Shown here: positions 1 to 64,000 of the stretch, in pieces | Layout: each line of letters begins with the position of its first letter | Numbering within the stretch: the first letter of the stretch is position 1 | Assembly: GCF_040144835.1 (NCBI RefSeq) | Contig: NZ_CP151632.1 | Span: forward strand, 1,612,001-1,676,000 | Direction of reading: 5' to 3' | Length of the DNA: 64,000 bases | Source: Microbacterium sp. LWS13-1.2 | GTDB taxonomy: Bacteria; Actinomycetota; Actinomycetes; Actinomycetales; Microbacteriaceae | Position numbers and translations under genes: made by a program | The notes under the pieces: generated by a model | The model's input: only the letters and a program-made list of their open reading frames with translations | Told to the model about the DNA's origin: nothing | The model's database searches: none

Positions 1-2
1 CC

Positions 3-755
3 GCGCCGATCCCCGCCGATGCTCCGGTCGTGCTCGAGGTCGAGGGACTGTCGACCGCGGGGCTGTTCGAGGACGTGTCGTTCTCGGTGCGTGCGGGCGA
101 AGTGGTCGGCCTCGCCGGCTTGGTCGGCTCGGGCAGGTCCGAGATTCTCGAGACCGTCTACGGCGCACGACGGGCTACGGCGGGCACCGTGCGAGTCGGC
201 GGGAAGCCTCTGCGTCGAGGCTCCGTCGTGGCGGCGGTCCGTGCGGGCATCGGCCTCTCGCCCGAGGAGCGCAAGAGCCAGGGTCTCGTGCTCGACGAGC
301 CGATCTTCGTGAACGTGACACTGTCGTCGGTGTCGCGATTCGCGAAGGCGGGCTTCCTGGACGAGCGTGCCGAGCGCAAGGCTACGCGCGAGCAGATCGA
401 GGCGCTCGAGCTGCGACCGGCCGATCCCGACCGCGAGGCGATCACTCTGTCGGGAGGCAACCAGCAGAAGATCCTACTCGCCCGGTGGCTCATCCACGGC
501 ACCCGCGTGCTGCTGCTGGACGAGCCCACCCGCGGCGTCGATGTCGGCGCTCGTGCCGAGATCTACGCCCTCATCCGCCGCCTGGCCGCCGCAGGCAACG
601 CCATCGTCGTCGTGTCGAGCGAGATCGAGGAGGTGCTCGGCCTCGCCGACACCGTCCTGGTCATCGCCGACGGACGCCTCCTGGACACCCGCCCGGCCTC
701 GCAGATCGACGAGCACGGTGTGCTCGACCTCGTCATGAAAGGAACCGCCGCGTGA
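3..755 (+). CDS. Sugar ABC transporter ATP-binding protein, 3' part (RbsA/XylG type)
   Basis: This is the C-terminal half of a double ATPase that energises import of a monosaccharide by a ribose/xylose-type ABC transporter. The frame is open to the window edge, so the gene starts upstream. The visible part is the second nucleotide-binding domain: its P-loop region reads GLVGSGRSEIL, the degenerate Walker A typical of the second domain of RbsA-like proteins, followed by the signature LSGGNQQK (around 463-486), Walker B LLLDEPTRGVDVG and the switch region VVVSSEIEEV. The stop codon overlaps the GTG start of the permease by 4 bp, which fixes the pair as one transcript. The sugar cannot be read from the sequence; the ROK regulator downstream is consistent with sugar control. 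Confidence 0.93.
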   Translation, partial: APIPADAPVVLEVEGLSTAGLFEDVSFSVRAGEVVGLAGLVGSGRSEILETVYGARRATAGTVRVGGKPLRRGSVVAAVRAGIGLSPEERKSQGLVLDEPIFVNVTLSSVSRFAKAGFLDERAERKATREQIEALELRPADPDREAITLSGGNQQKILLARWLIHGTRVLLLDEPTRGVDVGARAEIYALIRRLAAAGNAIVVVSSEIEEVLGLADTVLVIADGRLLDTRPASQIDEHGVLDLVMKGTAA

Positions 756-1819
756 GCGAGCAGACCACCCAGGGAACCGCCGGCGTTCCCACCTCCTCAG
801 AGGCGCCGCCTCCCACAGGCGTGCCCGGCGACGGAACCCGGAAGTCAGGCTTCCAACGGTTCATGTCGGGGTCCGTCGGACGCAACCTCGGTCTCGTCGT
901 CGCGCTGATCGTGCTCGTGATCGTCGGCGCCGTGACCGCTCCCGACACCTTCACGAGCGTCAGCAACATCTTGACGATTCTGCGCCAGGCCTCCATCATC
1001 GGCGTGATCAGCATCGGCATGACGTTGGTGATCATCGCCGGCGGCATCGACCTGTCCGTCGGCTCCGTCATGGGACTTGCCTCCGTGGTGGCGGCGCTCG
1101 CCGCGATCCAGGACCTCGCCGATCAGCTGCACTGGGTCGTCATGGTCCTCATCGCCCTGGCGGTCGGGCTCGCCGCCGGGCTCGTCAACGGAATCGTCAT
1201 CGCCTACGGCAAGGTCGTGGCGTTCATGGCGACTCTGGCCATGCTGGTGGCGGCACGTGGCCTGGCCGAGATCCTTGCAGAGCGTCGCACCCTCCAGATC
1301 GGCGATCGCGACTTCATCGAGTTCATGAACCTCGACATCATCGGCATCGACATGCTCATCTGGATCTTCGCGATCGTGGCGGCGCTCGGGTGGGTGTTGC
1401 TGAACCGCACCACCTTCGGTCGGCGAACGGTCGCCATCGGTGGCAACCGCGAAGCCGCACGGCTCGCCGGAATCAACGTCAAGCGTCACACCATGTGGCT
1501 CTACGCCATCTCGGGGCTGTGCGCCGGCATCGCCGCCGTCATGATCCTCGGGCGGACGACGGCCGGCACGTCGACGCACGGGCAGCTGTACGAACTCGAC
1601 GCCATCGCCGCAGTCGTCGTCGGCGGCACGCTGCTCGTGGGCGGCCGCGGCACCATCACCGGTACAGTGTTCGGCGTCCTCATCTTCGCCACACTGACGA
1701 ACGTGTTCGTCCAGAACAACCTCACGTCGTCCGTCCAGGCCGTCGCCAAGGGCGTCATCATCGTCGTGGCCGTGCTGCTGCAGCAGCGGTTCGCGAAGCC
1801 CACCGGGCGAGCGACATGA
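752..1819 (+). CDS. Sugar ABC transporter permease (RbsC/XylH type)
   Basis: Integral membrane subunit of the same monosaccharide importer, 355 aa. I take the GTG at 752, which overlaps the preceding stop as GTGA; the open frame reaches further upstream but only as a shadow of the ATPase gene. After about 50 hydrophilic residues there are roughly ten hydrophobic segments. The BPD_transp_2 family hallmark GGIDLSVGSVMGLASV lies near residue 100, and the second half has the usual GGTLLVGGRGTITGTVFG loop. No solute-binding protein follows, so that gene is probably upstream of the window. Family assignment is secure, substrate is not. Confidence 0.93.
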   Translation: MSEQTTQGTAGVPTSSEAPPPTGVPGDGTRKSGFQRFMSGSVGRNLGLVVALIVLVIVGAVTAPDTFTSVSNILTILRQASIIGVISIGMTLVIIAGGIDLSVGSVMGLASVVAALAAIQDLADQLHWVVMVLIALAVGLAAGLVNGIVIAYGKVVAFMATLAMLVAARGLAEILAERRTLQIGDRDFIEFMNLDIIGIDMLIWIFAIVAALGWVLLNRTTFGRRTVAIGGNREAARLAGINVKRHTMWLYAISGLCAGIAAVMILGRTTAGTSTHGQLYELDAIAAVVVGGTLLVGGRGTITGTVFGVLIFATLTNVFVQNNLTSSVQAVAKGVIIVVAVLLQQRFAKPTGRAT

Positions 1820-1840
1820 CCGTCCGCACGGCCTCCGCTC

Positions 1841-1860
1841 CGCGCCGGCGACTCGGCGCG
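1841..1860 (+). terminator. Possible stem-loop after the sugar ABC operon
   Basis: CGCGCCG at 1841-1847 pairs with CGGCGCG at 1854-1860 around a 6-nt loop, 21 bp after the permease stop. No T-run follows, so termination is only a suggestion. The rest of 1820-1980 shows no convincing gene. Confidence 0.3.
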
Positions 1861-1980
1861 CGGAGGTCGTGCGAGGCGGCGGCCTCCCGGCACTGCACGA
1901 GCGCGGCCGACCGGCACCCGCGGCATCCGTGGATCGTCGGTCACGCGTCGGGCCCTGCCGGCCCGCCGATAATCTGAGAT

Positions 1981-3159
1981 GTGAGCATGAACGGCGAATC
2001 GACCAACGCGAGCGGCGTGAACCAGCTGTTTCAGCTGCTGCGCGACGGCGTGCCCCGCACCCGCGCGGAACTCGCCAAGTCCACCGGACTGGCCCGTTCG
2101 ACGGTCGCGGCACGCGTGGATCAACTGATGCGGATGGGGCTCATCACGCCCGTCGCGGAGGCGGTGTCGACCGGCGGGCGTCCGCCGTCGCAGTTCGCCC
2201 TCAACCCGGCGGCCAAAGTCGTGATCGCGGCCGACATCGGAGCTTCGCACGCGACCGTGGCGGTGACGGACCTCTCCGGCAGCGTCCTCGCCGACCAAAC
2301 CGAACCCCTCGACATCGGCCTCGGTCCCGAGCACGTGCTGAACTGGCTGGTCGACGGCGCGTCGACGCTGCTCAGCCGCGTCGGCCGGGACAGCTCCCAC
2401 GTGGCCGCGATCGGAGTGGGAGTTCCCGGTCCCGTGGAGCACTCCACCGGACAGCCGGTCAATCCGCCGATCATGCCCGGGTGGGATCGCTTCGACATCC
2501 CCGGCTGGCTCAATCAGCATCTGGACGTGCCGGTGCTCGTCGACAACGACGTCAACATCATGGCGCTCGGCGAGCGGTCGGTCGCGTGGCCCGCGGTCGA
2601 TCACCTGATGTTCATCAAGGTCGCCACCGGTATCGGAGCCGGCCTGATATCGGGCGGCACACTGCAGCGCGGAGCGCAGGGAGTCGCCGGCGACATCGGC
2701 CACGTGCAGGTCGCCCGTGCCGCGAACGTGCCCTGCCGCTGCGGGAACCGCGGCTGTCTCGAAGCCATCGCCTCGGGCCCGGCGATCGCGCGGACGCTGA
2801 GGGAGCATGGCCTCGAGGCGCGCACCGGCTCGGACGTCGTCGATCTCGTCAAGCGTGGCAACATCGAGGCGGTCCAGGCCGTTCGCCAGGCGGGACGCGA
2901 CATCGGGGAGGTGCTCACGATCTGCGTGAGCCTCATCAACCCCTCCGTCATCGCGATCGGCGGATCCATGGCTCGCGTCGGTGAGCACCTCATCGCGGGC
3001 GTCCGGGAAGTCGTCTACACGCGGTCGATCCCGCTGGCGACGGAGCACCTCGCCATCGTCCAGTCCGCGACCGCCGAGCGCGCCGCCGTGATCGGAGCGA
3101 GCATGCTCGCGATCGAGCATGTGCTCTCCCCCGATGCTCTTGCGGTCGGATTCCGGTGA
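1981..3159 (+). CDS. ROK-family transcriptional regulator
   Basis: Predicted sugar-responsive repressor, 392 aa with the GTG at 1981 (an ATG two codons later is equally possible). Residues about 10-65 form a winged helix-turn-helix (AELAKSTGLARSTVAARVDQ). The rest is a ROK sugar-kinase-like domain: DIGASHATVAVTD phosphate-binding strand, LVDNDVNIMALGE with the kinase-type aspartate, GIGAGLISGG, and the zinc motif CRCGNRGCLE preceded by GDIGHV. It lies about 160 bp downstream of a ribose-type ABC operon on the same strand and probably controls it; that link is inferred. The length is normal for NagC/XylR-type ROK regulators. Confidence 0.92.
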   Translation: MSMNGESTNASGVNQLFQLLRDGVPRTRAELAKSTGLARSTVAARVDQLMRMGLITPVAEAVSTGGRPPSQFALNPAAKVVIAADIGASHATVAVTDLSGSVLADQTEPLDIGLGPEHVLNWLVDGASTLLSRVGRDSSHVAAIGVGVPGPVEHSTGQPVNPPIMPGWDRFDIPGWLNQHLDVPVLVDNDVNIMALGERSVAWPAVDHLMFIKVATGIGAGLISGGTLQRGAQGVAGDIGHVQVARAANVPCRCGNRGCLEAIASGPAIARTLREHGLEARTGSDVVDLVKRGNIEAVQAVRQAGRDIGEVLTICVSLINPSVIAIGGSMARVGEHLIAGVREVVYTRSIPLATEHLAIVQSATAERAAVIGASMLAIEHVLSPDALAVGFR

Positions 3160-3288
3160 CTCGCCTCGACCGCGTCTTCGCCCATCGGTAGCACCGGCGT
3201 AACACGGGTGAGACGAACGCAGGGTTGACTGTCTGCACCGGGTTCAGTTCTGGTGCCGATGACGGCACACCCGCGGAAGGAGTGCATC

Positions 3289-4314
3289 ATGAGGATCCGA
3301 CCGCTGCGATCGACACCCGAGGCGCCGCTCACGCCGGTTGCGGAGCCGCCGGCCACCATGCAGGCGATGGTCGTGGACGCTCCGGGCGCGCCGGACGCGC
3401 TGCGCGCGGCATCCGTTCCGGTCCCCTCCCCCGTGCTCAGCGAGGTGCTGGTGCGCGTCGTGGCCGCCGGGGTCAATCCGGTCGACGCCAAGACGCGCGG
3501 CGGCGCCGGCGTTTCGGGCGCGATCGACGCCTACCCGGCGACCCCGGGCTACGACTTCAGCGGCATCGTGGTGAAGAGCCCGTACGAGTCGCACCCCTTC
3601 CCGCCGGGCACGGAGGTGTTCGGCATGGCGTCGTTCCCGCGCACGGGCGGCTCGTACGCCGAGTACGTCGTGGCGCCGTCACTGTCGATCGCGCGCAAGC
3701 CGGCGTCGCTGTCGCATGTCGAGGCGGCGGGCGTGCCGCTCGCCGCGCTCACCGCCTGGGGCCTCGTCGTCGAGACCGCCCACGCGCACGAGGGCCAGCG
3801 CGTGCTCATCCACGCCGGCAGCGGCGGGGTGGGCCACTTCGCCGTGCAGTTCGCCGCGTACTTCGGCGCCCACGTCACCGCGACGGCGTCGGGCCGCAAC
3901 GCCGCGTGGCTGCGCGAACTCGGAGCGTCGGTCGTGGTCGACTACACCACGACGAGATTCGAGGATGTCGTCGGTGAGGTGGACGTCGTCATCGACCTCG
4001 TCGGCAACGTCGGCGGCGACACAGGCACCCGTTCGCTCGAGGTGCTGCGCCCGGGCGGGCTGTACGTCGTCGTGCCGACCGGGTCGTGGCCCGGCTACGC
4101 CGAGGCGGCGGCCGAAGCGGGCGTGCGGACGACGTCGTACAAGGTGATCCCCGACGGCGGTGCGCTGGCGACGATCGCCCGCCTGCTCGACTCGGGCTCG
4201 GTGCAGGTCTACATCGAGAACGTCTTCGATCTCACTGACGCTCCCGACGCCCACCGGGCGATCGAGACCGGCCACACGCGCGGCAAGGTCGTGCTCCGCG
4301 TCAGCGACGGCTGA
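3289..4314 (+). CDS. MDR-family NAD(P)-dependent alcohol dehydrogenase / quinone oxidoreductase
   Basis: Zinc-independent medium-chain oxidoreductase, 341 aa. The start at 3289 is chosen because GGAAGGAG at 3275-3282 lies six bases before this ATG; the frame opens earlier without such a site. The GroES-like half (residues about 20-140) lacks the catalytic zinc Cys/His set of classical alcohol dehydrogenases, and the Rossmann half has AGSGGVGHFAVQFA, the NADPH-binding loop of quinone oxidoreductases. It stands alone between the ROK gene and a convergent LysR gene. The substrate, probably a quinone, enone or other carbonyl compound, is not evident. Confidence 0.85.
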   Translation: MRIRPLRSTPEAPLTPVAEPPATMQAMVVDAPGAPDALRAASVPVPSPVLSEVLVRVVAAGVNPVDAKTRGGAGVSGAIDAYPATPGYDFSGIVVKSPYESHPFPPGTEVFGMASFPRTGGSYAEYVVAPSLSIARKPASLSHVEAAGVPLAALTAWGLVVETAHAHEGQRVLIHAGSGGVGHFAVQFAAYFGAHVTATASGRNAAWLRELGASVVVDYTTTRFEDVVGEVDVVIDLVGNVGGDTGTRSLEVLRPGGLYVVVPTGSWPGYAEAAAEAGVRTTSYKVIPDGGALATIARLLDSGSVQVYIENVFDLTDAPDAHRAIETGHTRGKVVLRVSDG

Positions 4315-4345
4315 CCCCCTCGCGTCCCTCGCTCTCGCTCCTCGC

Positions 4346-4422
4346 ATGAATCGGTTCACTTGCGCTGGATGTACGCGCTGACGCGGGTTCGGCGTACGTT
4401 CAGCGCAAGTGAACACGTTCAT
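4346..4422. repeat. Long interrupted inverted repeat between convergent genes
   Basis: Three nested pairs of arms: ATGAA/TTCAT (4346-4350, 4418-4422), GTTCACTTGCGCTG/CAGCGCAAGTGAAC (4354-4367, 4401-4414) and GTACGC/GCGTAC (4371-4376, 4392-4397), leaving a loop of about 15 nt. It separates two convergent genes and includes the stop codon of the LysR gene. It may act as a bidirectional terminator, although no T-run follows either arm, or be a REP-like element. Confidence 0.75.
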
Positions 4423-5309
4423 GCGGGCGCGAGAACACGGCGGCCCTCGGCGACGACGGCGTCCGCGATCGCGTCGAGGAGCGGAGAGCGCAGGTTCCAC
4501 TGCTGCCAGTGCAGCGCGACGTCCACGGGTGGGCCGCCGAGGAGCACGAGCTCGCCCCGGTCGAGCGCGTCGTGGGACTGGAAGCGCGGCAGCATGGCCC
4601 AGCCGAGTCCGAGCCGCACGGCCGTCGCGAAGTCGTTGGAGGCCGGCACGTAGTGTCGCGGCGGGTGCGCAGGATCCACGCCCTGCTGTGCGAGCCACTC
4701 GTTCTGCAGGTCGTCGCGCCGGTCGAAGTCTACGAGCGGGGCGCTCGCGAGCGCGGTGCGGCGGTCCCCTTCGAGCCACCGTTCGGCGTAGGCGGGGGTG
4801 GCGACGGCCTCGTAGCGCATCGCGCCGAGCGGCGAGGAGCGGCATCCCGCAACGGGCGCGGCCCGAGAGGTCACCGCTCCCATCACGGTTCCCGATTCGA
4901 GCAGTCCGGCGGTGAAGTCCTGGTCGTCGCGGTGCAGATCGAAGACGACGGGATGCCGCTCCGCCAGCCGCGCGAGCGGCCCGAGGAACCACGTCGCCAG
5001 CGAGTCGGCATTGACCGCGAGCGGCACGGTCGTGAGTGCGGTCTCGTCGTCCTCGGCGCCGAGGTCGGCGAGCGCGTCGTGCTCGAGCAGGGCCATCTGT
5101 CGCGCCAGCCGGATGACCGCCGCTCCGGCCTCCGTCGCTCGCACCGGCTTGGAGCGCACCAGCACCAGGCGTCCGAGCTGCTCCTCGAGTGCCTTGACGC
5201 GCTGGCTGACCGCCGACGGCGTGACGTGGAGGCGGCGGGCGGCCGCGTCGAGGGTGCCTTCGTCGACGACGACGGCGAGGGTCTCGGCCAACTCGAAGGG
5301 GATGCGCAT
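4419..5309 (-). CDS. lysG: LysR-family regulator of amino-acid export (LysG/ArgP type)
   Basis: Transcriptional regulator of 296 aa that in relatives activates a basic amino-acid exporter when intracellular lysine or arginine rises. The N-terminal helix-turn-helix (residues about 15-60) contains ARRLHVTPSAVSQRVKALEEQLG, very close to LysG/ArgP, followed by RSKPVRATEAGAAVIRLARQ, the conserved linker of this subgroup. The C-terminal two-lobe effector domain is complete. It is divergent from a LysE-family exporter, the standard lysG-lysE arrangement, with a clean palindrome at 5308-5337 that overlaps its own start codon, so it probably represses itself. No room for a Shine-Dalgarno sequence is apparent outside this palindrome, and the transcript may be leaderless. 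Confidence 0.9.
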   Translation of the reverse strand: MRIPFELAETLAVVVDEGTLDAAARRLHVTPSAVSQRVKALEEQLGRLVLVRSKPVRATEAGAAVIRLARQMALLEHDALADLGAEDDETALTTVPLAVNADSLATWFLGPLARLAERHPVVFDLHRDDQDFTAGLLESGTVMGAVTSRAAPVAGCRSSPLGAMRYEAVATPAYAERWLEGDRRTALASAPLVDFDRRDDLQNEWLAQQGVDPAHPPRHYVPASNDFATAVRLGLGWAMLPRFQSHDALDRGELVLLGGPPVDVALHWQQWNLRSPLLDAIADAVVAEGRRVLAPA

Positions 5310-5337
5310 CTTCAGTGCTGCTAATGGTACTGAAGAT
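5308..5337. promoter_or_regulatory. Palindromic operator between lysG and lysE
   Basis: Perfect 9-bp arms ATCTTCAGT (5308-5316) and ACTGAAGAT (5329-5337) separated by 12 bp. The left arm covers the first bases of the lysG coding region. Position and symmetry fit a LysR-type binding site acting on both genes; binding by LysG is inferred. Confidence 0.7.
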
Positions 5338-5380
5338 CCATGAGCTGGACTTCGGTTCCCGCCGCTCGTACCGTCGAAGA

Positions 5381-6151
5381 GTGCTCGCTCCTGTTCTCGC
5401 CGGTCTCGGCCTCGGCTTCTCGCTCATCATCGCCATCGGCGCTCAGAACCTCTTCGTGCTGCGGCAGGGTCTGCGGCGAGAGCATGTGCTCGCGGTGGCG
5501 GCGATCTGCGCGATCTCGGATGCGATCCTCATCGCCCTCGGGGTCTCGGGCGTCGGCTTCGTGCTGGAGGCCGTGCCCTGGCTCGTCGACGTGGTCCGCT
5601 GGGCGGGCGCGCTGTTCCTCGTCGCGTACGGCGTGCTCGCGGCACGGCGCGCGTGGCGGCCGACGGGAGCGGCTCTCGGCGCCGATGACACCCAGCAGCC
5701 TGTCGGAGCAGTGAGTCCGCAGGAGGGCGTCGTCGAACCACACCGCACCACGTCGGGCGGAGTGACGCATGCCGGCTCCGGCGAGTTCCTCCTCGATCCC
5801 GAGGTCTCGGCCTCGCAGGTGCGCAGCGACATCCGCTCGGCGCCGCCGGCGGCGACCCGCACCCGTCTGATCCCCGCGCTCCTCACCTGCCTGGCGCTGA
5901 CGTGGCTCAACCCGCACGTCTACCTCGACACCGTCTTCCTGCTCGGCACGGTCGCGAACACGCACGGCGACGACCGCTGGCTCTTCACCGCCGGCGCCAT
6001 GACCGCGAGTATCGTCTGGTTCTTCGGCCTCGCGTTCGGCGCGCGTCTGCTCGGGCGCTGGCTGTCGACGCCGCGCGCCTGGCGGATCCTCGACGCGGTG
6101 ATCGCGGTCGTCATGATCGGCCTCGGCGTCTCGCTCGTGCTCCCCCACTGA
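5381..6151 (+). CDS. lysE: LysE/ArgO-family amino-acid exporter
   Basis: Membrane exporter for basic amino acids, 256 aa from the GTG at 5381. The frame is open back to 5315, but that stretch is the regulator operator and adds a polar leader absent from the family. The N-terminus has SLIIAIGAQNLFVLRQGLRREHVL, the LysE signature with the invariant Gln-Asn pair, then CAISDAILIALGV. There are about six hydrophobic segments. The central cytoplasmic loop (residues about 92-155) is an unusually long polar insert between segments three and four, while the second half resumes with CLALTWLNPHVYLDTVFLLG, also family-typical. Divergent lysG supports lysine/arginine as substrate. Confidence 0.88.
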   Translation: MLAPVLAGLGLGFSLIIAIGAQNLFVLRQGLRREHVLAVAAICAISDAILIALGVSGVGFVLEAVPWLVDVVRWAGALFLVAYGVLAARRAWRPTGAALGADDTQQPVGAVSPQEGVVEPHRTTSGGVTHAGSGEFLLDPEVSASQVRSDIRSAPPAATRTRLIPALLTCLALTWLNPHVYLDTVFLLGTVANTHGDDRWLFTAGAMTASIVWFFGLAFGARLLGRWLSTPRAWRILDAVIAVVMIGLGVSLVLPH

Positions 6152-6171
6152 CGCGCCCGGGCCGACCGGCA

Positions 6172-6525
6172 TCAGCCCTCGATCTGCTCCTTGCGCGCGT
6201 TCACCAGCCTGCGCACGACGTCATCGGGCAGCGGATGCTCGGGCTGGTAGCGGATCGTCCCCTTGTCCAGGCCGATGCCCGGATGGCCGCCCAGAGCATC
6301 TGCCACCGCCGAGACCGCTGCCGGGCTGAACGGGTAGACGCCGATGTGCTTCTTCGCCCGCATCACCGACACGAGCGGCTTGCCGCGATACACGAGCGCC
6401 GGCATGCCGTAGCCGAGGCCCTGCTCGGCGTCGGGAGCCTCCTCGCGAGCGATCGCATAGATGCGCTCGACCGATGGGCGATCGGCGGGATCAAGGCCGG
6501 CCAGGAGTTCGTCGACGGTTCCCAT
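6172..6525 (-). CDS. DUF1801 / YdhG-like protein
   Basis: Small soluble protein of 117 aa beginning MGTVDELLAGL. I use the ATG at 6525; the frame extends 20 codons further but that part overlaps the leader of the divergent acylphosphatase gene. The motif GYGMPALVYRGKPLVSV and IGVYPFSP are typical of the DUF1801 fold (related to the Bacillus YdhG iron-chaperone-like protein). The biochemical role is not established from the sequence. Its start is only 45 bp from the divergent acylphosphatase start. Confidence 0.8.
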   Translation of the reverse strand: MGTVDELLAGLDPADRPSVERIYAIAREEAPDAEQGLGYGMPALVYRGKPLVSVMRAKKHIGVYPFSPAAVSAVADALGGHPGIGLDKGTIRYQPEHPLPDDVVRRLVNARKEQIEG

Positions 6526-6570
6526 GGCGGCATCCTGGCCCACGCGCCCGCCTCGCGGCAAGATGGCGGC

Positions 6571-6846
6571 ATGAGACGCGTGCACGTGACCGTCCGCGGC
6601 GACGTCCAGGGCGTGGGCTATCGGTACACGCTGCGCATGGTCGCACGCGAGGCGGGTGCGGCCGGGTGGGTGCGCAATCGCCGCGACGGCTCGGTCGAGG
6701 CCGAACTCGAGGGCACGCCCGGGCAGGTCGACGAGGTGCTCGCATGGATGGCCGAAGGCCCGCCGGGCTCCCGCGTCGAGGGCGCGACCGTGACGGATGC
6801 CGAGGCCACCGGCGAGCGCGGCTTCGAGGTGCTGCCGACGCGGTGA
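6571..6846 (+). CDS. acyP: Acylphosphatase
   Basis: Cytosolic enzyme hydrolysing carboxyl-phosphate bonds, 91 aa, the normal family size. The signature VRGDVQGVGYRYTLRMVAREAG contains the catalytic Arg that binds the phosphoryl group, and GWVRNRRDGSVEAELEG contains the catalytic Asn. The start at 6571 gives the usual short N-terminus (MRRVHVTV). It is divergent from the DUF1801 gene and convergent with the nitronate monooxygenase gene, so it is probably transcribed alone. Confidence 0.93.
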   Translation: MRRVHVTVRGDVQGVGYRYTLRMVAREAGAAGWVRNRRDGSVEAELEGTPGQVDEVLAWMAEGPPGSRVEGATVTDAEATGERGFEVLPTR

Positions 6847-6864
6847 CGCCGCCGGCGGACGCAG

Positions 6865-7911
6865 TCAGGCGGGAACGCCGGCCGCGAGCTCGGCGAACAC
6901 GTCGGCCGCATCGTCGCGGGTGGCCAGCCCCGCGGCCTGCCCCGCCCACAGCGAGACGAGGTCGCCGTCTCCGCGGCGACCGGCCTCGGCCCGGAACCGC
7001 CCGGTCAGCCAGTTCTGGGCAGGGAACGGGGCGATGACCCCCGAGGTCTCGATCGTGCGCATGGCGCGGTTCGGGATGCCGCGCGCGAGCCGCCCGCTCA
7101 TGGCACGGGTGAGCACCGTGGCGGTGTCGGCGGCATCCTCGATGGCACGGCGGTGCGCGTCGGTGGCGGCCGACTGCCGCGTGCGGAGGAAGGCGGAGCC
7201 CACCTGGACGCCCGCGGCGCCGAGGGCGAACGCCGCCGCGACTCCGCGCCCGTCGGCGATGCCGCCCGCGGCGATCACCGGTACCCCGACGGCGTCGACC
7301 ACCTGCGGCACGAGCGCGAAGGTGCCGACGAGCGACTGTTCGGCCGGACGCAGGAACGACACGCGGTGCCCGCCCGCCTCGGCGCCGGTCGCGACGACGG
7401 CGTCCACACCGGCGGCGTCGAGCGCGACGGCCTCGGCCACGGTCGTCGCTGTCCCGATCACGCGGATGCCGCGGCTGTGCGCCGCTGCGACCAGCCGCTC
7501 GGAGGGGACGCCGAAGACGACGCTCAGCGCCGCGGGCGCGGCATCCAGCACCGCCGTCACCTGGGAGTCGAGATCAGGCAGGAACTCGATCGGCGGTGAC
7601 GGATGCGCGAGACCCAGGTCGTCGAAGAGGGGTGCCGTCGCCTCGATCGCCGGTGCGAGGTCGACCTCGCCCGGTGTGACCTCGTCGCCCGTGGGCAGCC
7701 AGAGGTTCACGGCGAACGGACGCGAGGTCGCGGAGTGCAGCGCGGCGAGGGTGTCGCTGATGCGATCAGCCGAGTAGCCGTACAGGCCGTACGAGCCGAG
7801 CCCACCGGCCTCGCTGACCGCTGCGGTCAGCTCGACCGACGACAGCCCGCCGAAGGGGCCGAGCACGATCGGCGCATCGATGCCGAACAGATCCTGGAGC
7901 GTCGCGACCAT
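6865..7911 (-). CDS. Nitronate monooxygenase (2-nitropropane dioxygenase family)
   Basis: FMN-dependent TIM-barrel enzyme of 348 aa that oxidises alkyl nitronates to carbonyl compounds and nitrite. Seen features: N-terminal LFGIDAPIVLGPFGGLSS with the substrate/FMN-binding region, SVVFGVPSERLV in the centre, GVDAVVATGAEAGGHR (the conserved GxEAGGH FMN motif with the catalytic His) and PVIAAGGIADGRGVAAAFALGA for phosphate binding. This is a class I-like nitronate monooxygenase; some relatives act on other substrates. It is followed downstream by the convergent acylphosphatase gene. Confidence 0.88.
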   Translation of the reverse strand: MVATLQDLFGIDAPIVLGPFGGLSSVELTAAVSEAGGLGSYGLYGYSADRISDTLAALHSATSRPFAVNLWLPTGDEVTPGEVDLAPAIEATAPLFDDLGLAHPSPPIEFLPDLDSQVTAVLDAAPAALSVVFGVPSERLVAAAHSRGIRVIGTATTVAEAVALDAAGVDAVVATGAEAGGHRVSFLRPAEQSLVGTFALVPQVVDAVGVPVIAAGGIADGRGVAAAFALGAAGVQVGSAFLRTRQSAATDAHRRAIEDAADTATVLTRAMSGRLARGIPNRAMRTIETSGVIAPFPAQNWLTGRFRAEAGRRGDGDLVSLWAGQAAGLATRDDAADVFAELAAGVPA

Positions 7912-7966
7912 GTCTCCGACGCTACTCCCGCCTGACGGTGCCGCGGCAGACGGTTACGGGACGACG

Positions 7967-7996
7967 AAGGGGCCCCACCCGGAGGTGGAGCCCCTT
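7967..7996 (-). terminator. Stem-loop terminator after rplA
   Basis: AAGGGG at 7967-7972 pairs with CCCCTT at 7991-7996, with an inner CCACC/GGTGG stem and a CGGA loop. It lies about 20 bp beyond the rplA stop on the minus strand and fits an intrinsic terminator of the rplK-rplA transcript. Confidence 0.75.
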
Positions 7997-8017
7997 GCGT
8001 GCGAATCCGACGCAGTG

Positions 8018-8710
8018 TCAGACGATGGCGTTGACGTCCAGCGGGATGCCGGGGCCGAACGTGGTCGACACGGCGCCCTTCTGGATGTAGCGACCCTTCG
8101 AGCTGGACGGCTTGAGGCGGACGATCTCCTCGAGCGCGACCTTCAGGTTCTCGTCGAGCTGCTCCTCCGAGAAGGACGCCTTGCCGACGACGAAGTGCAC
8201 GTTGGCGTGCTTGTCGACGCGGAACTCGATCTTGCCGCCCTTGATCTCCTCGACGGCCTTGGCCGGGTTGGGGGTCACGGTTCCGGTCTTGGGGTTCGGC
8301 ATGAGGCCACGGGGACCCAGCACCTTACCCAGGCGACCGACCTGGCCCATGAGCTCGGGCGTCGAGACGGCCGCGTCGAACGCGGTCCAGCCACCGGCGA
8401 CGCGCTCGATGAGCTCGGCGCCGCCGACCTCGTCCGCACCTGCGGCGATCGCGGCCTCAGCGGCCGGACCCGTCGCGAACACGATGACGCGGGCGGTCTT
8501 TCCGGTGCCGTGCGGGAGGATGACGGTGCCACGCACCATCTGGTCGGCCTTGCGGGGGTCGACGGAGAGCTTCAGCGCGACCTCGACGGTCGAGTCGAAC
8601 TTGGCGGAGCCGGTCTGCTTCGCGAGCGCGACGGCTTCGGTGGGGCTGTAGAACTTGTCCGCCTCGATCTTGGCGGCAGCGGCCCGGAAGGCCTTGGACT
8701 TGGTAGCCAT
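8018..8710 (-). CDS. rplA: 50S ribosomal protein L1
   Basis: Large-subunit protein forming the L1 stalk, 230 aa, normal bacterial length. The sequence begins [21 protein letters not shown] and carries the L1 signature near residue 120-140 ([21 protein letters not shown]), followed by the conserved [20 protein letters not shown] block. The gene is 13 bp downstream of rplK and precedes a good terminator, the classical rplKA unit. In other bacteria L1 represses its own operon by binding the mRNA; I did not identify that site here. Confidence 0.98.
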
Positions 8711-8723
8711 GTTCCTCTTCCCC

Positions 8724-9155
8724 TCAGTCCTCGACCGTGATGCCCATGGAACGGGCGGTGCCGGCGATGATCTTCGAGGCGGCCTCGATGTCGTTCGCGT
8801 TCAGGTCGGGCTGCTTCGTCTCGGCGATCTGGCGCACCTGCTCCTTGGTCAGCTTGGCGACCTTGACCGTGTGAGGGGTGGCCGAGCCGCGCTGGACGCC
8901 CGCGGCCTTCTTGATGAGCTCAGCGGCCGGCGGGGTCTTCAGGATGAACGTGAAGCTGCGGTCCTCGTAGACGGTGATCTCCACGGGGATGACGTTGCCG
9001 CGCTGCGACTCGGTCGCGGCGTTGTACGCCTTGCAGAACTCCATGATGTTGACGCCGTGCTGACCGAGCGCGGGCCCGATCGGCGGCGCCGGGTTGGCGG
9101 CACCGGCGTTGATCTGAAGCTTGATCAGGCCGGTCACCTTCTTCTTCGGTGCCAT
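8724..9155 (-). CDS. rplK: 50S ribosomal protein L11
   Basis: Large-subunit protein of the GTPase-associated centre, 143 aa, standard size. N-terminal half [37 protein letters not shown] is the conserved L11 region including the proline-rich stretch contacted by thiostrepton-class antibiotics. The C-terminal RNA-binding domain ends [18 protein letters not shown], a close match to the L11 signature. It is separated from nusG by 217 bp that contain a dispersed repeat, so a separate promoter for rplK-rplA is likely. Confidence 0.98.
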
Positions 9156-9292
9156 TCTTCTTTCCTTTCGTCGAACAGCGGATGCCGGAGCACCCTGTTC
9201 TCCCGCGAATCCGGCCGTTCCGGATCGCGGTGTCCATCGCGCGCGCTCAGAGCGCGCGCAAACCTGAGAAGTCTACCAGCGATATTGCGGGT

Positions 9293-9362
9293 GTTTCGAC
9301 TCGCTTCGCTCGCTCAACCTTGACCCGGGATCGCATCAACGCTCGCTGGCGCTCGCATTGAT
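9293..9362. repeat. Partial copy of a dispersed stem-loop repeat, plus an imperfect inverted repeat
   Basis: GTTTCGACTCGCTTCGCTCG and following bases at 9293-9319 match one arm of the repeats at 17074-17157 and 23587-23675. The next 9336-9362 (ATCAACGCTCGC ... TTGATC) forms a separate imperfect hairpin. A compact palindrome GCGCGCTC-A-GAGCGCGC lies at 9241-9257. All fall in the nusG-rplK gap (9156-9372). Confidence 0.7.
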
Positions 9363-9372
9363 CCGACCCGCG

Positions 9373-10560
9373 TCAAAGCTTGGTGACCTGGTCGAAGCTG
9401 AGCTCAACCGGGGTCTCGCGCTCGAAGAGCGAGACGAGGACCGTGAGCTTGCCGCTCTCGGGCTTGATCTCGCTGATCGTGCCGGGCAGGCCCGCGAACG
9501 AGCCCTCCTTGATCGTGATGGTCTCGCCCACCTCGAAGTCGACCTCGGCGGGGATGACTCGGGCCGCGGCGGCGGCGCCCTTCTTGGCCGGACCGCCCTT
9601 GGCTCCGGCGACCTCCTTGACCTCGACGAGGCTCTTCAGCATGTTGAAGGCCTCTTCGAAGCGCAGCGGAGTCGGGTTGTGGGCGTTGCCTACGAAGCCG
9701 GTGACGCCGGGCGTGTGACGCACGACCGACCACGTGTCTTCGTTCAGGTCCATGCGTACGAGCACGTAGCCGGGGATCCGGACGCGCGTGACCATCTTGC
9801 GCTGACCGTTCTTGATCTCGACGACGTCCTCCATCGGGACCTCGATCTGGTAAATGTCGTCCTCGACCTCGAGCGTCGACTTGCGCTGCTCGATATTGGC
9901 CTTCACCTTGCGCTCGAAGCCGGCGTAGGAGTGGATGACGTACCACTTGCCCGGGAGCGTGCGCAGCTCTGCACGGAACGCCTCGTACGGGTCCTCGTCC
10001 TCGTCCTCGCCGTCCTCGGCGTCGCTGTCGGCGATCTCGTCGTCGGCGAACTCGTCGTCCGAGTCCTCGTCGTCAGCGGACGCAGGAGCCTCTGCGGCGT
10101 CGGCCGGGGAGACCGATGCCTCGACCTCGTCCACGACGCCGGCTGCGGCATCCACCTCTGCGACGAAGTCCTCGTCGAGCTCGGGTTCGTCCTCGTCGCC
10201 GTTCACGTCGGGACCGTCGTACGGGGTCACCTCGTCGGCGGCCTCGGCCGCACGCTCGGCGACCTCTTCCGCGAGGGAGTCGTTGATCACCTCGGCTGCT
10301 GCTTCGGTCTCTGCCGTCTCGTCAAGATTGAGAGCGTCGTTCACGATCGCGTCCGCCTCCGGGTCGTCGATGTCGATGTCGTCCAGGTCGGCGTCGTCGT
10401 CGCCATCACCGTCGTCGACGATGTGGATCGCGACGTGCTCGGCTGCTTCGACCGAGCGCTCCTCCTCGGCGAGGACGTTGCCCTCCTGGGCTTCGTCGTC
10501 CTCCGAGGACTGCTCAGCGGCGGTCGCCCAGTCGGCGTCGTCGACATATCTTTCAGTCAC
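9373..10560 (-). CDS. nusG: Transcription termination/antitermination protein NusG with long acidic N-terminus
   Basis: RNA polymerase processivity factor that also links transcription to translation. The protein is 395 aa; the canonical NusG core begins only near residue 204 with [20 protein letters not shown], contains [20 protein letters not shown] and the NGN-end motif [10 protein letters not shown], and closes with the KOW domain ([21 protein letters not shown]). The first 200 residues are extremely rich in Asp, Glu and Ala (for example [19 protein letters not shown]) and look disordered. Actinobacterial NusG proteins usually have acidic extensions, but this one is as long as the core. 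A short Lys/Ala/Gly linker ([16 protein letters not shown]) separates NGN and KOW. It follows secE by 82 bp. Confidence 0.97.
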
Positions 10561-10642
10561 GTGAGTTCTCTTCCGTTCCGTCCGCTGCCGGACCTGCGGT
10601 CCGCCCGTGTCTGGCTCCGGGGCGAGCCGGAGCGCTCGGGGA

Positions 10643-10924
10643 TCAGGCGCTGGGCACTCCGAAGACGTACGACGTGATCCACACGAACAGCACGTCCAGG
10701 CCGTAGACGAGCGCCATCATGACGACGACGAAGCCGAGCACCACCGCCGTGTACTTCAGCAGCTCCTGGCGCGTCGGGGTGACGACCTTACGGAGCTCGG
10801 CGAAGACCTGACGAATGAACAGGGCGATACGAGCGAAGACGTTGAGCTTCTTCTCGCGGGGTGCGGCCGTTCCCTCAGCGGGAACGACTTCGCCCTTCGG
10901 CTCGTCCTGAACCATCGATGCCAC
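10643..10924 (-). CDS. secE: Preprotein translocase subunit SecE
   Basis: Small essential subunit of the SecYEG channel, 93 aa. I choose the GTG at 10924 because GGAAGG precedes it by seven bases; an ATG three codons later (10915) is the alternative. The N-terminal third is polar; the amphipathic region [30 protein letters not shown] carries the conserved SecE motif with [12 protein letters not shown], followed by one membrane segment ([22 protein letters not shown]). It sits between tRNA-Trp and nusG, the standard actinobacterial order. Confidence 0.96.
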
Positions 10925-10996
10925 CTGATTACCTTCCGTGAGCCGACACGGGTCGACCACACTTTCTTATCAACGCAGGGTGTGTGCGCTGACGCG

Positions 10997-11069
<73 letters not shown>

Positions 11070-11243
11070 AGAGACCCGGAGGTCTCGTGAAGCCCGCACT
11101 CTTCCCCTCTCACCGCGGCTTGAGGATCCGCACCCGACAACGGGCACGGCGAAAGAATGCAGACTTCTACTGCACGTTCCAGTGTACGGCATGCCTGCGG
11201 ACGCCGCGAACCGGGAGCGGCCTCGCGAGGGCGATTCCACGGC

Positions 11244-11681
11244 TCAGTACTGCTGTACGCCGTAGCGGTCCGGCTCGGGTCCCCGTTCGAACGCCCGGCC
11301 CGACAGCGAGGTCGGCTCGACGCGCACATAGGTGTACTTGAGGGTCGGGATCCAGGGCTTCAGGCCGAGCCCGTCGGCCCGCTCCACTTCGGCGGAGCTG
11401 TCCAGCGGATGGGCGCGTCCGCGGAGGATCACGCTCCACGCGTCGGTCTCGGTGTGGTCGTCTACCTCGAAGAGCACCTCGTCGTTGACGGTCAGCTCGA
11501 ACAGCTTGCTGCCCTGCGCGGTGCGGAACAGCACGCTCTCGCCGTCGACGACGTAGTTCACGGGAAAGATGTCGAGCACCTCGCCGACATGCGTCACGAG
11601 GCGGCCGAGCTCCTGCCCGCGCAGGCGTTCCCAGCACTGCTCATCGGAAAGGGCGACGACGGGGTCCGATGTCTCTGCCAT
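11244..11681 (-). CDS. Pyridoxamine 5'-phosphate oxidase-like FMN-binding protein
   Basis: Small split-beta-barrel flavoprotein, 145 aa from the ATG at 11681, which has a GGGAG site just upstream; the open frame extends 33 codons further without family similarity. LGRLVTHVGEVLDIFPVNYVVDGESVLFRTAQGSK is the typical core of actinobacterial FMN- or F420-binding PNPOx-like proteins, and EVLFEVDDHTETDAWSVILRGRA completes the barrel. The substrate is unknown. It lies downstream of the GABA catabolic genes on the same strand, with about 120 bp between, so co-transcription is uncertain. Confidence 0.82.
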   Translation of the reverse strand: MAETSDPVVALSDEQCWERLRGQELGRLVTHVGEVLDIFPVNYVVDGESVLFRTAQGSKLFELTVNDEVLFEVDDHTETDAWSVILRGRAHPLDSSAEVERADGLGLKPWIPTLKYTYVRVEPTSLSGRAFERGPEPDRYGVQQY

Positions 11682-11804
11682 GCTCCCATCCTCCCGCTCC
11701 CGGGTGTCTCGCGACACCCCCGGGAAGGCGGCATCGCGCGACGACGGGGCCGCCTCGCCGGGGGCACGGGGCTCTGACACGTCACCCCGAGCTGACGCGG
11801 AACC

Positions 11805-13166
11805 TCAGGCGCCGACGCGGATCAACTTCTTGTTGACGAACTCGTCGGCCGCGAGGAGACCCATCTCGCGCGAGGTGCCGGAGCGCTTCACGCCGCCGAA
11901 CGGCAGGCCCGGCTCGTCGGCGAGCACGACGTTGACATAGACCATGCCGGCGTCGATCCTGTCGGCGACCCGCTTCGCCTGCTCCTCGTCCGTCGTGAAG
12001 ACGTACGAGCCGAGGCCGTAGCTGGTGTCGTTCGCGAGCGCCACGGCGGCGTCCTCGTCGGCGACCTTGTAGACGACGCCGACGGGGCCGAAGAACTCCT
12101 CGCGGTAGGCGTCCATGTCGCGGGTCACGTCCGCGAGGACCGTGCCCGGGTAGAACGCGCCGTCACGGGTGCCACCGGTGACGAGGGTCGCCCCCTGGGC
12201 GACGGCCCTGTCGACCTGCTCGGCCAGCCGCTCCGCCGCCGTGAGCGACGACAGCGGGCCGAGTACGGTGTCGTCCGCGAACGGGTCGCCGACCTTCGCA
12301 CCCGACATCGCGGCGGTGAACCTCTCGAGGAACGCGTCGTACAGGCCGTCGACCACGATGAAGCGCTTGGCCGCGTTGCACGACTGGCCGGTGTTGTCGA
12401 GGCGCGCGGCGACCGCGGCCTCCACGGCGCCGTCGAGGTCGTCGGTCGAGAGAAGGATGAACGGGTCCGACCCGCCGAGCTCGAGCGCGACCTTCTTGAG
12501 GTTTCGCCCCGCGATCTCGGCGACGGCGGCTCCGGCGCGCTCGGAGCCGGTGACCGAGACGCCCTGCACGCGGCGGTCGGCGATCACGGTGGCCGCCTGG
12601 TCGTTGGTCGCGTAGATGTTCGTGTACACGCCCTCGAGCCCGGCGTCGGCGTAGATCGCTGCGATCGCGGCGGCCGACTCGGGGCACTGCGGCGCGTGCT
12701 TGAGGAGGATCGTGTTGCCCACCACGATGTTGGGCGCCGCGAAGCGGGCGACCTGGTAGTACGGGAAGTTCCACGGCATGATGCCCAACAGCACGCCGAG
12801 GGGCGTGCGGCGGATGACCGCGGTGCCCTCGCCGTCGATGTCGATGGGCTGGTCGCCGGTGATCTTCTCCGCGTGGTCGGCGTAGTACTCGGTGATGTCG
12901 GCGGCGAAGTCGACCTCGCCGAGCGCGGCCTCCAGCGGCTTGCCCATCTCGCGCACGATGATCGCGGCGAGGTCGTCGCGGCGCTCTCGATGCAGCTCGG
13001 CGACCTTGCGGATGCCGGCCGCGCGCTCGGCGACGGGCTGATCGCGCCACGTGCGGTAGGCGGCATCCGCTCCCGCGATGGCGGCCTCGAGGGCTTCGTC
13101 GGTGATGGTCGGATACGTGGCCAGGGTCTCCCCCGTGGCCGGGTTCACGACGGCGTAGTCGGTCAT
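11805..13166 (-). CDS. gabD: NAD(P)-dependent succinate-semialdehyde dehydrogenase family protein
   Basis: Aldehyde dehydrogenase, 453 aa, converting succinate semialdehyde to succinate, the last step of GABA breakdown. Start at 13166 follows GGAGAGG. Motifs: GIMPWNFPYYQVARF (substrate tunnel/cofactor), SVTGSERAGAAVAEIAGRNLKKVALELGGSDPF with the general-base Glu, and NTGQSCNAAKRF with the nucleophilic Cys. The shorter length and AKRF after the Cys are typical of the YneI/Sad-type subfamily. It is last in a minus-strand series with an APC permease, a stress protein, an amine oxidase and GABA aminotransferase. It could also accept 4-aminobutanal, which would fill an otherwise missing step. Confidence 0.88.
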   Translation of the reverse strand: MTDYAVVNPATGETLATYPTITDEALEAAIAGADAAYRTWRDQPVAERAAGIRKVAELHRERRDDLAAIIVREMGKPLEAALGEVDFAADITEYYADHAEKITGDQPIDIDGEGTAVIRRTPLGVLLGIMPWNFPYYQVARFAAPNIVVGNTILLKHAPQCPESAAAIAAIYADAGLEGVYTNIYATNDQAATVIADRRVQGVSVTGSERAGAAVAEIAGRNLKKVALELGGSDPFILLSTDDLDGAVEAAVAARLDNTGQSCNAAKRFIVVDGLYDAFLERFTAAMSGAKVGDPFADDTVLGPLSSLTAAERLAEQVDRAVAQGATLVTGGTRDGAFYPGTVLADVTRDMDAYREEFFGPVGVVYKVADEDAAVALANDTSYGLGSYVFTTDEEQAKRVADRIDAGMVYVNVVLADEPGLPFGGVKRSGTSREMGLLAADEFVNKKLIRVGA

Positions 13167-13206
13167 GCTTCCTCTCCGATCGGATGGATTGGGGACAGTC
13201 TGCCCG

Positions 13207-14775
13207 CTAGTTGCGGGCGCGTCGAAGGCTTTCGGGGGCGTCGATACCGAGTGTCTCACCGCGGAAGAACGCCGGACGCTTGATCGCCTGCCAGATCATG
13301 ATCACGACACCCACGAGGATGACGGTGACCCCGAGCACGAACACCAGGCCGAGGCCGAAGATGCTCGACCCGCTGCCGTACGCCGGGTCCATCGAGTCGA
13401 CGAGCGTCGTGACGAACAGAACGGCGAGGATGGCGCCGCCGACGAGCGGGAAGAGGAAGGTGAAGAAGAAGCTGCGCACCGAGTCGAACCACTGCTTGCG
13501 GAAGTACCAGACGCACGCGAACGCGGTGAGGCCGTAGTAGAAGCAGATCATCATGCCGAGCGACAGGATGGTGTCGGTCAGGACGTTCTCGCTCACCACG
13601 CGCATGACGGCGTAGAACACCGACGCCACGATCGCCGACACCACCGTCGCGTAGCCGGGCGTGAAGAACCGCGGGCTCACCCGGGCGAACTTCTTCGGCA
13701 GCGCGCCGTAGTGGCCCATGGCGAGCAGCGTCCGCGCCGGGCCGACGGCGGTCGACTGCAGCGAGGCGGCCGAGCTCGACAGCACCGCGAGCGACACGAG
13801 GAACGCGAGCGGGCCGAGGATCGGGTCGGAGAGGGCGAAGAACACGTTCGCCGAGATGTCCTCGTTCGCCAGTCCCAGCGCGCCCGTGCCGACGCCGGCG
13901 AACATGATCAGGCCGATCGACAGCAGGAGGTAGAGCGACACCACGATGACGACCGTGAGCATCGCGGCGCGACCGGGGGTCTTGGCCGGGTTCTTGGTCT
14001 CCTCGTTCATCGTGAGGACGACGTCCCAGCCCCAGAAGATGAAGATGGACAGCGACAACCCCGCGGCGAACGCGCTGAACGTCGGCACCTCGAACGGGTT
14101 GAACCACGACCACGAGAACGCCGTCGGATCAGGCGCATCGCCCGACACCGCCTTGATGATCGCGACGACCGCGAACAGCAGCAGCACGACGACCTGGAAG
14201 CTCACCAGGATGTACTGGAACTTCTGGGTGGTCTGCATGTCGCGGTAGGAGATGAGCGTCGCACCGAGCATGAACAGCAGGCAGACGATGACGTTGATGA
14301 AGGGGTTGAACGCGAGCTCGGCGATGTCGGGGTTGCCGGTCAACTGCGAGATCAGCAGGAAGAGGAACTCCACCGCGATGCCGGCGAGATTCGACAGCAC
14401 GATCACGGTGGCGGCGATGAGGCCCCACCCCGTCATCCAGCCGATCCAGGGACCGAACGCCCGCACGCCCCAGGTGAACGAGGTTCCCGAGTCGGGCATC
14501 GCACGGTTGAGCTCGCGGTAGCCGAACGCGGTCAGGAGCATCGGGATGAATCCGACGAGGATGATCGCGGGCACCTGCGTGCCGACCACGGCGACCGTGG
14601 GCCCGAGAGACGCGGTGAGCGTGTAGGCGGGGGCGATGGTCGAGACGCCGATGACGACGGCGCCGAGGACGCCCACCGCGCCGGCGCTGAGCCCCTTCTG
14701 GGAGAGCTCGCCAGCGTGTGCGCCGGAAGACGGGGCCAGCGGTGCGGCGCCGCCGGAGTGCTGTGGAGCGCTCAT
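13207..14775 (-). CDS. APC-superfamily amino acid/polyamine permease
   Basis: Membrane transporter of 522 aa with about twelve hydrophobic segments and a polar N-terminus of some 25 residues. The first segment carries GVLGAVVIGVSTIAPAYTLTASLG, the unwound ligand-binding helix of APC carriers, and PDSGTSFTWGVRAFGPWIGWMTGW is the conserved TM2-3 region. It is placed between succinate-semialdehyde dehydrogenase and a universal stress protein in an apparent putrescine/GABA operon, so putrescine or GABA uptake is the reasonable guess. The gap to the stress-protein gene is 5 bp, which supports co-transcription. Confidence 0.88.
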   Translation of the reverse strand: MSAPQHSGGAAPLAPSSGAHAGELSQKGLSAGAVGVLGAVVIGVSTIAPAYTLTASLGPTVAVVGTQVPAIILVGFIPMLLTAFGYRELNRAMPDSGTSFTWGVRAFGPWIGWMTGWGLIAATVIVLSNLAGIAVEFLFLLISQLTGNPDIAELAFNPFINVIVCLLFMLGATLISYRDMQTTQKFQYILVSFQVVVLLLFAVVAIIKAVSGDAPDPTAFSWSWFNPFEVPTFSAFAAGLSLSIFIFWGWDVVLTMNEETKNPAKTPGRAAMLTVVIVVSLYLLLSIGLIMFAGVGTGALGLANEDISANVFFALSDPILGPLAFLVSLAVLSSSAASLQSTAVGPARTLLAMGHYGALPKKFARVSPRFFTPGYATVVSAIVASVFYAVMRVVSENVLTDTILSLGMMICFYYGLTAFACVWYFRKQWFDSVRSFFFTFLFPLVGGAILAVLFVTTLVDSMDPAYGSGSSIFGLGLVFVLGVTVILVGVVIMIWQAIKRPAFFRGETLGIDAPESLRRARN

Positions 14776-14780
14776 GCGCG

Positions 14781-15656
14781 TCAGCCGTCCTGGCCGCGCG
14801 TGCGGGGCACGACGACCATCGGTACGGGAAGCTCGTGCAGCATCTTCGCTGCGGTCGAGCCGAGGAACAGGCGGCGGGGCTGTGCGAGCCGGCTGGAGCC
14901 GACGACCGCCAGCTCGCTCGGCTGCCAGGCGAGGTGGGCGACGGCGTCTTCGATGCTGTCGCCGCGTGCCACGACGACGTCGGCCTCGACGCCGTCGGGG
15001 AGGACCTCGAGCGCCTTGCCGAGCACATCGTCGGCGTGAGCGGCGCCCGCGATGCGGATGACGCCGGTGTCGACGGTGGCCGGGAGGTCCACGGACACGA
15101 GCGACAGCAGGCGCAGGCCCGCGCCGGTGGCGACCGCGAGGGCCACGCTCTCCTCGAGCAGCGCACTGGCGCCCGGGCGCGTGCCGATCGCCGCCGTGAT
15201 GCGGCTCACGCCGGTCACCTCCAGGTGGCGCGACCCCTCAGGTGCCAGCACCACGGGAACGTCAGACGAGTGCAGAAGTTCGCTCGCCACGGTGCCGAGG
15301 CGGTGGCGTCCGCGCAGTCCGCCGTTGGCGGCGCCGACCACGATGTGGGATGCCGCGAGCTCGTGGGCTGCGGCGATCAGACCCTCGGCGAACGAGTCGC
15401 CGAAGCGCACATGCGCGGCATGGCCCACGTCCCCCGGGATCGAGGCCGACGCCTCGGCGAGCCACGCCTCGGCCTGCGTCACGAGGTAGCGGTCGTAGCC
15501 GGCGTCGGGCGGCGTGATGACGCTGCGGTCCTCGGCCGGGAGCACCAGCACCAGGTCGAGGGCCGCGTGCATGGCGCCGGCCAGACGCGTGCCCACGGCG
15601 ACCGCGTCGGCTCCGGCATCCGTCGCCGTATAGCCGACGACGATCCGCGGACTCAT
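14781..15656 (-). CDS. Tandem-domain universal stress protein
   Basis: Cytosolic protein of 291 aa with two UspA domains (about 1-145 and 150-291). The second has the nucleotide-binding GSSRLAQPRRLFLGSTAAKML pattern (G-2x-G-9x-G-S/T), and the first the related GAANGGLRGRHRLGTVASELL. The ATG at 15656 overlaps the amine oxidase stop by 4 bp, so it is translated with the catabolic operon. Usp genes paired with APC transporters are common in actinobacteria; here it may modulate the permease, which is inference. Confidence 0.88.
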   Translation of the reverse strand: MSPRIVVGYTATDAGADAVAVGTRLAGAMHAALDLVLVLPAEDRSVITPPDAGYDRYLVTQAEAWLAEASASIPGDVGHAAHVRFGDSFAEGLIAAAHELAASHIVVGAANGGLRGRHRLGTVASELLHSSDVPVVLAPEGSRHLEVTGVSRITAAIGTRPGASALLEESVALAVATGAGLRLLSLVSVDLPATVDTGVIRIAGAAHADDVLGKALEVLPDGVEADVVVARGDSIEDAVAHLAWQPSELAVVGSSRLAQPRRLFLGSTAAKMLHELPVPMVVVPRTRGQDG

Positions 15657-17014
15657 CGGTGCGCTGCTTCGACGATGCTGGCGGCGACAAGGCGGCCCAT
15701 GCGGATCGCGCCGTCGACGTGCTGGTAGCCCGCGCCGGCCATGTCGCTGCACGCGAAGTGGATCGGGCCGACGGGGGTGCGCAGGTCCGCGCCGTAGCGC
15801 GCGAGGCCGCCGAGGTCGAAGCTGGCGGCGTAGGCGCCGCGCGTCCACTCCTCGGCGCCCCAGTCGCTCTCGAAGTACACCAGCGGGTTCTTCGCCTCGG
15901 GCCCGTAGTAGTGCGACAGGGACTCGAGGATGCGCTCTTTGCGCTCCTCGGCCGACACGCGGAACAGGTCATCGGCGTTGCGGTCCGAGACGAAGCCCAC
16001 GAGCGTTCCCCGCTCGTCGCCGTGGTTGGTGTTGTCGTACGCCTCGTGGGAGATCTCGTAGGGGCTGAACGCGGTGCCCGACAGGCCCTGCTCGCGCCAG
16101 AACGGCCGGTCGTAGACCGCGTGCACCTTGATGACAAAGCCCATCGAGATGTGCTGGTGCATCTGCTGCTTCAGGCGCGGCAGCGCCGGCTGGAACTCGA
16201 TCCACGGGTAGAGGATCGGCGCGTGCGCCAGGATGACGAAGCGCGCGCGCACCTGGAGGCCGTTGTCGGTGACGACGCGGACGCCGTCGTCGCCCCAGTG
16301 CACCTCGGTGACCGGCTGCCCGAGCACGACGTCGTCGCCCAGACGCTCCGCGAGGAGCAGCGGCACCTGCTGCAGGCCGCCCACGACGCGCTCATCGAGG
16401 ATGAAGTCGGCGTCGACCAGGTGCGAGAAGCTCCCGGCGCTGGCGGCCATGAGGAGCGCCTGCAGCGCGGAGAACGCGTAGGCGGGCTTGGTCAGCATCG
16501 CACCGGCGATGAAGAGCGCGATGTTGTCGCGCGCTTCCTGATCTTCGGTCTGGTCCTCGAGCCATGCCTGGAACGAGATGCGGTCCAGCGCCTCGGCGTC
16601 GGGGTGCTCCCACGGCTTGTCGGGGTCGATCTGCGCGACGAGCCCGTCGAGCACCTCGATGAGGCGGACGATCTCCTTCTCGGTCTCGGGCGCGACCGGG
16701 AAGATCTCGCCGGTGAACCGGGTGAGCTCACCGTCCTCGCCGATGTAGACCGAGTCGCCTTCGCGATAGCGGCTGTAGGTCTCGAGCCCGAGCTCGGCGA
16801 GGGTCTCCTTGAGGGCGTCCTGATCGGGCGACACCCACTGGCCGCCGATCTCGAGCATGGCGCCGTCGACGACATCGGTCCACAGGCGCCCGCCGACGCG
16901 GTCCCGGGCCTCGAGCACGACGACCGAGAGGCCTGCCTTCTTCAGCTCGTTGGCGGCGGTCGTTCCGGCGGCGCCGGCGCCGACGATGACGACGTCGCGG
17001 GTCAGCTCGATCAT
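15653..17014 (-). CDS. puo: Flavin-containing amine oxidase, putrescine-oxidase-like
   Basis: FAD enzyme, 453 aa, oxidising a primary amine to the aldehyde with release of ammonia and hydrogen peroxide. The start at 17014 follows AAGGAG. N-terminal dinucleotide fold VVIVGAGAAGTTAANELKKAG, then VVLEARDRVGGRLWTD, and the FAD-contacting C-terminus GPIHFACSDMAGAGYQHVDGAIRMG. The overall pattern resembles actinobacterial putrescine oxidases (Rhodococcus, Micrococcus type); the GABA aminotransferase and SSA dehydrogenase beside it support putrescine as substrate. Tyramine or another monoamine is the alternative. The gap to gabT upstream holds a stem-loop repeat. Confidence 0.87.
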   Translation of the reverse strand: MIELTRDVVIVGAGAAGTTAANELKKAGLSVVVLEARDRVGGRLWTDVVDGAMLEIGGQWVSPDQDALKETLAELGLETYSRYREGDSVYIGEDGELTRFTGEIFPVAPETEKEIVRLIEVLDGLVAQIDPDKPWEHPDAEALDRISFQAWLEDQTEDQEARDNIALFIAGAMLTKPAYAFSALQALLMAASAGSFSHLVDADFILDERVVGGLQQVPLLLAERLGDDVVLGQPVTEVHWGDDGVRVVTDNGLQVRARFVILAHAPILYPWIEFQPALPRLKQQMHQHISMGFVIKVHAVYDRPFWREQGLSGTAFSPYEISHEAYDNTNHGDERGTLVGFVSDRNADDLFRVSAEERKERILESLSHYYGPEAKNPLVYFESDWGAEEWTRGAYAASFDLGGLARYGADLRTPVGPIHFACSDMAGAGYQHVDGAIRMGRLVAASIVEAAHR

Positions 17015-17073
17015 GGAGACTCCTTCGTCAGGGCGTGCATGCTCGCGCGCCTCGCGTGCTGCGTTCAGGTGGG

Positions 17074-17157
17074 GCGTTTCGTCTCGCTCGCTCCTCGCTC
17101 GCTCGCTCAACGACCGGTGCTTCCTGGACGTTGAACGAGCGAAGCGAGACGAAACGC
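17074..17157. repeat. Dispersed stem-loop repeat, copy with both arms
   Basis: Left arm at 17074-17117 and right arm at 17129-17157 are near-perfect inverted copies (right arm ends GCGAGACGAAACGC). The element sits inside the gabT-amine oxidase gap and could attenuate or process the transcript. It is the same family as 23587-23675 and half of 9293-9319. Confidence 0.85.
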
Positions 17158-17162
17158 GGGGA

Positions 17163-18524
17163 TCAGGATGCCGCGAGCGCTGCCGCGACGACGTCCAGGC
17201 CCTCGTGGAGCAGGTCGTCGGTGATCGACAGCGGCGGCAGGAAACGGATCACGTTCCCGTAGGTGCCGCAGGTGAGCACGATGACGCCCTGTGCGATGGA
17301 CGCCTTCGCGACCGCAGCGGTGAGCGCGGCATCCGGCTCCCCCGTCGCGGGGTCCACGAACTCGGCCGCGATCATCGCGCCGTGGCCGCGCACGTCGCCG
17401 ACGCGGGGGTCGGCGGCCTGCAGCTGCTGCAGGCGGCCCTTGAGGACCGTCTCGATCTCGCGGGCGCGCTGGAGCATCCCGTCGTTCTCGAACACGTCGA
17501 TCGCGGCGAGCGCGGCGGCGCAGGCGATCGGGTTGCCGCCGTACGTGCCGCCGAGGCCGCCCGCGTGCGAGGCGTCCATGATCTCGGCGCGGCCGGTCAC
17601 GGCCGCCAGTGGCAGGCCCCCCGCGATGCCCTTGGCGGTCGTGATGAGGTCGGGAACGATGCCGAACACCTCGCTCGCGAACATCTCGCCCGTGCGTGCG
17701 AAGCCCGTCTGGATCTCATCGGCGATGAACACGACGTCGTTGGCACGGCACCACTCGACGAGCGCCGGCAGGTAACCGTCGGCGGGGACGATGAAGCCGC
17801 CCTCACCCTGGATCGGCTCGATGATCACGGCGGCGAGGTTGTCGGCGCCGACCTGCTTCTCGATGATCGAGATGGCCTTCTTGGCGGCTTCGGGGCCGGT
17901 GAGCCCGTCGCGGTACGGGTACGACAGCGGCGCGCGGTAGATCTCCGAGGCGAAGGGTCCGAAGCCGCTCTTGTACGGCATCGCCTTCGCGGTCAGCGCC
18001 ATCGTGAGGTTGGTCCGGCCGTGGTAACCGTGGTCGAACGCGACGACCGCCTGCTTGCCGGTGTACTTGCGGGCGATCTTGACCGCGTTCTCCACCGCCT
18101 CGGCACCCGAGTTGAACAGGGCGCTCTTCTTGGCGTGGTCGCCCGGCGTGATGCGGTTGAGCGCCTCGGCGACCGACACGTACGAGTCGTAGGGCGCGAT
18201 CATGAAGCACGTGTGGGTGAACTGGGCGACCTGTGCCTGCACCGCCGCGACGACCTTCGGGTGCGCGTTGCCGATCGTGGCGACCGCGATGCCCGAGCCG
18301 AGGTCGATGAGCGAGTTGCCGTCGGCATCGACGATGACTCCCCCGCCTGCGGCGACGGCGTGCACCGGCGCGGTGTGCCCGACGCCCGCCGCGACGGCAT
18401 CGGCCTTGCGGTCGATCAGCTCCTGCGAGCGAGGACCGGGGATGCTGGTGACCAGGCGGCGCTCCTGCGGAAGGGTCGGACCGCCGAGGGGCGTTTCTGT
18501 GACGATGTCGGCTGCGCTGCTCAT
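17163..18524 (-). CDS. gabT: 4-aminobutyrate--2-oxoglutarate transaminase
   Basis: PLP-dependent class III aminotransferase, 453 aa, converting GABA plus 2-oxoglutarate to succinate semialdehyde plus glutamate. Recognised by LFNSGAEAVENAVKIARKYTG, VVAFDHGYHGRTNLTMALTAK, IIEPIQGEGGFIVPADGYL, the PLP-aspartate motif VFIADEIQTGFARTGEMFA and the Schiff-base lysine in DLITTAKGIAGGLPLAAVTGR. The frame remains open far upstream, but that is antisense to pucR; the ATG at 18524 gives the normal length. It is divergent from a PucR regulator across 93 bp that contain repeated TGTAC motifs and probably starts the putrescine/GABA operon. Confidence 0.95.
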   Translation of the reverse strand: MSSAADIVTETPLGGPTLPQERRLVTSIPGPRSQELIDRKADAVAAGVGHTAPVHAVAAGGGVIVDADGNSLIDLGSGIAVATIGNAHPKVVAAVQAQVAQFTHTCFMIAPYDSYVSVAEALNRITPGDHAKKSALFNSGAEAVENAVKIARKYTGKQAVVAFDHGYHGRTNLTMALTAKAMPYKSGFGPFASEIYRAPLSYPYRDGLTGPEAAKKAISIIEKQVGADNLAAVIIEPIQGEGGFIVPADGYLPALVEWCRANDVVFIADEIQTGFARTGEMFASEVFGIVPDLITTAKGIAGGLPLAAVTGRAEIMDASHAGGLGGTYGGNPIACAAALAAIDVFENDGMLQRAREIETVLKGRLQQLQAADPRVGDVRGHGAMIAAEFVDPATGEPDAALTAAVAKASIAQGVIVLTCGTYGNVIRFLPPLSITDDLLHEGLDVVAAALAAS

Positions 18525-18570
18525 GGTGGGGAGCGTATGTCGCTCCGCTGAGCGCCCGCACCCTCCCCGC

Positions 18571-18606
18571 TGTACATTCTGCCTGCCCTGCTGTACGAGC
18601 CGTACA
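18571..18606. promoter_or_regulatory. Candidate PucR operator between gabT and pucR
   Basis: A perfect dyad TGTACG-AGC-CGTACA at 18592-18606 and a half-site TGTACA at 18571-18576, 21 bp (two helical turns) apart. Location in the divergent gap suggests a binding site for the adjacent PucR regulator; this is inferred from position and symmetry. Confidence 0.6.
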
Positions 18607-18617
18607 CTCGGAGCATC

Positions 18618-20147
18618 ATGGATGCCGACGCCCCCACTCTTCGCGCCCTCCTGGCTCGGCGCGATCTGCGGCTCTCGCTCGCCGGCGACGATCTGGAGCC
18701 CAGCGCCCTCGACAAGGCGATCCGCTGGGTGCACAGCTCCGACCTCGCCGATCCCACCCCGTTCCTGTCCGAGGGGCTCGTGCTGCTGACCACCGGCACC
18801 CAGTTCCCGAAGGGAGACGAGGCTTCCGACGTGTACCGTGCCTACGTTCACCGCCTCGCGGCCCGGGGCGTCGTGGGACTCGGGTTCGGCACCGAGGTCG
18901 TGCGCGCCGGCATCCCTCCCGCCCTCGTCGAGGCGTGCCGGGACGAGCGGATGCCGCTGTTCGAGGTGCCCTACCGCACGCCGTTCATCGCGGTGGCCCG
19001 CGCCAACGCCGAGGCGATCGCCGCCGAGGCCTACGCCCGCCGCAGCTGGGCGCTGGCCGCGCAGCGGGCGATCGCCCTGGCTGCCCTCCGCCCCGACGGC
19101 CTCGGCGCGACGGTGGCCGAGCTCGCCAAGCAGCTCGACACGTGGGTGGGCATGTTCGACGCGGCGGGCGAGCTGTCGCGCGAGCACCCCACCGGTGCGC
19201 TGGACGCCGAAACGGCCGCCGCGCTGCAGCGAGAGGTGACCGGGGTCCTCCACCGCGGTGCACGCGCCGGCTCGTCGCTGCACATCGGCGACACGCCCTT
19301 CACGCTGCAGACGCTCGGACGTGGCGGCCACCTGCGCGGCGTGATCGCGATCGCCACCGGCGACCTCGACCAAGAGGGACGCGTCGTCGTCACGGCCGTC
19401 ATCGCGATGGCCGGTCTGGCGCTCGAGCAGCAGCAGGGGCTCGGCCGCGCCCGCTCGGCGCTGCGCGCCGGCCTGGTGCAGTCGCTCCTGAGCGGCGACC
19501 CGGGGCTCGCCCGCCGCACCTCCCGCGAGCTGTGGGGGCCGCTTCCGCCGGCACCCGTCGTGGTGGCGGTCACGGATGCCGCGGCCGCCCGCATCGACGG
19601 CATCGCCGAGCTGCTCGAGCTGTGGGCCGACGAGAAGCGCGGTGCGCTGTTCTTCGGACGCGGTGACGACGGTCTCGTGCTCGTCGTGCCGGCGGACGAT
19701 CCCTCGAGCATCCACGATCTCGTCGGCCGCTTCGAGGTCCGCGTCGGCCTGTCGGACCCTGCGGGCTACGACGCGTTCGCCGCCGCACTCGGGCAGGCGC
19801 GTGTCGCACGCGATCGCGGCACGGGTGCGGTGACCGCGTTCGCCGAGGTCTCGCGCGGGGGCGTGCTGTCGGCACTCAGCGACGACGCGCGGGCGCTCGC
19901 GCGCGCCGAGCTGGCGCCGCTGAACGACCACGACGCTGCGCAGGGCACGCACCTCGTCGAGACGCTGCAGGTCTGGCTCCACGCCGACTGCTCGCACGAG
20001 GCGGCGGCCCGGTCCCTCGGCGTCCACCGGCACACCGTGCGCACCCGGCTCGCGCTCATCGAGCGCGTGCTCGGCCGCGACCTGGCGTCGTTCGCGACCC
20101 GCGCCGAGCTGTGGGCGGCGCTGCGCGCCCTGGCACCCTCGGCCTGA
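18618..20147 (+). CDS. PucR-family transcriptional regulator
   Basis: Regulator of 509 aa. The N-terminal PucR sensory domain (about 1-125) includes SDLADPTPFLSEGLVLLTTG. The middle is a GGDEF-like/CdaR-type region, and the C-terminal PucR HTH (about 455-505) contains ETLQVWLHADCSHEAAARSLGVHRHTVRTR, typical of the HTH_30 class. It is divergent from gabT and sits before a DAO-family oxidase, so it most likely activates the GABA/polyamine genes in response to a catabolite. The family commonly controls purine, GABA or amino-acid catabolism. Confidence 0.9.
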   Translation: MDADAPTLRALLARRDLRLSLAGDDLEPSALDKAIRWVHSSDLADPTPFLSEGLVLLTTGTQFPKGDEASDVYRAYVHRLAARGVVGLGFGTEVVRAGIPPALVEACRDERMPLFEVPYRTPFIAVARANAEAIAAEAYARRSWALAAQRAIALAALRPDGLGATVAELAKQLDTWVGMFDAAGELSREHPTGALDAETAAALQREVTGVLHRGARAGSSLHIGDTPFTLQTLGRGGHLRGVIAIATGDLDQEGRVVVTAVIAMAGLALEQQQGLGRARSALRAGLVQSLLSGDPGLARRTSRELWGPLPPAPVVVAVTDAAAARIDGIAELLELWADEKRGALFFGRGDDGLVLVVPADDPSSIHDLVGRFEVRVGLSDPAGYDAFAAALGQARVARDRGTGAVTAFAEVSRGGVLSALSDDARALARAELAPLNDHDAAQGTHLVETLQVWLHADCSHEAAARSLGVHRHTVRTRLALIERVLGRDLASFATRAELWAALRALAPSA

Positions 20148-20196
20148 TTGTTCACCCGCCCATCCTCCTCGCCGAGGCAGACCGTCCCGATACGCC

Positions 20197-20341
20197 GATG
20201 AACTTCCGGCTCACACGACTCCCCGGAGCCCCGGGCCCGGACCCGAACCATGTGAACCGGAAGTTCAACACCCCACAGCCCACCCGTGTGAACCCGAAGT
20301 TCAACACCCCACAGCCCACCCGTGTGAACCGGAAGTTCAAC
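20197..20341. repeat. Short tandem array of 36-bp units with an inverted copy
   Basis: GTGAACCSGAAGTTCAAC occurs at 20252, 20288 and 20324, exactly 36 bp apart and separated by the same 18-bp spacer (ACCCCACAGCCCACCCGT). An inverted, slightly diverged copy lies at 20197-20217. The array could fold as a terminator after pucR or be a REP-like element. The gap 20148-20440 has no convincing gene. Confidence 0.85.
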
Positions 20342-20440
20342 GGCCGAAACGAGACGTTGCGCACGATCGGTACGGGAAGGAGACCCGATGGCGACATTCC
20401 GTGTCCCCGCGTACCGCGCAATGCCCGGCAGGATGGGCGG

Positions 20441-21859
20441 ATGACCGTGCCCTCCAGCGCCGCGCCCGAGGCCCACACGATTCCCAACGGCGACGTGTCG
20501 TGGTGGTGGCGCGACCTCGGCGGCCTACCGACCCCGAGACCACCGCTGCCCGGCGACGCCGACGCCGACGTCGCGATCGTGGGGGCCGGCTACACCGGCC
20601 TGTGGACCGCGTACTACCTCAAGCGCGCCCAGCCCGACCTGCGGGTGGTCGTGCTCGAGCAGCGCTTCGCCGGCTTCGGCGCATCCGGTCGCAACGGCGG
20701 GTGGCTCACGAACACCGTCACCGGCGGCCGCGAGCGCTACGCCGAGACGCACGGCCGCGAGGCTGCGATCGCACAGCAGCGCGCACTCAACGAGACCGTC
20801 GACGAGGTCATCGCCGTCGCGACCCGCGAGGGCATCGACGCCGACATCGTCAAGGGCGGCGAGTTCGGCGTCGCCCGCACGCCGGCACAGCTCGCGCGCC
20901 TTCGTGCAAGCGCGGAGGCCGAGCAGTCGTGGCCCCACACCGACGCGGAGGTGTGGGATGCCGAGGCGGCGGCATCCCGCATCCGGATCGCGGGCGCACT
21001 CGGCGCCGTGTGGCACCCGCACTGCGCGCGCATCCACCCGGCGAGGCTCGTGCGCGGTCTCGCCGAAGCGGTCGAACGGCTGGGTGTCACGATCTACGAG
21101 CAGACCCACGTGCGAGAGATCTCGGCCGGCCGGGCGGTCACCGACCGCGGGACGGTCCGGGCGACCCATGTGCTGCGGGCGACCGAGGGTTTCACCGCCG
21201 ACCTGCGCGGCGAGCACCGCACCTGGCTGCCCATGAACTCGTCGATGATCGTGACCGAACCCCTGCCGGCGGACTTCTGGGACGCGGTGGGCTGGGGCGC
21301 CCGCGACACGCTGGGCGACTTCGCGCACGTGTACATGTACGCGCAGCGCACCGCCGACGACCGCATCGCCTTCGGCGGGCGGGGCGTGCCCTACCGCTAC
21401 GGGTCGCGCGTCGACACCGACGGTGCGACGCAGGAGCGCACGATCCGGTCGCTGACGCATCTCCTTCACGACTTCTTCCCGGATGCCGCGGCCACCCCCA
21501 TCGCCCACGCCTGGGCCGGTGTGCTCGGGGTGCCGCGCGACTGGGCGGCGACCGTCGTGCACGATCGCTCCACGGGGCTCGGCTGGGCGGGCGGCTATGT
21601 CGGCACCGGCGTGACCGCGACCAACCTCGCCGGCCGCACCCTCGCCGACCTCGTGCTGGAGCGCGACACCGAGCTCACCCGCCTGCCGTGGGTGGTGGGC
21701 CACCGAGCGAAGCGCTGGGAGATCGAGCCGCTGCGCTGGACAGCGGTGAGCGCCATCTACACCGCCTACCGCATGGCGGATCGGTCCGAGGCCTCCGGTT
21801 CGTCGGCGCGCACCGCCTGGCCCGCCCACGTCGCCGACTGGGTCGCCGGACGCCACTGA
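20441..21859 (+). CDS. DAO-family FAD-dependent oxidoreductase (PuuB-like)
   Basis: Flavoprotein of 472 aa, start at 20441. It has the dinucleotide fold VAIVGAGYTGLWTAYYLKR and the RFAGFGASGRNGGWLTN motif typical of gamma-glutamylputrescine oxidase (PuuB/OrdL) and related glycine-oxidase-like enzymes; the C-terminal GWAGGYVGTGVTATNLAGRTLADL binds FAD. Upstream WWWRDLGGLPTPRPPL is also common in this subgroup. Being next to pucR and gabT supports oxidation of putrescine, a derivative or another amine. No glutamylputrescine synthetase is present in the window, so the exact substrate is open. Confidence 0.85.
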   Translation: MTVPSSAAPEAHTIPNGDVSWWWRDLGGLPTPRPPLPGDADADVAIVGAGYTGLWTAYYLKRAQPDLRVVVLEQRFAGFGASGRNGGWLTNTVTGGRERYAETHGREAAIAQQRALNETVDEVIAVATREGIDADIVKGGEFGVARTPAQLARLRASAEAEQSWPHTDAEVWDAEAAASRIRIAGALGAVWHPHCARIHPARLVRGLAEAVERLGVTIYEQTHVREISAGRAVTDRGTVRATHVLRATEGFTADLRGEHRTWLPMNSSMIVTEPLPADFWDAVGWGARDTLGDFAHVYMYAQRTADDRIAFGGRGVPYRYGSRVDTDGATQERTIRSLTHLLHDFFPDAAATPIAHAWAGVLGVPRDWAATVVHDRSTGLGWAGGYVGTGVTATNLAGRTLADLVLERDTELTRLPWVVGHRAKRWEIEPLRWTAVSAIYTAYRMADRSEASGSSARTAWPAHVADWVAGRH

Positions 21860-21916
21860 CGCCCCGCGGCCCACCCATGACATCACCTGATCTCGGCGAC
21901 GGCGACAGCGGCGGGA

Positions 21917-23395
21917 TCAGCGGGGCGCGTGCGCCTCGAGGAACTCGTACACGTCGGTAGTGTCGACGCCGGGGAAGGCTCCCGTGGGAAGTGTCGCGAG
22001 CAGGGTGCGGGGCGTGCGCACATTCGGCCAGGACTGCTCGCGCCACGACGACTCCAGGTCGGCGGGCGCGCGGCGGCAGCACGCCTCGACCGAGTGGGTC
22101 GAGACGCCGCGGTTGGGGGTGTTGCGGCCGAGGAACCACTTCGTGTCGTCGAACCGCACGCCGACGCTGACCGAGTGCGCCCCCTCGCTCGACAGCTCCA
22201 CGCGAGCCGTGCACCAGTAGGTGCCGTTCCCGGTGTCGGTGTACTGGTAGTACGGGTTGAAGTGGTCGTCGACGTCGAAGACGACGCGCGAGGTCCACTT
22301 GCGACAGCACATCTGCCCCTCGATCGCGCCGAGGCGGTCGGTCGGGAAGTTGACGTCGTCGTTCTCGTAGACCTTCGTGATGACTCCTGACTCGTGCACC
22401 TTGAGGAAGTGCACGGGCAAGCCCAGGTGCACGGTCGCGAGGTTCGTGAAACGGTGCGCCGCGGTCTCGTACGACACCGAGTACGCGTCGCGGAGGTCTT
22501 CGATCGAGATCGACCGGTCCTTCTTGGCCTCGTGCAGGAACGGCACCGCATGCGCCTCGGGGATGAGGAGGGCGCCGGTCAGGTAGTTGGTCTCCACGCG
22601 CTGGCGGAGGAAGTCGGCGTACGACGTCGGCTCGCGGTGGCCGAGGATCCGGCTCGAGAGCGCCTGCAGCACCGCCGTGCGCGGGTCGCCCTTGGTGGTG
22701 AGGCGGCTCGACAGGTAGAGGCGCCCGTTCTTGATGTCTGCCACCGATCGGGTCGTCTGCGGCAGGTCGGGCACGTAGTGCAGCGTGAAGCCGAGATAGG
22801 CGGCGATATCGGACGCCGTGCGCTGGGTCAGCGGACCGCCCGGGTGGTCGACGGCGTCGAGGATCCCCCGCGCCTGCTGCTCCAGCTCGGCGAAGTAGTT
22901 GTTCTGCGTGCGCATGAGCTTGCGCAGCGCCACGTTCGCGCGACGCGCCTCCTCGGGGGTGGCGGCGCGCTCGTCGCGCAGCCGCTCGATCTCGCCCTGC
23001 AGCGCCAGCATCGCCTTCAGCGCCTCGGTGGGCACCGTCTTGCCGATGCGGAACGGCGGGATGCCGAGCGCCTGGAACGTCTGGCCGCGCATGGCGCGTT
23101 CGAGCGAGATCTCGAGCGTGGCGCGCTCGTCGAGCGGCTCGGACTCCAGGATCGCGTCGATCGATGAGCCGAGCGCCCGCGCGATCGACTGGAGCAGCGT
23201 GAGCTTCGGCTCGCGGCGACCGTTCTCGATCATCGACAGCTGACTGGGCGCGCGTTCGACGGCAGCGGCGAGCTCTTCGAGCGTCATGCCGCGGTCGGTG
23301 CGCAGCTGCCGGATCCGGCGGCCGATGGTGAGCGGGTCCACCTCATCATCGTCGGGGAGTTCACCGCGCGGATCGGTGGTCAACGTCGTCGTCAT
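21917..23395 (-). CDS. ramB: RamB-like XRE-family regulator (short-chain fatty acyl regulator)
   Basis: Transcriptional regulator of 492 aa. Residues about 22-80 form a Cro/CI helix-turn-helix (IRQLRTDRGMTLEELAAAVERAPSQLSMIENGRREPKL). An IrrE/DUF955-like middle domain lacks the HExxH metalloprotease motif, and the C-terminal ScfR-type domain carries conserved cysteine pairs (QMCCRKW, EACCRRA). The same architecture is found in RamB of Corynebacterium and RamB/PrpR of mycobacteria, which control glyoxylate and propionate metabolism. It is divergent from aceB-aceA, so control of the glyoxylate shunt is a confident inference. The gene symbol is by analogy. Confidence 0.9.
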   Translation of the reverse strand: MTTTLTTDPRGELPDDDEVDPLTIGRRIRQLRTDRGMTLEELAAAVERAPSQLSMIENGRREPKLTLLQSIARALGSSIDAILESEPLDERATLEISLERAMRGQTFQALGIPPFRIGKTVPTEALKAMLALQGEIERLRDERAATPEEARRANVALRKLMRTQNNYFAELEQQARGILDAVDHPGGPLTQRTASDIAAYLGFTLHYVPDLPQTTRSVADIKNGRLYLSSRLTTKGDPRTAVLQALSSRILGHREPTSYADFLRQRVETNYLTGALLIPEAHAVPFLHEAKKDRSISIEDLRDAYSVSYETAAHRFTNLATVHLGLPVHFLKVHESGVITKVYENDDVNFPTDRLGAIEGQMCCRKWTSRVVFDVDDHFNPYYQYTDTGNGTYWCTARVELSSEGAHSVSVGVRFDDTKWFLGRNTPNRGVSTHSVEACCRRAPADLESSWREQSWPNVRTPRTLLATLPTGAFPGVDTTDVYEFLEAHAPR

Positions 23396-23586
23396 GGGTC
23401 GATTCTGTCACGAAAGCAGAAATATCCGAAAACTTCACACGTCGAATCGTCAGTTCAAGGGCTGAACTTCACCGCAGAGTGGTCACACGACCTACCGACG
23501 GTTGATCCAGAACGCGGATCGCGGGATGCCCCGACCCGGCCCACACGCCGGGTGGAGCATCCCTCCGAAAAGTACACACGTCGCTT

Positions 23587-23675
23587 CCCGGTCGTTGAGC
23601 GAGCGAGGAACGAGCGAGACGAAACGCGCTTGATCCACCGAATGCGTTTCGGCTCGCAAGCTCGCTCAACGACCG
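23587..23675. repeat. Dispersed stem-loop repeat in the ramB-aceB gap
   Basis: Left arm 23587-23627 (begins CCGGTCGTTGAGCGAGCG) and right arm 23643-23675 (ends CTCGCTCAACGACCGG) are inverted copies. The right arm ends 24 bp before the aceB start, so it would lie in the aceB leader RNA if transcription starts upstream. The rest of the 304-bp gap (23396-23699) shows no gene; an AT-richer stretch at 23410-23460 is the likely promoter/operator region. Confidence 0.85.
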
Positions 23676-23699
23676 GGACCGCACAGACAGGACAGGGAC

Positions 23700-25364
23700 A
23701 TGACACCTGCAACCGCCACCCCGATGCGTACGCGCACCGGCCACATCCCCACGACGACCCACGAGCCCTCGATCGAGATCGCCGGCCGCATGCCGGCCCG
23801 GTACGACGAGATCCTCACCCCTGAGGCCATCGCGTTCCTCACCGAGCTGCACCAGCGCTTCGGCGCCCGCCGGCACGACCGGCTCGCCGACCGCATGCGC
23901 CGTCGCTTCGAGATCGGCAACGGGCACGACCCTCAGTTCCGCGACGACACCCGGCACATCCGCGAGGATGCCGAGTGGCAGGTCGCGGGCGCCGGCCCCG
24001 GCCTCGAGGACCGGCGCGTCGAGATCACCGGCCCCACCGACCCGAAGATGACCATCAACGCGCTCAACTCCGGCGCGAAGGTGTGGCTCGCCGACCAGGA
24101 GGATGCGACCAGCCCGACCTGGAAGAACGTCATCGAGGGCCAGCTGAGCCTGCGCGACGCGATCCGCGGCGAGCTCGCGTTCACGAGCCCCGAGGGCAAG
24201 CGCTACGAGGTCACCGCGACCGAGACGCCGACGATCGTGATGCGCCCTCGCGGATGGCACCTGCCGGAGCAGCACATCCGCTTCACCGACCGCACCGGCC
24301 GCACGATGGCCACGTCGGGCTCGCTGGTGGACTTCGGGCTGTACTTCTTCCACAACGCCGAGCGGCTGATCGCGAACGGCCGCGGGCCGTACTTCTACAT
24401 CGCCAAGCTGGAGTCGAGCGAAGAGGCGAAGCTGTGGGACGACGTCTTCACCTTCAGCGAGCGCTACATCGGGATCCCGCACGGCACGATCCGCGCGACC
24501 GTGCTCATCGAGACGCTGCCCGCGGCGTTCGAGATGGAGGAGATCCTCTTCGAGCTGCGCGACCACTGTGCGGGCCTCAACGCCGGGCGCTGGGACTACA
24601 TCTTCTCGATCATCAAGAACTACCGCGGCCGGGGCGCACGGTTCGTGCTGCCAGACCGCAGCGAGGTCACGATGACCGTGCCGTTCATGCGCTCCTACAC
24701 CGAGCTGCTCGTGCAGACGTGCCACAAGCGCGGCGCCTTCGCGATCGGCGGCATGAGCGCCTTCATCCCGAACCGCCGCGACCCCGAGGTGACGGCGACG
24801 GCGTTCGAGAAGGTCGCCGCTGACAAGAAGCGCGAGGCCGGCGACGGGTTCGACGGCACGTGGGTGGCCCACCCCGACCTGATCCCGGTCGCACGGGCCG
24901 AGTTCGACGCGGTGCTGGGCGATCGCCCGAACCAGCTCGACCGTCAGCGTCCCGAGGTGCGCGTGAGCGCGGGCGACCTGATCGACGTGCACATCGGGCG
25001 CCCGATCACTGCGGTGGGCGTGCACGCGAACGTGTCCGTGGCGATCCGCTACCTCGAGGCGTGGCTGCGTGGCCTGGGCGCGGTGGCGATCGACAATCTC
25101 ATGGAGGATGCCGCGACCGCCGAGATCAGCCGCAGCCAGGTGTGGCAGTGGATCCACCAGGACCGCACCACCGAGGACGGAACCCCGATCACCCGCGAGT
25201 ACGTAGAGGGTCTGATCACCCAGGTGCTGGGCGAGGTCGAGCGGCGCGAGGGCGACCGCTTCGACGACGCGGCGGAGATCTTCCGCGACGTCGCCCTCGG
25301 CCAGGACTTCCCGGCGTTCCTCACGCTGCCGGCCTACTCGCGCTTCCTGATCGAGACCGACTGA
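23700..25364 (+). CDS. aceB: Malate synthase A
   Basis: Glyoxylate-shunt enzyme joining glyoxylate and acetyl-CoA to malate, 554 aa, close to other A-type synthases. Recognised by GLEDRRVEITGPTDPKMTI, WLADQEDATSPTWKN, the substrate-binding FFHNAERLIANGRGPYFYIAKLES, and GTIRATVLIETLPAAFEMEEIL with the magnesium-binding glutamate; GGMSAFIPNRRDP and GTWVAHPDL complete the signature. It is followed 49 bp later by isocitrate lyase in the same direction and divergent from the RamB-like regulator. Expression is expected on acetate or fatty acids. Confidence 0.97.
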   Translation: MTPATATPMRTRTGHIPTTTHEPSIEIAGRMPARYDEILTPEAIAFLTELHQRFGARRHDRLADRMRRRFEIGNGHDPQFRDDTRHIREDAEWQVAGAGPGLEDRRVEITGPTDPKMTINALNSGAKVWLADQEDATSPTWKNVIEGQLSLRDAIRGELAFTSPEGKRYEVTATETPTIVMRPRGWHLPEQHIRFTDRTGRTMATSGSLVDFGLYFFHNAERLIANGRGPYFYIAKLESSEEAKLWDDVFTFSERYIGIPHGTIRATVLIETLPAAFEMEEILFELRDHCAGLNAGRWDYIFSIIKNYRGRGARFVLPDRSEVTMTVPFMRSYTELLVQTCHKRGAFAIGGMSAFIPNRRDPEVTATAFEKVAADKKREAGDGFDGTWVAHPDLIPVARAEFDAVLGDRPNQLDRQRPEVRVSAGDLIDVHIGRPITAVGVHANVSVAIRYLEAWLRGLGAVAIDNLMEDAATAEISRSQVWQWIHQDRTTEDGTPITREYVEGLITQVLGEVERREGDRFDDAAEIFRDVALGQDFPAFLTLPAYSRFLIETD

Positions 25365-25413
25365 CGCGGCACCCGCTTCTCGGGACACGAACCACCTATC
25401 GCAAAGGAACACC

Positions 25414-27009
25414 ATGACCGCCTACAACGACGACATCGAAGCCATCCGGGCGCTCAAGGAGCAGCACGGCTCCAACTGGGACGCCATCGACCCCGAGTCC
25501 GCCGCCCGCATGCGGGCGCAGAACCGCTTCCGGACGGGACTCGAGATCGCTCAGTACACGGCCGACATCATGCGCCGCGACATGGCCGAGTACGACGCTG
25601 ACTCGTCGGTCTACACCCAGTCGCTCGGCGTGTGGCACGGCTTCATCGGGCAGCAGAAGCTCATTTCGATCAAGAAGCACCTGAAAAGCACGAACAAGCG
25701 CTACCTCTACCTGTCGGGCTGGATGGTCGCCGCGCTGCGCTCGGAGTTCGGCCCCCTTCCCGACCAGTCGATGCACGAGAAGACATCGGTGCCGGCCCTG
25801 ATCGAGGAGCTCTACACCTTCCTCCGCCAGGCCGACGCCCGCGAGCTCGACCTGCTCTTCACGAAGCTCGACGACGCGCGCGTCGCCGGCGACGAGACCG
25901 CCGTCGAGTTCATCCAGTCGCAGATCGACAGCTACGAGACCCACGTCGTGCCGATCATCGCCGACATCGACGCCGGCTTCGGCAATCCCGAGGCCACCTA
26001 TCTCCTCGCCAAGAAGATGATCGAGGCGGGCGCGTGCGCCATCCAGATCGAGAATCAGGTGTCGGATGAGAAGCAGTGCGGCCACCAGGACGGCAAGGTC
26101 ACCGTCCCGCACGAGGACTTCATCGCGAAGCTCACCGCGGTCCGCTACGCGTTCCTCGAGCTCGGCATCGACAACGGCATCATCGTCGCCCGCACCGACT
26201 CGCTCGGTGCCGGCCTCACGCAGAAGCTCGCGGTGACGCACGAGCCCGGCGACCTCGGCGATCTGTACAACTCCTTCCTCGACGTCGAAGAAATCTCGGC
26301 GGGCGATCTCGGCAACGGCGACGTCGTCATCAAGCGCGACGGCAGGCTGCTGCGCCCCAAGCGCCTGGCCAGCAACCTGTACCAGTTCCGCTCCGGAACC
26401 GGTGAGGAGCGCGTCGTGCTGGACTGCATCACGTCGCTGCGCAACGGTGCCGACCTGCTGTGGATCGAGACAGAGAAGCCGCACGTGGAGCAGATCGCCG
26501 GCATGGTCGACGCGATCCGCGCCGAGGTCCCGAACGCGAAGCTCGTCTACAACAACAGCCCGTCGTTCAACTGGACGCTCAGCTTCCGCCACCAGGCGTA
26601 CGATCTGCTCGCGGAGCAGGGCGAGGACGTCTCGGCCTACGAGCGCGGCGACCTGATGAACGTCCAGTACGACGACACCGAGCTGGCGCGGCTGGCCGAC
26701 GAGAAGATCCGCACGTTCCAGCGTGAGGGTTCCGCCCGCGCCGGGATCTTCCATCACCTCATCACGCTCCCGACCTACCACACCGCGGCCCTGTCGACCG
26801 ACGACCTCGCCAAGGGCTACTTCGGCGACGAGGGCATGCTCGCCTACGTGAAGGGTGTGCAGCGTCGCGAGATCCGCGAGGGCATCGCCACGGTCAAGCA
26901 CCAGAACATGGCCGGAAGCGACATCGGCGACAACCACAAGGAGTACTTCGCCGGCGACGCGGCCCTGAAGGCCGGCGGCCAGCACAACACGATGAACCAG
27001 TTCAACTGA
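25414..27009 (+). CDS. aceA: Isocitrate lyase
   Basis: Cleaves isocitrate to succinate and glyoxylate, 531 aa. The catalytic motif reads SDEKQCGHQDGK (KKCGH in the mycobacterial 428-aa enzyme), and the longer length and many blocks, for example SVYTQSLGVWHGFIGQQK and GSDIGDNHKEYFAGDAALK, fit the longer isoform known from pseudomonads rather than the shorter mycobacterial ICL1. This subfamily call is from memory of those sequences. IIADIDAGFGNPEATY supplies the metal-binding aspartates. It forms an operon with aceB and is followed by a strong terminator. Confidence 0.96.
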   Translation: MTAYNDDIEAIRALKEQHGSNWDAIDPESAARMRAQNRFRTGLEIAQYTADIMRRDMAEYDADSSVYTQSLGVWHGFIGQQKLISIKKHLKSTNKRYLYLSGWMVAALRSEFGPLPDQSMHEKTSVPALIEELYTFLRQADARELDLLFTKLDDARVAGDETAVEFIQSQIDSYETHVVPIIADIDAGFGNPEATYLLAKKMIEAGACAIQIENQVSDEKQCGHQDGKVTVPHEDFIAKLTAVRYAFLELGIDNGIIVARTDSLGAGLTQKLAVTHEPGDLGDLYNSFLDVEEISAGDLGNGDVVIKRDGRLLRPKRLASNLYQFRSGTGEERVVLDCITSLRNGADLLWIETEKPHVEQIAGMVDAIRAEVPNAKLVYNNSPSFNWTLSFRHQAYDLLAEQGEDVSAYERGDLMNVQYDDTELARLADEKIRTFQREGSARAGIFHHLITLPTYHTAALSTDDLAKGYFGDEGMLAYVKGVQRREIREGIATVKHQNMAGSDIGDNHKEYFAGDAALKAGGQHNTMNQFN

Positions 27010-27030
27010 TCGACGGCGACCACTGAAGAC

Positions 27031-27070
27031 GATGGATGCCTCGGACCACCCGGTCCGAGGCATCCGTCGT
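27031..27070. terminator. Strong bidirectional stem-loop after aceA
   Basis: GGATGCCTCGGACC at 27034-27047 pairs with GGTCCGAGGCATCC at 27052-27065 around a 4-nt loop, between convergent aceA and the response-regulator gene. No long T-run, as is common in high-GC actinobacteria. Confidence 0.75.
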
Positions 27071-27103
27071 TGCACGCACTGCCGCGTGAGAGTCGCCGAG
27101 CGG

Positions 27104-27736
27104 CTACGCGAGAAGCCCGCGCTCCATCGCCAGCGTCACGGCGCGGGTGCGGTCGGCGACGCCGAGCTTCTCGAAGACCTTCAGCAGGTGGGTCTTCACG
27201 GTCGATTCGCCGATCCCGAGCGCCACGGCGATCTGCTTGTTGCTGAGCCCCGTGGCGACCAGCCGCAGCACGTCGGTCTCGCGCGCCGTGAGCACGGTGC
27301 CGGGCTCGGGCCGCCGCATCCGTTCGACGAGGCGCACCGCCACCTGCGGCGAGAGCGCCGACTGCCCGGCCGCCACCGAGCGGATGCCGGCGACGATCTC
27401 GGCCTGTGGCGCGGCCTTGAGCAGATACCCCGACGCACCGGCCTCGATCGCCGCGAGGATCTGGTCGTCGGACTCGTACGTCGTGAGGATCAGCACGCGC
27501 GGCACGGGGTCGCCGGCTTCTCCCCCGGCGATCCGCGCGGTCGCGGCGACGCCGTCCACGTGCGGCATGCGCAGGTCCATCAGCACGACGTCCGGACGGG
27601 TCGCGGCGGCGAGGCGCACGGCTTCGTCGCCATCGGATGCCTCGCCCACGACCTCGAAGCCGGGCTCGTCCGACAGCAGCCCGGCGAGTCCGGCGCGCAC
27701 GACCGGGTGATCGTCGGCGATGAGCAGCCGGATCAT
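27104..27736 (-). CDS. NarL/LuxR-family response regulator
   Basis: DNA-binding response regulator of 210 aa. The receiver domain (1-120) has acidic pocket IADDHPVVRAG, phospho-acceptor Asp in PDVVLMDLRMPHVDG, Thr in LILTTY and Lys in GYLLKAAP. The C-terminal LuxR HTH is LTARETDVLRLVATGLSNKQIAVALGIGESTVKTHLLKVF. The start at 27736 overlaps the kinase stop by 4 bp. With the kinase and the adjacent ABC exporter genes it resembles cell-envelope or antibiotic stress systems; the signal is unknown. Confidence 0.93.
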   Translation of the reverse strand: MIRLLIADDHPVVRAGLAGLLSDEPGFEVVGEASDGDEAVRLAAATRPDVVLMDLRMPHVDGVAATARIAGGEAGDPVPRVLILTTYESDDQILAAIEAGASGYLLKAAPQAEIVAGIRSVAAGQSALSPQVAVRLVERMRRPEPGTVLTARETDVLRLVATGLSNKQIAVALGIGESTVKTHLLKVFEKLGVADRTRAVTLAMERGLLA

Positions 27737-28935
27737 GAAGCCTCCTCCTTCGCATCCAGGACTGCATCCTCTCGAGCCGGCCGAAGCTGCACGCGCAGCG
27801 TCGTCCCGTGCCCCGCGGTCGAGGCGACCTGGATCGTGCCACCGGCGAGCGCCACGCGCTCCCGCATGCCGTCGAGCCCGAATCCGGCACCCGTCGCGTC
27901 GGGCTCGAACCCGCGTCCGTCGTCGGCGACCTCGAGCGACGCGGTGCCGCCGGGGTCCACGTGCACCCGCACCTCGACGAGGTCGGCCTCGGCGTGTTTC
28001 GCGGCATTCGACAGGGCCTCCTGAAGACACCGCAGCAGCACGACCTGAGTCTCGCGGTCGAGCTCGCCCTCCACCCCTGCCGTGTCGAGCACGATGGCCC
28101 CCCGGCCCTGCGCACGGAAGCGCTCCACGAGGCGCTCGACCGCCGCGGCGAACGCGGGCTCGCGCGGCACAGCGGCCGTGCGGGCGACCAGGGCACGGGC
28201 CTCGGCGAGAGCGTCGCGCGCGACCTGCTCGACGGTCGCGATCGTCGAGGCGGCGGCATCCGTCTGTCCCTCACGCGACTGCCGGCCGGCCCGCTCCGCG
28301 AAGATCACCAGTCCGGCGAGGGTCTGTGCGAGCGTGTCATGGATGTCGCGGGCCAGGCGCTCGCGCTCGGCGGAAGCACCCCGCTCGCGGCTGAGCGCCT
28401 CCACCTGGCCCTGGGCGGCCGTCAGCTCGGCGAGCAGCCGTTCGCGCTCCTCGCCGTACTCGGCGATCTGCGCGATCCACAGCCCGATCGCGATCGCGAA
28501 CGAGAGCGAGAAGACAGCGGTTGTCGCTCCCGCGAGGAACGACTGCAGGTTCGGGCCATAGCCGAAGCTCGCACCCACGAACACGCTTCCCGCGATGACC
28601 GCGGATCCGCCGATCCCTCGGCGCCGGGAGTCGCCGACCACCCACACGAGCGGGTAGGCGAGCGTCTGCAGCATGGCCATGAACGGCGCGGCACCGGCGC
28701 CGATCCCGACCGCCACCGCCGCCACCGAGAGGAACGCGGGATACCGCCACGCCGCCCGCGGCGGCTCGACGGCGTCGCGGCCGATCAGCGCGTACGCCGC
28801 CGCGAAGACGACGATCGCGGCGAGCGCGATCGCTGTGCGGGCGGCGGTCACGGGCGGGAAGAGGAACACCAGCGCGACGGCGATCACCGTCGAGACGATC
28901 GCCACGATCGCGTCCCACCGGCGCTTGCTCAGCAT
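27733..28935 (-). CDS. Sensor histidine kinase (HisKA_3 type)
   Basis: Membrane kinase partner of the downstream response regulator, 400 aa from ATG 28935 (the frame opens 17 codons earlier). Residues 1-160 contain about five to six hydrophobic segments without an obvious extracellular domain, as in intramembrane-sensing kinases. The dimerisation domain has ERERLARDIHDTLAQTLAGL with the phospho-acceptor His, and the ATPase domain NAAKHA, VADDGRGF and GFGLDGMRERV. ATGA overlap with the regulator gene fixes the pair. It starts 75 bp after the stop of the ABC permease gene, so all four genes may be one operon. Confidence 0.92.
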   Translation of the reverse strand: MLSKRRWDAIVAIVSTVIAVALVFLFPPVTAARTAIALAAIVVFAAAYALIGRDAVEPPRAAWRYPAFLSVAAVAVGIGAGAAPFMAMLQTLAYPLVWVVGDSRRRGIGGSAVIAGSVFVGASFGYGPNLQSFLAGATTAVFSLSFAIAIGLWIAQIAEYGEERERLLAELTAAQGQVEALSRERGASAERERLARDIHDTLAQTLAGLVIFAERAGRQSREGQTDAAASTIATVEQVARDALAEARALVARTAAVPREPAFAAAVERLVERFRAQGRGAIVLDTAGVEGELDRETQVVLLRCLQEALSNAAKHAEADLVEVRVHVDPGGTASLEVADDGRGFEPDATGAGFGLDGMRERVALAGGTIQVASTAGHGTTLRVQLRPAREDAVLDAKEEAS

Positions 28936-29010
28936 GGCGCCCCACCCTTCCCCGCCTCCGACGACCAGCGCCCGCCTCCGCACCATCGCGGCGGTTCGGG
29001 CATCGTCAGG

Positions 29011-29886
29011 CTACGCGTCGCGACGGATCCACCGGAAGGTGACGCGCGAGAGCACGAGACCGACGACGAGCCAGACAGCCAGCGCGATCGCCACCCCGGC
29101 GAGATCCCACTCGCCGTTCTGCTCGAGGGCCGCGTACTCCTCGGGGAGGAAGACGGCCCGCATCCCCTGCGCCATCCACTTAAGCGGGAACAGCCCGGCT
29201 ACGTTCTGCAGCCACTCCGGCAGCTGCGAGAACGTCAGGTACACGCCCGAGATGAACTGCAGCGCCAGCGCGATCGGCACGACGACGGCGGTCGCGCTCT
29301 TGGCGGTGCGAGGCACGGCCGACAGCGCGACACCGATCAGCGCCGAGGTCGTGATGCCGAGCACGAACACCCAGGCGAACGTCGCCCAGCGCTCGGGTTC
29401 GGTGGGAAGCTCGACGCCCAGCACGAGCGATGCGAACAGGAGCAGCAGCGCGGACTGCAGCACACCGGTCACCAGAACCTGCCCGATCTTGCCGATGAAG
29501 TAGCTCACCGGCGACAGCGGGGTGCCGCCGAGCCGCTTGAGCATGCCGTCGGAGCGTTCGATCGCGATGTCCATCGCGAGGTTCTGGAAGCCCGACAGTA
29601 GCAGGCCGGCCGCGATCATGCCGGGGAGGTACAGCTGGGCCATCGAGATCGGGGGCACCCCGGGTGAGATCTGCACGTCGCCATCCGACCCGAATGCGAC
29701 GCTGAACAGCCCCAGCATGAAGATCGGGAACAGGAAGGTGAAGAAGAGGGTGTCGCCCGAGCGGAAGTACTGCAGCAGTTCGAAGCGGGCCCGCCAGAGG
29801 CCCACCGCCAGCAGACCGCGCCGCCGAGTGCCGCCGGCCGCGCCACTTCGCGCGCTCGAGGATGGGCTCTGCATCGTGACGCTCAT
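29011..29886 (-). CDS. ABC-2 type transporter permease
   Basis: Membrane subunit of an exporter, 291 aa, start at 29886 overlapping the ATPase stop by 4 bp. Six hydrophobic segments; the first follows FRSGDTLFFTFLFPIFMLG, and IERSDGMLKRLGGTPLSP is the conserved ABC2_membrane loop, also QFISGVYLTFSQLPEWLQ. This is the DrrB-like class linked to drug or lipid export in actinobacteria. Together with the ATPase and the two-component system it looks like a BceAB/LiaFSR-like stress module in layout, though not in sequence family. Confidence 0.9.
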   Translation of the reverse strand: MSVTMQSPSSSARSGAAGGTRRRGLLAVGLWRARFELLQYFRSGDTLFFTFLFPIFMLGLFSVAFGSDGDVQISPGVPPISMAQLYLPGMIAAGLLLSGFQNLAMDIAIERSDGMLKRLGGTPLSPVSYFIGKIGQVLVTGVLQSALLLLFASLVLGVELPTEPERWATFAWVFVLGITTSALIGVALSAVPRTAKSATAVVVPIALALQFISGVYLTFSQLPEWLQNVAGLFPLKWMAQGMRAVFLPEEYAALEQNGEWDLAGVAIALAVWLVVGLVLSRVTFRWIRRDA

Positions 29887-30782
29887 CGTCCTGCTCCCTT
29901 CGCAGCGACCGCATCGGATGCGGTGGCGGATGTCTCGGCCTCGGCCTCGGCCACCAGCCCGAGGTAGATGTCCTCGAGGCTGGGCCGCACGATCTCGAGC
30001 TCTTCCGGTGCCGCACCCAGGCGTGCGGCCAGCGCCGTGGTGAACCCGAACGGGTCGTCGGTGCGCTCCTCCCGCAGCATCCCGGCCTCCACCCACCTCA
30101 CGACCGGCACGCGCGCCTCGGCGCCGCCGAACCCCGCGAGCGGGCCGATCGCCTGCATGCGGCCGGCGGCGATCACGGCGACCCGGTCGGCGAGCTGCGC
30201 GGCCTCGTCGAGGTAGTGGGTCGTGAGCAGGATCGTGGTGCCGTCGGTCTGTAGGCGACGGATCAGGTCCCAGAACTCTCGCCGCGCGTGCGGGTCGAAG
30301 CCGGTCGTCGGCTCGTCGAGGAACAGCAGCTCGGGCCGCCCGATGATGCCGAGTGCGACGTCGACGCGCCGCTGCTGACCGCCGGAGAGCTTCGAGATGC
30401 GGGTCTTGGCCTGCGCCTCGAGGCCGACCGCCGCGATCACCTCGTCGACGTCACGTGGGTCGGGGTAGAACCCCGCGAACTGCCGCAGCTGCTCCCGCAC
30501 GGTGACCGGCCCCGAGATCCCCGCCGACTGCAGGACGATGCCGACCCGCGCCTTGAGGTCGAGCCCTCCCGTCGCGGGGTCGACGCCCAGCACTTCGACC
30601 TCGCCGCCCGACCGGCGACGGTACCCCTCGAGGATCTCGACGGTCGTCGACTTGCCCGCGCCGTTCGGCCCGAGCAGCGCGAACGTCTCGCCCTGCGCGA
30701 TGTCGAACGACACCCCGTCGACGACAGCACGGCCGCCGTATGTCTTGCGCAGGTTCCGCACCCGCACCGCCTGTGTCTGCAT
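29883..30782 (-). CDS. ABC transporter ATP-binding protein (DrrA type)
   Basis: ATPase of the two-gene exporter, 299 aa. Walker A LLGPNGAGKSTTVEILEG, Q-loop VGIVLQSAGIS, signature KLSGGQQRRVDVALG, Walker B LLFLDEPTTGFDPHAR, H-loop LLTTHYLDEAAQLADRV. The C-terminal extension of about 80 residues is typical of DrrA-like ATPases. First gene of a minus-strand set that continues into the permease and the two-component system. The substrate is not evident. Confidence 0.93.
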   Translation of the reverse strand: MQTQAVRVRNLRKTYGGRAVVDGVSFDIAQGETFALLGPNGAGKSTTVEILEGYRRRSGGEVEVLGVDPATGGLDLKARVGIVLQSAGISGPVTVREQLRQFAGFYPDPRDVDEVIAAVGLEAQAKTRISKLSGGQQRRVDVALGIIGRPELLFLDEPTTGFDPHARREFWDLIRRLQTDGTTILLTTHYLDEAAQLADRVAVIAAGRMQAIGPLAGFGGAEARVPVVRWVEAGMLREERTDDPFGFTTALAARLGAAPEELEIVRPSLEDIYLGLVAEAEAETSATASDAVAAKGAGR

Positions 30783-30892
30783 GGTTCCAGACTGGCGGTG
30801 AGCGGATGCCGCGCCCAGCCGTCATCCGCTGGAGGAGGCATCCCCCATTCGGTGGATGCGGCGCCTGTCCAGGTCAGGGTTCGCCGCAGGTC

Positions 30893-31240
30893 TCAGCCGG
30901 CCGGAAACTGCCGGGAGGCGACGACCACGGGCGCGACCGGGGCGGCTGCGGCATCCGCTCGCTCCTCGGCGCGGAGCAGTCGCTGCCCGCGGATGCCGCC
31001 CGCCAGCGCCCATGCGAGCAGCCAGACGCCGGAGCCCACCGTGATGACGGCTGCGGCGCGCAGTCCCGCGTCGGGATCGAGCAGTACGACCAGGGCGATG
31101 AGCGATAGCACGCCGCCGACGATCGCACCGGTGGCGCCGATCCTCGTGAGCATGCACCCGCGCGCGAGCCACCAGGCGATTCCGCCCGCGGCGACGAGCA
31201 CGATGGCGAGCACGACGGCTCCCCAGATCCAGGCGTCCAC
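30893..31240 (-). CDS. Small membrane protein of unknown function
   Basis: Protein of 115 aa with three hydrophobic stretches (about 5-25, 35-55, 62-83) and a polar, alanine-rich tail. No family was recognised. It lies 110 bp upstream of the ABC ATPase start on the same strand and is divergent from the aminotransferase gene. Coding is supported by codon bias and the membrane pattern only. Confidence 0.6.
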   Translation of the reverse strand: MDAWIWGAVVLAIVLVAAGGIAWWLARGCMLTRIGATGAIVGGVLSLIALVVLLDPDAGLRAAAVITVGSGVWLLAWALAGGIRGQRLLRAEERADAAAAPVAPVVVASRQFPAG

Positions 31241-31385
31241 GAGGCACAGGGTACCGTGCGCTCGTGGCGCCCGGTAGCCCGCCGTCGGACGTTCCGTCGC
31301 GCCCGCCGGGCATCGCGCACAGTCACGGGCCGGTCGAGGGCGATTGTCCGCTGACCGCGACGCGCGCGCGGACTACGCTCGAAGC

Positions 31386-32606
31386 GTGACAGAACGCGCA
31401 CCGCTCACCCGTACGCCCACGCTCTCCCGCAAGCTCAGCGCCATCGCCGAGTCGGCGACCCTCAAGGTCGATGCCAAGGCCAAGGCCCTGCAGGCCGCCG
31501 GACGGCCGGTCATCTCGTATGCGGCCGGCGAGCCCGACTTCGCGACGCCGCAGTTCATCGTGGATGCCGCCGCCGAGGCGCTGCACAACCCGGCGAACTT
31601 CCGCTACACGCCGGCGGCGGGTCTGCCGGTGCTCCGCGAGGCGATCGCGGCGAAGACGCTGCGCGACTCCGGCCTCGAGGTGGACCCGTCTCAGATCATC
31701 GTCACCAACGGCGGCAAGCAGGCCGTCTACCAGGCCTTCCAGACCGTGGTGAACCCGGGCGACGAAGTGCTGCTGCCGGCCCCGTACTGGACGACCTACC
31801 CGGAGGCGATCGCCCTGGCCGACGGCATCCCGGTCGAGGTTTTCGCCGGCGCCGACCAGGACTACAAGGTGACCGTCGCGCAGCTCGAGGCCGCACGCAC
31901 CGACCGCACGACGGCGCTCGTGTTCGTGTCGCCGTCGAACCCGACCGGCTCGGTGTACACGGCCGAGGAGACCGCGGCGATCGGCGAGTGGGCCGTCGAG
32001 CACGGCATCTGGATCATCTCCGACGAGATCTACCAGAACCTGGTCTACGAAGGCACCCGCGCCGTCTCGATCGTGGAGGCGGTTCCGGCTGCCGCGGCCC
32101 AGACGATCCTCGTCAACGGCGTCGCGAAGACCTACGCGATGACCGGCTGGCGCCTCGGGTGGATGGTCGGGCCGCAGGCGGCGATCAAGATCGCCGGCAA
32201 CCTCCAGTCGCACCTGTGCTCGAACGTCAACAACATCGCGCAGCGCGCGGCGCTCGCGGCGCTCACCGGCCCGCAGGACGAGGTCGAGCAGATGCGTCAG
32301 GCCTTCGATCGCCGTCGCCGCACGATCGTGACCGAGCTGTCGAAGATCGACGGCGTCGAGGTGCCCACCCCGCTGGGCGCGTTCTACGTCTATCCCGACG
32401 TGCGCGGCCTGCTCGGCCGCGAGTGGGCGGGCAAGACGCCCACGACCTCGCTCGAGCTCGCCGACCTCATCCTCGAAGAGGCCGAGGTCGCCGTCGTGCC
32501 CGGTGAGGCCTTCGGCCCGTCGGGCTACCTGCGCCTCTCGTACGCACTCGGAGACGACGCGCTCCTCGAGGGCGTGCAGCGCCTGCAGCGCCTCTTCGCG
32601 TCGTAG
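31386..32606 (+). CDS. aspC: Class I pyridoxal-phosphate aminotransferase (aspartate type)
   Basis: Cytosolic aminotransferase of 406 aa from GTG 31386. [48 protein letters not shown] region ([11 protein letters not shown]), [26 protein letters not shown] and the Schiff-base lysine motif [20 protein letters not shown] define the subgroup Ib aspartate aminotransferases of actinobacteria. It provides aspartate/oxaloacetate exchange and possibly prephenate transamination. In relatives this gene usually lies beside tRNA-Trp/secE; here it is 20 kb away (see findings). Confidence 0.94.
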
Positions 32607-32615
32607 CCGACGACG

Positions 32616-32660
32616 TCACAGAACGCGGATGCCTCGGTTCGAGGCATCCGCGTTCTGCGT
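32616..32660. terminator. Perfect 18-bp hairpin between convergent aspC and murB
   Basis: Arms at 32619-32636 and 32640-32657 pair without mismatch around a GTT loop (arm begins CAGAACGCGG). It lies between the aspC stop (32606) and the murB stop (32680). No T-run; probably a bidirectional terminator. Confidence 0.75.
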
Positions 32661-32679
32661 CCGGCTCCCGCGCGAGGGA

Positions 32680-33816
32680 CTAGAGCTCGACGTTCAGGAG
32701 CACGGGCTCGGGCTGGAGCACCAGGCCGAACTCGGACTGCACGCGGCCCTGGATGAAGCGGGCGAGCTCGGCGAGCTCGGCGGCGGTGGCGCTGCCGCGG
32801 TTGGTGAGGGCCAGCGCGTGCTTGGTCGAGAGGCCGGCGCGCGAGCGTGGCAGCTTGAATCCCTTGCGCACGCCGGCGTGCTCGATCAGCCATCCGGCGC
32901 TCACCTTGACATCGGATCGGACGGTCGACGTCGGCGGCACGTAGCCGTCGAAGTTCGCGAGCGGGATGACGAGCACCGGGTCGAGGTCGGGATGCACCGG
33001 CCAGCGGGGGCACGCGTCGGGAAGCGTGCGCGCGAAGGATGCCGAGACCACCGCGTTCTGGAAGAACGAGCCTGCGCTGTAGGTGTCGGGATCGTCGGCG
33101 TCGAGCACCATGCCCTTGCTGCGGCGGGTCTCGAGGATGCGCTCGCGCACCCAGGCGAGCGTCACCTCGTCGTCGGGACCGAGCCGCAGGGCCGTGCGCA
33201 GCTGGTCGCCGGCGATGCGGCGGGCGCCCGGGCCGACCTCGGGAAGGTCGAGGGTCACCGTGAGGATCACCGCGCGACGGGCGGGCGCCGAGCCGTAGTG
33301 GTGCTTGAGCACCGACGTGCGGAAGCCGAGGCCGAGCTCGGCGGCGGGCACCGTCGACACCTCGCCCGTGGACTCGTCGAGGAGCTCGACCTCGGTGAGC
33401 GTCTGCACGATCTCCTGGCCGTAGGCGCCGATGTTCTGCACGGGCGCGGCGCCGACGGTGCCGGGGATCCCCGACATCGCCTCGACGCCGCCGAGGCCCC
33501 CCTCGACGGCGTACGCGACGAGGGCGTCCCAATCGTGGCCGGCCTGCACCCGCAGGCGCGCGCGTCCGGGCAGCGGCGACGGCATCCGTTCGATGCCCTG
33601 GGTGAGCACGCGCACCACGGTGCCGTCGAACGGCTCGTCGCCGACGAACAGGTTCGAGCCGCCGCCCAGCACGAGCCAGTCATCGCCGGAGGCCCAGACG
33701 TCGCGCAGCACCGCGACCAGCTCGTCGGTCGTCGGTGCGTCGATCATGCGCGCGGGTTCGCCGCCGGTGCGGAGGGTCGTGAGCCGCGACAGCGGAATGG
33801 GGGTGACCTCGGGCAT
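32680..33816 (-). CDS. murB: UDP-N-acetylenolpyruvoylglucosamine reductase
   Basis: FAD enzyme of peptidoglycan precursor synthesis, reducing UDP-GlcNAc-enolpyruvate to UDP-MurNAc, 378 aa. FAD-binding: LTTLRTGGEPARMIDA, WLVLGGGSNLFVGDEPFDG, and GVEAMSGIPGTVGAAPVQNIGAYGQE. The catalytic serine region is YSAGSFFQNAVVSASFA, and GFKLPRSRAGLSTKHALALTNRGSATAAEL is the C-terminal conserved block, the E. coli/type I layout. It follows two MaoC-like genes on the same strand, the usual actinobacterial order. Confidence 0.97.
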   Translation of the reverse strand: MPEVTPIPLSRLTTLRTGGEPARMIDAPTTDELVAVLRDVWASGDDWLVLGGGSNLFVGDEPFDGTVVRVLTQGIERMPSPLPGRARLRVQAGHDWDALVAYAVEGGLGGVEAMSGIPGTVGAAPVQNIGAYGQEIVQTLTEVELLDESTGEVSTVPAAELGLGFRTSVLKHHYGSAPARRAVILTVTLDLPEVGPGARRIAGDQLRTALRLGPDDEVTLAWVRERILETRRSKGMVLDADDPDTYSAGSFFQNAVVSASFARTLPDACPRWPVHPDLDPVLVIPLANFDGYVPPTSTVRSDVKVSAGWLIEHAGVRKGFKLPRSRAGLSTKHALALTNRGSATAAELAELARFIQGRVQSEFGLVLQPEPVLLNVEL

Positions 33817-33819
33817 GCG

Positions 33820-34233
33820 TCAGACGGTCCGGACGCGCACCTGCGCCTTGACCAGCACGGTCGTCTCGTTGAACGAGACCGTGAGGTCGATGCGGGCCGA
33901 TTCCTCGTCGACGGCGCCGACCTTGGCGACGACGGTCACGTCGGCGCCGGTCTCGGAATCGACCACGACGGGCTTGGTGAACCGCACGCCGTACTCGAGG
34001 ATGCGGCCGGTGTCGCCGATCCATGACTCGATCGTGCCGACGGCGAGGCCCATGGTGAGCATGCCGTGCGCGAGGACGCCGGGAAGACCCACCGCGGCAG
34101 CGACGTCGTCGCGGTAGTGGATCGGGTTGAAGTCGCCGGATGCCCCGGCGTAGCGCACGAGGGACTCCCGGGTGAGGTGCACGGTCCGCTCGGCGACGAC
34201 GTCCCCGACGGCGAGGTCTGTCAGCGCGCTCAC
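33820..34233 (-). CDS. MaoC-family dehydratase (HadB-like)
   Basis: Hot-dog-fold hydratase/dehydratase subunit, 137 aa. The hydratase-2 catalytic motif is YAGASGDFNPIHYRDD, with the Asp and His, then GLPGVLAHGMLTMG. It resembles the catalytic subunit HadB of mycobacterial 3-hydroxyacyl-ACP dehydratase. The next gene upstream encodes its likely partner and the two overlap by 4 bp. A role in fatty-acid metabolism is inferred from family and pairing. Confidence 0.88.
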   Translation of the reverse strand: MSALTDLAVGDVVAERTVHLTRESLVRYAGASGDFNPIHYRDDVAAAVGLPGVLAHGMLTMGLAVGTIESWIGDTGRILEYGVRFTKPVVVDSETGADVTVVAKVGAVDEESARIDLTVSFNETTVLVKAQVRVRTV

Positions 34234-34679
34234 TCGTCACCCTCCCCCACGAGCAGGATGGACGTCGCCGTCACGACGTGGTCGCCTGCGGCATCCGTGA
34301 TCTCGGACTCGCTCGTCACCATGGCTGCCGCGCCCATCGCGCGGATGCCGGTGACCGACAGCTTCGCGGTGAGCTCGTCGCCCGCGACGATGGGCCGCGA
34401 GTAACGGAACTTCTGCTCGGCGTGCAGCACGTTCTTCAGGACGATGCCCGAGTCGGGCTCGCCCAGCAGCTGCTGGAGCGTGGCGTCGGTCACCACGATC
34501 GCGAAAGTCGGCGGCGCGACGACGTCGGCATAGCCGAGTGCCTGCGCGGCGGCGGGGTCGCTGTGCTGCGGGTCGTCGGCGAAGACGGCGCGCGAGAACT
34601 CGCGCACCTTCTCTCGACCCACGAGGTAGGGGATCGTCGGCGGGAAGTCGCGGCCGACGAGCTCGGGGTTCACTGGCAC
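34230..34679 (-). CDS. FAS1-type dehydratase-like MaoC N-terminal protein (HadA/UPF0336-like)
   Basis: Hot-dog-fold protein of 149 aa without the D-x4-H catalytic pair, the structural partner type (HadA/HadC). NPELVGRDFPPTIPYLVGREKVREFSRAVFADDP is the typical N-terminus and VAPPTFAIVVTD and VLHAEQKFRYSRPIVAGDEL are conserved blocks. ATGA overlap with the HadB-like gene argues for a heterodimer. Together they precede murB. Confidence 0.88.
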   Translation of the reverse strand: MPVNPELVGRDFPPTIPYLVGREKVREFSRAVFADDPQHSDPAAAQALGYADVVAPPTFAIVVTDATLQQLLGEPDSGIVLKNVLHAEQKFRYSRPIVAGDELTAKLSVTGIRAMGAAAMVTSESEITDAAGDHVVTATSILLVGEGDE

Positions 34680-34688
34680 CTGGCCATC

Positions 34689-35516
34689 CTACCGAGCGGG
34701 TTCCGCCGGGCCGGCCGGGCGAGGGCGTCCGCGCCACGCACGCAGCGCCATCTGCACCGCGATGACCACGAGGTACGCGGCGAACAGCATGTTGCCGACG
34801 AACGGGTCGATGACGGTCGCTGCCCACGCGCCGAGCGCCGTCGTGGTGCACGCTGAGACGCCCACGACCGCGGCCGCGACGAGGTCGACGTTGCGCCGGC
34901 GGACGTTGCCGAAGGTGCCCGAGACGGCCGTCGGGATCATCATGAGCAGCGAGGTGCCCTTGGCGACGAGATCGCTCGTGCCGAAAAGCACCATCAGCGC
35001 CGGGACGACGATGATGCCGCCGCCCACGCCGATGAGTCCCGACAGGATGCCGGTGACCACGCCCAGCACCACCAGCGCCGCTCCGCTGAACCAGGTGAGG
35101 ACGAGCTCGGCATCCCGGGAGGGGATCACGACGAACAGGCTCACGATCACCGCCACCAGGAAGCCGACGAACGACCAGCGAAGCACGGTGAGCGAGAGCC
35201 GTGGCAGCAGCCACGTGCCGATCTGGGCGCCGACGACGGCACCGCCCGCGAGCAGCAGCGCGGGGATCCACGCGACAGAGCCGTGCACCGCGTACGAGAT
35301 CACGCCCACGGCCGCCGTCGGCACGATCGCGGCCAGGGACGTGCCGGCTGCGAGGCGCTGATCGAAGCCGAGCAGCAGGACGAGGAAGGGGACGATGACC
35401 GTGCCGCCGCCCACGCCGAACAGGCCCGACAACAGTCCTGCGAGCAGGCCGATGCCTACGCAGGCGAGGTAAAACCGGGTGTCGTGAGCGGGTCGGGGCG
35501 TCTCTGCCGCGGTCAT
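34689..35516 (-). CDS. TauE/SafE-family permease
   Basis: Membrane protein of 275 aa with about eight hydrophobic segments and the duplicated family motif GLLSGLFGVGGGTVIVPFLV (residues about 28-47) and GILSGLIGVGGGIIVVPALM. ATG 35516 overlaps the stop of the DUF2510 gene. TauE/SafE proteins export sulfite, sulfoacetate or related organosulfur anions; the substrate here is not shown. The stop is only 9 bp before the HadA-like start. Confidence 0.88.
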   Translation of the reverse strand: MTAAETPRPAHDTRFYLACVGIGLLAGLLSGLFGVGGGTVIVPFLVLLLGFDQRLAAGTSLAAIVPTAAVGVISYAVHGSVAWIPALLLAGGAVVGAQIGTWLLPRLSLTVLRWSFVGFLVAVIVSLFVVIPSRDAELVLTWFSGAALVVLGVVTGILSGLIGVGGGIIVVPALMVLFGTSDLVAKGTSLLMMIPTAVSGTFGNVRRRNVDLVAAAVVGVSACTTTALGAWAATVIDPFVGNMLFAAYLVVIAVQMALRAWRGRPRPAGPAEPAR

Positions 35517-36340
35517 TCGTCGTAGTACAGGTCGTCGATGAGCCACGTGCCATCGGTCGCGACGAGCGTGTAGTGGTACACCGTCGAGCCGGGTGCCGGG
35601 TCGATCGGGTCGCCGTTCTCATCGATGACCGCGGTGTACGTCTCTTGAGTCGTCACCGCGATCTCGTCGGCCTGGGTCTCGACGTCGGTGACCCGCACCT
35701 CGTAGTCGTCGAAGCTCGCGTCGAAGCCCTCGGCATCCGCTTCGAAGGTGGGGCAGTCGGTGAATCCGTACTCGGCGCGGAAGTTCTCGGTGGTCACGGC
35801 CGTGAACGCGTCGCAATCGCCGTCCTGCCAGGCGTCGTCGTAGAGCTCGACCGCGGAGACCGCTGCACGTTCGTCGTCGGTGTCGCCGGTGCTTCCCGCG
35901 GTCGCCGACAGCATGAGCAGGGGTATCAGCACGGCCGCGGCGATCACGATGCCGAGCAGCACCACACCGAGCACGACCCACACGATCCACAGCTTCGAGC
36001 GCTTGCGCGGCTCGGTGGCGGCGGCGAAGGCACCGCCCGCGGGAGCGCCGGGGTACGCGCCGTGCGGGTTCCCCGGGTCGCCGGGCGCGTACTGCGGTGC
36101 GGGCTGCGCCGCGCCCTCTGGCTGCCCAGGTCCGCCGGGCTGTGCGAGGGGGTCGGCCTGGGCCGGTGCGCCCTCCTGCCCGAACCCGAGCTGGTCGGCG
36201 ACGATCTCGGCCTCTGTCGGGGCGGGCGACGACTCGGCGTCGGGCTGGGCGACATGCTCCGTCCACTGCTGCCCGTCCCACCAGCGCAGTGCGTCGTGAC
36301 CGTCGTCGTACCAGCCGGGAGGAGTCGTCGTCATTGTCAA
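35513..36340 (-). CDS. DUF2510-domain membrane-anchored protein
   Basis: Protein of 275 aa. The N-terminus PPGWYDDGHDALRWWDGQQWTEHV is a DUF2510 domain, common in actinobacterial membrane proteins. A Pro/Gly/Ala/Gln-rich region (about 35-105) follows, then one membrane helix (LWIVWVVLGVVLLGIVIAAAVLIPLLML) and an extracytoplasmic domain of about 125 residues, with cysteines at GDCDAF and TDCPTF that may pair. The tail resembles DUF4878/NTF2-like lipoprotein domains. Function unknown. A second ATG two codons in is possible. Confidence 0.8.
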   Translation of the reverse strand: MTMTTTPPGWYDDGHDALRWWDGQQWTEHVAQPDAESSPAPTEAEIVADQLGFGQEGAPAQADPLAQPGGPGQPEGAAQPAPQYAPGDPGNPHGAYPGAPAGGAFAAATEPRKRSKLWIVWVVLGVVLLGIVIAAAVLIPLLMLSATAGSTGDTDDERAAVSAVELYDDAWQDGDCDAFTAVTTENFRAEYGFTDCPTFEADAEGFDASFDDYEVRVTDVETQADEIAVTTQETYTAVIDENGDPIDPAPGSTVYHYTLVATDGTWLIDDLYYDE

Positions 36341-36473
36341 ACCCTATCGCCGCGCCGCGAGGGTGCCAGGACGGCGGAAGCCTCGGCCGACGCCGGCCCG
36401 TGCGCGTACCGCCCACCGCGTCGTCCCCGCAGCGCGACGGCGCAGCGGGGAGACGGGGCGGGACGGCGGCCGG

Positions 36474-38723
36474 TCAGCGCTCGAGCACGGCGCGGGCGCT
36501 GCGCTCGGGGCTGAGGTCGAGCCGCCGCAGAAGCTGGGCGTTCAGGGCCACGACGACGGTCGACAGCGACATCAGGATGGCACCGACCGACATCGGCAGC
36601 ACGAACCCGATGGGGGCGAGCACACCCGCCGCGAGCGGCACCGACATGAGGTTGTACCCGGCGGCCCACCACAGGTTCTGCGTCATCTTGCGGTAGCTCG
36701 CGCGGGACAGCTCGATGACCGACACCACCGAACGCGGGTCGCTCGACGCGAGGATGACCCCTGCCGATGCGATCGCGACGTCGGTGCCGGCGCCGATCGC
36801 GATGCCGACGTCGGCTCGCGCCAGCGCAGGGGCGTCGTTCACGCCGTCGCCCACCATCGCGACCTTGAGCCCCTCGTCCTGCAGCTCCGCGACCTTCCGC
36901 TCCTTGTCTTCGGGGCGGACACCGGCGAACACACGACGGATGCCGAGGGCTTCGGCGACCGAGCGGGCGACGGGCTCGGCATCCCCGGTGATCATGACGA
37001 CCTCGACGCCGAGCTTCTGCAGGGCATCGACGGCCTCACGCGACTCTGGCCGGATCTCGTCGGCGAGCGCGAGCCCGCCGACCACCTCGCCGTCGCGCAC
37101 CACATGGAGGACGATCGAGCCCTGCTCGCGCCACTGGGCAGCGGCCGCGACAGCGCTCGCGCCGACTTCTTCGAGCAGGCGCGGACCGCCTACGCGCACA
37201 CGGCGGCCGTCGACGGTCGCGGTCACGCCCACCGCCGGCGACGACTGGAACCCCGTGGCTGCGGCGAGCGCCAGCCCACGCGCCTGCGCGGCTCGGACGA
37301 TCGCCTTCGCCAGCGGGTGCTCGCTGTCGGCCTCGGCCGACGCGGCCAGTGCCAGCACGGCGTCGGCGTCGATGTTCGCGACGGTCGCGACATCCACGAC
37401 GGTCGGCTCGCCCTTGGTGAGGGTGCCGGTCTTGTCGAAGAGGACCGCGCCGATGGTGCGCATGCACTCGAGCGCGAGCCGGTCCTTCACGAGCACGCCG
37501 CCCCGGGCCGCGCGCTCGGTCGCGATCGAGACCACCAGCGGAATCGCGAGCCCCAGCGCGTGCGGGCAGGCGATCACGAGAACCGTGATGGTGCGTACGA
37601 CCGCTTCATCCGGCATCCCCAGCGCGCTCCACACGACGGCGGTGAGGGCGGCCGCGCCGAGGGCGAACCAGAACAGCCAGCCGGCTGCGCGATCGGCGAG
37701 GCGCTGCGCCCGCGAAGTCGAGTTCTGCGCTTCGGCGACGAGCCGCTGGATGCCGGCGAGCGTGGTGTCGTCGCCCGTCGCCGTGACCTCGACCCGGAGT
37801 CCGGAGTCGGTGGCGACGGTGCCGGCGGTGACCTGGTCGCCCGTGGCGCGCGCGACGGCCCGGGACTCGCCGGTGACCATGGACTCGTCCATGTCGGCAC
37901 GGCCGTCGACGATGCGTCCGTCGGCCGGCACGCTGCCGCCGGGGCGCACGACGACGACATCGCCGACGCGCAGCTCGGCAGGGGCCACCGTCACGATGCG
38001 GTCGCCCTCGACGCGCTCGGCCTCGTCGGGCAGGAGCGCTGCGAGAGAGTCGAGCGCCGACGTCGTCTGCGCAAGCGAGCGCATCTCGATCCAATGGCCC
38101 AGCAGCATGATCACGATGAGGAGAGCGAGCTCCCACCAGAACTCGAGCTCGTGGTGGAGCAGGCCCAGGCTCGCGCCCCACGAGGCGAAGAAGGCGACCG
38201 TGATGGCGAGGCCGATGAGCAGCATCATGCCGGGACGGCGGGCACGCAGCTCTGAGACGGCGCCGGTGAGGAACGGCCAGCCGCCCCAGAAGTACATGAC
38301 GGTCCCGAGCACGGGCGAGATCCAGCGCACGAGAGGCGCGTCGGGCAGCGCGTAGCCGAGCACCATCGCGAACATGCCCGAGAACGCGACCACCGGGACG
38401 GCGAGCGCGAGGTTGATCCAGAACAGCCGGCGGAAGCGCGCGACGTGATCCGCACCGTGGCCCGCGTGGCCGCCGTGCGCGCCGTGCGCGCCGTGCGCGC
38501 CGTGGCCCATCGCGGCGTGGTCGTGGTCGGCGTGACCCATCGCGGCGTGATCGTCGGCGTCATGGCCGGCATGCCCCATCGCCGCGTGGTCGTGGTCGGC
38601 GTGCGAGGAGTGATCCATCTCGGCGTGGTCGTGCCCGGAGTGGCGCGCATCATCGTGCGCCGCGTGCGGCTGGTCAGCGTGCGCGACGCCGCCCAGGTCG
38701 CTGTCGCGAATCGGATCGGTCAC
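36474..38723 (-). CDS. copB: Copper-translocating P1B-type ATPase (CopB-like) with His-rich N-terminus
   Basis: Membrane pump of 749 aa for copper efflux; GTG start at 38723 preceded by AAGGAG. The first 95 residues hold about 20 His in repeats such as GHADHDHAAMGHGAHGAHG, and there is no CxxC metal-binding domain. The membrane motif is CPHALGLAIP, the CPH form of the CopB subgroup; phosphorylation site DKTGTLTKG, TGES loop MVTGESRA, SEHPLAKAI and hinge MVGDGVNDAPAL are intact. A CsoR-like palindrome lies 30-48 bp upstream, so induction by Cu is likely. CopB pumps export Cu(II) or Cu(I); silver is also possible. No copZ or csoR is adjacent. Confidence 0.93.
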   Translation of the reverse strand: MTDPIRDSDLGGVAHADQPHAAHDDARHSGHDHAEMDHSSHADHDHAAMGHAGHDADDHAAMGHADHDHAAMGHGAHGAHGAHGGHAGHGADHVARFRRLFWINLALAVPVVAFSGMFAMVLGYALPDAPLVRWISPVLGTVMYFWGGWPFLTGAVSELRARRPGMMLLIGLAITVAFFASWGASLGLLHHELEFWWELALLIVIMLLGHWIEMRSLAQTTSALDSLAALLPDEAERVEGDRIVTVAPAELRVGDVVVVRPGGSVPADGRIVDGRADMDESMVTGESRAVARATGDQVTAGTVATDSGLRVEVTATGDDTTLAGIQRLVAEAQNSTSRAQRLADRAAGWLFWFALGAAALTAVVWSALGMPDEAVVRTITVLVIACPHALGLAIPLVVSIATERAARGGVLVKDRLALECMRTIGAVLFDKTGTLTKGEPTVVDVATVANIDADAVLALAASAEADSEHPLAKAIVRAAQARGLALAAATGFQSSPAVGVTATVDGRRVRVGGPRLLEEVGASAVAAAAQWREQGSIVLHVVRDGEVVGGLALADEIRPESREAVDALQKLGVEVVMITGDAEPVARSVAEALGIRRVFAGVRPEDKERKVAELQDEGLKVAMVGDGVNDAPALARADVGIAIGAGTDVAIASAGVILASSDPRSVVSVIELSRASYRKMTQNLWWAAGYNLMSVPLAAGVLAPIGFVLPMSVGAILMSLSTVVVALNAQLLRRLDLSPERSARAVLER

Positions 38724-38752
38724 GGCATTCTCCTTATCGGTACGAGTTCCTT

Positions 38753-38771
38753 CATACCCCCTAGGGGTATG
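38753..38771. promoter_or_regulatory. CsoR-like copper operator
   Basis: CATACCCCCTAGGGGTATG, a dyad with arms CATACCCC/GGGGTATG around CTA. This G-tract pseudo-palindrome matches the pattern bound by CsoR copper repressors in actinobacteria. It lies 30 bp upstream of the copB start and about 100 bp upstream of the divergent fusion gene. Binding is inferred. Confidence 0.75.
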
Positions 38772-38869
38772 AGAGTCAATCGCCTGCGACCGCGACGTAT
38801 TCCCCCGTCGCGGATGTCGGAGGATCGGGCCACACTGGCCCCACCGGTCATCACGCGAAGGAGCGCAAA

Positions 38870-40252
38870 GTGGACATCATCCTGGTCGCGGGTCTGTGGA
38901 TGGGCGGATGGGCGTGGTACGAAGTCGCGCCCGCCCTCGAGCGCGCCGGTCACCGGCCGGTCGCTCTCACTCTGCCGGGCATGGAATCGGCGGACGCCGA
39001 TCGCTCGGCGATCACCTTGGACGGCCACGTCGCGGCCGTCGTGGCCGCGATCGACGCGGCGCCGGGCGAGAAGGTGGTGCTGGTGGGTCACTCGGCCGGC
39101 GCCGGCATCGTCTACGCGGCCGCGGATGCACGCCCGGGCCGCGTCGCACGCCTGATCCTCATCGGCGGATTCCCGACGCCCGACGGCGCCCCGCTCCTCT
39201 CCGGCTACGAACCGGTGGGTGCCGATCTCCCCCTTCCCGACTGGAGCGACTTCGACGAGGCCGACCTCCGCGACCTCGGCGAGGGCGGCATGACGGCGTT
39301 CCGCGCCTACGCAGTTCCCTCGCCGGCGGGCGTGGTCACCGGCATCCAGCATCTCCACGACGACCGCCGGCGCAGCATCCCCGTCACGGCGGTCGCCACC
39401 GAGTACTCCGTCGCCGACCTGCGCTCCTGGATCGGCGAGGGTGCGGCGTCCGTGCAGGAGTTCACGACGCTCGAGGACGTCACCTTCATCGACCTGCCGA
39501 CGGGCCACTGGCCCCAGCTCACGCGCCCGCAGCAGCTCTCACGCATCATCCTCGCGCAGCCGCCGCTCGGCGACGGCACCATCGAGCCCGAGCTCGAGAC
39601 GATCAGCCCGCGCGCCTTCCACTCCTCGGAAGGGGTCGAGGACTGGCGCGTCCTGTACTGGGGTGCGCACGCGTTCTTCCGGGCCGACTCGCTCGCTCAG
39701 GGCGCCCGTCTGGTCGCCGCGATCGTCCCGATCGCCGAGGCCCTCGATCATTACCCCGACGTCGACCTGCGTCCCGAAGGGGTGTTCGTCAAGACGTTCA
39801 GTCGCCGTGACGGCGCGTTGAGCAGCGCAGATGCCGAGCTCGCGGCCGCGGTCTCGCGCGCCGCCCGCGAACTCGGTCTCGAGCCCGACCCGTCCGCGCT
39901 CACCGTCGTCGGCATCGCCGTCGCACAGGGCCCCGATGCCCACGTGCGGCCGTTCTGGAGCGCCGCGCTCGGCTACGATCCGCTCGGCGCCGAGGATGCC
40001 GTCGACCCGCTGCGCCGGAATCCGCATGTGTGGTTCCATCCCCTCGAGCCGGCGAAGTCCGGCCGGGGCCGCACGCACATCGACATCTCGGTGCCGCGCG
40101 ACCAGGTGAATGCCCGCGTCGCCGCGGCCCTCGCCGCCGGAGGCCGCCTGGCCGACGACTCCCACGCTCCCGAGTGGTGGACGCTGACCTCTCCCGACAA
40201 CCACGGCGTCGACATCGCCGCATGGACCGACGACTCCGACTTCGCCGGCTGA
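38870..40252 (+). CDS. Three-domain fusion: alpha/beta hydrolase + pterin-4a-carbinolamine-dehydratase-like + glyoxalase-like
   Basis: Protein of 460 aa, GTG at 38870 preceded by AAGGAG. Residues 1-235 are an alpha/beta hydrolase with nucleophile elbow VGHSAGAG and candidate catalytic His in PTGHWPQL. Residues about 240-335 resemble PCD/DCoH (DWRVLYWGAHAFFRA then EALDHYPDVDLRPEGVFVKTFSRRDGALSSAD), but the family HHP reads HYP and the later TH reads TF, so the dehydratase site looks degraded. Residues about 340-460 resemble the Glyoxalase_6/VOC domain (FWSAALGYDP, DNHGVDIAAWTDD). PCD-like plus VOC fusions are known in actinobacteria; adding the hydrolase is unusual. The role is unknown. Confidence 0.8.
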   Translation: MDIILVAGLWMGGWAWYEVAPALERAGHRPVALTLPGMESADADRSAITLDGHVAAVVAAIDAAPGEKVVLVGHSAGAGIVYAAADARPGRVARLILIGGFPTPDGAPLLSGYEPVGADLPLPDWSDFDEADLRDLGEGGMTAFRAYAVPSPAGVVTGIQHLHDDRRRSIPVTAVATEYSVADLRSWIGEGAASVQEFTTLEDVTFIDLPTGHWPQLTRPQQLSRIILAQPPLGDGTIEPELETISPRAFHSSEGVEDWRVLYWGAHAFFRADSLAQGARLVAAIVPIAEALDHYPDVDLRPEGVFVKTFSRRDGALSSADAELAAAVSRAARELGLEPDPSALTVVGIAVAQGPDAHVRPFWSAALGYDPLGAEDAVDPLRRNPHVWFHPLEPAKSGRGRTHIDISVPRDQVNARVAAALAAGGRLADDSHAPEWWTLTSPDNHGVDIAAWTDDSDFAG

Positions 40253-40281
40253 GGAGCACTCGCCTGTCCGCAGCGCCTCGG

Positions 40282-40776
40282 TCAGCGCACCATGCGCGCG
40301 TCGACGAGAGTGGGAACGCCGGGATAGGCCTCCTCGACGCCGTCGAACGCGAAGCCGTTGCGGCGGTAGAACGCGATCGCCCTGGGGTTCGCCTTCGCCA
40401 CCCACAGCACCGCCGGCTCGTCGCCGACGACCTCGTCGAGCAGCGCCTGCCCGACTCCCCCGCCGTGCTCCGCCGCGAGCACGTAGAGCATGTAGAGCTG
40501 GCGTTCGCGCGGCGCATCCTGCCCCTCGGTCGCCGTGCTCGGGCCGGATGTCGCCAGGCCGATGATCTGCCCGTCCCGCTCGGCGACGCGGATGCGCCAT
40601 TCCTCGCGCGGATTCTCGAGAAGCCGACGCCACAACCGGTGACGACCCTGCACGTAGTCCTCGTCGAAGAACTCCTCGGGCAGGAGGTGCGTGTAGGTCT
40701 CGCGCCACGTCTCCACGTGGAGATCGGCGATCTCCGCTGCCTCGCTCAGCTCAGGAACGCGCACGATGAACGTCAT
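40282..40776 (-). CDS. GNAT-family N-acetyltransferase
   Basis: Acetyl-CoA-dependent acetyltransferase of 164 aa. The N-terminal part IADLHVETWRETYTHLLPEEFFDEDYV and the coenzyme-A loop LYVLAAEHGGGVGQALLDEVVGDEP (pattern R/Q-x2-G-x-G/A, here GGGVGQA) are typical; LWVAKANPRAIAFYRRNGF is the conserved motif B end. The acceptor substrate is unknown. It lies 23 bp downstream of the membrane phosphatase-like gene on the same strand and could be the last gene of that unit. Confidence 0.87.
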   Translation of the reverse strand: MTFIVRVPELSEAAEIADLHVETWRETYTHLLPEEFFDEDYVQGRHRLWRRLLENPREEWRIRVAERDGQIIGLATSGPSTATEGQDAPRERQLYMLYVLAAEHGGGVGQALLDEVVGDEPAVLWVAKANPRAIAFYRRNGFAFDGVEEAYPGVPTLVDARMVR

Positions 40777-40799
40777 CCCGCCATCCTTCCAGCCTCGGC

Positions 40800-42440
40800 T
40801 CAGGGCGGAGTCCCGAACGCGGTGAAGAACCGGTCGCGGAACTCATCCATCCGCCAGATCGGCGACCCCGCACCGGGTCGCAGACCCGGCTCCCAGCCCC
40901 ACCCGGCGACAGCCGCCAAGACGCCCGGATCCTTCGCGATGATGGTGATCGGCACGTCGCGGTCGGCATCCTCTCCGCTCACGATCGCAGCGGGCTGGTG
41001 GTCGCCGAGTGCGACCACGACGAGATCCGGGTCGTCGACGTTCTCGAGGAAAGAGAACATCGCGCCGAGCGCGTACTCGATCGACAGTCCGTAGAAGCGC
41101 TGGACGGTCTGCCGGTCCTCCCAGACGGCGCCGGCGGGGCGGCTGCGCTCGGGCTGCCCGTCGTAGACCGATCCGTCGCCGATCTCTGACCACGGCAGGA
41201 GCTCGGGAAGGGGCGCCCACGGGGTGTGCGACGACACGAGGTCGATCTCGGCCATCACCGGCCGCTGCTGATCCACGAGCTGGTGATCAGCGAAGTGCTT
41301 CCACGTGTACTGGTCGGGAATCCGCGCATAGCCGAAGGACGGCCCGCGGTAGCCGACATTCGTGGCGTCCAGCAGTGTGCCGAAGCGGTAGAACTCCCAC
41401 CCGACCGGCCAGTCCTGGGTGTTGGACGGCACTTCGCTGACCGTCCGCCAGCCGGCCGCGGCGAACGCCGCGCTCAGCGTCAGCCGGTCGCTGCGCACCA
41501 CTTCGCTGTAGACCGTCTGCGAGTCGATCCACACACCGGTCTGCAGCGTCGCATGCGCGAGCCAGCTCGCTCCGCCGTAGGTGGGCGAGGTGAGCCACGC
41601 GCTCTCGGCGGAGTACCCCTCCGCCGTCAGGACCTCCTCGCCGCGGCGGAGCACCCCACCGACGCCGTCCGAGATCTCATCGTCCTCCAGCGCGACCCGG
41701 CCGTAGCTCTCGATGAAGGCGAAGACGACGTTCTTGCCGCGCAGCGCGGTGAGGAGTCCGTCCTCGTCCACGTCGGCGAAGGGATCGCCGGCGATCGCCC
41801 GGGCGACGGTCGCTCTCGTCTCGAGCGCGGCGACGGTGCGCGAGACGGCTGAGCCGATGGCGCCGCCGGATGCCGCCGCCGCGGGCGGATCGGCGAGTCC
41901 CAGCGGCGATGCCATCGCGGCGATGGCGACCCAGACGGCGGTCACCGCCGCGATGGCCGCGCGCCCGCGTTCGGCGTGACGGCGGAGCACAGCGTCCACG
42001 CGCAGCGCGGCCCACGCCAGCGCCGCTGTCGCGGCGGCGATCACGGCCGCTGCCGCGGCGACGAGCGCGGCTGCCGGAACGCCGCCGATCGCCGCTGCGA
42101 CGACGCCGTAGGCGTCGCCGAGCTGCGGCCAGTCCAGCGGCACGAAGTGCGTGCCGAGCGCCGCCTCATAGCCGAGGTCGATGCCTGCGAGCACCATCGC
42201 CAGGCAGACGAACAGCCCGAACGCCGTCGCGAGCGCGACGCGCGGTATGCGCCACGGCGTCACCGCCAGGACGAGCAGGATCACGATCGACTCGACCGGG
42301 ATCCGCACGAGAGCCAGCGCCGACCCCGTCGCGAGGACGCCGGGCACGAGCGGCAGGACGACGAGCAGGGCGACGGATGCGACGATCCCGACGCGACCCC
42401 GCCATGCCCGGGGCCGTGGGCCGCCCGGCGAGGTGCTCAC
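40800..42440 (-). CDS. Membrane-bound alkaline phosphatase/sulfatase-superfamily protein
   Basis: Protein of 546 aa from the GTG at 42440, which overlaps the reductase stop as GTGA. Residues about 20-215 contain five or six hydrophobic segments; the rest is an extracytoplasmic sulfatase-like domain: NVVFAFIESYGRVAL, SPTYGGASWLAHATLQTGVW (likely nucleophile Ser/Thr region), MAEIDLVSSHTPWAPL and VVALGDHQPAAIVSG with metal-binding Asp/His. There is no CxPxR sulfatase signature, so it is more like LtaS-type phospho-headgroup transferases or hydrolases. It is the distal gene of a seven-gene overlapping unit and could act on its lipid product at the outer membrane face. Confidence 0.82.
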   Translation of the reverse strand: MSTSPGGPRPRAWRGRVGIVASVALLVVLPLVPGVLATGSALALVRIPVESIVILLVLAVTPWRIPRVALATAFGLFVCLAMVLAGIDLGYEAALGTHFVPLDWPQLGDAYGVVAAAIGGVPAAALVAAAAAVIAAATAALAWAALRVDAVLRRHAERGRAAIAAVTAVWVAIAAMASPLGLADPPAAAASGGAIGSAVSRTVAALETRATVARAIAGDPFADVDEDGLLTALRGKNVVFAFIESYGRVALEDDEISDGVGGVLRRGEEVLTAEGYSAESAWLTSPTYGGASWLAHATLQTGVWIDSQTVYSEVVRSDRLTLSAAFAAAGWRTVSEVPSNTQDWPVGWEFYRFGTLLDATNVGYRGPSFGYARIPDQYTWKHFADHQLVDQQRPVMAEIDLVSSHTPWAPLPELLPWSEIGDGSVYDGQPERSRPAGAVWEDRQTVQRFYGLSIEYALGAMFSFLENVDDPDLVVVALGDHQPAAIVSGEDADRDVPITIIAKDPGVLAAVAGWGWEPGLRPGAGSPIWRMDEFRDRFFTAFGTPP

Positions 42441-43180
42441 GGAATCTCTGCGGCGACCCGTCCGGCTTCGGTGCCCTGGCCCTCCAGCATGCCGAACCGA
42501 TCGGAGAGGGCGTAGCGAAGCAGGACGACGTCGCCGATCTGGCACGTGTCTGCGAGCCGGGCGCGGCGCGAGGCGGTCCACGGAAAGGCCGCGGGCCCCA
42601 CGACGCGCGGCGCGCGCGCCTCGCCGACGAAGAAGGGGGCGATGACGAGATGGAGCTCGTCGACGAGGTCCGCGCCGAGGAACTGGGTCAGCACGGTGCC
42701 GCCGCCCTCCACCATGAGGCTGCGCACTCCCCTGTGGGCGGCGAGATCATCGAGCAGCGCTGCCATCACGACGCAGTCGTCGCCGATCCCGACGACGGTC
42801 GCACGATCCCCCAGCCGGCGCCGCAGCTGCGCTTCCCGGTCCTGCGGGCAGTAGACGATGCGCGGCCCCTCCCCCGTCGTGAAGAACGCGGCGTCCGGAG
42901 CGAGGTCGCCACTCGCCGTCACGGTGACCTTCGCCGGGGACTCCCGCCGGCCCGAGGCCAGGCGTCGCGCGCGTCGGGCGGCATCCCGCACCAGCAGACG
43001 GGGGTTGTCTCGGCGCACCGTCGACGCGCCCACCATGATCGCGTCATGGAGGGCACGCACGTCGTCGACACGGTCCAGGTCGGCCGCGTTCGACATCGCC
43101 AGCCGGTGAGGCTCGGCGCTGTCGAGGTAGCCGTCGATCGACATCGCGCAACTGAGGGTCACGTAGGGTCGCTCGCTCAT
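42437..43180 (-). CDS. RibD C-terminal/DHFR-like pyrimidine reductase
   Basis: NADPH-dependent reductase of 247 aa. PYVTLSCAMSIDGYLD begins the RibD_C fold; VGASTVRRDNPRLLVR, RSLMVEGGGTVLTQFL and DELHLVIAPFFVG are the family blocks. In riboflavin synthesis this domain reduces the ribosyl side chain of a diaminopyrimidine phosphate; it lacks the deaminase domain of RibD, and no other riboflavin gene is nearby. Both ends overlap neighbouring genes by 4 bp. In this cluster it may reduce an analogous pyrimidine intermediate. Confidence 0.88.
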   Translation of the reverse strand: MSERPYVTLSCAMSIDGYLDSAEPHRLAMSNAADLDRVDDVRALHDAIMVGASTVRRDNPRLLVRDAARRARRLASGRRESPAKVTVTASGDLAPDAAFFTTGEGPRIVYCPQDREAQLRRRLGDRATVVGIGDDCVVMAALLDDLAAHRGVRSLMVEGGGTVLTQFLGADLVDELHLVIAPFFVGEARAPRVVGPAAFPWTASRRARLADTCQIGDVVLLRYALSDRFGMLEGQGTEAGRVAAEIP

Positions 43181-44112
43181 ACGGATCTCCTCCTCCCGAT
43201 GATGCCCCTCTGCCGCGGGGAACGGAAGCGGTCCGCCAGCAGTGCTATGGCTCCGGGGGCGACGGCGACGACGTTCAGCACGCCGAACGCGGTCGAGACG
43301 GCGACGCCTGCGGCGGCACCCAGCCCCGCAAGGGCGAAGGCGGCGGCAGCGACCGCCTCGCGCGGCCCCCAGCCCCCGATGCTGAGCGGGATCGCGGCCC
43401 CGCCGAGCACGATCAGCGCCACGAGGGCGAGTTCGGCGGCTCCGGCGTGCACCCCCGCCGCCAGACCCGCGACGACGAAGGTGGCCGCGTGCGCAGCGAC
43501 GACGACGACCGACGCACCGGTGATCGCGAGCAGCGTCAGCGGCCGGGACACCACGGGCCGCAGCAGGCGGTACTCGCGGTCGAGCAGCGAGCGCCCCCGC
43601 CGACTGAAGGCCACGGCGGCGACGGCGGCGAGCGCGACCACGACGACGCCTCCGCTGAGCCACGCCAGCGGAGCCAGCGGCGAGGTCAGCCCCAGCGGGA
43701 GCAGGATCGCGAGGGTCAGCACGATCTGCACGAGCTGACCGGCGATGCGTTCGGCCGCCACCGCGCGCGCGGCGAGATCCAGCCGGTCGTGGTCGCTGCC
43801 GTGCAGATACGCGCGCTGCACGTCGCCCACGATCCCACCGGGAAGCACGGTGTTGAGGAACTGCGAGCGGTAGTAGGCGGTGAACGCGTCCCCCCACGCC
43901 AGCGGCAGGCCGAACCCCGTCGAGACCAGCCGCCACCTCCAGGCCGCAGCGGCTGTCGCGACCGCCGCGAGCGCGACGGCGGCAAGGATCGTCCACGGCG
44001 AGATGGAGGCGAGTCCTTCCACGAATGGCGCGGCGCCGACCACGGCAGCCGTCGCGACCACGACCGCGAGCGCCGCCACGATCCGCACCGCCATCCGCAG
44101 CCGAGGGGGCAT
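43177..44112 (-). CDS. Lysylphosphatidylglycerol synthase TM-region/UPF0104 family membrane protein
   Basis: Integral membrane protein of 311 aa, start at 44112, with about eight hydrophobic segments. The family markers are YYRSQFLNTVLPGGIVGDVQRAYLHG (residues about 60-85) and IPLSIGGWGPREAVAAAAF in the last third. This fold forms the flippase part of MprF and occurs alone in glycolipid and cell-wall clusters. It lies between a methyltransferase gene (5 bp away) and the RibD-like gene (4-bp overlap). A role moving a lipid-linked product across the membrane is inferred. Confidence 0.85.
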   Translation of the reverse strand: MPPRLRMAVRIVAALAVVVATAAVVGAAPFVEGLASISPWTILAAVALAAVATAAAAWRWRLVSTGFGLPLAWGDAFTAYYRSQFLNTVLPGGIVGDVQRAYLHGSDHDRLDLAARAVAAERIAGQLVQIVLTLAILLPLGLTSPLAPLAWLSGGVVVVALAAVAAVAFSRRGRSLLDREYRLLRPVVSRPLTLLAITGASVVVVAAHAATFVVAGLAAGVHAGAAELALVALIVLGGAAIPLSIGGWGPREAVAAAAFALAGLGAAAGVAVSTAFGVLNVVAVAPGAIALLADRFRSPRQRGIIGRRRSV

Positions 44113-44117
44113 GCTTC

Positions 44118-44948
44118 TCAGCCGGGCCACGCCAGCAGGTCCTCGTGCGACACGGTGACCCGCAGCCGGCCGGCTGCGGCCTGCGCCTGACGACGCCGGC
44201 GGTACGCCGCCGCGTCCTCGGCGAGCTCCGGCCGCCATTCCACGGCGGCAGCGACCCACCCGTCCAGCCACTCCGCGACGAGGGGACCGTCCCGCCGCTT
44301 CAGGCGCCACGGCGTCGCCGCTCGGCGCACGTTCCAGCCCGCGTCGGCGAAGAGACCCGCTGTCACGGCGACCGCGTCGGGCCCCAGCATCCGCCGCCCG
44401 TCGACGTCGCGTCGCTGGTGGTCGTCGAACGCGGCGCCGAGGGCACGCTCGACCGCATCGTGCGCCTCGGACGGCCGCAGCCTCACCGCCCCGGTGACGG
44501 TGAGGCTGAAGAGCGCGGGAGCGCCCGCGGCGACACAGGCTGCGACGACGTGGGCGGCCTCGGCCCGCGTGATCACATCGAGGAGAGCGGATGCCGTCAC
44601 CGCCGCGGCCCCCCGGAAGGTCTCGCTCGGGAGTTCGGCGAGGTCCTCGACGACGACGTGCGCGTCGACGGGCCGGCCGGCGGCGTCGGCGACCGCGCTG
44701 AGGTCGAGGTGCTCCACGATCTCAGCGTCCCCGTCGCGGAGCACCCACTGCTGCGGCCCCGGAAGCCGCGGCGCGAGCCAGCGGGTCATCGACCCGGTTC
44801 CCGCGCCGAGGTCGTGCAGCACCACAGGCGCGGACACTGCGGCCAGCATGCGGGCGAGCTCGTGTGCGAGCTCCGGAGAGCGAGCAGCATCGTCGGCCGG
44901 CGCCCGCAGCGCGAGCCAGCCGGCTGTCGCCGTCGAGATCGAGGTCAT
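44118..44948 (-). CDS. SAM-dependent class I methyltransferase
   Basis: Protein of 276 aa. Motif I is VVLHDLGAGTGSMTRWLA (residues about 40-57), the acidic end of strand two is VLRDGDAEIVEHL, and VVVEDLAELPSETFRGAAAVTASALLDVIT supplies post-I and motif II. The C-terminal half contains a helical region with RRRRQAQAAAGRLRV. ATG 44948 overlaps the glycosyltransferase stop. The acceptor is unknown; a sugar or pyrimidine/pteridine moiety made by this cluster is plausible. Confidence 0.85.
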   Translation of the reverse strand: MTSISTATAGWLALRAPADDAARSPELAHELARMLAAVSAPVVLHDLGAGTGSMTRWLAPRLPGPQQWVLRDGDAEIVEHLDLSAVADAAGRPVDAHVVVEDLAELPSETFRGAAAVTASALLDVITRAEAAHVVAACVAAGAPALFSLTVTGAVRLRPSEAHDAVERALGAAFDDHQRRDVDGRRMLGPDAVAVTAGLFADAGWNVRRAATPWRLKRRDGPLVAEWLDGWVAAAVEWRPELAEDAAAYRRRRQAQAAAGRLRVTVSHEDLLAWPG

Positions 44949-45958
44949 GCCGCCTCCAGTGCGCGGGCGACGTCTGCCACGGTGTCGGACCACGTCGGCA
45001 GTGAGGTGCGGGCCACGACCGCCTCGCGCCGGAGTCGTGCCCGCAGCGGCGGGTCCGACATCCACTTCTCCAAGGCATCGGCCAGCGCGGCCGGGTCGTC
45101 GGGGCGGACGAGGAGACCGCCCCCGCCGGCGAGCGCGTCGGGTATGCCGCCGGCCTCCGAGCCGACGACCGGGATCCCCCTGGCTCGCGCATCGGCGATC
45201 GCCATGCCCCAGCTCTCGACCCGCGACGGCGCGATGAGCAGTGCGCTCCGGTCGTATGCCGCGGCGAGGCCGTCCTCGTCGAGGACGCCGGTGAGCTGCA
45301 CCCGGCCGTCGAACGCCGCCGCATGCTCGGCGATGGCTGCGGCGAACCGCGGGAACGGCTCGGACGACCCGACGATGGCGCAGGTCCAGTCCGGCGTTCG
45401 CAGCCGTGCGAGCGCGTCGAGCAGCGTGTCCTGCCCCTTGTGCGGCGCCAGCACCCCCACGCAGAGCAGGGCCTTGTCGGATGCCGGCGCGCCGGCATCC
45501 ACATGCTGCACGCCCGGGACGGCGACGGTGATCCGCGACGGATCGGTCAGTCCGCGCCGCACCAGCTCACCGGCGGTCCAGCGGCTCGTCACGATCACCG
45601 CGCGGGCGACCCCCAGCGCGCGGCGCTCGGCATCCACCGCAGCAGCCGTCGCGTCGGGGAACGCGGCCACCACCATGTGGGCCAGCATCACCAGGCGCAG
45701 GCGCGACGCCTCCTCTTCGAGAGCCGCCGGCACCCAGCCGGCCACGAGTCCGTCCACGAGCACCAGCGTGTCGTCGTCTGCACCGCGGAGAGCGGATGCC
45801 GCTTCCCCGGCATCCGCAACCTCGAGAGCCTCGACGGTCCAGCCGCGCGCGGCCAGCCCGTCGCGGATGTGCCGGTCGTAGACGTTGCCGCCGCTCACGC
45901 GACGCGGATCGTCGACCCCTTCGGGGGCGAGGAAACGGACCGAGGGTCCGCTCGTCAC
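44945..45958 (-). CDS. GT4-family glycosyltransferase
   Basis: Glycosyltransferase of 337 aa from the GTG at 45958, which overlaps the pterin-synthase-like stop. The N-terminal domain has [18 protein letters not shown]; the C-terminal donor-binding domain has [53 protein letters not shown], the E-x7-E type motif of GT-B retaining enzymes. No signal peptide. It lies between methyltransferase and pterin-synthase-like genes with overlaps on both sides, which strongly suggests a sugar is attached in the same pathway. Confidence 0.9.
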
Positions 45959-46350
45959 AACGCCACCTCGTACGACGCCCAGGCCACGTGCGATTCGTGG
46001 AGGGTGACCGCGATGCCCGTCAGGCGCGCTGCGCCGACGGCCCCGTCGCGCACGCGCGCCGCCAGCCGGTCGCCCACGATCTGGCACAGCCGCTCCGTCG
46101 TGGTGTTGACGCCGTCGAAGTCCGGCTCGTCATCGAGGTTGCGGTACGTCAGCGCGCCGACGATCTCGCGCATCAGGTCGCCCGCGCGGCCGATGTCGAC
46201 CACCACCCCGTCGGCGTCCAGCTCGTCGGCGCGGAACGTGGCGTCGACGAGGTACGTCGCGCCGTGCAGCTGCTGCGCGGGTCCGAAGACGTCGCCGCGC
46301 AGGCTGTGGGCGATCATCAGGTGGTCGCGGACGGTGACGCTGAACGTCAT
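45955..46350 (-). CDS. 6-pyruvoyl-tetrahydropterin synthase-like protein with altered active site
   Basis: Protein of 131 aa in the PTPS/QueD fold. [30 protein letters not shown] aligns with the family metal/catalytic region, but the usual HGH reads HGA and the upstream catalytic Cys is absent; [38 protein letters not shown] and [12 protein letters not shown] remain. One zinc ligand and the general base are therefore lost, so it probably does not make pyruvoyl- or carboxy-tetrahydropterin. Both ends overlap neighbouring genes by 4 bp. It may bind or transform a pterin-like intermediate in a new way. Confidence 0.85.
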
Positions 46351-47381
46351 GCGGTGCTCCAATCGATCGTGTGGCAGAGTTCGCCGGCCGTGCCCGCGGC
46401 GAGTGCGGCCGTGATCTCGGGCAGCTGCCGCCAGGACGATGTGCCGCCCAGCAGCAGGTCGAACGCCGGATCCTCCAGCAGCCGAAGGGCGACCTCCAGG
46501 CGATCGCGGGTCGTGCGCGTCGACCGCCGGCGGGATGACACCGCGCCGACCTGACTGGAGCGGATCGTGAGCCGCCGCGAGTGGAAGTCGGCGCCGAGCG
46601 TGATCGGCACCGGCCGGCTGCCGTACCAGCTCGCGACGATCACCTCTCCGTCGGTGGGCGCCAGCCGCAGGGCGAGCTCGAGTCCCGCTCCGCTGCCGCT
46701 CGCCTCGATCACGACATCCGCCTCGGGCAGCGGGTCGGCCGGGGCGAGGGCGAACTCGGCACCGAGTGCTCGAGCGAGCGGCGCCTTCGCCGCGTCGACA
46801 TCGACGAGGGTCACCTCGACGCCCGGGATGCCGCACGCCACGCGCGCGATGGCGCATCCGATCATGCCTGCGCCGACGACGACGACGCGGTCGCCGATCA
46901 GCGGAGCGGCATCCCACAGCACGTTGACCGCCGTCTCGACCGCCCCCGCCAGCACGGCGCGACGGGGCGGAACGCCCTCGGGCACCGAGACGAGCGCCTC
47001 GGCGGGGACGACGTAGCGCGACTGGTGCGGGACCAGGGCGAACACGGTGCGCCCCACGAGCTGTGCCGGACCGTCGTCCACCATGCCGACGTTGAGGTAT
47101 CCGTACTTCACCGGGAACGGGAAGTCTCCGCCTTGGAGCGGAGCCCGCATGCGCTCCCGCTCGGACTCCGGCACCTCACCGCGCGCGACGAGCCCCTCCG
47201 TCCCGCGGCTCACGCCGGTCCAGAGCGTCCGGACCGATGCCTCGCTGTCGGACGGGCCGGGGAGCGGCTCCGACCGGAACTCGCCCTGCCCGGGGCCGAT
47301 CGTCCACCATGCGTGCGCGGCATCCTCAGGATCGGGATGAACCGCGGCAGGTACCTGCGTCGTGTCCCCCGTGACCGCCAT
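46347..47381 (-). CDS. Zinc-binding-type medium-chain dehydrogenase
   Basis: MDR-superfamily oxidoreductase of 344 aa. The N-terminal half has [19 protein letters not shown] and [15 protein letters not shown]; the NAD(P) fold is [19 protein letters not shown] followed by [19 protein letters not shown]. The usual GHE zinc motif is replaced by GTE, as in several sugar- or pseudosugar-acting dehydrogenases. First gene of the seven-gene minus-strand unit. Its start is only 20 bp from the divergent CDP-alcohol phosphatidyltransferase, so both must share a very compact promoter region. Confidence 0.87.
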
Positions 47382-47401
47382 AGGGAGTACACGGAGCGCA
47401 C

Positions 47402-48169
47402 ATGGAAAAGGTTCAGTGGGTCCCTTGGTGGTGGGTGGCGGCCGGGGCGGGCGGACTGGTCGCGATCGGAGCCGCCGTCCCGCTGTCGCCGACGGCGGTG
47501 GCGGTCGGACTCGCCTACCTGATGGTGTCCACCGTGCTGCTGACCGTCGGGCTCCGCCGTCGGGGCGCGCTTCGGTTCGGACCCGCGAACGCGGTGACCG
47601 CGACCCGCTCGATGCTCGTCGGCCTCGTCACCGCACTGACCGTCGCGGCGCTCGAGGGCGCGGCGGTCGAGGGCGCGGCATCCACCGTGCTGTTCGTCAC
47701 ACTCGTCGCCTGCGCTCTCGCGCTCGACGGTGTCGACGGGTACGTCGCCCGTCGGACGGCAAGCGAGAGCGCACTCGGCGCCCGATTCGACATGGAGGTC
47801 GACGCGTTCCTGCTGCTCGTACTGTGCGTGTACGACGTGAGGTTCGTCGGCTGGTGGGTGCTGTCGATCGGCCTGCTGCGGTACGCGTTCGTGGTCGCCG
47901 GTGCGGGGCTGCCGTGGATGCGCCGCACGTTGCCGCCGCGATACTGGCGCAAGGTCGTCACCGCCGTCTGCGGCATCGCCCTGACCATCGTCGCGGCGCA
48001 GGTGCTGCCGCCGGAGGCGAATCTGGCCGTCGCGGCCGCGGCGCTGCTGCTGATGCTCGAGTCGTTCGGCCGCGACGTCACGTGGCTCGTCCGGTTGAAC
48101 CTCAGCGGTCGCGCGCTCGTTTCCCTCGAGAGGGCCTCGACGACCTCACCTCCACCGGAGAGCAGGTAG
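47402..48169 (+). CDS. CDP-alcohol phosphatidyltransferase family protein
   Basis: Membrane enzyme of 255 aa that transfers a phosphatidyl or phospho-alcohol group from CDP-alcohol to an acceptor alcohol. The complete catalytic signature D-x2-DG-x2-AR-x8-G-x3-D-x3-D is present, starting DGVDGYVARR and ending GARFDMEVD (about residues 118-143). Six hydrophobic segments. Divergent from the pterin-synthase-like operon with a 20-bp gap and followed 4 bp later by a small membrane gene. Likely supplies the lipid or phosphodiester linkage for the cluster product. Confidence 0.88.
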   Translation: MEKVQWVPWWWVAAGAGGLVAIGAAVPLSPTAVAVGLAYLMVSTVLLTVGLRRRGALRFGPANAVTATRSMLVGLVTALTVAALEGAAVEGAASTVLFVTLVACALALDGVDGYVARRTASESALGARFDMEVDAFLLLVLCVYDVRFVGWWVLSIGLLRYAFVVAGAGLPWMRRTLPPRYWRKVVTAVCGIALTIVAAQVLPPEANLAVAAAALLLMLESFGRDVTWLVRLNLSGRALVSLERASTTSPPPESR

Positions 48170-48173
48170 CACC

Positions 48174-48605
48174 ATGACGACCGCAGCCACCGATACCGCC
48201 GGGCGCGTGCTCTGGACGATGCGCATCCTCAGCGCGATCGCCCTCCTCGCCGCAGGCGCCATCCACCTGTTCCTGGTCTTCAACGGCACCGGCGGCATCC
48301 TGGGGGTGATGTTCGTCCTCAATGCCATCGCCGCACTGGTGCTCGCAGTCGGGATGCTGGTGCTTCACGGCCGGCTGCTGCAGCTGGCGACGGTGCTGAG
48401 CCTGCTGTTCCTCATCGCCACGCTGCTCGCCCTGATCCTCGCGCTGACGGTGGGGCTGTTCGGCATCACCTCGTCCTGGGACATGATGCTCGTCCCCGAG
48501 ACCGTCATCGTCGAGTCCATCGGCATCGTGATCCTGGCCATCACGACGGTGCTGGTGTTCCGCAGCACGCCGGCGACGGTCCCGACGAGACGCAAGGGCG
48601 TCTAA
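48174..48605 (+). CDS. Small four-helix membrane protein of unknown function
   Basis: Protein of 143 aa with four hydrophobic segments (about 17-37, 42-63, 67-93, 107-128) and short polar ends. No family recognised. It starts 4 bp after the CDP-alcohol phosphatidyltransferase and is followed by a strong terminator, so the two form a small operon. Confidence 0.7.
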   Translation: MTTAATDTAGRVLWTMRILSAIALLAAGAIHLFLVFNGTGGILGVMFVLNAIAALVLAVGMLVLHGRLLQLATVLSLLFLIATLLALILALTVGLFGITSSWDMMLVPETVIVESIGIVILAITTVLVFRSTPATVPTRRKGV

Positions 48606-48634
48606 TCTCGGCGGCTCGATCAGCCGAGGACGGT

Positions 48635-48665
48635 GAACGCCCCGCCACGAGGTGGCGGGGCGTTC
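48635..48665. terminator. Bidirectional hairpin terminator
   Basis: GAACGCCCCGCCAC (48635-48648) pairs perfectly with GTGGCGGGGCGTTC (48652-48665), loop GAG, followed by a pyrimidine-rich CTTCGTCTCT. It lies between convergent genes ending at 48605 and 48684. Confidence 0.85.
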
Positions 48666-48683
48666 CTTCGTCTCTCGCACCGG

Positions 48684-50054
48684 TCAGGCGTCGGCGGTCA
48701 CCTTCTCGGCGGCCAGCTTCTCCTCGTCGAGGCGGTCGAGCTCGTGCAGGGACGAGCCCTTCGTCTCGCGCAGCGACACCGCCGCGACGAGCGTGATCGC
48801 CGCCGCGATCGCCAGGTAGACGGCGACCGGCACGTACGAGCCGGTGCTCGACAGGAGAGCGGTCGCGATGATCGGTGCGAGCGAGCCGGCGACGATCGAC
48901 GTCACCTGGTACCCGAGCGAGACGCCCGAGTACCGCATCCGCGTCGGGAACATCTCCGACATGATCGCGGGCTGCGGCGCGTACATGAACGCGTGGATGA
49001 ACAGGCCGAGGCTGATCGCCGCGACGATGATCACCGGGTTGCGGGTGTCGAACATCGGGAAGGCCACGAAGCCCCAGGCCGCCGCGCCGATCGTGCCGAT
49101 GATGTACACCGGCTTGCGGCCGAGCCGGTCGGTCAGACCGCCGATGAGCGGGATGACGATCATGTGAACGATATGGGCGATGACGAGCAGCCCGAGGATC
49201 TCGGAGGTGTCGACCTCGAGCGCCACGGCCAGGTAGGTGATCGAGAACGTCACGACCAGGTAGTACATGATGTTCTCGGCGAAGCGCAGGCCCATGGCGG
49301 TCAGCACTCCCCGCGGGTAGCGCTTGATCACCTCGACCACGCCGAAGCGCACCGCCTTCGACTGCTCGACCTCCTTCTGCACCTCGAGGAAGATCGGCGC
49401 GTCGGTGACACGGGTGCGGACGTAGTAGCCGATGGCGACGATCACGACGGAGAGCCAGAAGCCGATCCGCCAGCCCCAGGAGAGGAACTGCTCCTCGGTG
49501 AGGGTACGGCTGAGGACCAGCAGGACGAGTGTCGCGACCAGGTTGCCGATCGGGACCGCAGCCTGCGGCCATGACGCCCAGAAGCCGCGCGTCTTGTCGG
49601 GCGAGTGCTCGGCGACGAGGAGGATCGCACCGCCCCACTCACCGCCGACCGCGAAGCCCTGCGCGAAGCGGAGCGCGACCAGGAGGGCCGGCGCCCAGTA
49701 GCCGATCATGTCGAATGTGGGCAGGCACCCCATCAGGAACGTGGCGACGCCGACCAGGATGATGGCGAGCTGGAGGAGCTTCTTGCGGCCGTACTTGTCG
49801 CCGAAATGGCCGAACACGATGCCGCCGAGCGGGCGGGCGATGAAGCCGACCGCGTACGTCACGAACGCCGCGATGATCGGCGCATACGGGTCGTCCGACG
49901 GCGGGAACATGATCTTGTTGAACACGAGCGTCGCCGCGGTGGCGTAGAGGAAGAACTCGTACCACTCGACGACGGTGCCGGCCATCGATGCCGTGACGAC
50001 CCGCCGCAGACTCGATTGCCTCATCGGCGCGGGGGACTCCTGGGTGGATGCCAT
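48684..50054 (-). CDS. MFS transporter, metabolite:H+ symporter (MHS) family
   Basis: Membrane symporter of 456 aa with twelve predicted helices, start at 50054 with AAGGAGG eight bases upstream. The N-terminal ASMAGTVVEWYEFFLYATAATL, GGIVFGHFGDKYGRKKLL (the MFS loop 2-3 motif) and LRFAQGFAVGGEWGGAILLV are hallmarks of the MHS group (ProP, ShiA, KgtP). Substrates of this group are organic acids, shikimate, proline or betaine; the specific one is not shown. Divergence from other genes suggests single-gene transcription. Confidence 0.92.
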   Translation of the reverse strand: MASTQESPAPMRQSSLRRVVTASMAGTVVEWYEFFLYATAATLVFNKIMFPPSDDPYAPIIAAFVTYAVGFIARPLGGIVFGHFGDKYGRKKLLQLAIILVGVATFLMGCLPTFDMIGYWAPALLVALRFAQGFAVGGEWGGAILLVAEHSPDKTRGFWASWPQAAVPIGNLVATLVLLVLSRTLTEEQFLSWGWRIGFWLSVVIVAIGYYVRTRVTDAPIFLEVQKEVEQSKAVRFGVVEVIKRYPRGVLTAMGLRFAENIMYYLVVTFSITYLAVALEVDTSEILGLLVIAHIVHMIVIPLIGGLTDRLGRKPVYIIGTIGAAAWGFVAFPMFDTRNPVIIVAAISLGLFIHAFMYAPQPAIMSEMFPTRMRYSGVSLGYQVTSIVAGSLAPIIATALLSSTGSYVPVAVYLAIAAAITLVAAVSLRETKGSSLHELDRLDEEKLAAEKVTADA

Positions 50055-50109
50055 GCGCTGGTACCTCCTTGTAGAGCGCGGAAGCGGCTCGGGGAAGCCG
50101 CTCTGCGGG

Positions 50110-50139
50110 ACGATACCTGACACACGATTCATGTTTCAA
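50110..50139 (-). promoter_or_regulatory. Candidate promoter of the MHS transporter
   Basis: On the minus strand TTGAAA (50134-50139) and TATCGT (50110-50115) are separated by 18 bp, 55 bp before the start codon. Close to a housekeeping-sigma promoter. Confidence 0.5.
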
Positions 50140-50160
50140 GGGGCGCTACGGCCATCACAG

Positions 50161-50184
50161 TGAGAAGTTCTGCGGAACTTCTCA
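50161..50184. repeat. Perfect 10-bp inverted repeat
   Basis: TGAGAAGTTC (50161-50170) and GAACTTCTCA (50175-50184) flank TGCG. It lies just upstream of the transporter promoter and just after the DUF6504-like gene, so it can be a terminator of the latter or an operator of the former. Confidence 0.7.
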
Positions 50185-50220
50185 TCCACGGATCCGCGGA
50201 GCGGTTCGACGCTCCCCGGA

Positions 50221-50454
50221 TCACTCCCAGGACGCGACGAGCATCCAGTGCCCGTCCACCTCTTCGACATCCATGACGCGCGTCCGGTGATCCACATCAC
50301 TGCGGGCGGTGAACCGCCAGCTCTGGAACAGCCGCCCGCCGTCGCATCGCGTCGGCGTGTCGATGATGCGCCACCGCTCCCCCTCGACCACCAGGCGCAC
50401 CGGCCGCTCGCGCTCGCACCAGACTTGAACATCCTCTCGGGAAGCCATACGCAT
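50221..50454 (-). CDS. Small SOS-linked protein (DUF6504-like)
   Basis: Basic-acidic mixed soluble protein of 77 aa: SREDVQVWCERERPVRLVVEGERW, then RWRIIDTPTRCDGGRLFQSWRF. It resembles the small DUF6504 proteins that accompany ImuB/DnaE2-type mutagenesis genes in actinobacteria; this assignment is from memory and moderate. AAGGAG precedes the ATG at 50454, and a LexA-type box lies at 50469-50484, 15 bp upstream of the start. No polymerase gene is adjacent here, so this is a stand-alone copy. Confidence 0.7.
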   Translation of the reverse strand: MRMASREDVQVWCERERPVRLVVEGERWRIIDTPTRCDGGRLFQSWRFTARSDVDHRTRVMDVEEVDGHWMLVASWE

Positions 50455-50468
50455 GTCGCTCTCCTTCG

Positions 50469-50484
50469 TCGAATCTATGTTCGA
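50469..50484. promoter_or_regulatory. LexA/SOS box
   Basis: TCGAATCTATGTTCGA matches the actinobacterial LexA palindrome TCGAAC-N4-GTTCGA with one substitution. It overlaps the expected promoter/leader of the DUF6504-like gene, which would make this gene damage-inducible. Confidence 0.75.
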
Positions 50485-50529
50485 TTCTAGGACGCACGAA
50501 AGCAGCGCACAAGCGCGGATGCCGCGAAG

Positions 50530-50736
50530 TCAGGCGGACGCGGAGTCGGCGTCGGCCCCTGCCTCGACCGCAGCGAGATGGATCGCGGCCACGCCCTCAC
50601 GGAGCGCACCGACAGGCGCTTCCACCGTCTCGTACTGGGAGGTGAATCCGTTCTCGTCGACCACCGTGATGGCCACCAGCACGTGACCTCGACGCGGCAG
50701 TCGCGACGAGGTGCGGGCAAGTCTCTTCGTCTTCAT
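50530..50736 (-). CDS. Small protein of unknown function
   Basis: Protein of 68 aa starting MKTKRLARTSSRLPRRG, basic N-terminus and acidic/Ala-rich C-terminus; the middle reads VLVAITVVDENGFTSQYETV. GGAGGGG lies a few bases upstream of ATG 50736. No family recognised. It lies just upstream of, and in the same direction as, the LexA-box gene. Confidence 0.6.
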   Translation of the reverse strand: MKTKRLARTSSRLPRRGHVLVAITVVDENGFTSQYETVEAPVGALREGVAAIHLAAVEAGADADSASA

Positions 50737-50844
50737 GTCCCCTCCGCGTCTCACCGTAACGGGAGCCGCCGACACCGGGGCGATACACGCCCGGGTGCCG
50801 GCGACTCACGTCGACGATGCGACCGGCGGGACCGGCACGGGTGG

Positions 50845-51124
50845 TCAGACCGCCTTGCTCGCAGCCGCGGCCGCCACCTGACGGTGCAGCTCGTCGTGAT
50901 CCTCGGTGGTCAGCGCCTCGTCGCCGCCGAAGATGTACGGCGCCCCTGCCCCCGTATCGATGAGCGCCTTGAGGCTCCCGTCGACGAACATGCCCCACGC
51001 GTTAGTGCACACGTCATAGCACTCGTCCTCGGCGGTGAGACCATCGTGGGTGAAGGTCACCTGCGTGCGCGAGCGCGTGACGCCGAGGCTGGCGCCAGGG
51101 CCGCAACGCAGCGAGGGCGGCGCG
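50845..51124 (-). pseudogene. C-terminal remnant of an SRPBCC/AHSA1-type protein
   Basis: The frame encodes TRSRTQVTFTHDGLTAEDECYDV and NAWGMFVDGSLKALIDTGAG, the final strands and helix of an activator-of-Hsp90-ATPase-like domain. An in-frame TGA near 51125 cuts the frame on its 5' side and no N-terminal two thirds are present, so only the last 70-90 codons remain. Possibly still translated from an internal GTG at 51060 but unlikely to fold. Confidence 0.65.
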
Positions 51125-51126
51125 TC

Positions 51127-51795
51127 TCAGACCCGAGCTTCGTGCCGGCGCGGTTTGAGGCGTTCCGGAGCGTCGGTGGCCGGCATCCACTCGCAGTCGA
51201 AGCTGCCGCGATAGCCGAACAGGAACCCGAACCAGCGGTTGTGGACTTCGAGGTCGACGTGGAACCGCTGGTCGGCGTCGTCGAAGTATTCGCGCAAGCG
51301 CGCGCGTCCGCTGAAGAGCATCGGGAACCGGAAGCCGATCGGGCCTTCGTAGAACCGCTGCGCACCCGATGTGAGCAGCAGCCCGCCGTCCTCGTCCGCG
51401 CTCAGCCGCAGATCGACCGCGAGGTGCTGGTGCGTGCCCAGGTAGTCCACGATCCGGTCCTCGTCGAGGATCATCGTGGCGTCGAATCTGCGCCGGTGCG
51501 CGCCGATGCGGTATTCGCGGACGAAGGTGACGGTCTCGCGGCCGAGCGGGTCGCGGTAGGGGTAGTTCTCGATGACGAACGGGACGTCGGCACCGATGTC
51601 GGGGATCAGGATGTTCCGCAGGCGCCCGATCTGCAGGAACGGGATCGTCCACCACGGCCCGCGCCGGATGGTCGTCATCACTCCCCTGCCCACGCACGCC
51701 TCCGCGGAGTCCAGACCGACGCCGAACCGTCGCTTCATCATGGGATGCAGGCGGTCGAAGTCGTCGCCGAGCGCCCGCTCGAAGATGGAGGTCAT
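51127..51795 (-). CDS. DUF4166-domain protein
   Basis: Soluble protein of 222 aa starting MTSIFERALGDDFDRLHPMMKRRFG, typical of DUF4166 proteins. Other blocks are PFVIENYPYRDPLGRETVTFVREY, FYEGPIGFRFPMLFSGRARLREYFDD and GFLFGYRGSFDCEW. Function unknown; this domain is often fused to NAD(P)-binding oxidoreductases, here it stands alone. The start overlaps the stop of the SRPBCC gene by 4 bp. Confidence 0.82.
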   Translation of the reverse strand: MTSIFERALGDDFDRLHPMMKRRFGVGLDSAEACVGRGVMTTIRRGPWWTIPFLQIGRLRNILIPDIGADVPFVIENYPYRDPLGRETVTFVREYRIGAHRRRFDATMILDEDRIVDYLGTHQHLAVDLRLSADEDGGLLLTSGAQRFYEGPIGFRFPMLFSGRARLREYFDDADQRFHVDLEVHNRWFGFLFGYRGSFDCEWMPATDAPERLKPRRHEARV

Positions 51796-52418
51796 GCGGG
51801 TGCTCCGGGGTCGGGCAGAGCGGCCAGGGTCACCGGCGCGTTCTGCAGATGGTCCGCACGGCGCCGGCCAGACGCCGGCGTGCGACGGCAGCGGCCGGCG
51901 CGAGGTCGATCCGGTCGCCACCACCACAGCACGCTCCACAGCGGCCAGCGCTCCGGCGGGACCCCGGTCTCGAGCCAGATGCGCAGCCGGTCGAAGCTCC
52001 AGGCCGTGGCCCAGCCCAGGACGGGGCGGACGACGACGTCCAGCACTCCCCATCCGGGGGTGTAGTCGTAGCCGGTGAGGAAGGCGATCCCGCCGTCCTG
52101 CGGGACGTAGCGCCAGTACCCGCGCCCCTCGCGGATCGGCGACAGCGGATCGCGCGTGTGGAACCGGAGCGCGGAGGTGCGTGCGCCGTCCGCGCGCTGC
52201 TTCTCGCCGATGCTCACACCGGTGCCGCTGATGCGGTGGAACGGCACCCGCCGTTCGTACGCGAAGGCCGTGGCACCGGCCTCCGTCAGCCCCGTCGGAG
52301 TGATCCGTGTGAACCGCACATCCCACCGGACGTGGTGCTCCGGAACCTGCGTGGCTGTCCACACCGCCTCGAGGTCGGCGGCGATCGTCGTCTCCACGTA
52401 GATACCGCTGCGCCTCAC
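51792..52418 (-). CDS. SRPBCC-family protein
   Basis: Protein of 208 aa with GTG start at 52418. IYVETTIAADLEAVWTATQVPEHHVRWDVRF is a START-like (SRPBCC) N-terminus, and the DYTPGWGVLDVVVRPVLGWATAWSFDRLRIWLE region with its hydrophobic helix fits the ligand-cavity fold. The last 45 residues are Arg/Pro/Ala-rich and look non-native, perhaps an extended reading frame. Forms a two-gene unit with DUF4166; role unknown. Confidence 0.78.
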   Translation of the reverse strand: MRRSGIYVETTIAADLEAVWTATQVPEHHVRWDVRFTRITPTGLTEAGATAFAYERRVPFHRISGTGVSIGEKQRADGARTSALRFHTRDPLSPIREGRGYWRYVPQDGGIAFLTGYDYTPGWGVLDVVVRPVLGWATAWSFDRLRIWLETGVPPERWPLWSVLWWWRPDRPRAGRCRRTPASGRRRADHLQNAPVTLAALPDPGAPA

Positions 52419-52649
52419 ACCTCGACGTTACGACACCGAGGGCGCAGCTCCGTGACCGGCGGATACGTCGCCGGCCGGGGCGGCGACCGGATCCCGCCTC
52501 AGCCGACGCGGGATCGAACGGGATCCAGCACCACTTCCGCCGCCCATGCCGCGGCGTCGGCGATGTCGCGACGGCTCATTCCGAACTCCCGGCGGAGGGT
52601 GACCCCACGTCGCAGCCGAGTCGAGGTGCGCCAGAGCCGCGACGATCGC

Positions 52650-52860
52650 GGTGCGCTGCTCGGTCTCGGCTTCGACACGGCGACGGAGATCGGACTGCTC
52701 ACGCTCGCGGGTGCCGCCACCTTCGGAGCCGTGCCTTGGTGGGCGGCGCTCACCCTGCGAATCCTGTTCGCCGCCGGGATGAGCGCCTTCGACACCACCC
52801 AAGGCGCTGTGATACGCCGCGCATACAGCTGGCAGCCCGGTCGCCGCCGCCTTGGACCGA
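52650..52860 (+). pseudogene. Remnant of a NicO/NixA-type nickel-cobalt transporter
   Basis: The plus frame shows GALLGLGFDTATEIGLL, and 28 residues later LFAAGMSAFDTTQGAVIRRAYSW, the two signatures of HoxN/NixA permeases. The first third and the C-terminal third are missing; similarity begins abruptly near 52650 and ends near 52850. The gap 52419-52909 otherwise holds no recognisable gene. Family identification rests on these two blocks. Confidence 0.65.
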
Positions 52861-52909
52861 TCTTCGTGGCTCTGCGAGCCGGCGACATCTTTTCGCACGA
52901 CGCGTTCGA

Positions 52910-55366
52910 TCAGCTGAGTCCGAGGCGAATCGTCGCCGTGCTGGCGATGTTGATGACATCGGAGCCGATGTGGAGTGTATATTCGCCGGGTTCGTAGCGC
53001 CATTCGCCGTCCCAGTAGGCCAGGTCGCGTTTGCGAACCACGACGTTGGCAGACACCGTGGCTCCGGCATCCGCGCGAACGACGGCGAAGCCGACGAGCC
53101 ACCGCACGGGACGCTCGACGACGGAGTCGGGACGGGACGCATAGACCTGGACGACTTGCTTGCCAGCCCGGGTGCCGGTGTTCTGCACGCTGACGGCCAC
53201 GGTCGCCGTATCGCCGGCGAAGTCGCTGACCGACGCACCGGCGATGCTCCACGTGGTGTAGCCCAGGCCGAACCCGAACGGGTAGGCCGGGTGCGTGCCG
53301 GCACGCAGCCACGCGCGATAGCCGATGTGAATGCCCTCGTCGTAGGTGATGACGCCGTCGTGAGGCGTCACGTCCGAGATGGGCAGGTCGTCCAGCTCTA
53401 CAGGCCACGTGGTGGGCAGTCGGCCACCCGGTTCGCGAGCGCCGGTGAGGATGTCGCCGATCGCGGAGCCGTACTCCTGCCCGCCGAAATAGGTCAGCAG
53501 GAGCGCCGCCGCCTCCTGCCGCCACGGGAGCAGCACCGGGGCGCCGGAGTTGACGAGCACCGCCGTGCGCGGGTTGGCGGCCAGCACGACACGGACCAGG
53601 TCGTCCTGCCTGCCGGGCAGCGACAGGTCGGTGCGGTCGTAACCCTCCGACTCCACGCGCGAGTTCGTACCCACGACCACGATTGCGACGTCGGCGTTCT
53701 CGGCGGCACGGGAGGCCTCTGCGATGAGCTCGTCGGCGTCGACGTCGGCCGGCTCAGTGCCCACGCTAAGGCTCAGCGCGTTCTCGAAACCCCCGAGCCG
53801 AATGGGCAGGAACTCCACCCGCAACCGCACGGTCGTGCCGGCTACGAAGTCGACGGGAACCGATATCGCGGGCGGTGCCAGGAAGGCGGCGCCGAGGTCA
53901 TCGCCGATCGCCTGCACGGTGCGCTCCTCGCGCAGCACACCGTTCACAAACACCCGGCCGGTACCGACGGCAGCGAATCCGAACCGCGAGTGGCCGGACT
54001 CGGTCGGTGTGTAGTCGGTCTCGAAGACAAGCCGTGACATCGCGGCGATCGGGGCATCGCCGCCGAAGTAGACCAAGCCGCTGGCCAGCCGATCCTCCGC
54101 GAAGATCACTTCGCCCTCGTCGTCGAGCATCTCAACTCGGGCGCCGACCTCGCCGGTGACAGGGTTGCGCATCGCGTCGCGGTCGAGCTCGGCGACACCT
54201 TCCTGCACAATCGCGCCTATCGAATAGGTGACCTCTGCGTCGGGAAACGCGTTGCGGATGCCGTCGACCGGCGACACGACGCGCTCCGGCAGCACCGTCG
54301 CGCTGCCGCCGCCTTGCGTGCGGGCGTGGCGGGCATTGTGCCCGATGACCGCGATCCGCGCGGGCGTCGAGAGCGGAAGGATGCCATCGTTGGCGACGAG
54401 GACGCAGCCATCCGCCGCGGCTTCGCGAGCGAATGCAACGCCGTCCTCGCGGTGGACCGGCTCCACCGATACGGGTTCGAAGCCCTCCAGCGCACTGACC
54501 CGCGCGGCGAGCCGCAGAATACGCACAACCTTGCGGTCGATCGCCGCCTCGTCGACGTCGCCGCTGCGAACCGCCTCCACCAGCGCGTCGCCCCACGGGC
54601 CCTCGGGGCCGGGCATCGCAAGATCCTGCGAATGCTTCGCACTCTCGATGCTGCGCACCGCGGTCCAGTCGCTGATAACCACACCGTCGAAGCCCCACTC
54701 GCTGTTCAGCGGCGTCTCCAACAACTCATTCTCAGAGGCGGTCGCGCCGTTGATCGAGTTGTACGCGCTCATCACCAGCCACGCCCGCTCTTGCACGATC
54801 GCGTCCTCGAACGCCCGCAAGTAGACCTCTCGCAGCGTCCGATCGTCGACCTTGACGTCGGCGGTGAACCGCTCGGTCTCGAAATCGTTCGCGACGAAGT
54901 GCTTCGGCGTCGCACCGACCCCGTTCTCCTGCACGCCCCGCACATACGCTGCGGCGAGTGCGGCCGTCAGCACCGGGTCCTCGCTGAACGCCTCGAAATG
55001 CCGGCCACCCAGCGGAGATCGATGCAGATTGATCGTCGGCCCCAGCACCACGTCCACATCCTTGCGCCGCGCCTCCACCGCAGCCGCAGCCCCATAGCGG
55101 GCCGCCATCGCGGGGTCCCACGACGACGACAACGCCGTCGCCGACGGCAGATTCAGCGACGGCGACCGCTCGTCCCACACCTCACCGCGTACGCCGCTCG
55201 GTCCGTCCGACACCAAGATCCGCCGCAGCCCGATCTTCTCAATCGGCCACGTCGTCCAGAAATCACGACCTGTCAGCAACTGCACCTTCTCCTCCAGCGT
55301 CAAACGCTCGAGGAGGTCGGTGAAGGTCTCGTTTGTGTACAGATCCTCGGCCAACGAATTCCTCAC
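52910..55366 (-). CDS. Glycoside hydrolase family 3 beta-glucosidase-like enzyme
   Basis: Enzyme of 818 aa without a signal peptide, so probably cytoplasmic. N-terminal barrel: KVQLLTGRDFWTTWPIEKIGL, VSDGPSGVRGE, GPTINLHRSPLGGRHFEAFSEDP, KHFVANDFETERF, and the nucleophile Asp in FDGVVISDWTAVRSIE. A PA14-like insert (about 385-535, GLVYFGGDAPIAAMSRLVFETDY) splits the second domain, which has VVVGTNSRVESEGYDRTDLSLPGRQ. A fibronectin-III-like C-terminus ends the protein. PA14-containing GH3 enzymes hydrolyse beta-glucosides and related oligosaccharides. Last gene of the ABC-sulfatase unit, 32 bp after the sulfatase. Confidence 0.93.
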   Translation of the reverse strand: MRNSLAEDLYTNETFTDLLERLTLEEKVQLLTGRDFWTTWPIEKIGLRRILVSDGPSGVRGEVWDERSPSLNLPSATALSSSWDPAMAARYGAAAAVEARRKDVDVVLGPTINLHRSPLGGRHFEAFSEDPVLTAALAAAYVRGVQENGVGATPKHFVANDFETERFTADVKVDDRTLREVYLRAFEDAIVQERAWLVMSAYNSINGATASENELLETPLNSEWGFDGVVISDWTAVRSIESAKHSQDLAMPGPEGPWGDALVEAVRSGDVDEAAIDRKVVRILRLAARVSALEGFEPVSVEPVHREDGVAFAREAAADGCVLVANDGILPLSTPARIAVIGHNARHARTQGGGSATVLPERVVSPVDGIRNAFPDAEVTYSIGAIVQEGVAELDRDAMRNPVTGEVGARVEMLDDEGEVIFAEDRLASGLVYFGGDAPIAAMSRLVFETDYTPTESGHSRFGFAAVGTGRVFVNGVLREERTVQAIGDDLGAAFLAPPAISVPVDFVAGTTVRLRVEFLPIRLGGFENALSLSVGTEPADVDADELIAEASRAAENADVAIVVVGTNSRVESEGYDRTDLSLPGRQDDLVRVVLAANPRTAVLVNSGAPVLLPWRQEAAALLLTYFGGQEYGSAIGDILTGAREPGGRLPTTWPVELDDLPISDVTPHDGVITYDEGIHIGYRAWLRAGTHPAYPFGFGLGYTTWSIAGASVSDFAGDTATVAVSVQNTGTRAGKQVVQVYASRPDSVVERPVRWLVGFAVVRADAGATVSANVVVRKRDLAYWDGEWRYEPGEYTLHIGSDVINIASTATIRLGLS

Positions 55367-55398
55367 TCTGTGTGTTGTTGTCAGCGGGCGTTGACGTC

Positions 55399-57183
55399 TC
55401 AGCCGTCGTACACCGCGTCCGCCGAGCCCAGCTCTGACGCGAGCTCGACGAGTTGATCACCGGTCACTCCCGGCACGGCCGCCGCCGCGAGGAGGAGGGA
55501 CTCTCCGCCCGCGAAGCCGACGATGAACGGCGAAGCCAATTGGGGAATCAGCTCCTGGATGACCTCGCGCCGACGGTCGTCGGCGAGCAGCTCGCGGACC
55601 GGGGTCGAGGTGAGGATGGACCCGTCGGGGAAATGTTCACGGCGGGCGGCCGCTTGACGCGACCGTTCCGCCTGCCCCCACTGCCGCTCCACCTGCAGGT
55701 GCTCGACAGCCAGCGGACCCCTGGCGGGCAGCCCGAGCCGTTCGAACTGGTCGGCCGGAGCATCGTTGTGACGCATCAATCCCACCAGCAGCTCCGCCAT
55801 CCGCAGCTCGAGCTCGTCGTCGCGTAGCGGCGTGGTCTGGTCGGGGTCCGTCTCCAGATCGAACAGCAGGGTGCCGAACTCCCATGGATTCCCGAGGGTC
55901 CACGCAGGGATCTTGAGGACGGGCACGCCTTTCATGAAGTCGAAGCCGTCGACGAGCTCCGCGTGCCGCAGCTCGTCCACGGAGAAGCGGCTGCGCATAT
56001 GAGTCGGCATGAGGGTGTACTCGAAGAGCGGAGTGTTGGTCTCATCGCTGCACGCCCGCATGTAGACATAGCGTCCGTCGGTGACGCTGACGTGACCGCC
56101 GTGCGCGCCGAACAGCGCTCCCTCGCGCACGGGGGTGTCAGCCCTGACAACGTCGACGAGGGGTCGCCCGTGCATGTCGTCTGTGCGCTCGAGCTCGAAG
56201 TATTCCAGCAGGGTCGGCCCGAGGTCGATCGTCTGCACGAGGCTCTCACGGCGTTCGCCCTGGACACCCGCCCGCGGGTCCCAGATGTAGAGCGGTGTGT
56301 GGATCGTCTCGTCGTACCAAGGCATGACGGACTTGCCCCACCACCCGTGCTCGCCGAGCAGGAACCCGTGGTCGGTGCAGACGATCAGCATCGTGTCGTC
56401 CCACATGGCGTTGTCGTCCATGAAGTCGAGAACGCGGCCGAGCGACCGATCGCACATGGAGACGAGCGCATAGTACGAGCGGCGGGCGAGCTCCATCTCC
56501 TCGTGCGACTCGGTGACGCGGCGGTAAGAGGGCCAGTCAAACACGACGCCGCCCTCCTCGAGTCCATACTGCTCGCGATAGCGGTCGTAGCTGAAGAACG
56601 GCTCGTGTGGATCGAACGTTTCGAGGTGCAGTAGCCAGCGGTCCTCTTCAAGGTTCGCCTTCATGAATTCGAGACCCGCGTCGAACGTGAGGGTCTGCGG
56701 GTGGTCTGCCTCGTCCCGCAGGTACATCCGGTTGATCAAGTCCTGCCTGGCGAGGAAATGGCGCGGGTTGAGCGTCGCGGGCACGTCCGGGTCCGCGACA
56801 TGCCCCTTCCAGAGGTCGCCCTCCTGACCGCGGAAGAACTCGTACGTGTTGAACCGGTTGTGATAGGTGCCCGCGCCGTCCTCCCAGTAATGCTGGTGGT
56901 CCGTGACGAGGTGGGTGTAGACGCCAGCCTTCTTCATCATCTCGGGGACCGAATCGTCGAACGGTTCAAGAGGCCCCCAGGACCGGTGCAGGAAGTTGTA
57001 GCGCCCCGTATGCAGCTCACGTCGTGCTGGCATGCAGGGCATGCTGCCGGCGTAGCACTGATCGAAGGTCGCGGTCCGCGTCGCGAGACGCTCGAAGTTC
57101 GGTGCGTCGACGTCGGTGTTGCCGTATCCCGGCAGCAGCCGGCGGTTGAGGCTGTCGAACATCACAACGATCGCGCGCATCAC
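55399..57183 (-). CDS. Type I sulfatase (arylsulfatase A superfamily)
   Basis: Cytoplasmic enzyme of 594 aa that hydrolyses a sulfate ester. The formylglycine signature is GSMPCMPARRELHTGR, with Cys to be converted to formylglycine. Metal/catalytic motifs: IVVMFDSLNRRLLPGYG at the N-terminus and VCTDHGFLLGEHGWWGKS. The C-terminal 110 residues are an extra domain ending in PGVTGDQLVELASEL. ATG 57183 overlaps the ATPase stop, so sulfatase and transporter are coupled. Maturation needs a formylglycine-generating enzyme; only a probable broken start of one is seen at the end of the island. Confidence 0.93.
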   Translation of the reverse strand: MMRAIVVMFDSLNRRLLPGYGNTDVDAPNFERLATRTATFDQCYAGSMPCMPARRELHTGRYNFLHRSWGPLEPFDDSVPEMMKKAGVYTHLVTDHQHYWEDGAGTYHNRFNTYEFFRGQEGDLWKGHVADPDVPATLNPRHFLARQDLINRMYLRDEADHPQTLTFDAGLEFMKANLEEDRWLLHLETFDPHEPFFSYDRYREQYGLEEGGVVFDWPSYRRVTESHEEMELARRSYYALVSMCDRSLGRVLDFMDDNAMWDDTMLIVCTDHGFLLGEHGWWGKSVMPWYDETIHTPLYIWDPRAGVQGERRESLVQTIDLGPTLLEYFELERTDDMHGRPLVDVVRADTPVREGALFGAHGGHVSVTDGRYVYMRACSDETNTPLFEYTLMPTHMRSRFSVDELRHAELVDGFDFMKGVPVLKIPAWTLGNPWEFGTLLFDLETDPDQTTPLRDDELELRMAELLVGLMRHNDAPADQFERLGLPARGPLAVEHLQVERQWGQAERSRQAAARREHFPDGSILTSTPVRELLADDRRREVIQELIPQLASPFIVGFAGGESLLLAAAAVPGVTGDQLVELASELGSADAVYDG

Positions 57184-58055
57184 ATGACCTCTTCCTGCTG
57201 CACGGTGATCATCTGCGCCTCGAAAAAACGGCGCCGCTCCTCGCGGCGGTCGCGCTGCATCACCGGGTCGGCGATGGGTGCGGCCATCAGGAGCTTCTTC
57301 GAGTACTCGTGGTCGGGGTCGGAGGTGAGCTTGTCTCCCGCGCCGACTTCGACGATGTCGCCTCGATACATCACCGCCACACGGTGGCTGATTGCTCGGA
57401 CCACCGAGAGGTCGTGCGAAATGAACAGGTACGACACCCCCGTGCGCTCCTGGATCTCGATCAGGAGGTCGAGTACCCGCGCCTGGGTTGACAGGTCCAG
57501 GGCCGACACTGGCTCGTCACAGACGATGAGCTCGGGCTCGAGCGCCAGAGCACGCGCGGTCGCGATGCGCTGGCGCTGCCCGCCCGAGAACTCACGCGGA
57601 TAGCGGCTCGCCGCGTCCGCCGGAAGGTTGACGGCCGCGAGCAGTTCACCAACCCGCCGACGGGCGTCCTCGCGCGTCGCGCGCTGCGTGGAGAGCGGCT
57701 CGCTGAGGATGTCACCCACGGTCATGGCCGGGTTCAGCGAGCTGTACGGATCCTGGAACACCACCTGGATGTCGGTCGCCATCGCGCGGCGCTCCCGCGG
57801 CGAGAGTGCGGAGATGTTCCGTCCCGCGAACTCGATCGATCCACGCGTGACGGGAACCAGCCCGAGTACCGCACGGCCGAGCGTCGTCTTGCCTGATCCC
57901 GATTCCCCGACGAGTCCGAGAGTCTCGCCCTGCCGGATGTCGATGGAGACGCCGTGCAGTGCCTGGAACGGCGGCTTGCGCCATCCCTTCACGGGGAACT
58001 CGACAACCACTTCGCGCGCGTCAAGGAGCATGTCACCCCGGTTGAGCTTGGTCAT
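57180..58055 (-). CDS. Oligopeptide-type ABC transporter ATP-binding protein (DppF/OppF)
   Basis: Second ATPase of the importer, 291 aa. VEFPVKGWRKPPFQALHGVSIDI, Walker A GLVGESGSGKTTLGRAVLGL, Q-loop QVVFQDPYSSLNPAMTVGDIL, signature FSGGQRQRIATARAL, Walker B ELIVCDEPVSALDLSTQAR. The C-terminal part carries the YSKKLLMAAPI end typical of OppF-like subunits. Starts 2 bp after the permease-ATPase fusion gene. In actinobacteria such Opp-type systems often import oligosaccharides, which fits the enzymes next to it. Confidence 0.93.
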   Translation of the reverse strand: MTKLNRGDMLLDAREVVVEFPVKGWRKPPFQALHGVSIDIRQGETLGLVGESGSGKTTLGRAVLGLVPVTRGSIEFAGRNISALSPRERRAMATDIQVVFQDPYSSLNPAMTVGDILSEPLSTQRATREDARRRVGELLAAVNLPADAASRYPREFSGGQRQRIATARALALEPELIVCDEPVSALDLSTQARVLDLLIEIQERTGVSYLFISHDLSVVRAISHRVAVMYRGDIVEVGAGDKLTSDPDHEYSKKLLMAAPIADPVMQRDRREERRRFFEAQMITVQQEEVM

Positions 58056-58057
58056 GA

Positions 58058-59818
58058 CTACGCTCCCTTCTCGGCCGAGACGAGTTCGCCTCGCGCATCG
58101 ACGTCGTCGAGGGTGGAGTCGAGCAGCATCCGCGTGTACGGATCCTTCGCCTCCTGGAAGATCTCGTGCACGGTGCCCTGCTCGACGACTCGGCCGTGCT
58201 GCATCACGACCACCCGATCGCAGATATCGGCTACGACGCCGAGGTTGTGGGTCACGAGCATGACTCCCATGCCGTACTCCGACTGCAGCTCCCGCAGGAG
58301 GTCGAGCACCTCGGCCTGCACCGTGACGTCGAGCGCCGTGGTGGGCTCGTCGGCGATCAGCAGCCTCGGGTTGCACGACACCGCGCCCGCGATGAGCACG
58401 CGCTGCGCCATGCCGCCCGAGATCTCGTGCGGGTAGGCGTTGAAAGTGCGCTGCGGATCGGGGATGCCGACGCGTGACAGGAGTGCGAGTGCCCGCTTCT
58501 TGGCCTCGCGCTTCGAGATGCCGAGCACCGTCACCATGGGCTCGACGAGCTGGAAGCCGATGCGGAACGACGGGTCGAGGTTGCTCATCGGCTCCTGCGG
58601 CACGTAGGCGATCTCTTTGCCGCGCATAGCTTGGAACACGGTGCGGTCGGCACCGGCGAGTTCGGTTCCTTCGAAGAGGATCGACCCAGCGGCCACCCGA
58701 CCGCCCCGAGGAAGCAGTCCGAGGATGGAGAAGGCCGACTGCGTCTTGCCCGACCCGGATTCGCCGACGACGCCGACGATCTCGCCGTCGCGGATGTCGA
58801 AGCCGACGTCGTGCACGACAACCGTGGGGTCTGCGATCGAGCCGTAGGCCACACTGAGTCCGCGCACCGAGAGCAGCACCGACGCATCGCCTTCACCGGC
58901 CGGCTTCTCCAGCGTCGCCGCCTTCGGCGAGAGCCGGATGGCTCCTGCGACGCGGCGTCCCTGGAGGGCGTCGCGGATCGCGTTGCCGAGGAGCACGAGC
59001 GCGGCCACCGTGATCGAGATCATGATGCCCGGCCACAGCACCGACAGGGGGGCGATGTAGATGTTCGCGAACGCATCCTGGAGCATGCCACCCCACGTCG
59101 GGGTACTGGGGTCTCCGAGGCCGAGGAACTCCAGCCCCGACTGAATGATGATCGCGATGCCTGCGACGATGGCGGTCTGGATGATGATGGGTGACCGCAC
59201 GACGCGCAGGATGTGCCGGCCGATGATACGGCCACTGCTCAGTCCGGCCACGCGGGCCGCGTCGACGTAGAGCTCGTTCTTCACGGAGATGACCTGGTTG
59301 CGGGTGAGCCGGAAGAAGCCGGGCGAGAGCATGACGCCGAATACGGCCATACTGGCGTACACCGATCCGCCCAGCGACTGGTACAGCGCCAGGAGGACGA
59401 TCATGGCCGGCAGCGCCAGGATCACGTTGGCGATCCAGCTCGACACGCTGTCGAAGAACTTACCGAAGTACCCCGCGATGAGACCCGACGTCGTGCCGAC
59501 GATCAGCGCGATCGACACGGCGATCAGGGCTCCGATGAGCGTGTTGCGCCCACCCGAGACGAGACGGCTGGCGATGTCGCGTCCCGCGCTGTCGCCACCC
59601 AGCAGGTATTCCCCACCGGGAGCGGCGAGGATCAGGTCGATGCGCACCTCGGTCGGCGAGTGCTGCATGAAGATCGGTCCGAAGATGCTCAGCAGGATGA
59701 CGAACAGCAGCGTGATGATCGCCGTGAGGCCGAGCGGGTTGCGCAGCACGCTGCGCGTGAGGGAGACGTGCGGCTTGGCGGCCGTGACGACCGCGACGGT
59801 CGAGGGTGCACCGGTCAC
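58058..59818 (-). CDS. Fused ABC permease (DppC-like) and ATPase (DppD-like)
   Basis: Single protein of about 586 aa. Residues 1-290 are a DppC-like permease with six helices and the EAA loop NELYVDAARVAGLSSGRIIGRHIL; residues about 305-586 are a DppD-like ATPase with Walker A GVVGESGSGKTQSAFSILG, AYVPQEPMSNLDPSFRIG, signature ISGGMAQRVLIAG and Walker B LLIADEPTTALDVTVQ. I prefer the GTG at 59818, a 4-bp GTGA overlap with dppB; ATG 59845 is the alternative. Fusions of this kind are recurrent in actinobacterial Opp-type importers. The Walker A has Gln-Ser instead of the usual Thr-Thr after Lys. Confidence 0.9.
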   Translation of the reverse strand: MTGAPSTVAVVTAAKPHVSLTRSVLRNPLGLTAIITLLFVILLSIFGPIFMQHSPTEVRIDLILAAPGGEYLLGGDSAGRDIASRLVSGGRNTLIGALIAVSIALIVGTTSGLIAGYFGKFFDSVSSWIANVILALPAMIVLLALYQSLGGSVYASMAVFGVMLSPGFFRLTRNQVISVKNELYVDAARVAGLSSGRIIGRHILRVVRSPIIIQTAIVAGIAIIIQSGLEFLGLGDPSTPTWGGMLQDAFANIYIAPLSVLWPGIMISITVAALVLLGNAIRDALQGRRVAGAIRLSPKAATLEKPAGEGDASVLLSVRGLSVAYGSIADPTVVVHDVGFDIRDGEIVGVVGESGSGKTQSAFSILGLLPRGGRVAAGSILFEGTELAGADRTVFQAMRGKEIAYVPQEPMSNLDPSFRIGFQLVEPMVTVLGISKREAKKRALALLSRVGIPDPQRTFNAYPHEISGGMAQRVLIAGAVSCNPRLLIADEPTTALDVTVQAEVLDLLRELQSEYGMGVMLVTHNLGVVADICDRVVVMQHGRVVEQGTVHEIFQEAKDPYTRMLLDSTLDDVDARGELVSAEKGA

Positions 59819-60756
59819 TGAAGTCTCGCTTTCGGGTTGATCCATCCGTTGGCGAGGTCGATGATCAGGTTCACGATCACGACCACGATGACCATCGCCA
59901 CCACGATGCCCATGATCGCGGGGATATCGCCCTGGATAGAGGAGTTGACGGTAAGGGTTCCGAGCCCGGGAATGGCAAAGATGCGCTCGATGACTACGGC
60001 GCCACCGAGCAGTCCGATGAACTGCAGGGAGAGGACGGTGAGCGCCGGCGGCGCGGCGTTGCGCAAGACATGACGCAGCAGCACCGAGCGTCGGCTGATC
60101 CCGCGGGCTTCCAGGGTCCGGATGTAGTCGTGCTCGAGAACGTCGATGAAGGCACCGCGGATCTGCTGGGCAGCCGATGCTATGCCACCGATGACGAGGG
60201 CGGTCACGGGGAGCACCAGGCTGAGCGCCCACGCAGACGGGTCCTGCTCGAACGGAACATAACCAGTCGCGGGGAAGAGCCGGAGCGTGAGCGCGAAGAC
60301 GATGACGAGCATCAGTGCGACCCAGAAGTTGGGAAGCGAAAAGCCGATGATTGAGACGAACTGCAGCACTCGGTCGATGGCGCCGCCTCGCACGGCCGCC
60401 GTGACGCCCAGGACGGCGCTGATCACGGCGGTGAACGCCACCGCAAGGATGACCATCGAGAGAGTCACAGGCATCCGGTTCGAGACCATCTGCGCGACCG
60501 GCTCGCTCGTGAACCACGAGACGCCGAAGTCGCCCTGCAACGCGTGCGTGAGCCAGTCGAAGTATTGCGTGACCAGCGGGCGATCGAGGCCGAGCTCGCT
60601 CGTCTTTGCCGCGACCTGCTCCTCGGTGGCGTTTTCGCCCAGCACATTGCGGGCCACATCAGAGGCCGTCGAGTACACGAGAAGGAACGTCACCGTGGAG
60701 ATCACGAATACCAGGACTATGCCGGCAAGAATCCGGCGAATGAAGAATGACAGCAT
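59815..60756 (-). CDS. ABC transporter permease (DppB-like)
   Basis: Membrane subunit of 313 aa with six helices. The N-terminal MLSFFIRRILAGIVLVFVISTVTFLLV, LGLDRPLVTQYFDWLTHALQGDFGVSW and the EAA-type LEHDYIRTLEARGISRRSVLLRHVLRNA are typical of DppB/OppB. It lies 54 bp after the binding-protein gene and is co-transcribed with the fused partner. Confidence 0.93.
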   Translation of the reverse strand: MLSFFIRRILAGIVLVFVISTVTFLLVYSTASDVARNVLGENATEEQVAAKTSELGLDRPLVTQYFDWLTHALQGDFGVSWFTSEPVAQMVSNRMPVTLSMVILAVAFTAVISAVLGVTAAVRGGAIDRVLQFVSIIGFSLPNFWVALMLVIVFALTLRLFPATGYVPFEQDPSAWALSLVLPVTALVIGGIASAAQQIRGAFIDVLEHDYIRTLEARGISRRSVLLRHVLRNAAPPALTVLSLQFIGLLGGAVVIERIFAIPGLGTLTVNSSIQGDIPAIMGIVVAMVIVVVIVNLIIDLANGWINPKARLQ

Positions 60757-60810
60757 TTCTCTGCTCTTGGTTGGGGTGGGGGCGGCTCGGGTACGCCGCC
60801 CCCACCGCGA

Positions 60811-62352
60811 TCAGGACGCGGGCGCGAAGTTCCGGATCCAGGGCACGACGTTCCACGCCTGCGGCGTCGCGTCGACATCGGTGGCCGTGACGAAGATCGT
60901 GTTGGCACGGAACCACGGGGCCATCCAGGCCCGGTCGACGAGATAGTCGTTGACCGCCTGGAAGGCACTGGCCTGCTCGTCGCCGGTGGCGAACTGAGCG
61001 GTCTCGAGGAGCGAGGTCATCCCCGGGTCGTCCACTTTCGACGTGTTCCACGGCGAGGTGGGGAAGGCGAACTTGCGGAAGTCCTGCCACGCGCTCTGGC
61101 TGCCGAGCGAGAACCAGAACATCGGGTACTTGCCGGAGAGCACCTCGGCGATCGTGGCGTCGGCGGCGACCTTCTCGAAGGTCACAACGATCCCGATCTG
61201 AGCCAACTGCTGCTCGATGATCGGCGCGACCTGCGGGAACTGCGCGAGGTCGGGCATCGTCACCGCGAAGCCGTCTTCGTAGCCGGCCTCCGCCATCAGA
61301 TCCTTCGCCTGCTCCAGATCGATTTCGTATGCCGTGTCGAGATCTGCCACGTACGCCTCGCTGAGCGTGTTGAACGTCTGGGACGTGACTTCGCCCTCGC
61401 CGCGCGAGAGGTTCTTGAGGATCGACTCCTTGTCGAAGACGAGGTTGATCGCCTGCCGCACGCGCACGTCAGCGAGGGCGGGAACCATCGTGCCGTTGCG
61501 ATCATTCAGGAACAGTCCCTGCCAGTCGGTCGGGTAGCGCTCGACCGTCAGATCGCCGCCCTCCGCCTCAGCCGCCTGCGTGGAGTTCACCACGCCGACA
61601 TCGGCCTGGCCGGACTTCAGCGCGTTGAGGCGTGCCGTCGGGTCGGCGATCGGCTTCACCACGATTTCGTCATAAGGGAATTCCTCGGTGTTCCAATAGT
61701 CCTCGTTGCGCTCGTAGACGTACTGACTGCCGGGAGTAGCCTCGGTCAGCGTGTACGGACCGCTGCCGACAGCCGTGGTGGCCGCATCGCCGGCACCGAG
61801 ACTCTCGGGGCTGGCCATGGCACCTCCCACGACAGTCAGATATCCGAGGAGGCCTGGGTCGGGAGCACTGAGACGGAGGTTGACCTCGGTCGAGCTCACC
61901 ACCTCGACCTGTTCGATCGACGCGGCCATATAGGAGTTCTGGCCTGTGCTGGCCTTGAGGTACTCGAGGTTCGCCTTCACAGCCTCGCCGTCGAAGGGCG
62001 TGCCGTCGGTGAACGTGACATCGTCCCGCAGCGTGAGGTTGAGGATGGTGTTGTCCTCGTTGTAGGCCCAGTCGGTGGCCAAGTTCGGTTGGATCTCAGC
62101 TTGCGGGTCGAGAACGAGGAGAGTGTCGTAGACCGGCATCCAGAAGTGGACGCGATGGCCGATCTCGAGCGCTCCGCGATCAAACGAGTTGTTGTCGAAC
62201 ACAGCGGCGATGGTGAGAGTGCCACCCCCAGCCGATGATGCGGAGCCGGAGATTCCGCCACCGGAGCATCCGGCGAGGGCGACTCCGGCGACAGCAAGAG
62301 CGGCAACGGTTTTCAGGATCCGCGAGAGCGGTCGGGATATGCGACGATGCAC
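60811..62352 (-). CDS. ABC transporter substrate-binding lipoprotein (family 5)
   Basis: Secreted lipoprotein of 513 aa from GTG 62352, preceded by AAGGAG. Residues 1-29 form a lipoprotein signal with lipobox VALAGCSGGG. The mature part is an SBP_bac_5 domain: VYDTLLVLDPQAEIQPNLATDW, LTLRDDVTFTDGTPFDGEAV, GSGPYTLTE, and VRVRQAINLVFDKESIL are characteristic. The ligand could be a peptide or, given GH3 and sulfatase genes, a sulfated glycoside. First gene of the importer unit, divergent from a PadR regulator. Confidence 0.93.
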   Translation of the reverse strand: MHRRISRPLSRILKTVAALAVAGVALAGCSGGGISGSASSAGGGTLTIAAVFDNNSFDRGALEIGHRVHFWMPVYDTLLVLDPQAEIQPNLATDWAYNEDNTILNLTLRDDVTFTDGTPFDGEAVKANLEYLKASTGQNSYMAASIEQVEVVSSTEVNLRLSAPDPGLLGYLTVVGGAMASPESLGAGDAATTAVGSGPYTLTEATPGSQYVYERNEDYWNTEEFPYDEIVVKPIADPTARLNALKSGQADVGVVNSTQAAEAEGGDLTVERYPTDWQGLFLNDRNGTMVPALADVRVRQAINLVFDKESILKNLSRGEGEVTSQTFNTLSEAYVADLDTAYEIDLEQAKDLMAEAGYEDGFAVTMPDLAQFPQVAPIIEQQLAQIGIVVTFEKVAADATIAEVLSGKYPMFWFSLGSQSAWQDFRKFAFPTSPWNTSKVDDPGMTSLLETAQFATGDEQASAFQAVNDYLVDRAWMAPWFRANTIFVTATDVDATPQAWNVVPWIRNFAPAS

Positions 62353-62415
62353 GTCATTCTCCTTCGAATGGATTGCGGTTTGTGGGCACCAGCTTGGATG
62401 CCTCTGAAGGCTAAC

Positions 62416-62463
62416 TAGTGGACTCGTCCCTTAGTGGATTCGTCTGATAGTGACTCATCCCCG
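62416..62463. promoter_or_regulatory. Three 16-bp direct repeats, candidate PadR operators
   Basis: TAGTGGACTCGTC, TAGTGGATTCGTC and TAGTGACTCATC start at 62416, 62432 and 62448, 16 bp apart, between the importer operon and padR. Their spacing and location suggest repressor binding. Confidence 0.65.
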
Positions 62464-62532
62464 CGTTGATGTCAAGCCACGAGAATCAATCAGTCCGCAC
62501 CGGATCGCACGAACTTGGAGTGCGCGCATTGC

Positions 62533-62560
62533 TTGCGTGCTATGCGACAAGGCATATACT
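62533..62560 (+). promoter_or_regulatory. Candidate promoter of padR
   Basis: TTGCGT (62533-62538) and TATACT (62555-62560) with 16-bp spacing, 40 bp upstream of the padR start; a close match to the housekeeping-sigma consensus. Confidence 0.55.
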
Positions 62561-62599
62561 GGAGATCCCGAGTCAACGGTCCTTCGAAAGGCGGTGAAC

Positions 62600-63211
62600 A
62601 TGACGATCGAGGAGATCCTCCTGGCCCTGCTCGCCCAGAATGCGCGCAGCGGCTACGACCTGAAGAAATGGCTCGATGTTGAGGGCATCTTCTTCCGGGC
62701 CAACGCCGACCAGGCACACATCTACCGCGCCTTGCGTGTCCTTGAGCGGCAGGGTTTGGTCGATTTTCGGAAGGAGCAGCGCGGCGGCCCTGCGGCCAAG
62801 GTGTACTTCCTCACCGACGCCGGTATCGCACGGCTTCGCGAAGCGGCAGCCGCCCCGTACGAGCCGCCCGCGCGGTGGCAGGAACCGGACTTCCTGGCGC
62901 GGTTCACCCTTCTCGGCCCGATCCATCCGAGCGCGCTACGCGATCAGGTCGCTACCGAGATCGCATTTCGGGAAGAGCAGATTCGCCGCTATCGTAACCG
63001 CGACCGATCATTCACCCTGGGTGAGAACTCCGCCGGGATCGACCCCGATGTCCTCATCCTCGTTGGCGACGCCAGTCACTATTCCGGTATCACTCAGCTC
63101 GACCTATGGCTGAGCTGGCTTCGGTCCCTGGAATCGACACTGCTGTCGGATGCGCGCGTCGCCCCCTCGATCGATGGCCGGCTGGCGATCGGCATGAGCG
63201 GGTCTGCATGA
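62600..63211 (+). CDS. PadR-family transcriptional regulator
   Basis: Regulator of 203 aa from ATG 62600, preceded by GAAAGGCGG; the frame opens 50 codons earlier but that crosses the promoter. The winged helix (MTIEEILLALLAQNARSGYDLKKWL, then ANADQAHIYRALRVLERQGLVDFRKE) fits PadR/Vir-type regulators, and RGGPAAKVYFLTDAG is the conserved wing. The C-terminal half is helical with charged residues (FREEQIRRYRNRDRS). Divergent from the ABC-sulfatase-GH3 operon and very likely its repressor. It is also the last intact gene before the broken enzyme and insertion-sequence remnant. Confidence 0.88.
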   Translation: MTIEEILLALLAQNARSGYDLKKWLDVEGIFFRANADQAHIYRALRVLERQGLVDFRKEQRGGPAAKVYFLTDAGIARLREAAAAPYEPPARWQEPDFLARFTLLGPIHPSALRDQVATEIAFREEQIRRYRNRDRSFTLGENSAGIDPDVLILVGDASHYSGITQLDLWLSWLRSLESTLLSDARVAPSIDGRLAIGMSGSA

Positions 63212-63307
63212 GTGCGAAAGCGGCAACTTCTCGGGGACGCAGGCTACGGCTCCGAGTGTGCATGCGGAGCGCCCGCCGTTCTCAATTCCTGACCATCCGC
63301 GCGCCGG

Positions 63308-63404
63308 CCGCCGGTGATGTGCGCTTGTCGATGACGGGTCGTCACAGCGTCGATCAGGCGATCGTCCCCGCGGGCACGTTCGAGATGGGGCGACTCGTCG
63401 GGTG
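63308..63404 (+). pseudogene. Probable 5' fragment of a formylglycine-generating enzyme
   Basis: The plus frame reads MTGRHSVDQAIVPAGTFEMG before it ends at 63404. IVPAGTFEMG matches the start of FGE-sulfatase/SUMF1 domains (IPGGTFxMG). Only about 25 codons remain; the rest is replaced by transposase sequence. Such an enzyme next to a type I sulfatase is expected biology, which raises confidence, but the fragment is short. Confidence 0.5.
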
Positions 63405-63420
63405 ACCAGAACCCTGCCGA

Positions 63421-64000
63421 TCTGTCCCCCGCGAGAACACGGAGGAGGATGGCTACTCCTGCCTGCCCGGCATCGAGGGCGCGCACGAGAAGGGCGATGT
63501 GGAAGGCGACGTGGGTCGGTCCCGCCGGACGTGGCTGTCGCCGATGCCGGTCACCGACTCCCTCGACGAACTCAGCGAGCGGCTCCGCGGTTGGGACGCC
63601 AGAGACGATCATCACCGCATCGCCGGGAAGACGACCACGGTTGCCCGCGACTTCGAGGCCAACAGGGCAGCGTTGGCGCCGTTGCCGGTAGATCGGTTCG
63701 ACCCTGGCCTGGTGCTGCATCCGCGGGTGGAGCGGTCGAGCATGATCACGGTGCGAATGGCCCGCTACTCAGTCCCGGCCCGGCTGGTCGGCCGGCAGGT
63801 GCGTGTCTCGCTGCGCGCGACCGAGCTGGTCGTCTTCGACGGCCGCACCCCAGTCGCCCGACATGAACGGGTCGTCGCCCGCGGCGGCGAGTCGATCCAG
63901 CTCGATCACTACCTCGAAGTCCTCCGCCACAAACCCGGTGCGCTCAAGGGGTCGACTGCCTCGGCGGCCGCTCGGGACGCCGGCGAGTGGCGGCATGACC
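63421..64000 (+). mobile_element. istA: IS21-family transposase (IstA), 5'-truncated, runs off the window
   Basis: A plus-strand frame open to the window end reads LPGIEGAHEKGDVEGDVGRSRRTW, then RFDPGLVLHPRVERSSMITVRMARYSVPARLVG and RATELVVFDGRTPVARHERVVARGG plus LDHYLEVLRHKPGAL, the C-terminal half of IS21-type IstA. The N-terminal HTH and DDE first half are missing at the left end, where sequence changes to the formylglycine-enzyme fragment near 63405-63425. istB would be expected beyond the window. This marks a rearranged boundary of the catabolic island. Confidence 0.85.

Follow-up and report, generated by a model that had tools for sequence, protein, structure and literature searches.

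A conserved Microbacterium gene cluster that probably converts an early vitamin B2 building block into a sugar-bearing, methylated compound

We analyzed a 64,000-nucleotide stretch of Microbacterium sp. LWS13-1.2 DNA (the window), in which all eight open reading frames of a gene cluster are present without internal stops. Seven of the genes lie on the minus strand and span 47381-40800, with the CDPOH gene divergent on the plus strand. The features, including a further small gene beyond CDPOH, are as follows:

47402..48169, plus strand: CDPOH, CDP-alcohol phosphatidyltransferase-type membrane protein, 255 aa (PF01066, 51.6 bits, cutoff 22)
46347..47381, minus strand: ZDH, zinc-type medium-chain dehydrogenase, BchC-like, 344 aa (PF00107, 36.7 bits, cutoff 31.8)
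45955..46350, minus strand: PTPS-like protein, ortholog of SCO6650, 131 aa (PF01242, 86 bits, cutoff 22.4)
44945..45958, minus strand: GT4 glycosyltransferase, 337 aa (PF00534, 98.2 bits)
44118..44948, minus strand: MT, class I SAM methyltransferase, 276 aa (Methyltransf_25, sub-threshold)
43177..44130, minus strand: UPF0104 / LPG-synthase-TM flippase-like membrane protein, 317 aa (PF03706, 107.5 bits)
42437..43180, minus strand: RibD_C reductase with no deaminase domain, 247 aa (PF01872, 147.4 bits)
40800..42440, minus strand: PHOS, membrane alkaline-phosphatase/sulfatase-fold protein, 546 aa (no Pfam match of its own)
48174..48605, plus strand: 143-aa protein encoded beyond CDPOH (unmatched in Pfam and NCBIfam)

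Five of the six junctions between the minus-strand genes are 4-bp overlaps. The remaining one, MT/UPF0104, is a 13-bp overlap if UPF0104 starts at GTG, or a 5-bp gap if a later in-frame ATG is used, and ZDH and CDPOH diverge across 20 bp. The seven-gene run, the 4-bp overlaps and the 20-bp divergence agree with a preliminary description of this DNA, with the exception of the ZDH start, which was placed at 47378 and corresponds to an ATG at 47381. The Pfam families matched above cutoff by the window proteins are CDP-OH_P_transf, ADH_zinc_N, PTPS, Glycos_transf_1, LPG_synthase_TM and RibD_C.

To count the presence of each gene, we used 115 loci gathered via the PTPS-like gene. ZDH was found in 112 of these, CDPOH in 91, UPF0104 in 89 and a GTP cyclohydrolase II (GCHII) in 73, while GT4 in 110 and MT in 90 uphold the glycosyl and methyl functions that had been read from the window. 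The cluster is spread over Actinomycetota and Proteobacteria, with a reduced form on a Haloarcula plasmid, and the plasmids carrying it come from Actinomycetes, Alpha- and Gammaproteobacteria and one haloarchaeon. Gene order is largely kept between loci of several phyla. Within the genus Microbacterium, all eight genes occur in 18 of the 20 cluster loci fetched, and the cluster was found in 23 of 119 sampled genomes. One further match (G069, E 1.6e-4), which reads like a sugar-phosphate mutase, was left out, which makes 24 of 149 the better count. Smaller versions also exist: L267, L090 and L060 (the last on a short contig) are minimal loci with just ZDH-PTPS-GT4-RibD_C, and a family designated f34 carries RibD_C-ZDH-PTPS-GT4 in 9/9 loci. 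The neighborhood comparison therefore bore out, rather than contradicted, the earlier expectation that these genes travel together. Around five ordinary PTPS/QueD genes used as controls, ZDH, GT4, MT, UPF0104 and CDPOH were absent from every locus, although in two of the five a GCHII and a weakly matching RibD_C lay at a distance of 5-7 kb; on these controls and the genus-wide order we rejected chance clustering. It is very unlikely that the genes are merely neighbors with no common pathway: the PTPS-like gene does stand alone, with no partners, in 3 of the 115 loci (Streptomyces plasmids L154, L159 and L161), but the same set recurs in mostly the same order in several phyla, members are fused to one another, and RibD_C is supplied from elsewhere in the genome. 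At the sequence level, the eight genes are one conserved unit, the core of which is well supported.

The PTPS-like protein matches PDB 3d7j (SCO6650; E 3.2e-55), a protein not known to bind zinc or to have PTPS activity. The link that the preliminary description had drawn to a PTPS homolog near a GCHII in Streptomyces coelicolor is real: the window's protein is an ortholog of SCO6650, and the related loci with GCHII extend the association. The protein also resembles TIGR03367 and is publicly annotated as 6-carboxytetrahydropterin synthase, which, with the PF01242 similarity, would favor a true PTPS or QueD acting in tetrahydrobiopterin, queuosine or deazapurine synthesis. Against such a function, the catalytic Cys is replaced by Ala, and the catalytic His is also replaced (by Tyr in 117 of the cluster-type sequences), in 120/120 cluster-type and 9/9 f34 sequences. 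Of the 120 cluster-type sequences, 118 have Ala and two have Val in place of the third zinc His, which is kept in all nine f34 sequences and in Haloarcula; the Asp of the catalytic Asp-His pair is retained in only 4/120. The window's protein reads LHGATY and TYRNLD, with the same losses as its relatives. All of these residues (catalytic Cys, Asp and His and the third zinc His) are intact in 5/5 ordinary PTPS/QueD proteins. The QueD equivalog score was likewise not reached (42.4 bits vs a cutoff of 89.25), and the recurring cluster partner is GCHII. We therefore rejected a true PTPS/QueD function on the residue counts and regard it as extremely improbable. Both substrate-anchoring Glu residues, whose anchoring role is known from PTPS structures, are intact in 120/120 cluster-type sequences.

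In the RibD_C protein, PF01872 covers residues 5-220 of 247, with no other Pfam match and no deaminase domain found by Pfam. It is closest to the archaeal diaminopyrimidine reductases: its top curated similarity is to TIGR01508 (ArfC/Rib7), at 131.1 bits, and its top PDB matches (5xux, 5xv5, 5xv0 and 5xv2, titled 'Conserved protein') are what we take to be an archaeal Rib7. The archaeal and fungal ArfC/Rib7 enzymes similarly have no deaminase domain; the cluster protein differs from them in its gene context, which is not that of riboflavin synthesis, and in scoring under the equivalog cutoff of 186.45. Among 11 genomes without a close RibD_C in the locus, nine have a copy elsewhere that is 53-60% identical, and the other two have a divergent RibD_C inside the cluster. 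RibD_C is consistently supplied to cluster-bearing genomes.

We found no GTP cyclohydrolase in the 64,000-nt window, in line with the preliminary description, and the sole PF00925 match of the genome is RibAB at 3.93 Mb, near RibH, with the window at 1.612-1.676 Mb. In four other genomes (G137, G141, G080 and G006) the cluster GCHII is the only GCHII, and lumazine and DHBP synthases are present. Because these riboflavin-gene genomes have no other GCHII, the product of the cluster enzyme is very likely DARP (2,5-diamino-6-ribosylamino-pyrimidinone phosphate), a precursor of riboflavin. The proposal that riboflavin synthesis is missing where the only GCHII is in the cluster was refuted, as RibH and DHBP synthase were present in 10/10 genomes, and this presence is therefore evidence for a DARP-making cluster enzyme. 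GCHII and RibD_C are joined in one frame in seven loci, with both domains confirmed in the two tested. The seven cases form one starred clade in the tree, so they possibly represent one event, and counting them as many independent cases was rejected. The fusions connect the pyrimidine side of the chemistry suggested at first to the cluster, and of the evidence here they are what bears on DARP as a substrate of RibD_C; the unit in the product may be a pyrimidine or a pteridine. Since both GCHII and RibD_C are riboflavin-synthesis enzymes, and the four genomes above hold their only GCHII in the cluster, the cluster could instead be an auxiliary route of flavin or F420 supply or modification, in which extra GCHII and RibD_C raise flavin output while the remaining genes serve to modify a flavin or export it. 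We consider this unlikely: the annotations of the plasmid loci that were opened (L157 and L160 are unannotated) list neither lumazine nor riboflavin synthase, all 10 genomes searched have their one RibH match at a distance from the cluster, the cluster RibD_C is without a deaminase domain, the window's cluster is without GCHII and, to our knowledge, neither a pterin-site protein nor a GT4 has a part in flavin synthesis.

For the enzymes that would act later, the best NCBIfam match of ZDH is BchC (44.1 bits, cutoff 291.25), and the DxGxGxG residues of MT are invariant in 24 aligned members. GT4 shares a frame with a methyltransferase in three loci, and a fusion was shown for one of them (L197, f34). 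An apparent ZDH-GT4 frame in L050 has PTPS lying between the two genes, and we discounted it as an open frame that arose by chance.

Every residue of the CDPOH motif DG(x)2AR(x)8G(x)3D(x)3D is invariant in 25 aligned members, and PHOS has five invariant residues (E244, S292, H405, D480 and H481) in 12 aligned members. A PHOS homolog (L068:6223-8025) matches Sulfatase PF00884 at 38.4 bits (cutoff 25); neither the window PHOS nor the Agrobacterium PHOS has a sulfatase-fold Pfam match, the L134 fusion scores under the cutoff, and no PDB sequence match was found for PHOS. CDPOH and PHOS share one frame in six loci, and this joining of CDPOH to a sulfatase-fold membrane protein resembles the pairing of PgsA with an LtaS-type transferase in phosphatidyl headgroup synthesis. 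However, no lipid-type gene is universal, and minimal cluster versions are without them. No CDPOH ortholog was found (E 1e-8) in 9/12 genomes searched, all of which, save G000, had been picked for CDPOH missing near the core; none of the 7 f34 genomes in the search had one. In G106 and G005, which also have no CDPOH near the core, an ortholog is found at a second locus elsewhere, with no other cluster member there. The lipid module is an accessory part of the cluster, and the envelope lipid first proposed is a candidate product of the full version.

The distribution of the lipid genes bears on the nature of the product. A pterin or pyrimidine that is glycosylated, methylated and soluble (a cofactor, pigment, signal or defense metabolite), with the membrane genes serving export or a separate lipid, would fit the minimal loci, the f34 loci and genomes, and the fact that the lipid genes are never universal. 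It would leave unexplained why CDPOH is found in so many loci over several phyla, at times in one frame with PHOS, and why G106 and G005 keep a CDPOH ortholog away from the core, and we regard a soluble product as a possible but somewhat doubtful outcome.

Our preferred reading is that the cluster probably starts from an early vitamin B2 building block and yields a methylated compound that bears a sugar and, in the full form, is linked to the membrane. We see even prospects for the more exact statement that it is one biosynthetic unit, a branch that leaves riboflavin synthesis at DARP and ends in a methylated glycoside, attached to a lipid in the full form. The support comes from co-occurrence, gene order, fusions and residue loss in the sequences, from which we infer every reaction and product of the pathway. 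GCHII, in-cluster in many relatives and represented here by the housekeeping RibAB, would open GTP to DARP, which the stand-alone RibD_C would reduce in the manner of archaeal ArfC/Rib7. The PTPS-like protein, in this reading a former PTPS, may bind the reduced pyrimidine or a pteridine derived from it. ZDH would oxidize the compound, GT4 would glycosylate it and MT would methylate it. Where the cluster is complete, CDPOH would link the product to a lipid through a phosphodiester, the UPF0104 protein would move the lipid-linked product across the membrane, and PHOS would cleave or transfer the phosphate head group outside. More tentatively, and with reservations, we suggest a new membrane-lipid class with a head group consisting of a glycosylated, methylated GTP-derived ribityl-type pyrimidine or pteridine. 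The head group would be made from DARP and attached to CDP-diacylglycerol or the archaeal equivalent; UPF0104 would flip the lipid and an LtaS-like enzyme would process it. Such a class would have spread horizontally over Actinomycetota and Pseudomonadota, with a reduced version in haloarchaea. With no product known for so widespread a pathway, current maps would lack a class of metabolites.

The Streptomyces form of the cluster differs in gene content. In the SCO6650-SCO6655 region of S. coelicolor, the PTPS-like protein is orthologous to that of the window, and SCO6655 is a GTP cyclohydrolase II whose reaction ends at FAPy, a formyl intermediate. Locus L062 of S. tendae has GT4, MT, UPF0104 and a creatininase between PTPS and GCHII, a gene order that would fit the SCO numbering 6650 to 6655. 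This type has an in-cluster GCHII with a Met switch and a creatininase, whereas the window has neither; conversely, RibD_C and PHOS are operon members in the window, and the L062 genome has a close RibD_C elsewhere. The GCHII Tyr switch is Met or His in 38/38 creatininase-bearing loci and Tyr in 30/30 loci without creatininase. This agreement is one change on one tree and unresolved in another, and its reading as many independent cases was rejected. The cluster creatininase scores highest with MftE (142.7 bits) and reaches 39 and 37.1 bits with ArfB, under the equivalog cutoff of 180. Related creatininases also occur outside the cluster: of 343 matching records, five plasmid contexts with annotation were opened, in which they are 57-61% identical to the cluster's and none has a cyclohydrolase beside it. 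BrbF of Sinorhizobium is described as a creatininase-family formamidase that converts FAPy to DARP and serves riboflavin synthesis, and its FAPy-forming partner is, per the authors, still missing (PMC9478397). By analogy, we propose that the relatives' cluster creatininase may deformylate FAPy to DARP, the reaction of BrbF in that account; the likeness is one of family, and the window itself has no creatininase. The cluster pathway might explain why Streptomyces retains a FAPy-stopping cyclohydrolase II, and the cluster might suggest candidates for the partner of BrbF.

The 143-aa protein encoded at 48174..48605 was matched in 17 of the 20 Microbacterium cluster loci, in 16 of those directly beyond CDPOH, and in just 7 of 100 wider loci, which makes it a possible extra member of the unit.

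All eight genes of the cluster are present and intact in the window. Seven lie on the minus strand from 47381 to 40800, encoding a zinc-type dehydrogenase (ZDH), a PTPS-like protein, a GT4 glycosyltransferase, a methyltransferase (MT), a UPF0104 protein, a RibD_C reductase and a membrane sulfatase-fold protein (PHOS); the eighth, a CDP-alcohol transferase (CDPOH), is divergent and starts 20 bp away on the opposite strand, as described before. The 4-bp overlaps that the preliminary description saw at nearly every junction were found at five of six; MT and UPF0104 overlap by 13 bp, or are separated by a 5-bp gap if a later ATG is taken as the start. Its family assignments were reproduced by Pfam/NCBIfam, with the exceptions of MT, which scored below threshold, and PHOS, which was recognized only via a homolog. 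No cyclohydrolase is encoded within the window, also as stated, and the single one of the genome is RibAB at 3.93 Mb.

The PTPS-like protein was used as bait in searches for relatives. Matches were obtained in 25/149 genomes of the order sample at E 1e-3 (one weak match probably not being real), in 23/119 genomes of the genus at 1e-15, the window's own genome counted, and in 39/296 genomes of the phylum at 1e-15, ordinary PTPS proteins included. A scan of species genomes confirmed at least 570 relatives, from which 80 were kept; the closest named relative among the matches listed was Microbacterium yannicii, with a PTPS-like protein 94% identical. A plasmid collection yielded 21 records, of which 16 were fetched, from Actinomycetes, Alpha- and Gammaproteobacteria and Haloarcula.

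The expectation that these genes travel together was borne out within the genus, where 18 of 20 loci, fetched from 22 other matching genomes, carry all eight genes in unchanged order. Another genus locus (L268) lacks MT and has PHOS at the other side, and one (L267) contains only ZDH-PTPS-GT4-RibD_C. In a set of 100 loci (20 from the order and 80 named), tblastn at 1e-4 detected ZDH in 100, GT4 in 99, CDPOH in 84, UPF0104 in 83, MT in 80, RibD_C in 54 and PHOS in 26. After enlargement by 15 plasmid loci, together with proteobacterial queries, the 115 loci contained ZDH (112), GT4 (110), CDPOH (91), MT (90), UPF0104 (89), RibD_C (65) and PHOS (30), and two recurring extra genes, GTP cyclohydrolase II (GCHII, 73) and a creatininase-family protein (40); all these counts are lower bounds from loci chosen by PTPS similarity, some at contig ends. 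As a control, none of five ordinary-PTPS loci had ZDH, GT4, MT, UPF0104 or CDPOH; two (L207 and L210) had GCHII and a weak RibD_C match at a distance of 5-7 kb. The gene set is real and deeply conserved; its distribution is patchy, and plasmids sometimes carry it. The PTPS-like gene occurs without any other member at three Streptomyces plasmid loci (L154, L159 and L161), in a different context, with BTAD regulators, cupins and MBL hydrolases nearby.

The window's PTPS-like protein is an ortholog of SCO6650 of Streptomyces coelicolor (PDB 3d7j, E 3.2e-55). With residue roles taken from PTPS enzymes, we compared 120 cluster-type sequences, including the three solitary ones. In all 120, Ala stands in place of the catalytic Cys, Ala or Val in place of the third zinc His, and another residue (Tyr in 117) in place of the catalytic His, while both anchoring Glu are kept; the catalytic Asp is kept in four. 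In one family (f34), the zinc His residues persist in 9/9 sequences, yet Ala and Tyr occupy the catalytic sites, and the Haloarcula protein likewise keeps the zinc His residues without the catalytic Cys and His. Ordinary PTPS proteins (5/5) retain all catalytic, zinc and anchoring residues. We infer that a 2-amino-4-oxo pyrimidine or a pterin should bind to these proteins, which should not perform PTPS chemistry. At one locus (L197), a divergent FolB (dihydroneopterin aldolase) gene at 7266-7823 adjoins the core, and its ORF matches eight other loci; it may belong either to folate or to this pathway.

At seven loci, GCHII and RibD_C lie in the same frame, with 39-141 bp between the matches and no stop, and Pfam recognized both domains in the two fusions tested. 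Because the seven fusions form a single starred clade on the tree, they may reflect one event. In four genomes (G137, G141, G080 and G006) the sole GCHII match is the RibD_C-fused one of the cluster (L046, L048, L049 and L053); lumazine and DHBP synthases are present, and other riboflavin genes sit elsewhere in the genome. There, the cluster GCHII presumably serves riboflavin synthesis as well, and hence its product is very likely the riboflavin precursor pyrimidine (DARP). The window cluster presumably draws on a shared DARP pool, since its genome has only RibAB. RibD_C is consistently supplied: among 11 genomes lacking a close copy in the locus, nine have one elsewhere (53-60% identity) and two (L063 and L130) have a divergent one inside the cluster. 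Close relatives of the window's RibD_C (42437-43180) carry a P-x-K-V-T-V-T-like segment at the position where more distant members have R-V-V-(I/L)-D, a difference that may mean a different substrate end. A Geodermatophilus genome (G564, of L065) has seven GCHII matches.

The best-supported reading is a side path that starts at DARP and ends in a modified glycoside. We give the statement as a whole an even chance, with greater confidence in its core and less in its lipid end; the one-clade caveat on the fusions leaves this unchanged, since conservation and the sole-GCHII genomes carry most of the argument. A literature search, from which most subscription journals were absent, returned no paper on the cluster, which may still be described. 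A table in PMC2853524 lists SCO6655 as GCHII with expression anticorrelated with predicted riboflavin flux; according to the table note, most genes in it are upregulated in stationary phase.

RibD_C-ZDH-PTPS-GT4 is found in 9/9 f34 loci, and the minimal set ZDH-PTPS-GT4-RibD_C at L267, L090 and L060; at L197, GT4 and a methyltransferase form one protein. No CDPOH ortholog was found at E 1e-8 in nine of 12 genomes searched (seven f34 genomes, G510 and that of L090); in G106 and G005, the ortholog lies elsewhere with no other cluster members beside it. The minimal loci and these absences indicate that the lipid module is accessory. CDPOH and PHOS lie in one frame at six loci (39-174 bp between matches), and therefore form a pair. 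CDPOH keeps the CDP-alcohol motif whole and its PDB matches are CDP-alcohol transferases; PHOS keeps Glu244, Ser292, His405, Asp480 and His481, with a spacing that we take to be much like that of LtaS. In the most coherent picture, the encoded proteins would build a headgroup, attach it, flip it and process it. A cytochrome b561-type gene stands by RibD_C in plasmid clusters of Rhizobiaceae and Thiodictyon (L148, L149, L156, L160 and L294), and a PfkB/ribokinase-type sugar kinase adjoins the core in Rhodobacterales clusters without adjacent GT4 (L153 and L158).

The creatininase-family gene was seen in Streptomyces, Actinomadura and one Pseudonocardia, among others. For SCO6655, formation of the formylated intermediate (FAPy) is attributed to Met in place of the switch Tyr (Tyr105, E. 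coli numbering). Among 68 in-cluster GCHIIs, the residue at this position is Met (34) or His (4) in all 38 beside a creatininase and Tyr in all 30 without one; Tyr is also present in four proteobacterial plasmid GCHIIs without creatininase and in 18 distinct out-of-cluster GCHIIs. Six further class-level loci gave Met at four creatininase loci, Tyr at one without creatininase, and one unreadable residue. This match corresponds to one change on a first tree (excluding four loci in which the core motif could not be located and two next to ordinary PTPS) and to one or two, either possible, on a second; it is thus suggestive, not statistical proof. A FAPy formamidase role would have a precedent in BrbF, presented in PMC9478397 as a bacterial creatininase-family FAPy formamidase, whose partner cyclohydrolase, the authors write there, has still to be identified. 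Compared with known families, however, the cluster creatininase scored highest with MftE and weakly with ArfB, and none of five annotated plasmid contexts opened for creatininases 57-61% identical to it had a cyclohydrolase beside them; these scores and contexts speak against that role. At four loci (L295, L296, L297 and L298), creatininases with this 57-61% identity each directly follow a gene of ~1.2 kb, annotated as hypothetical or sporulation-associated, which is perhaps another conserved pair.
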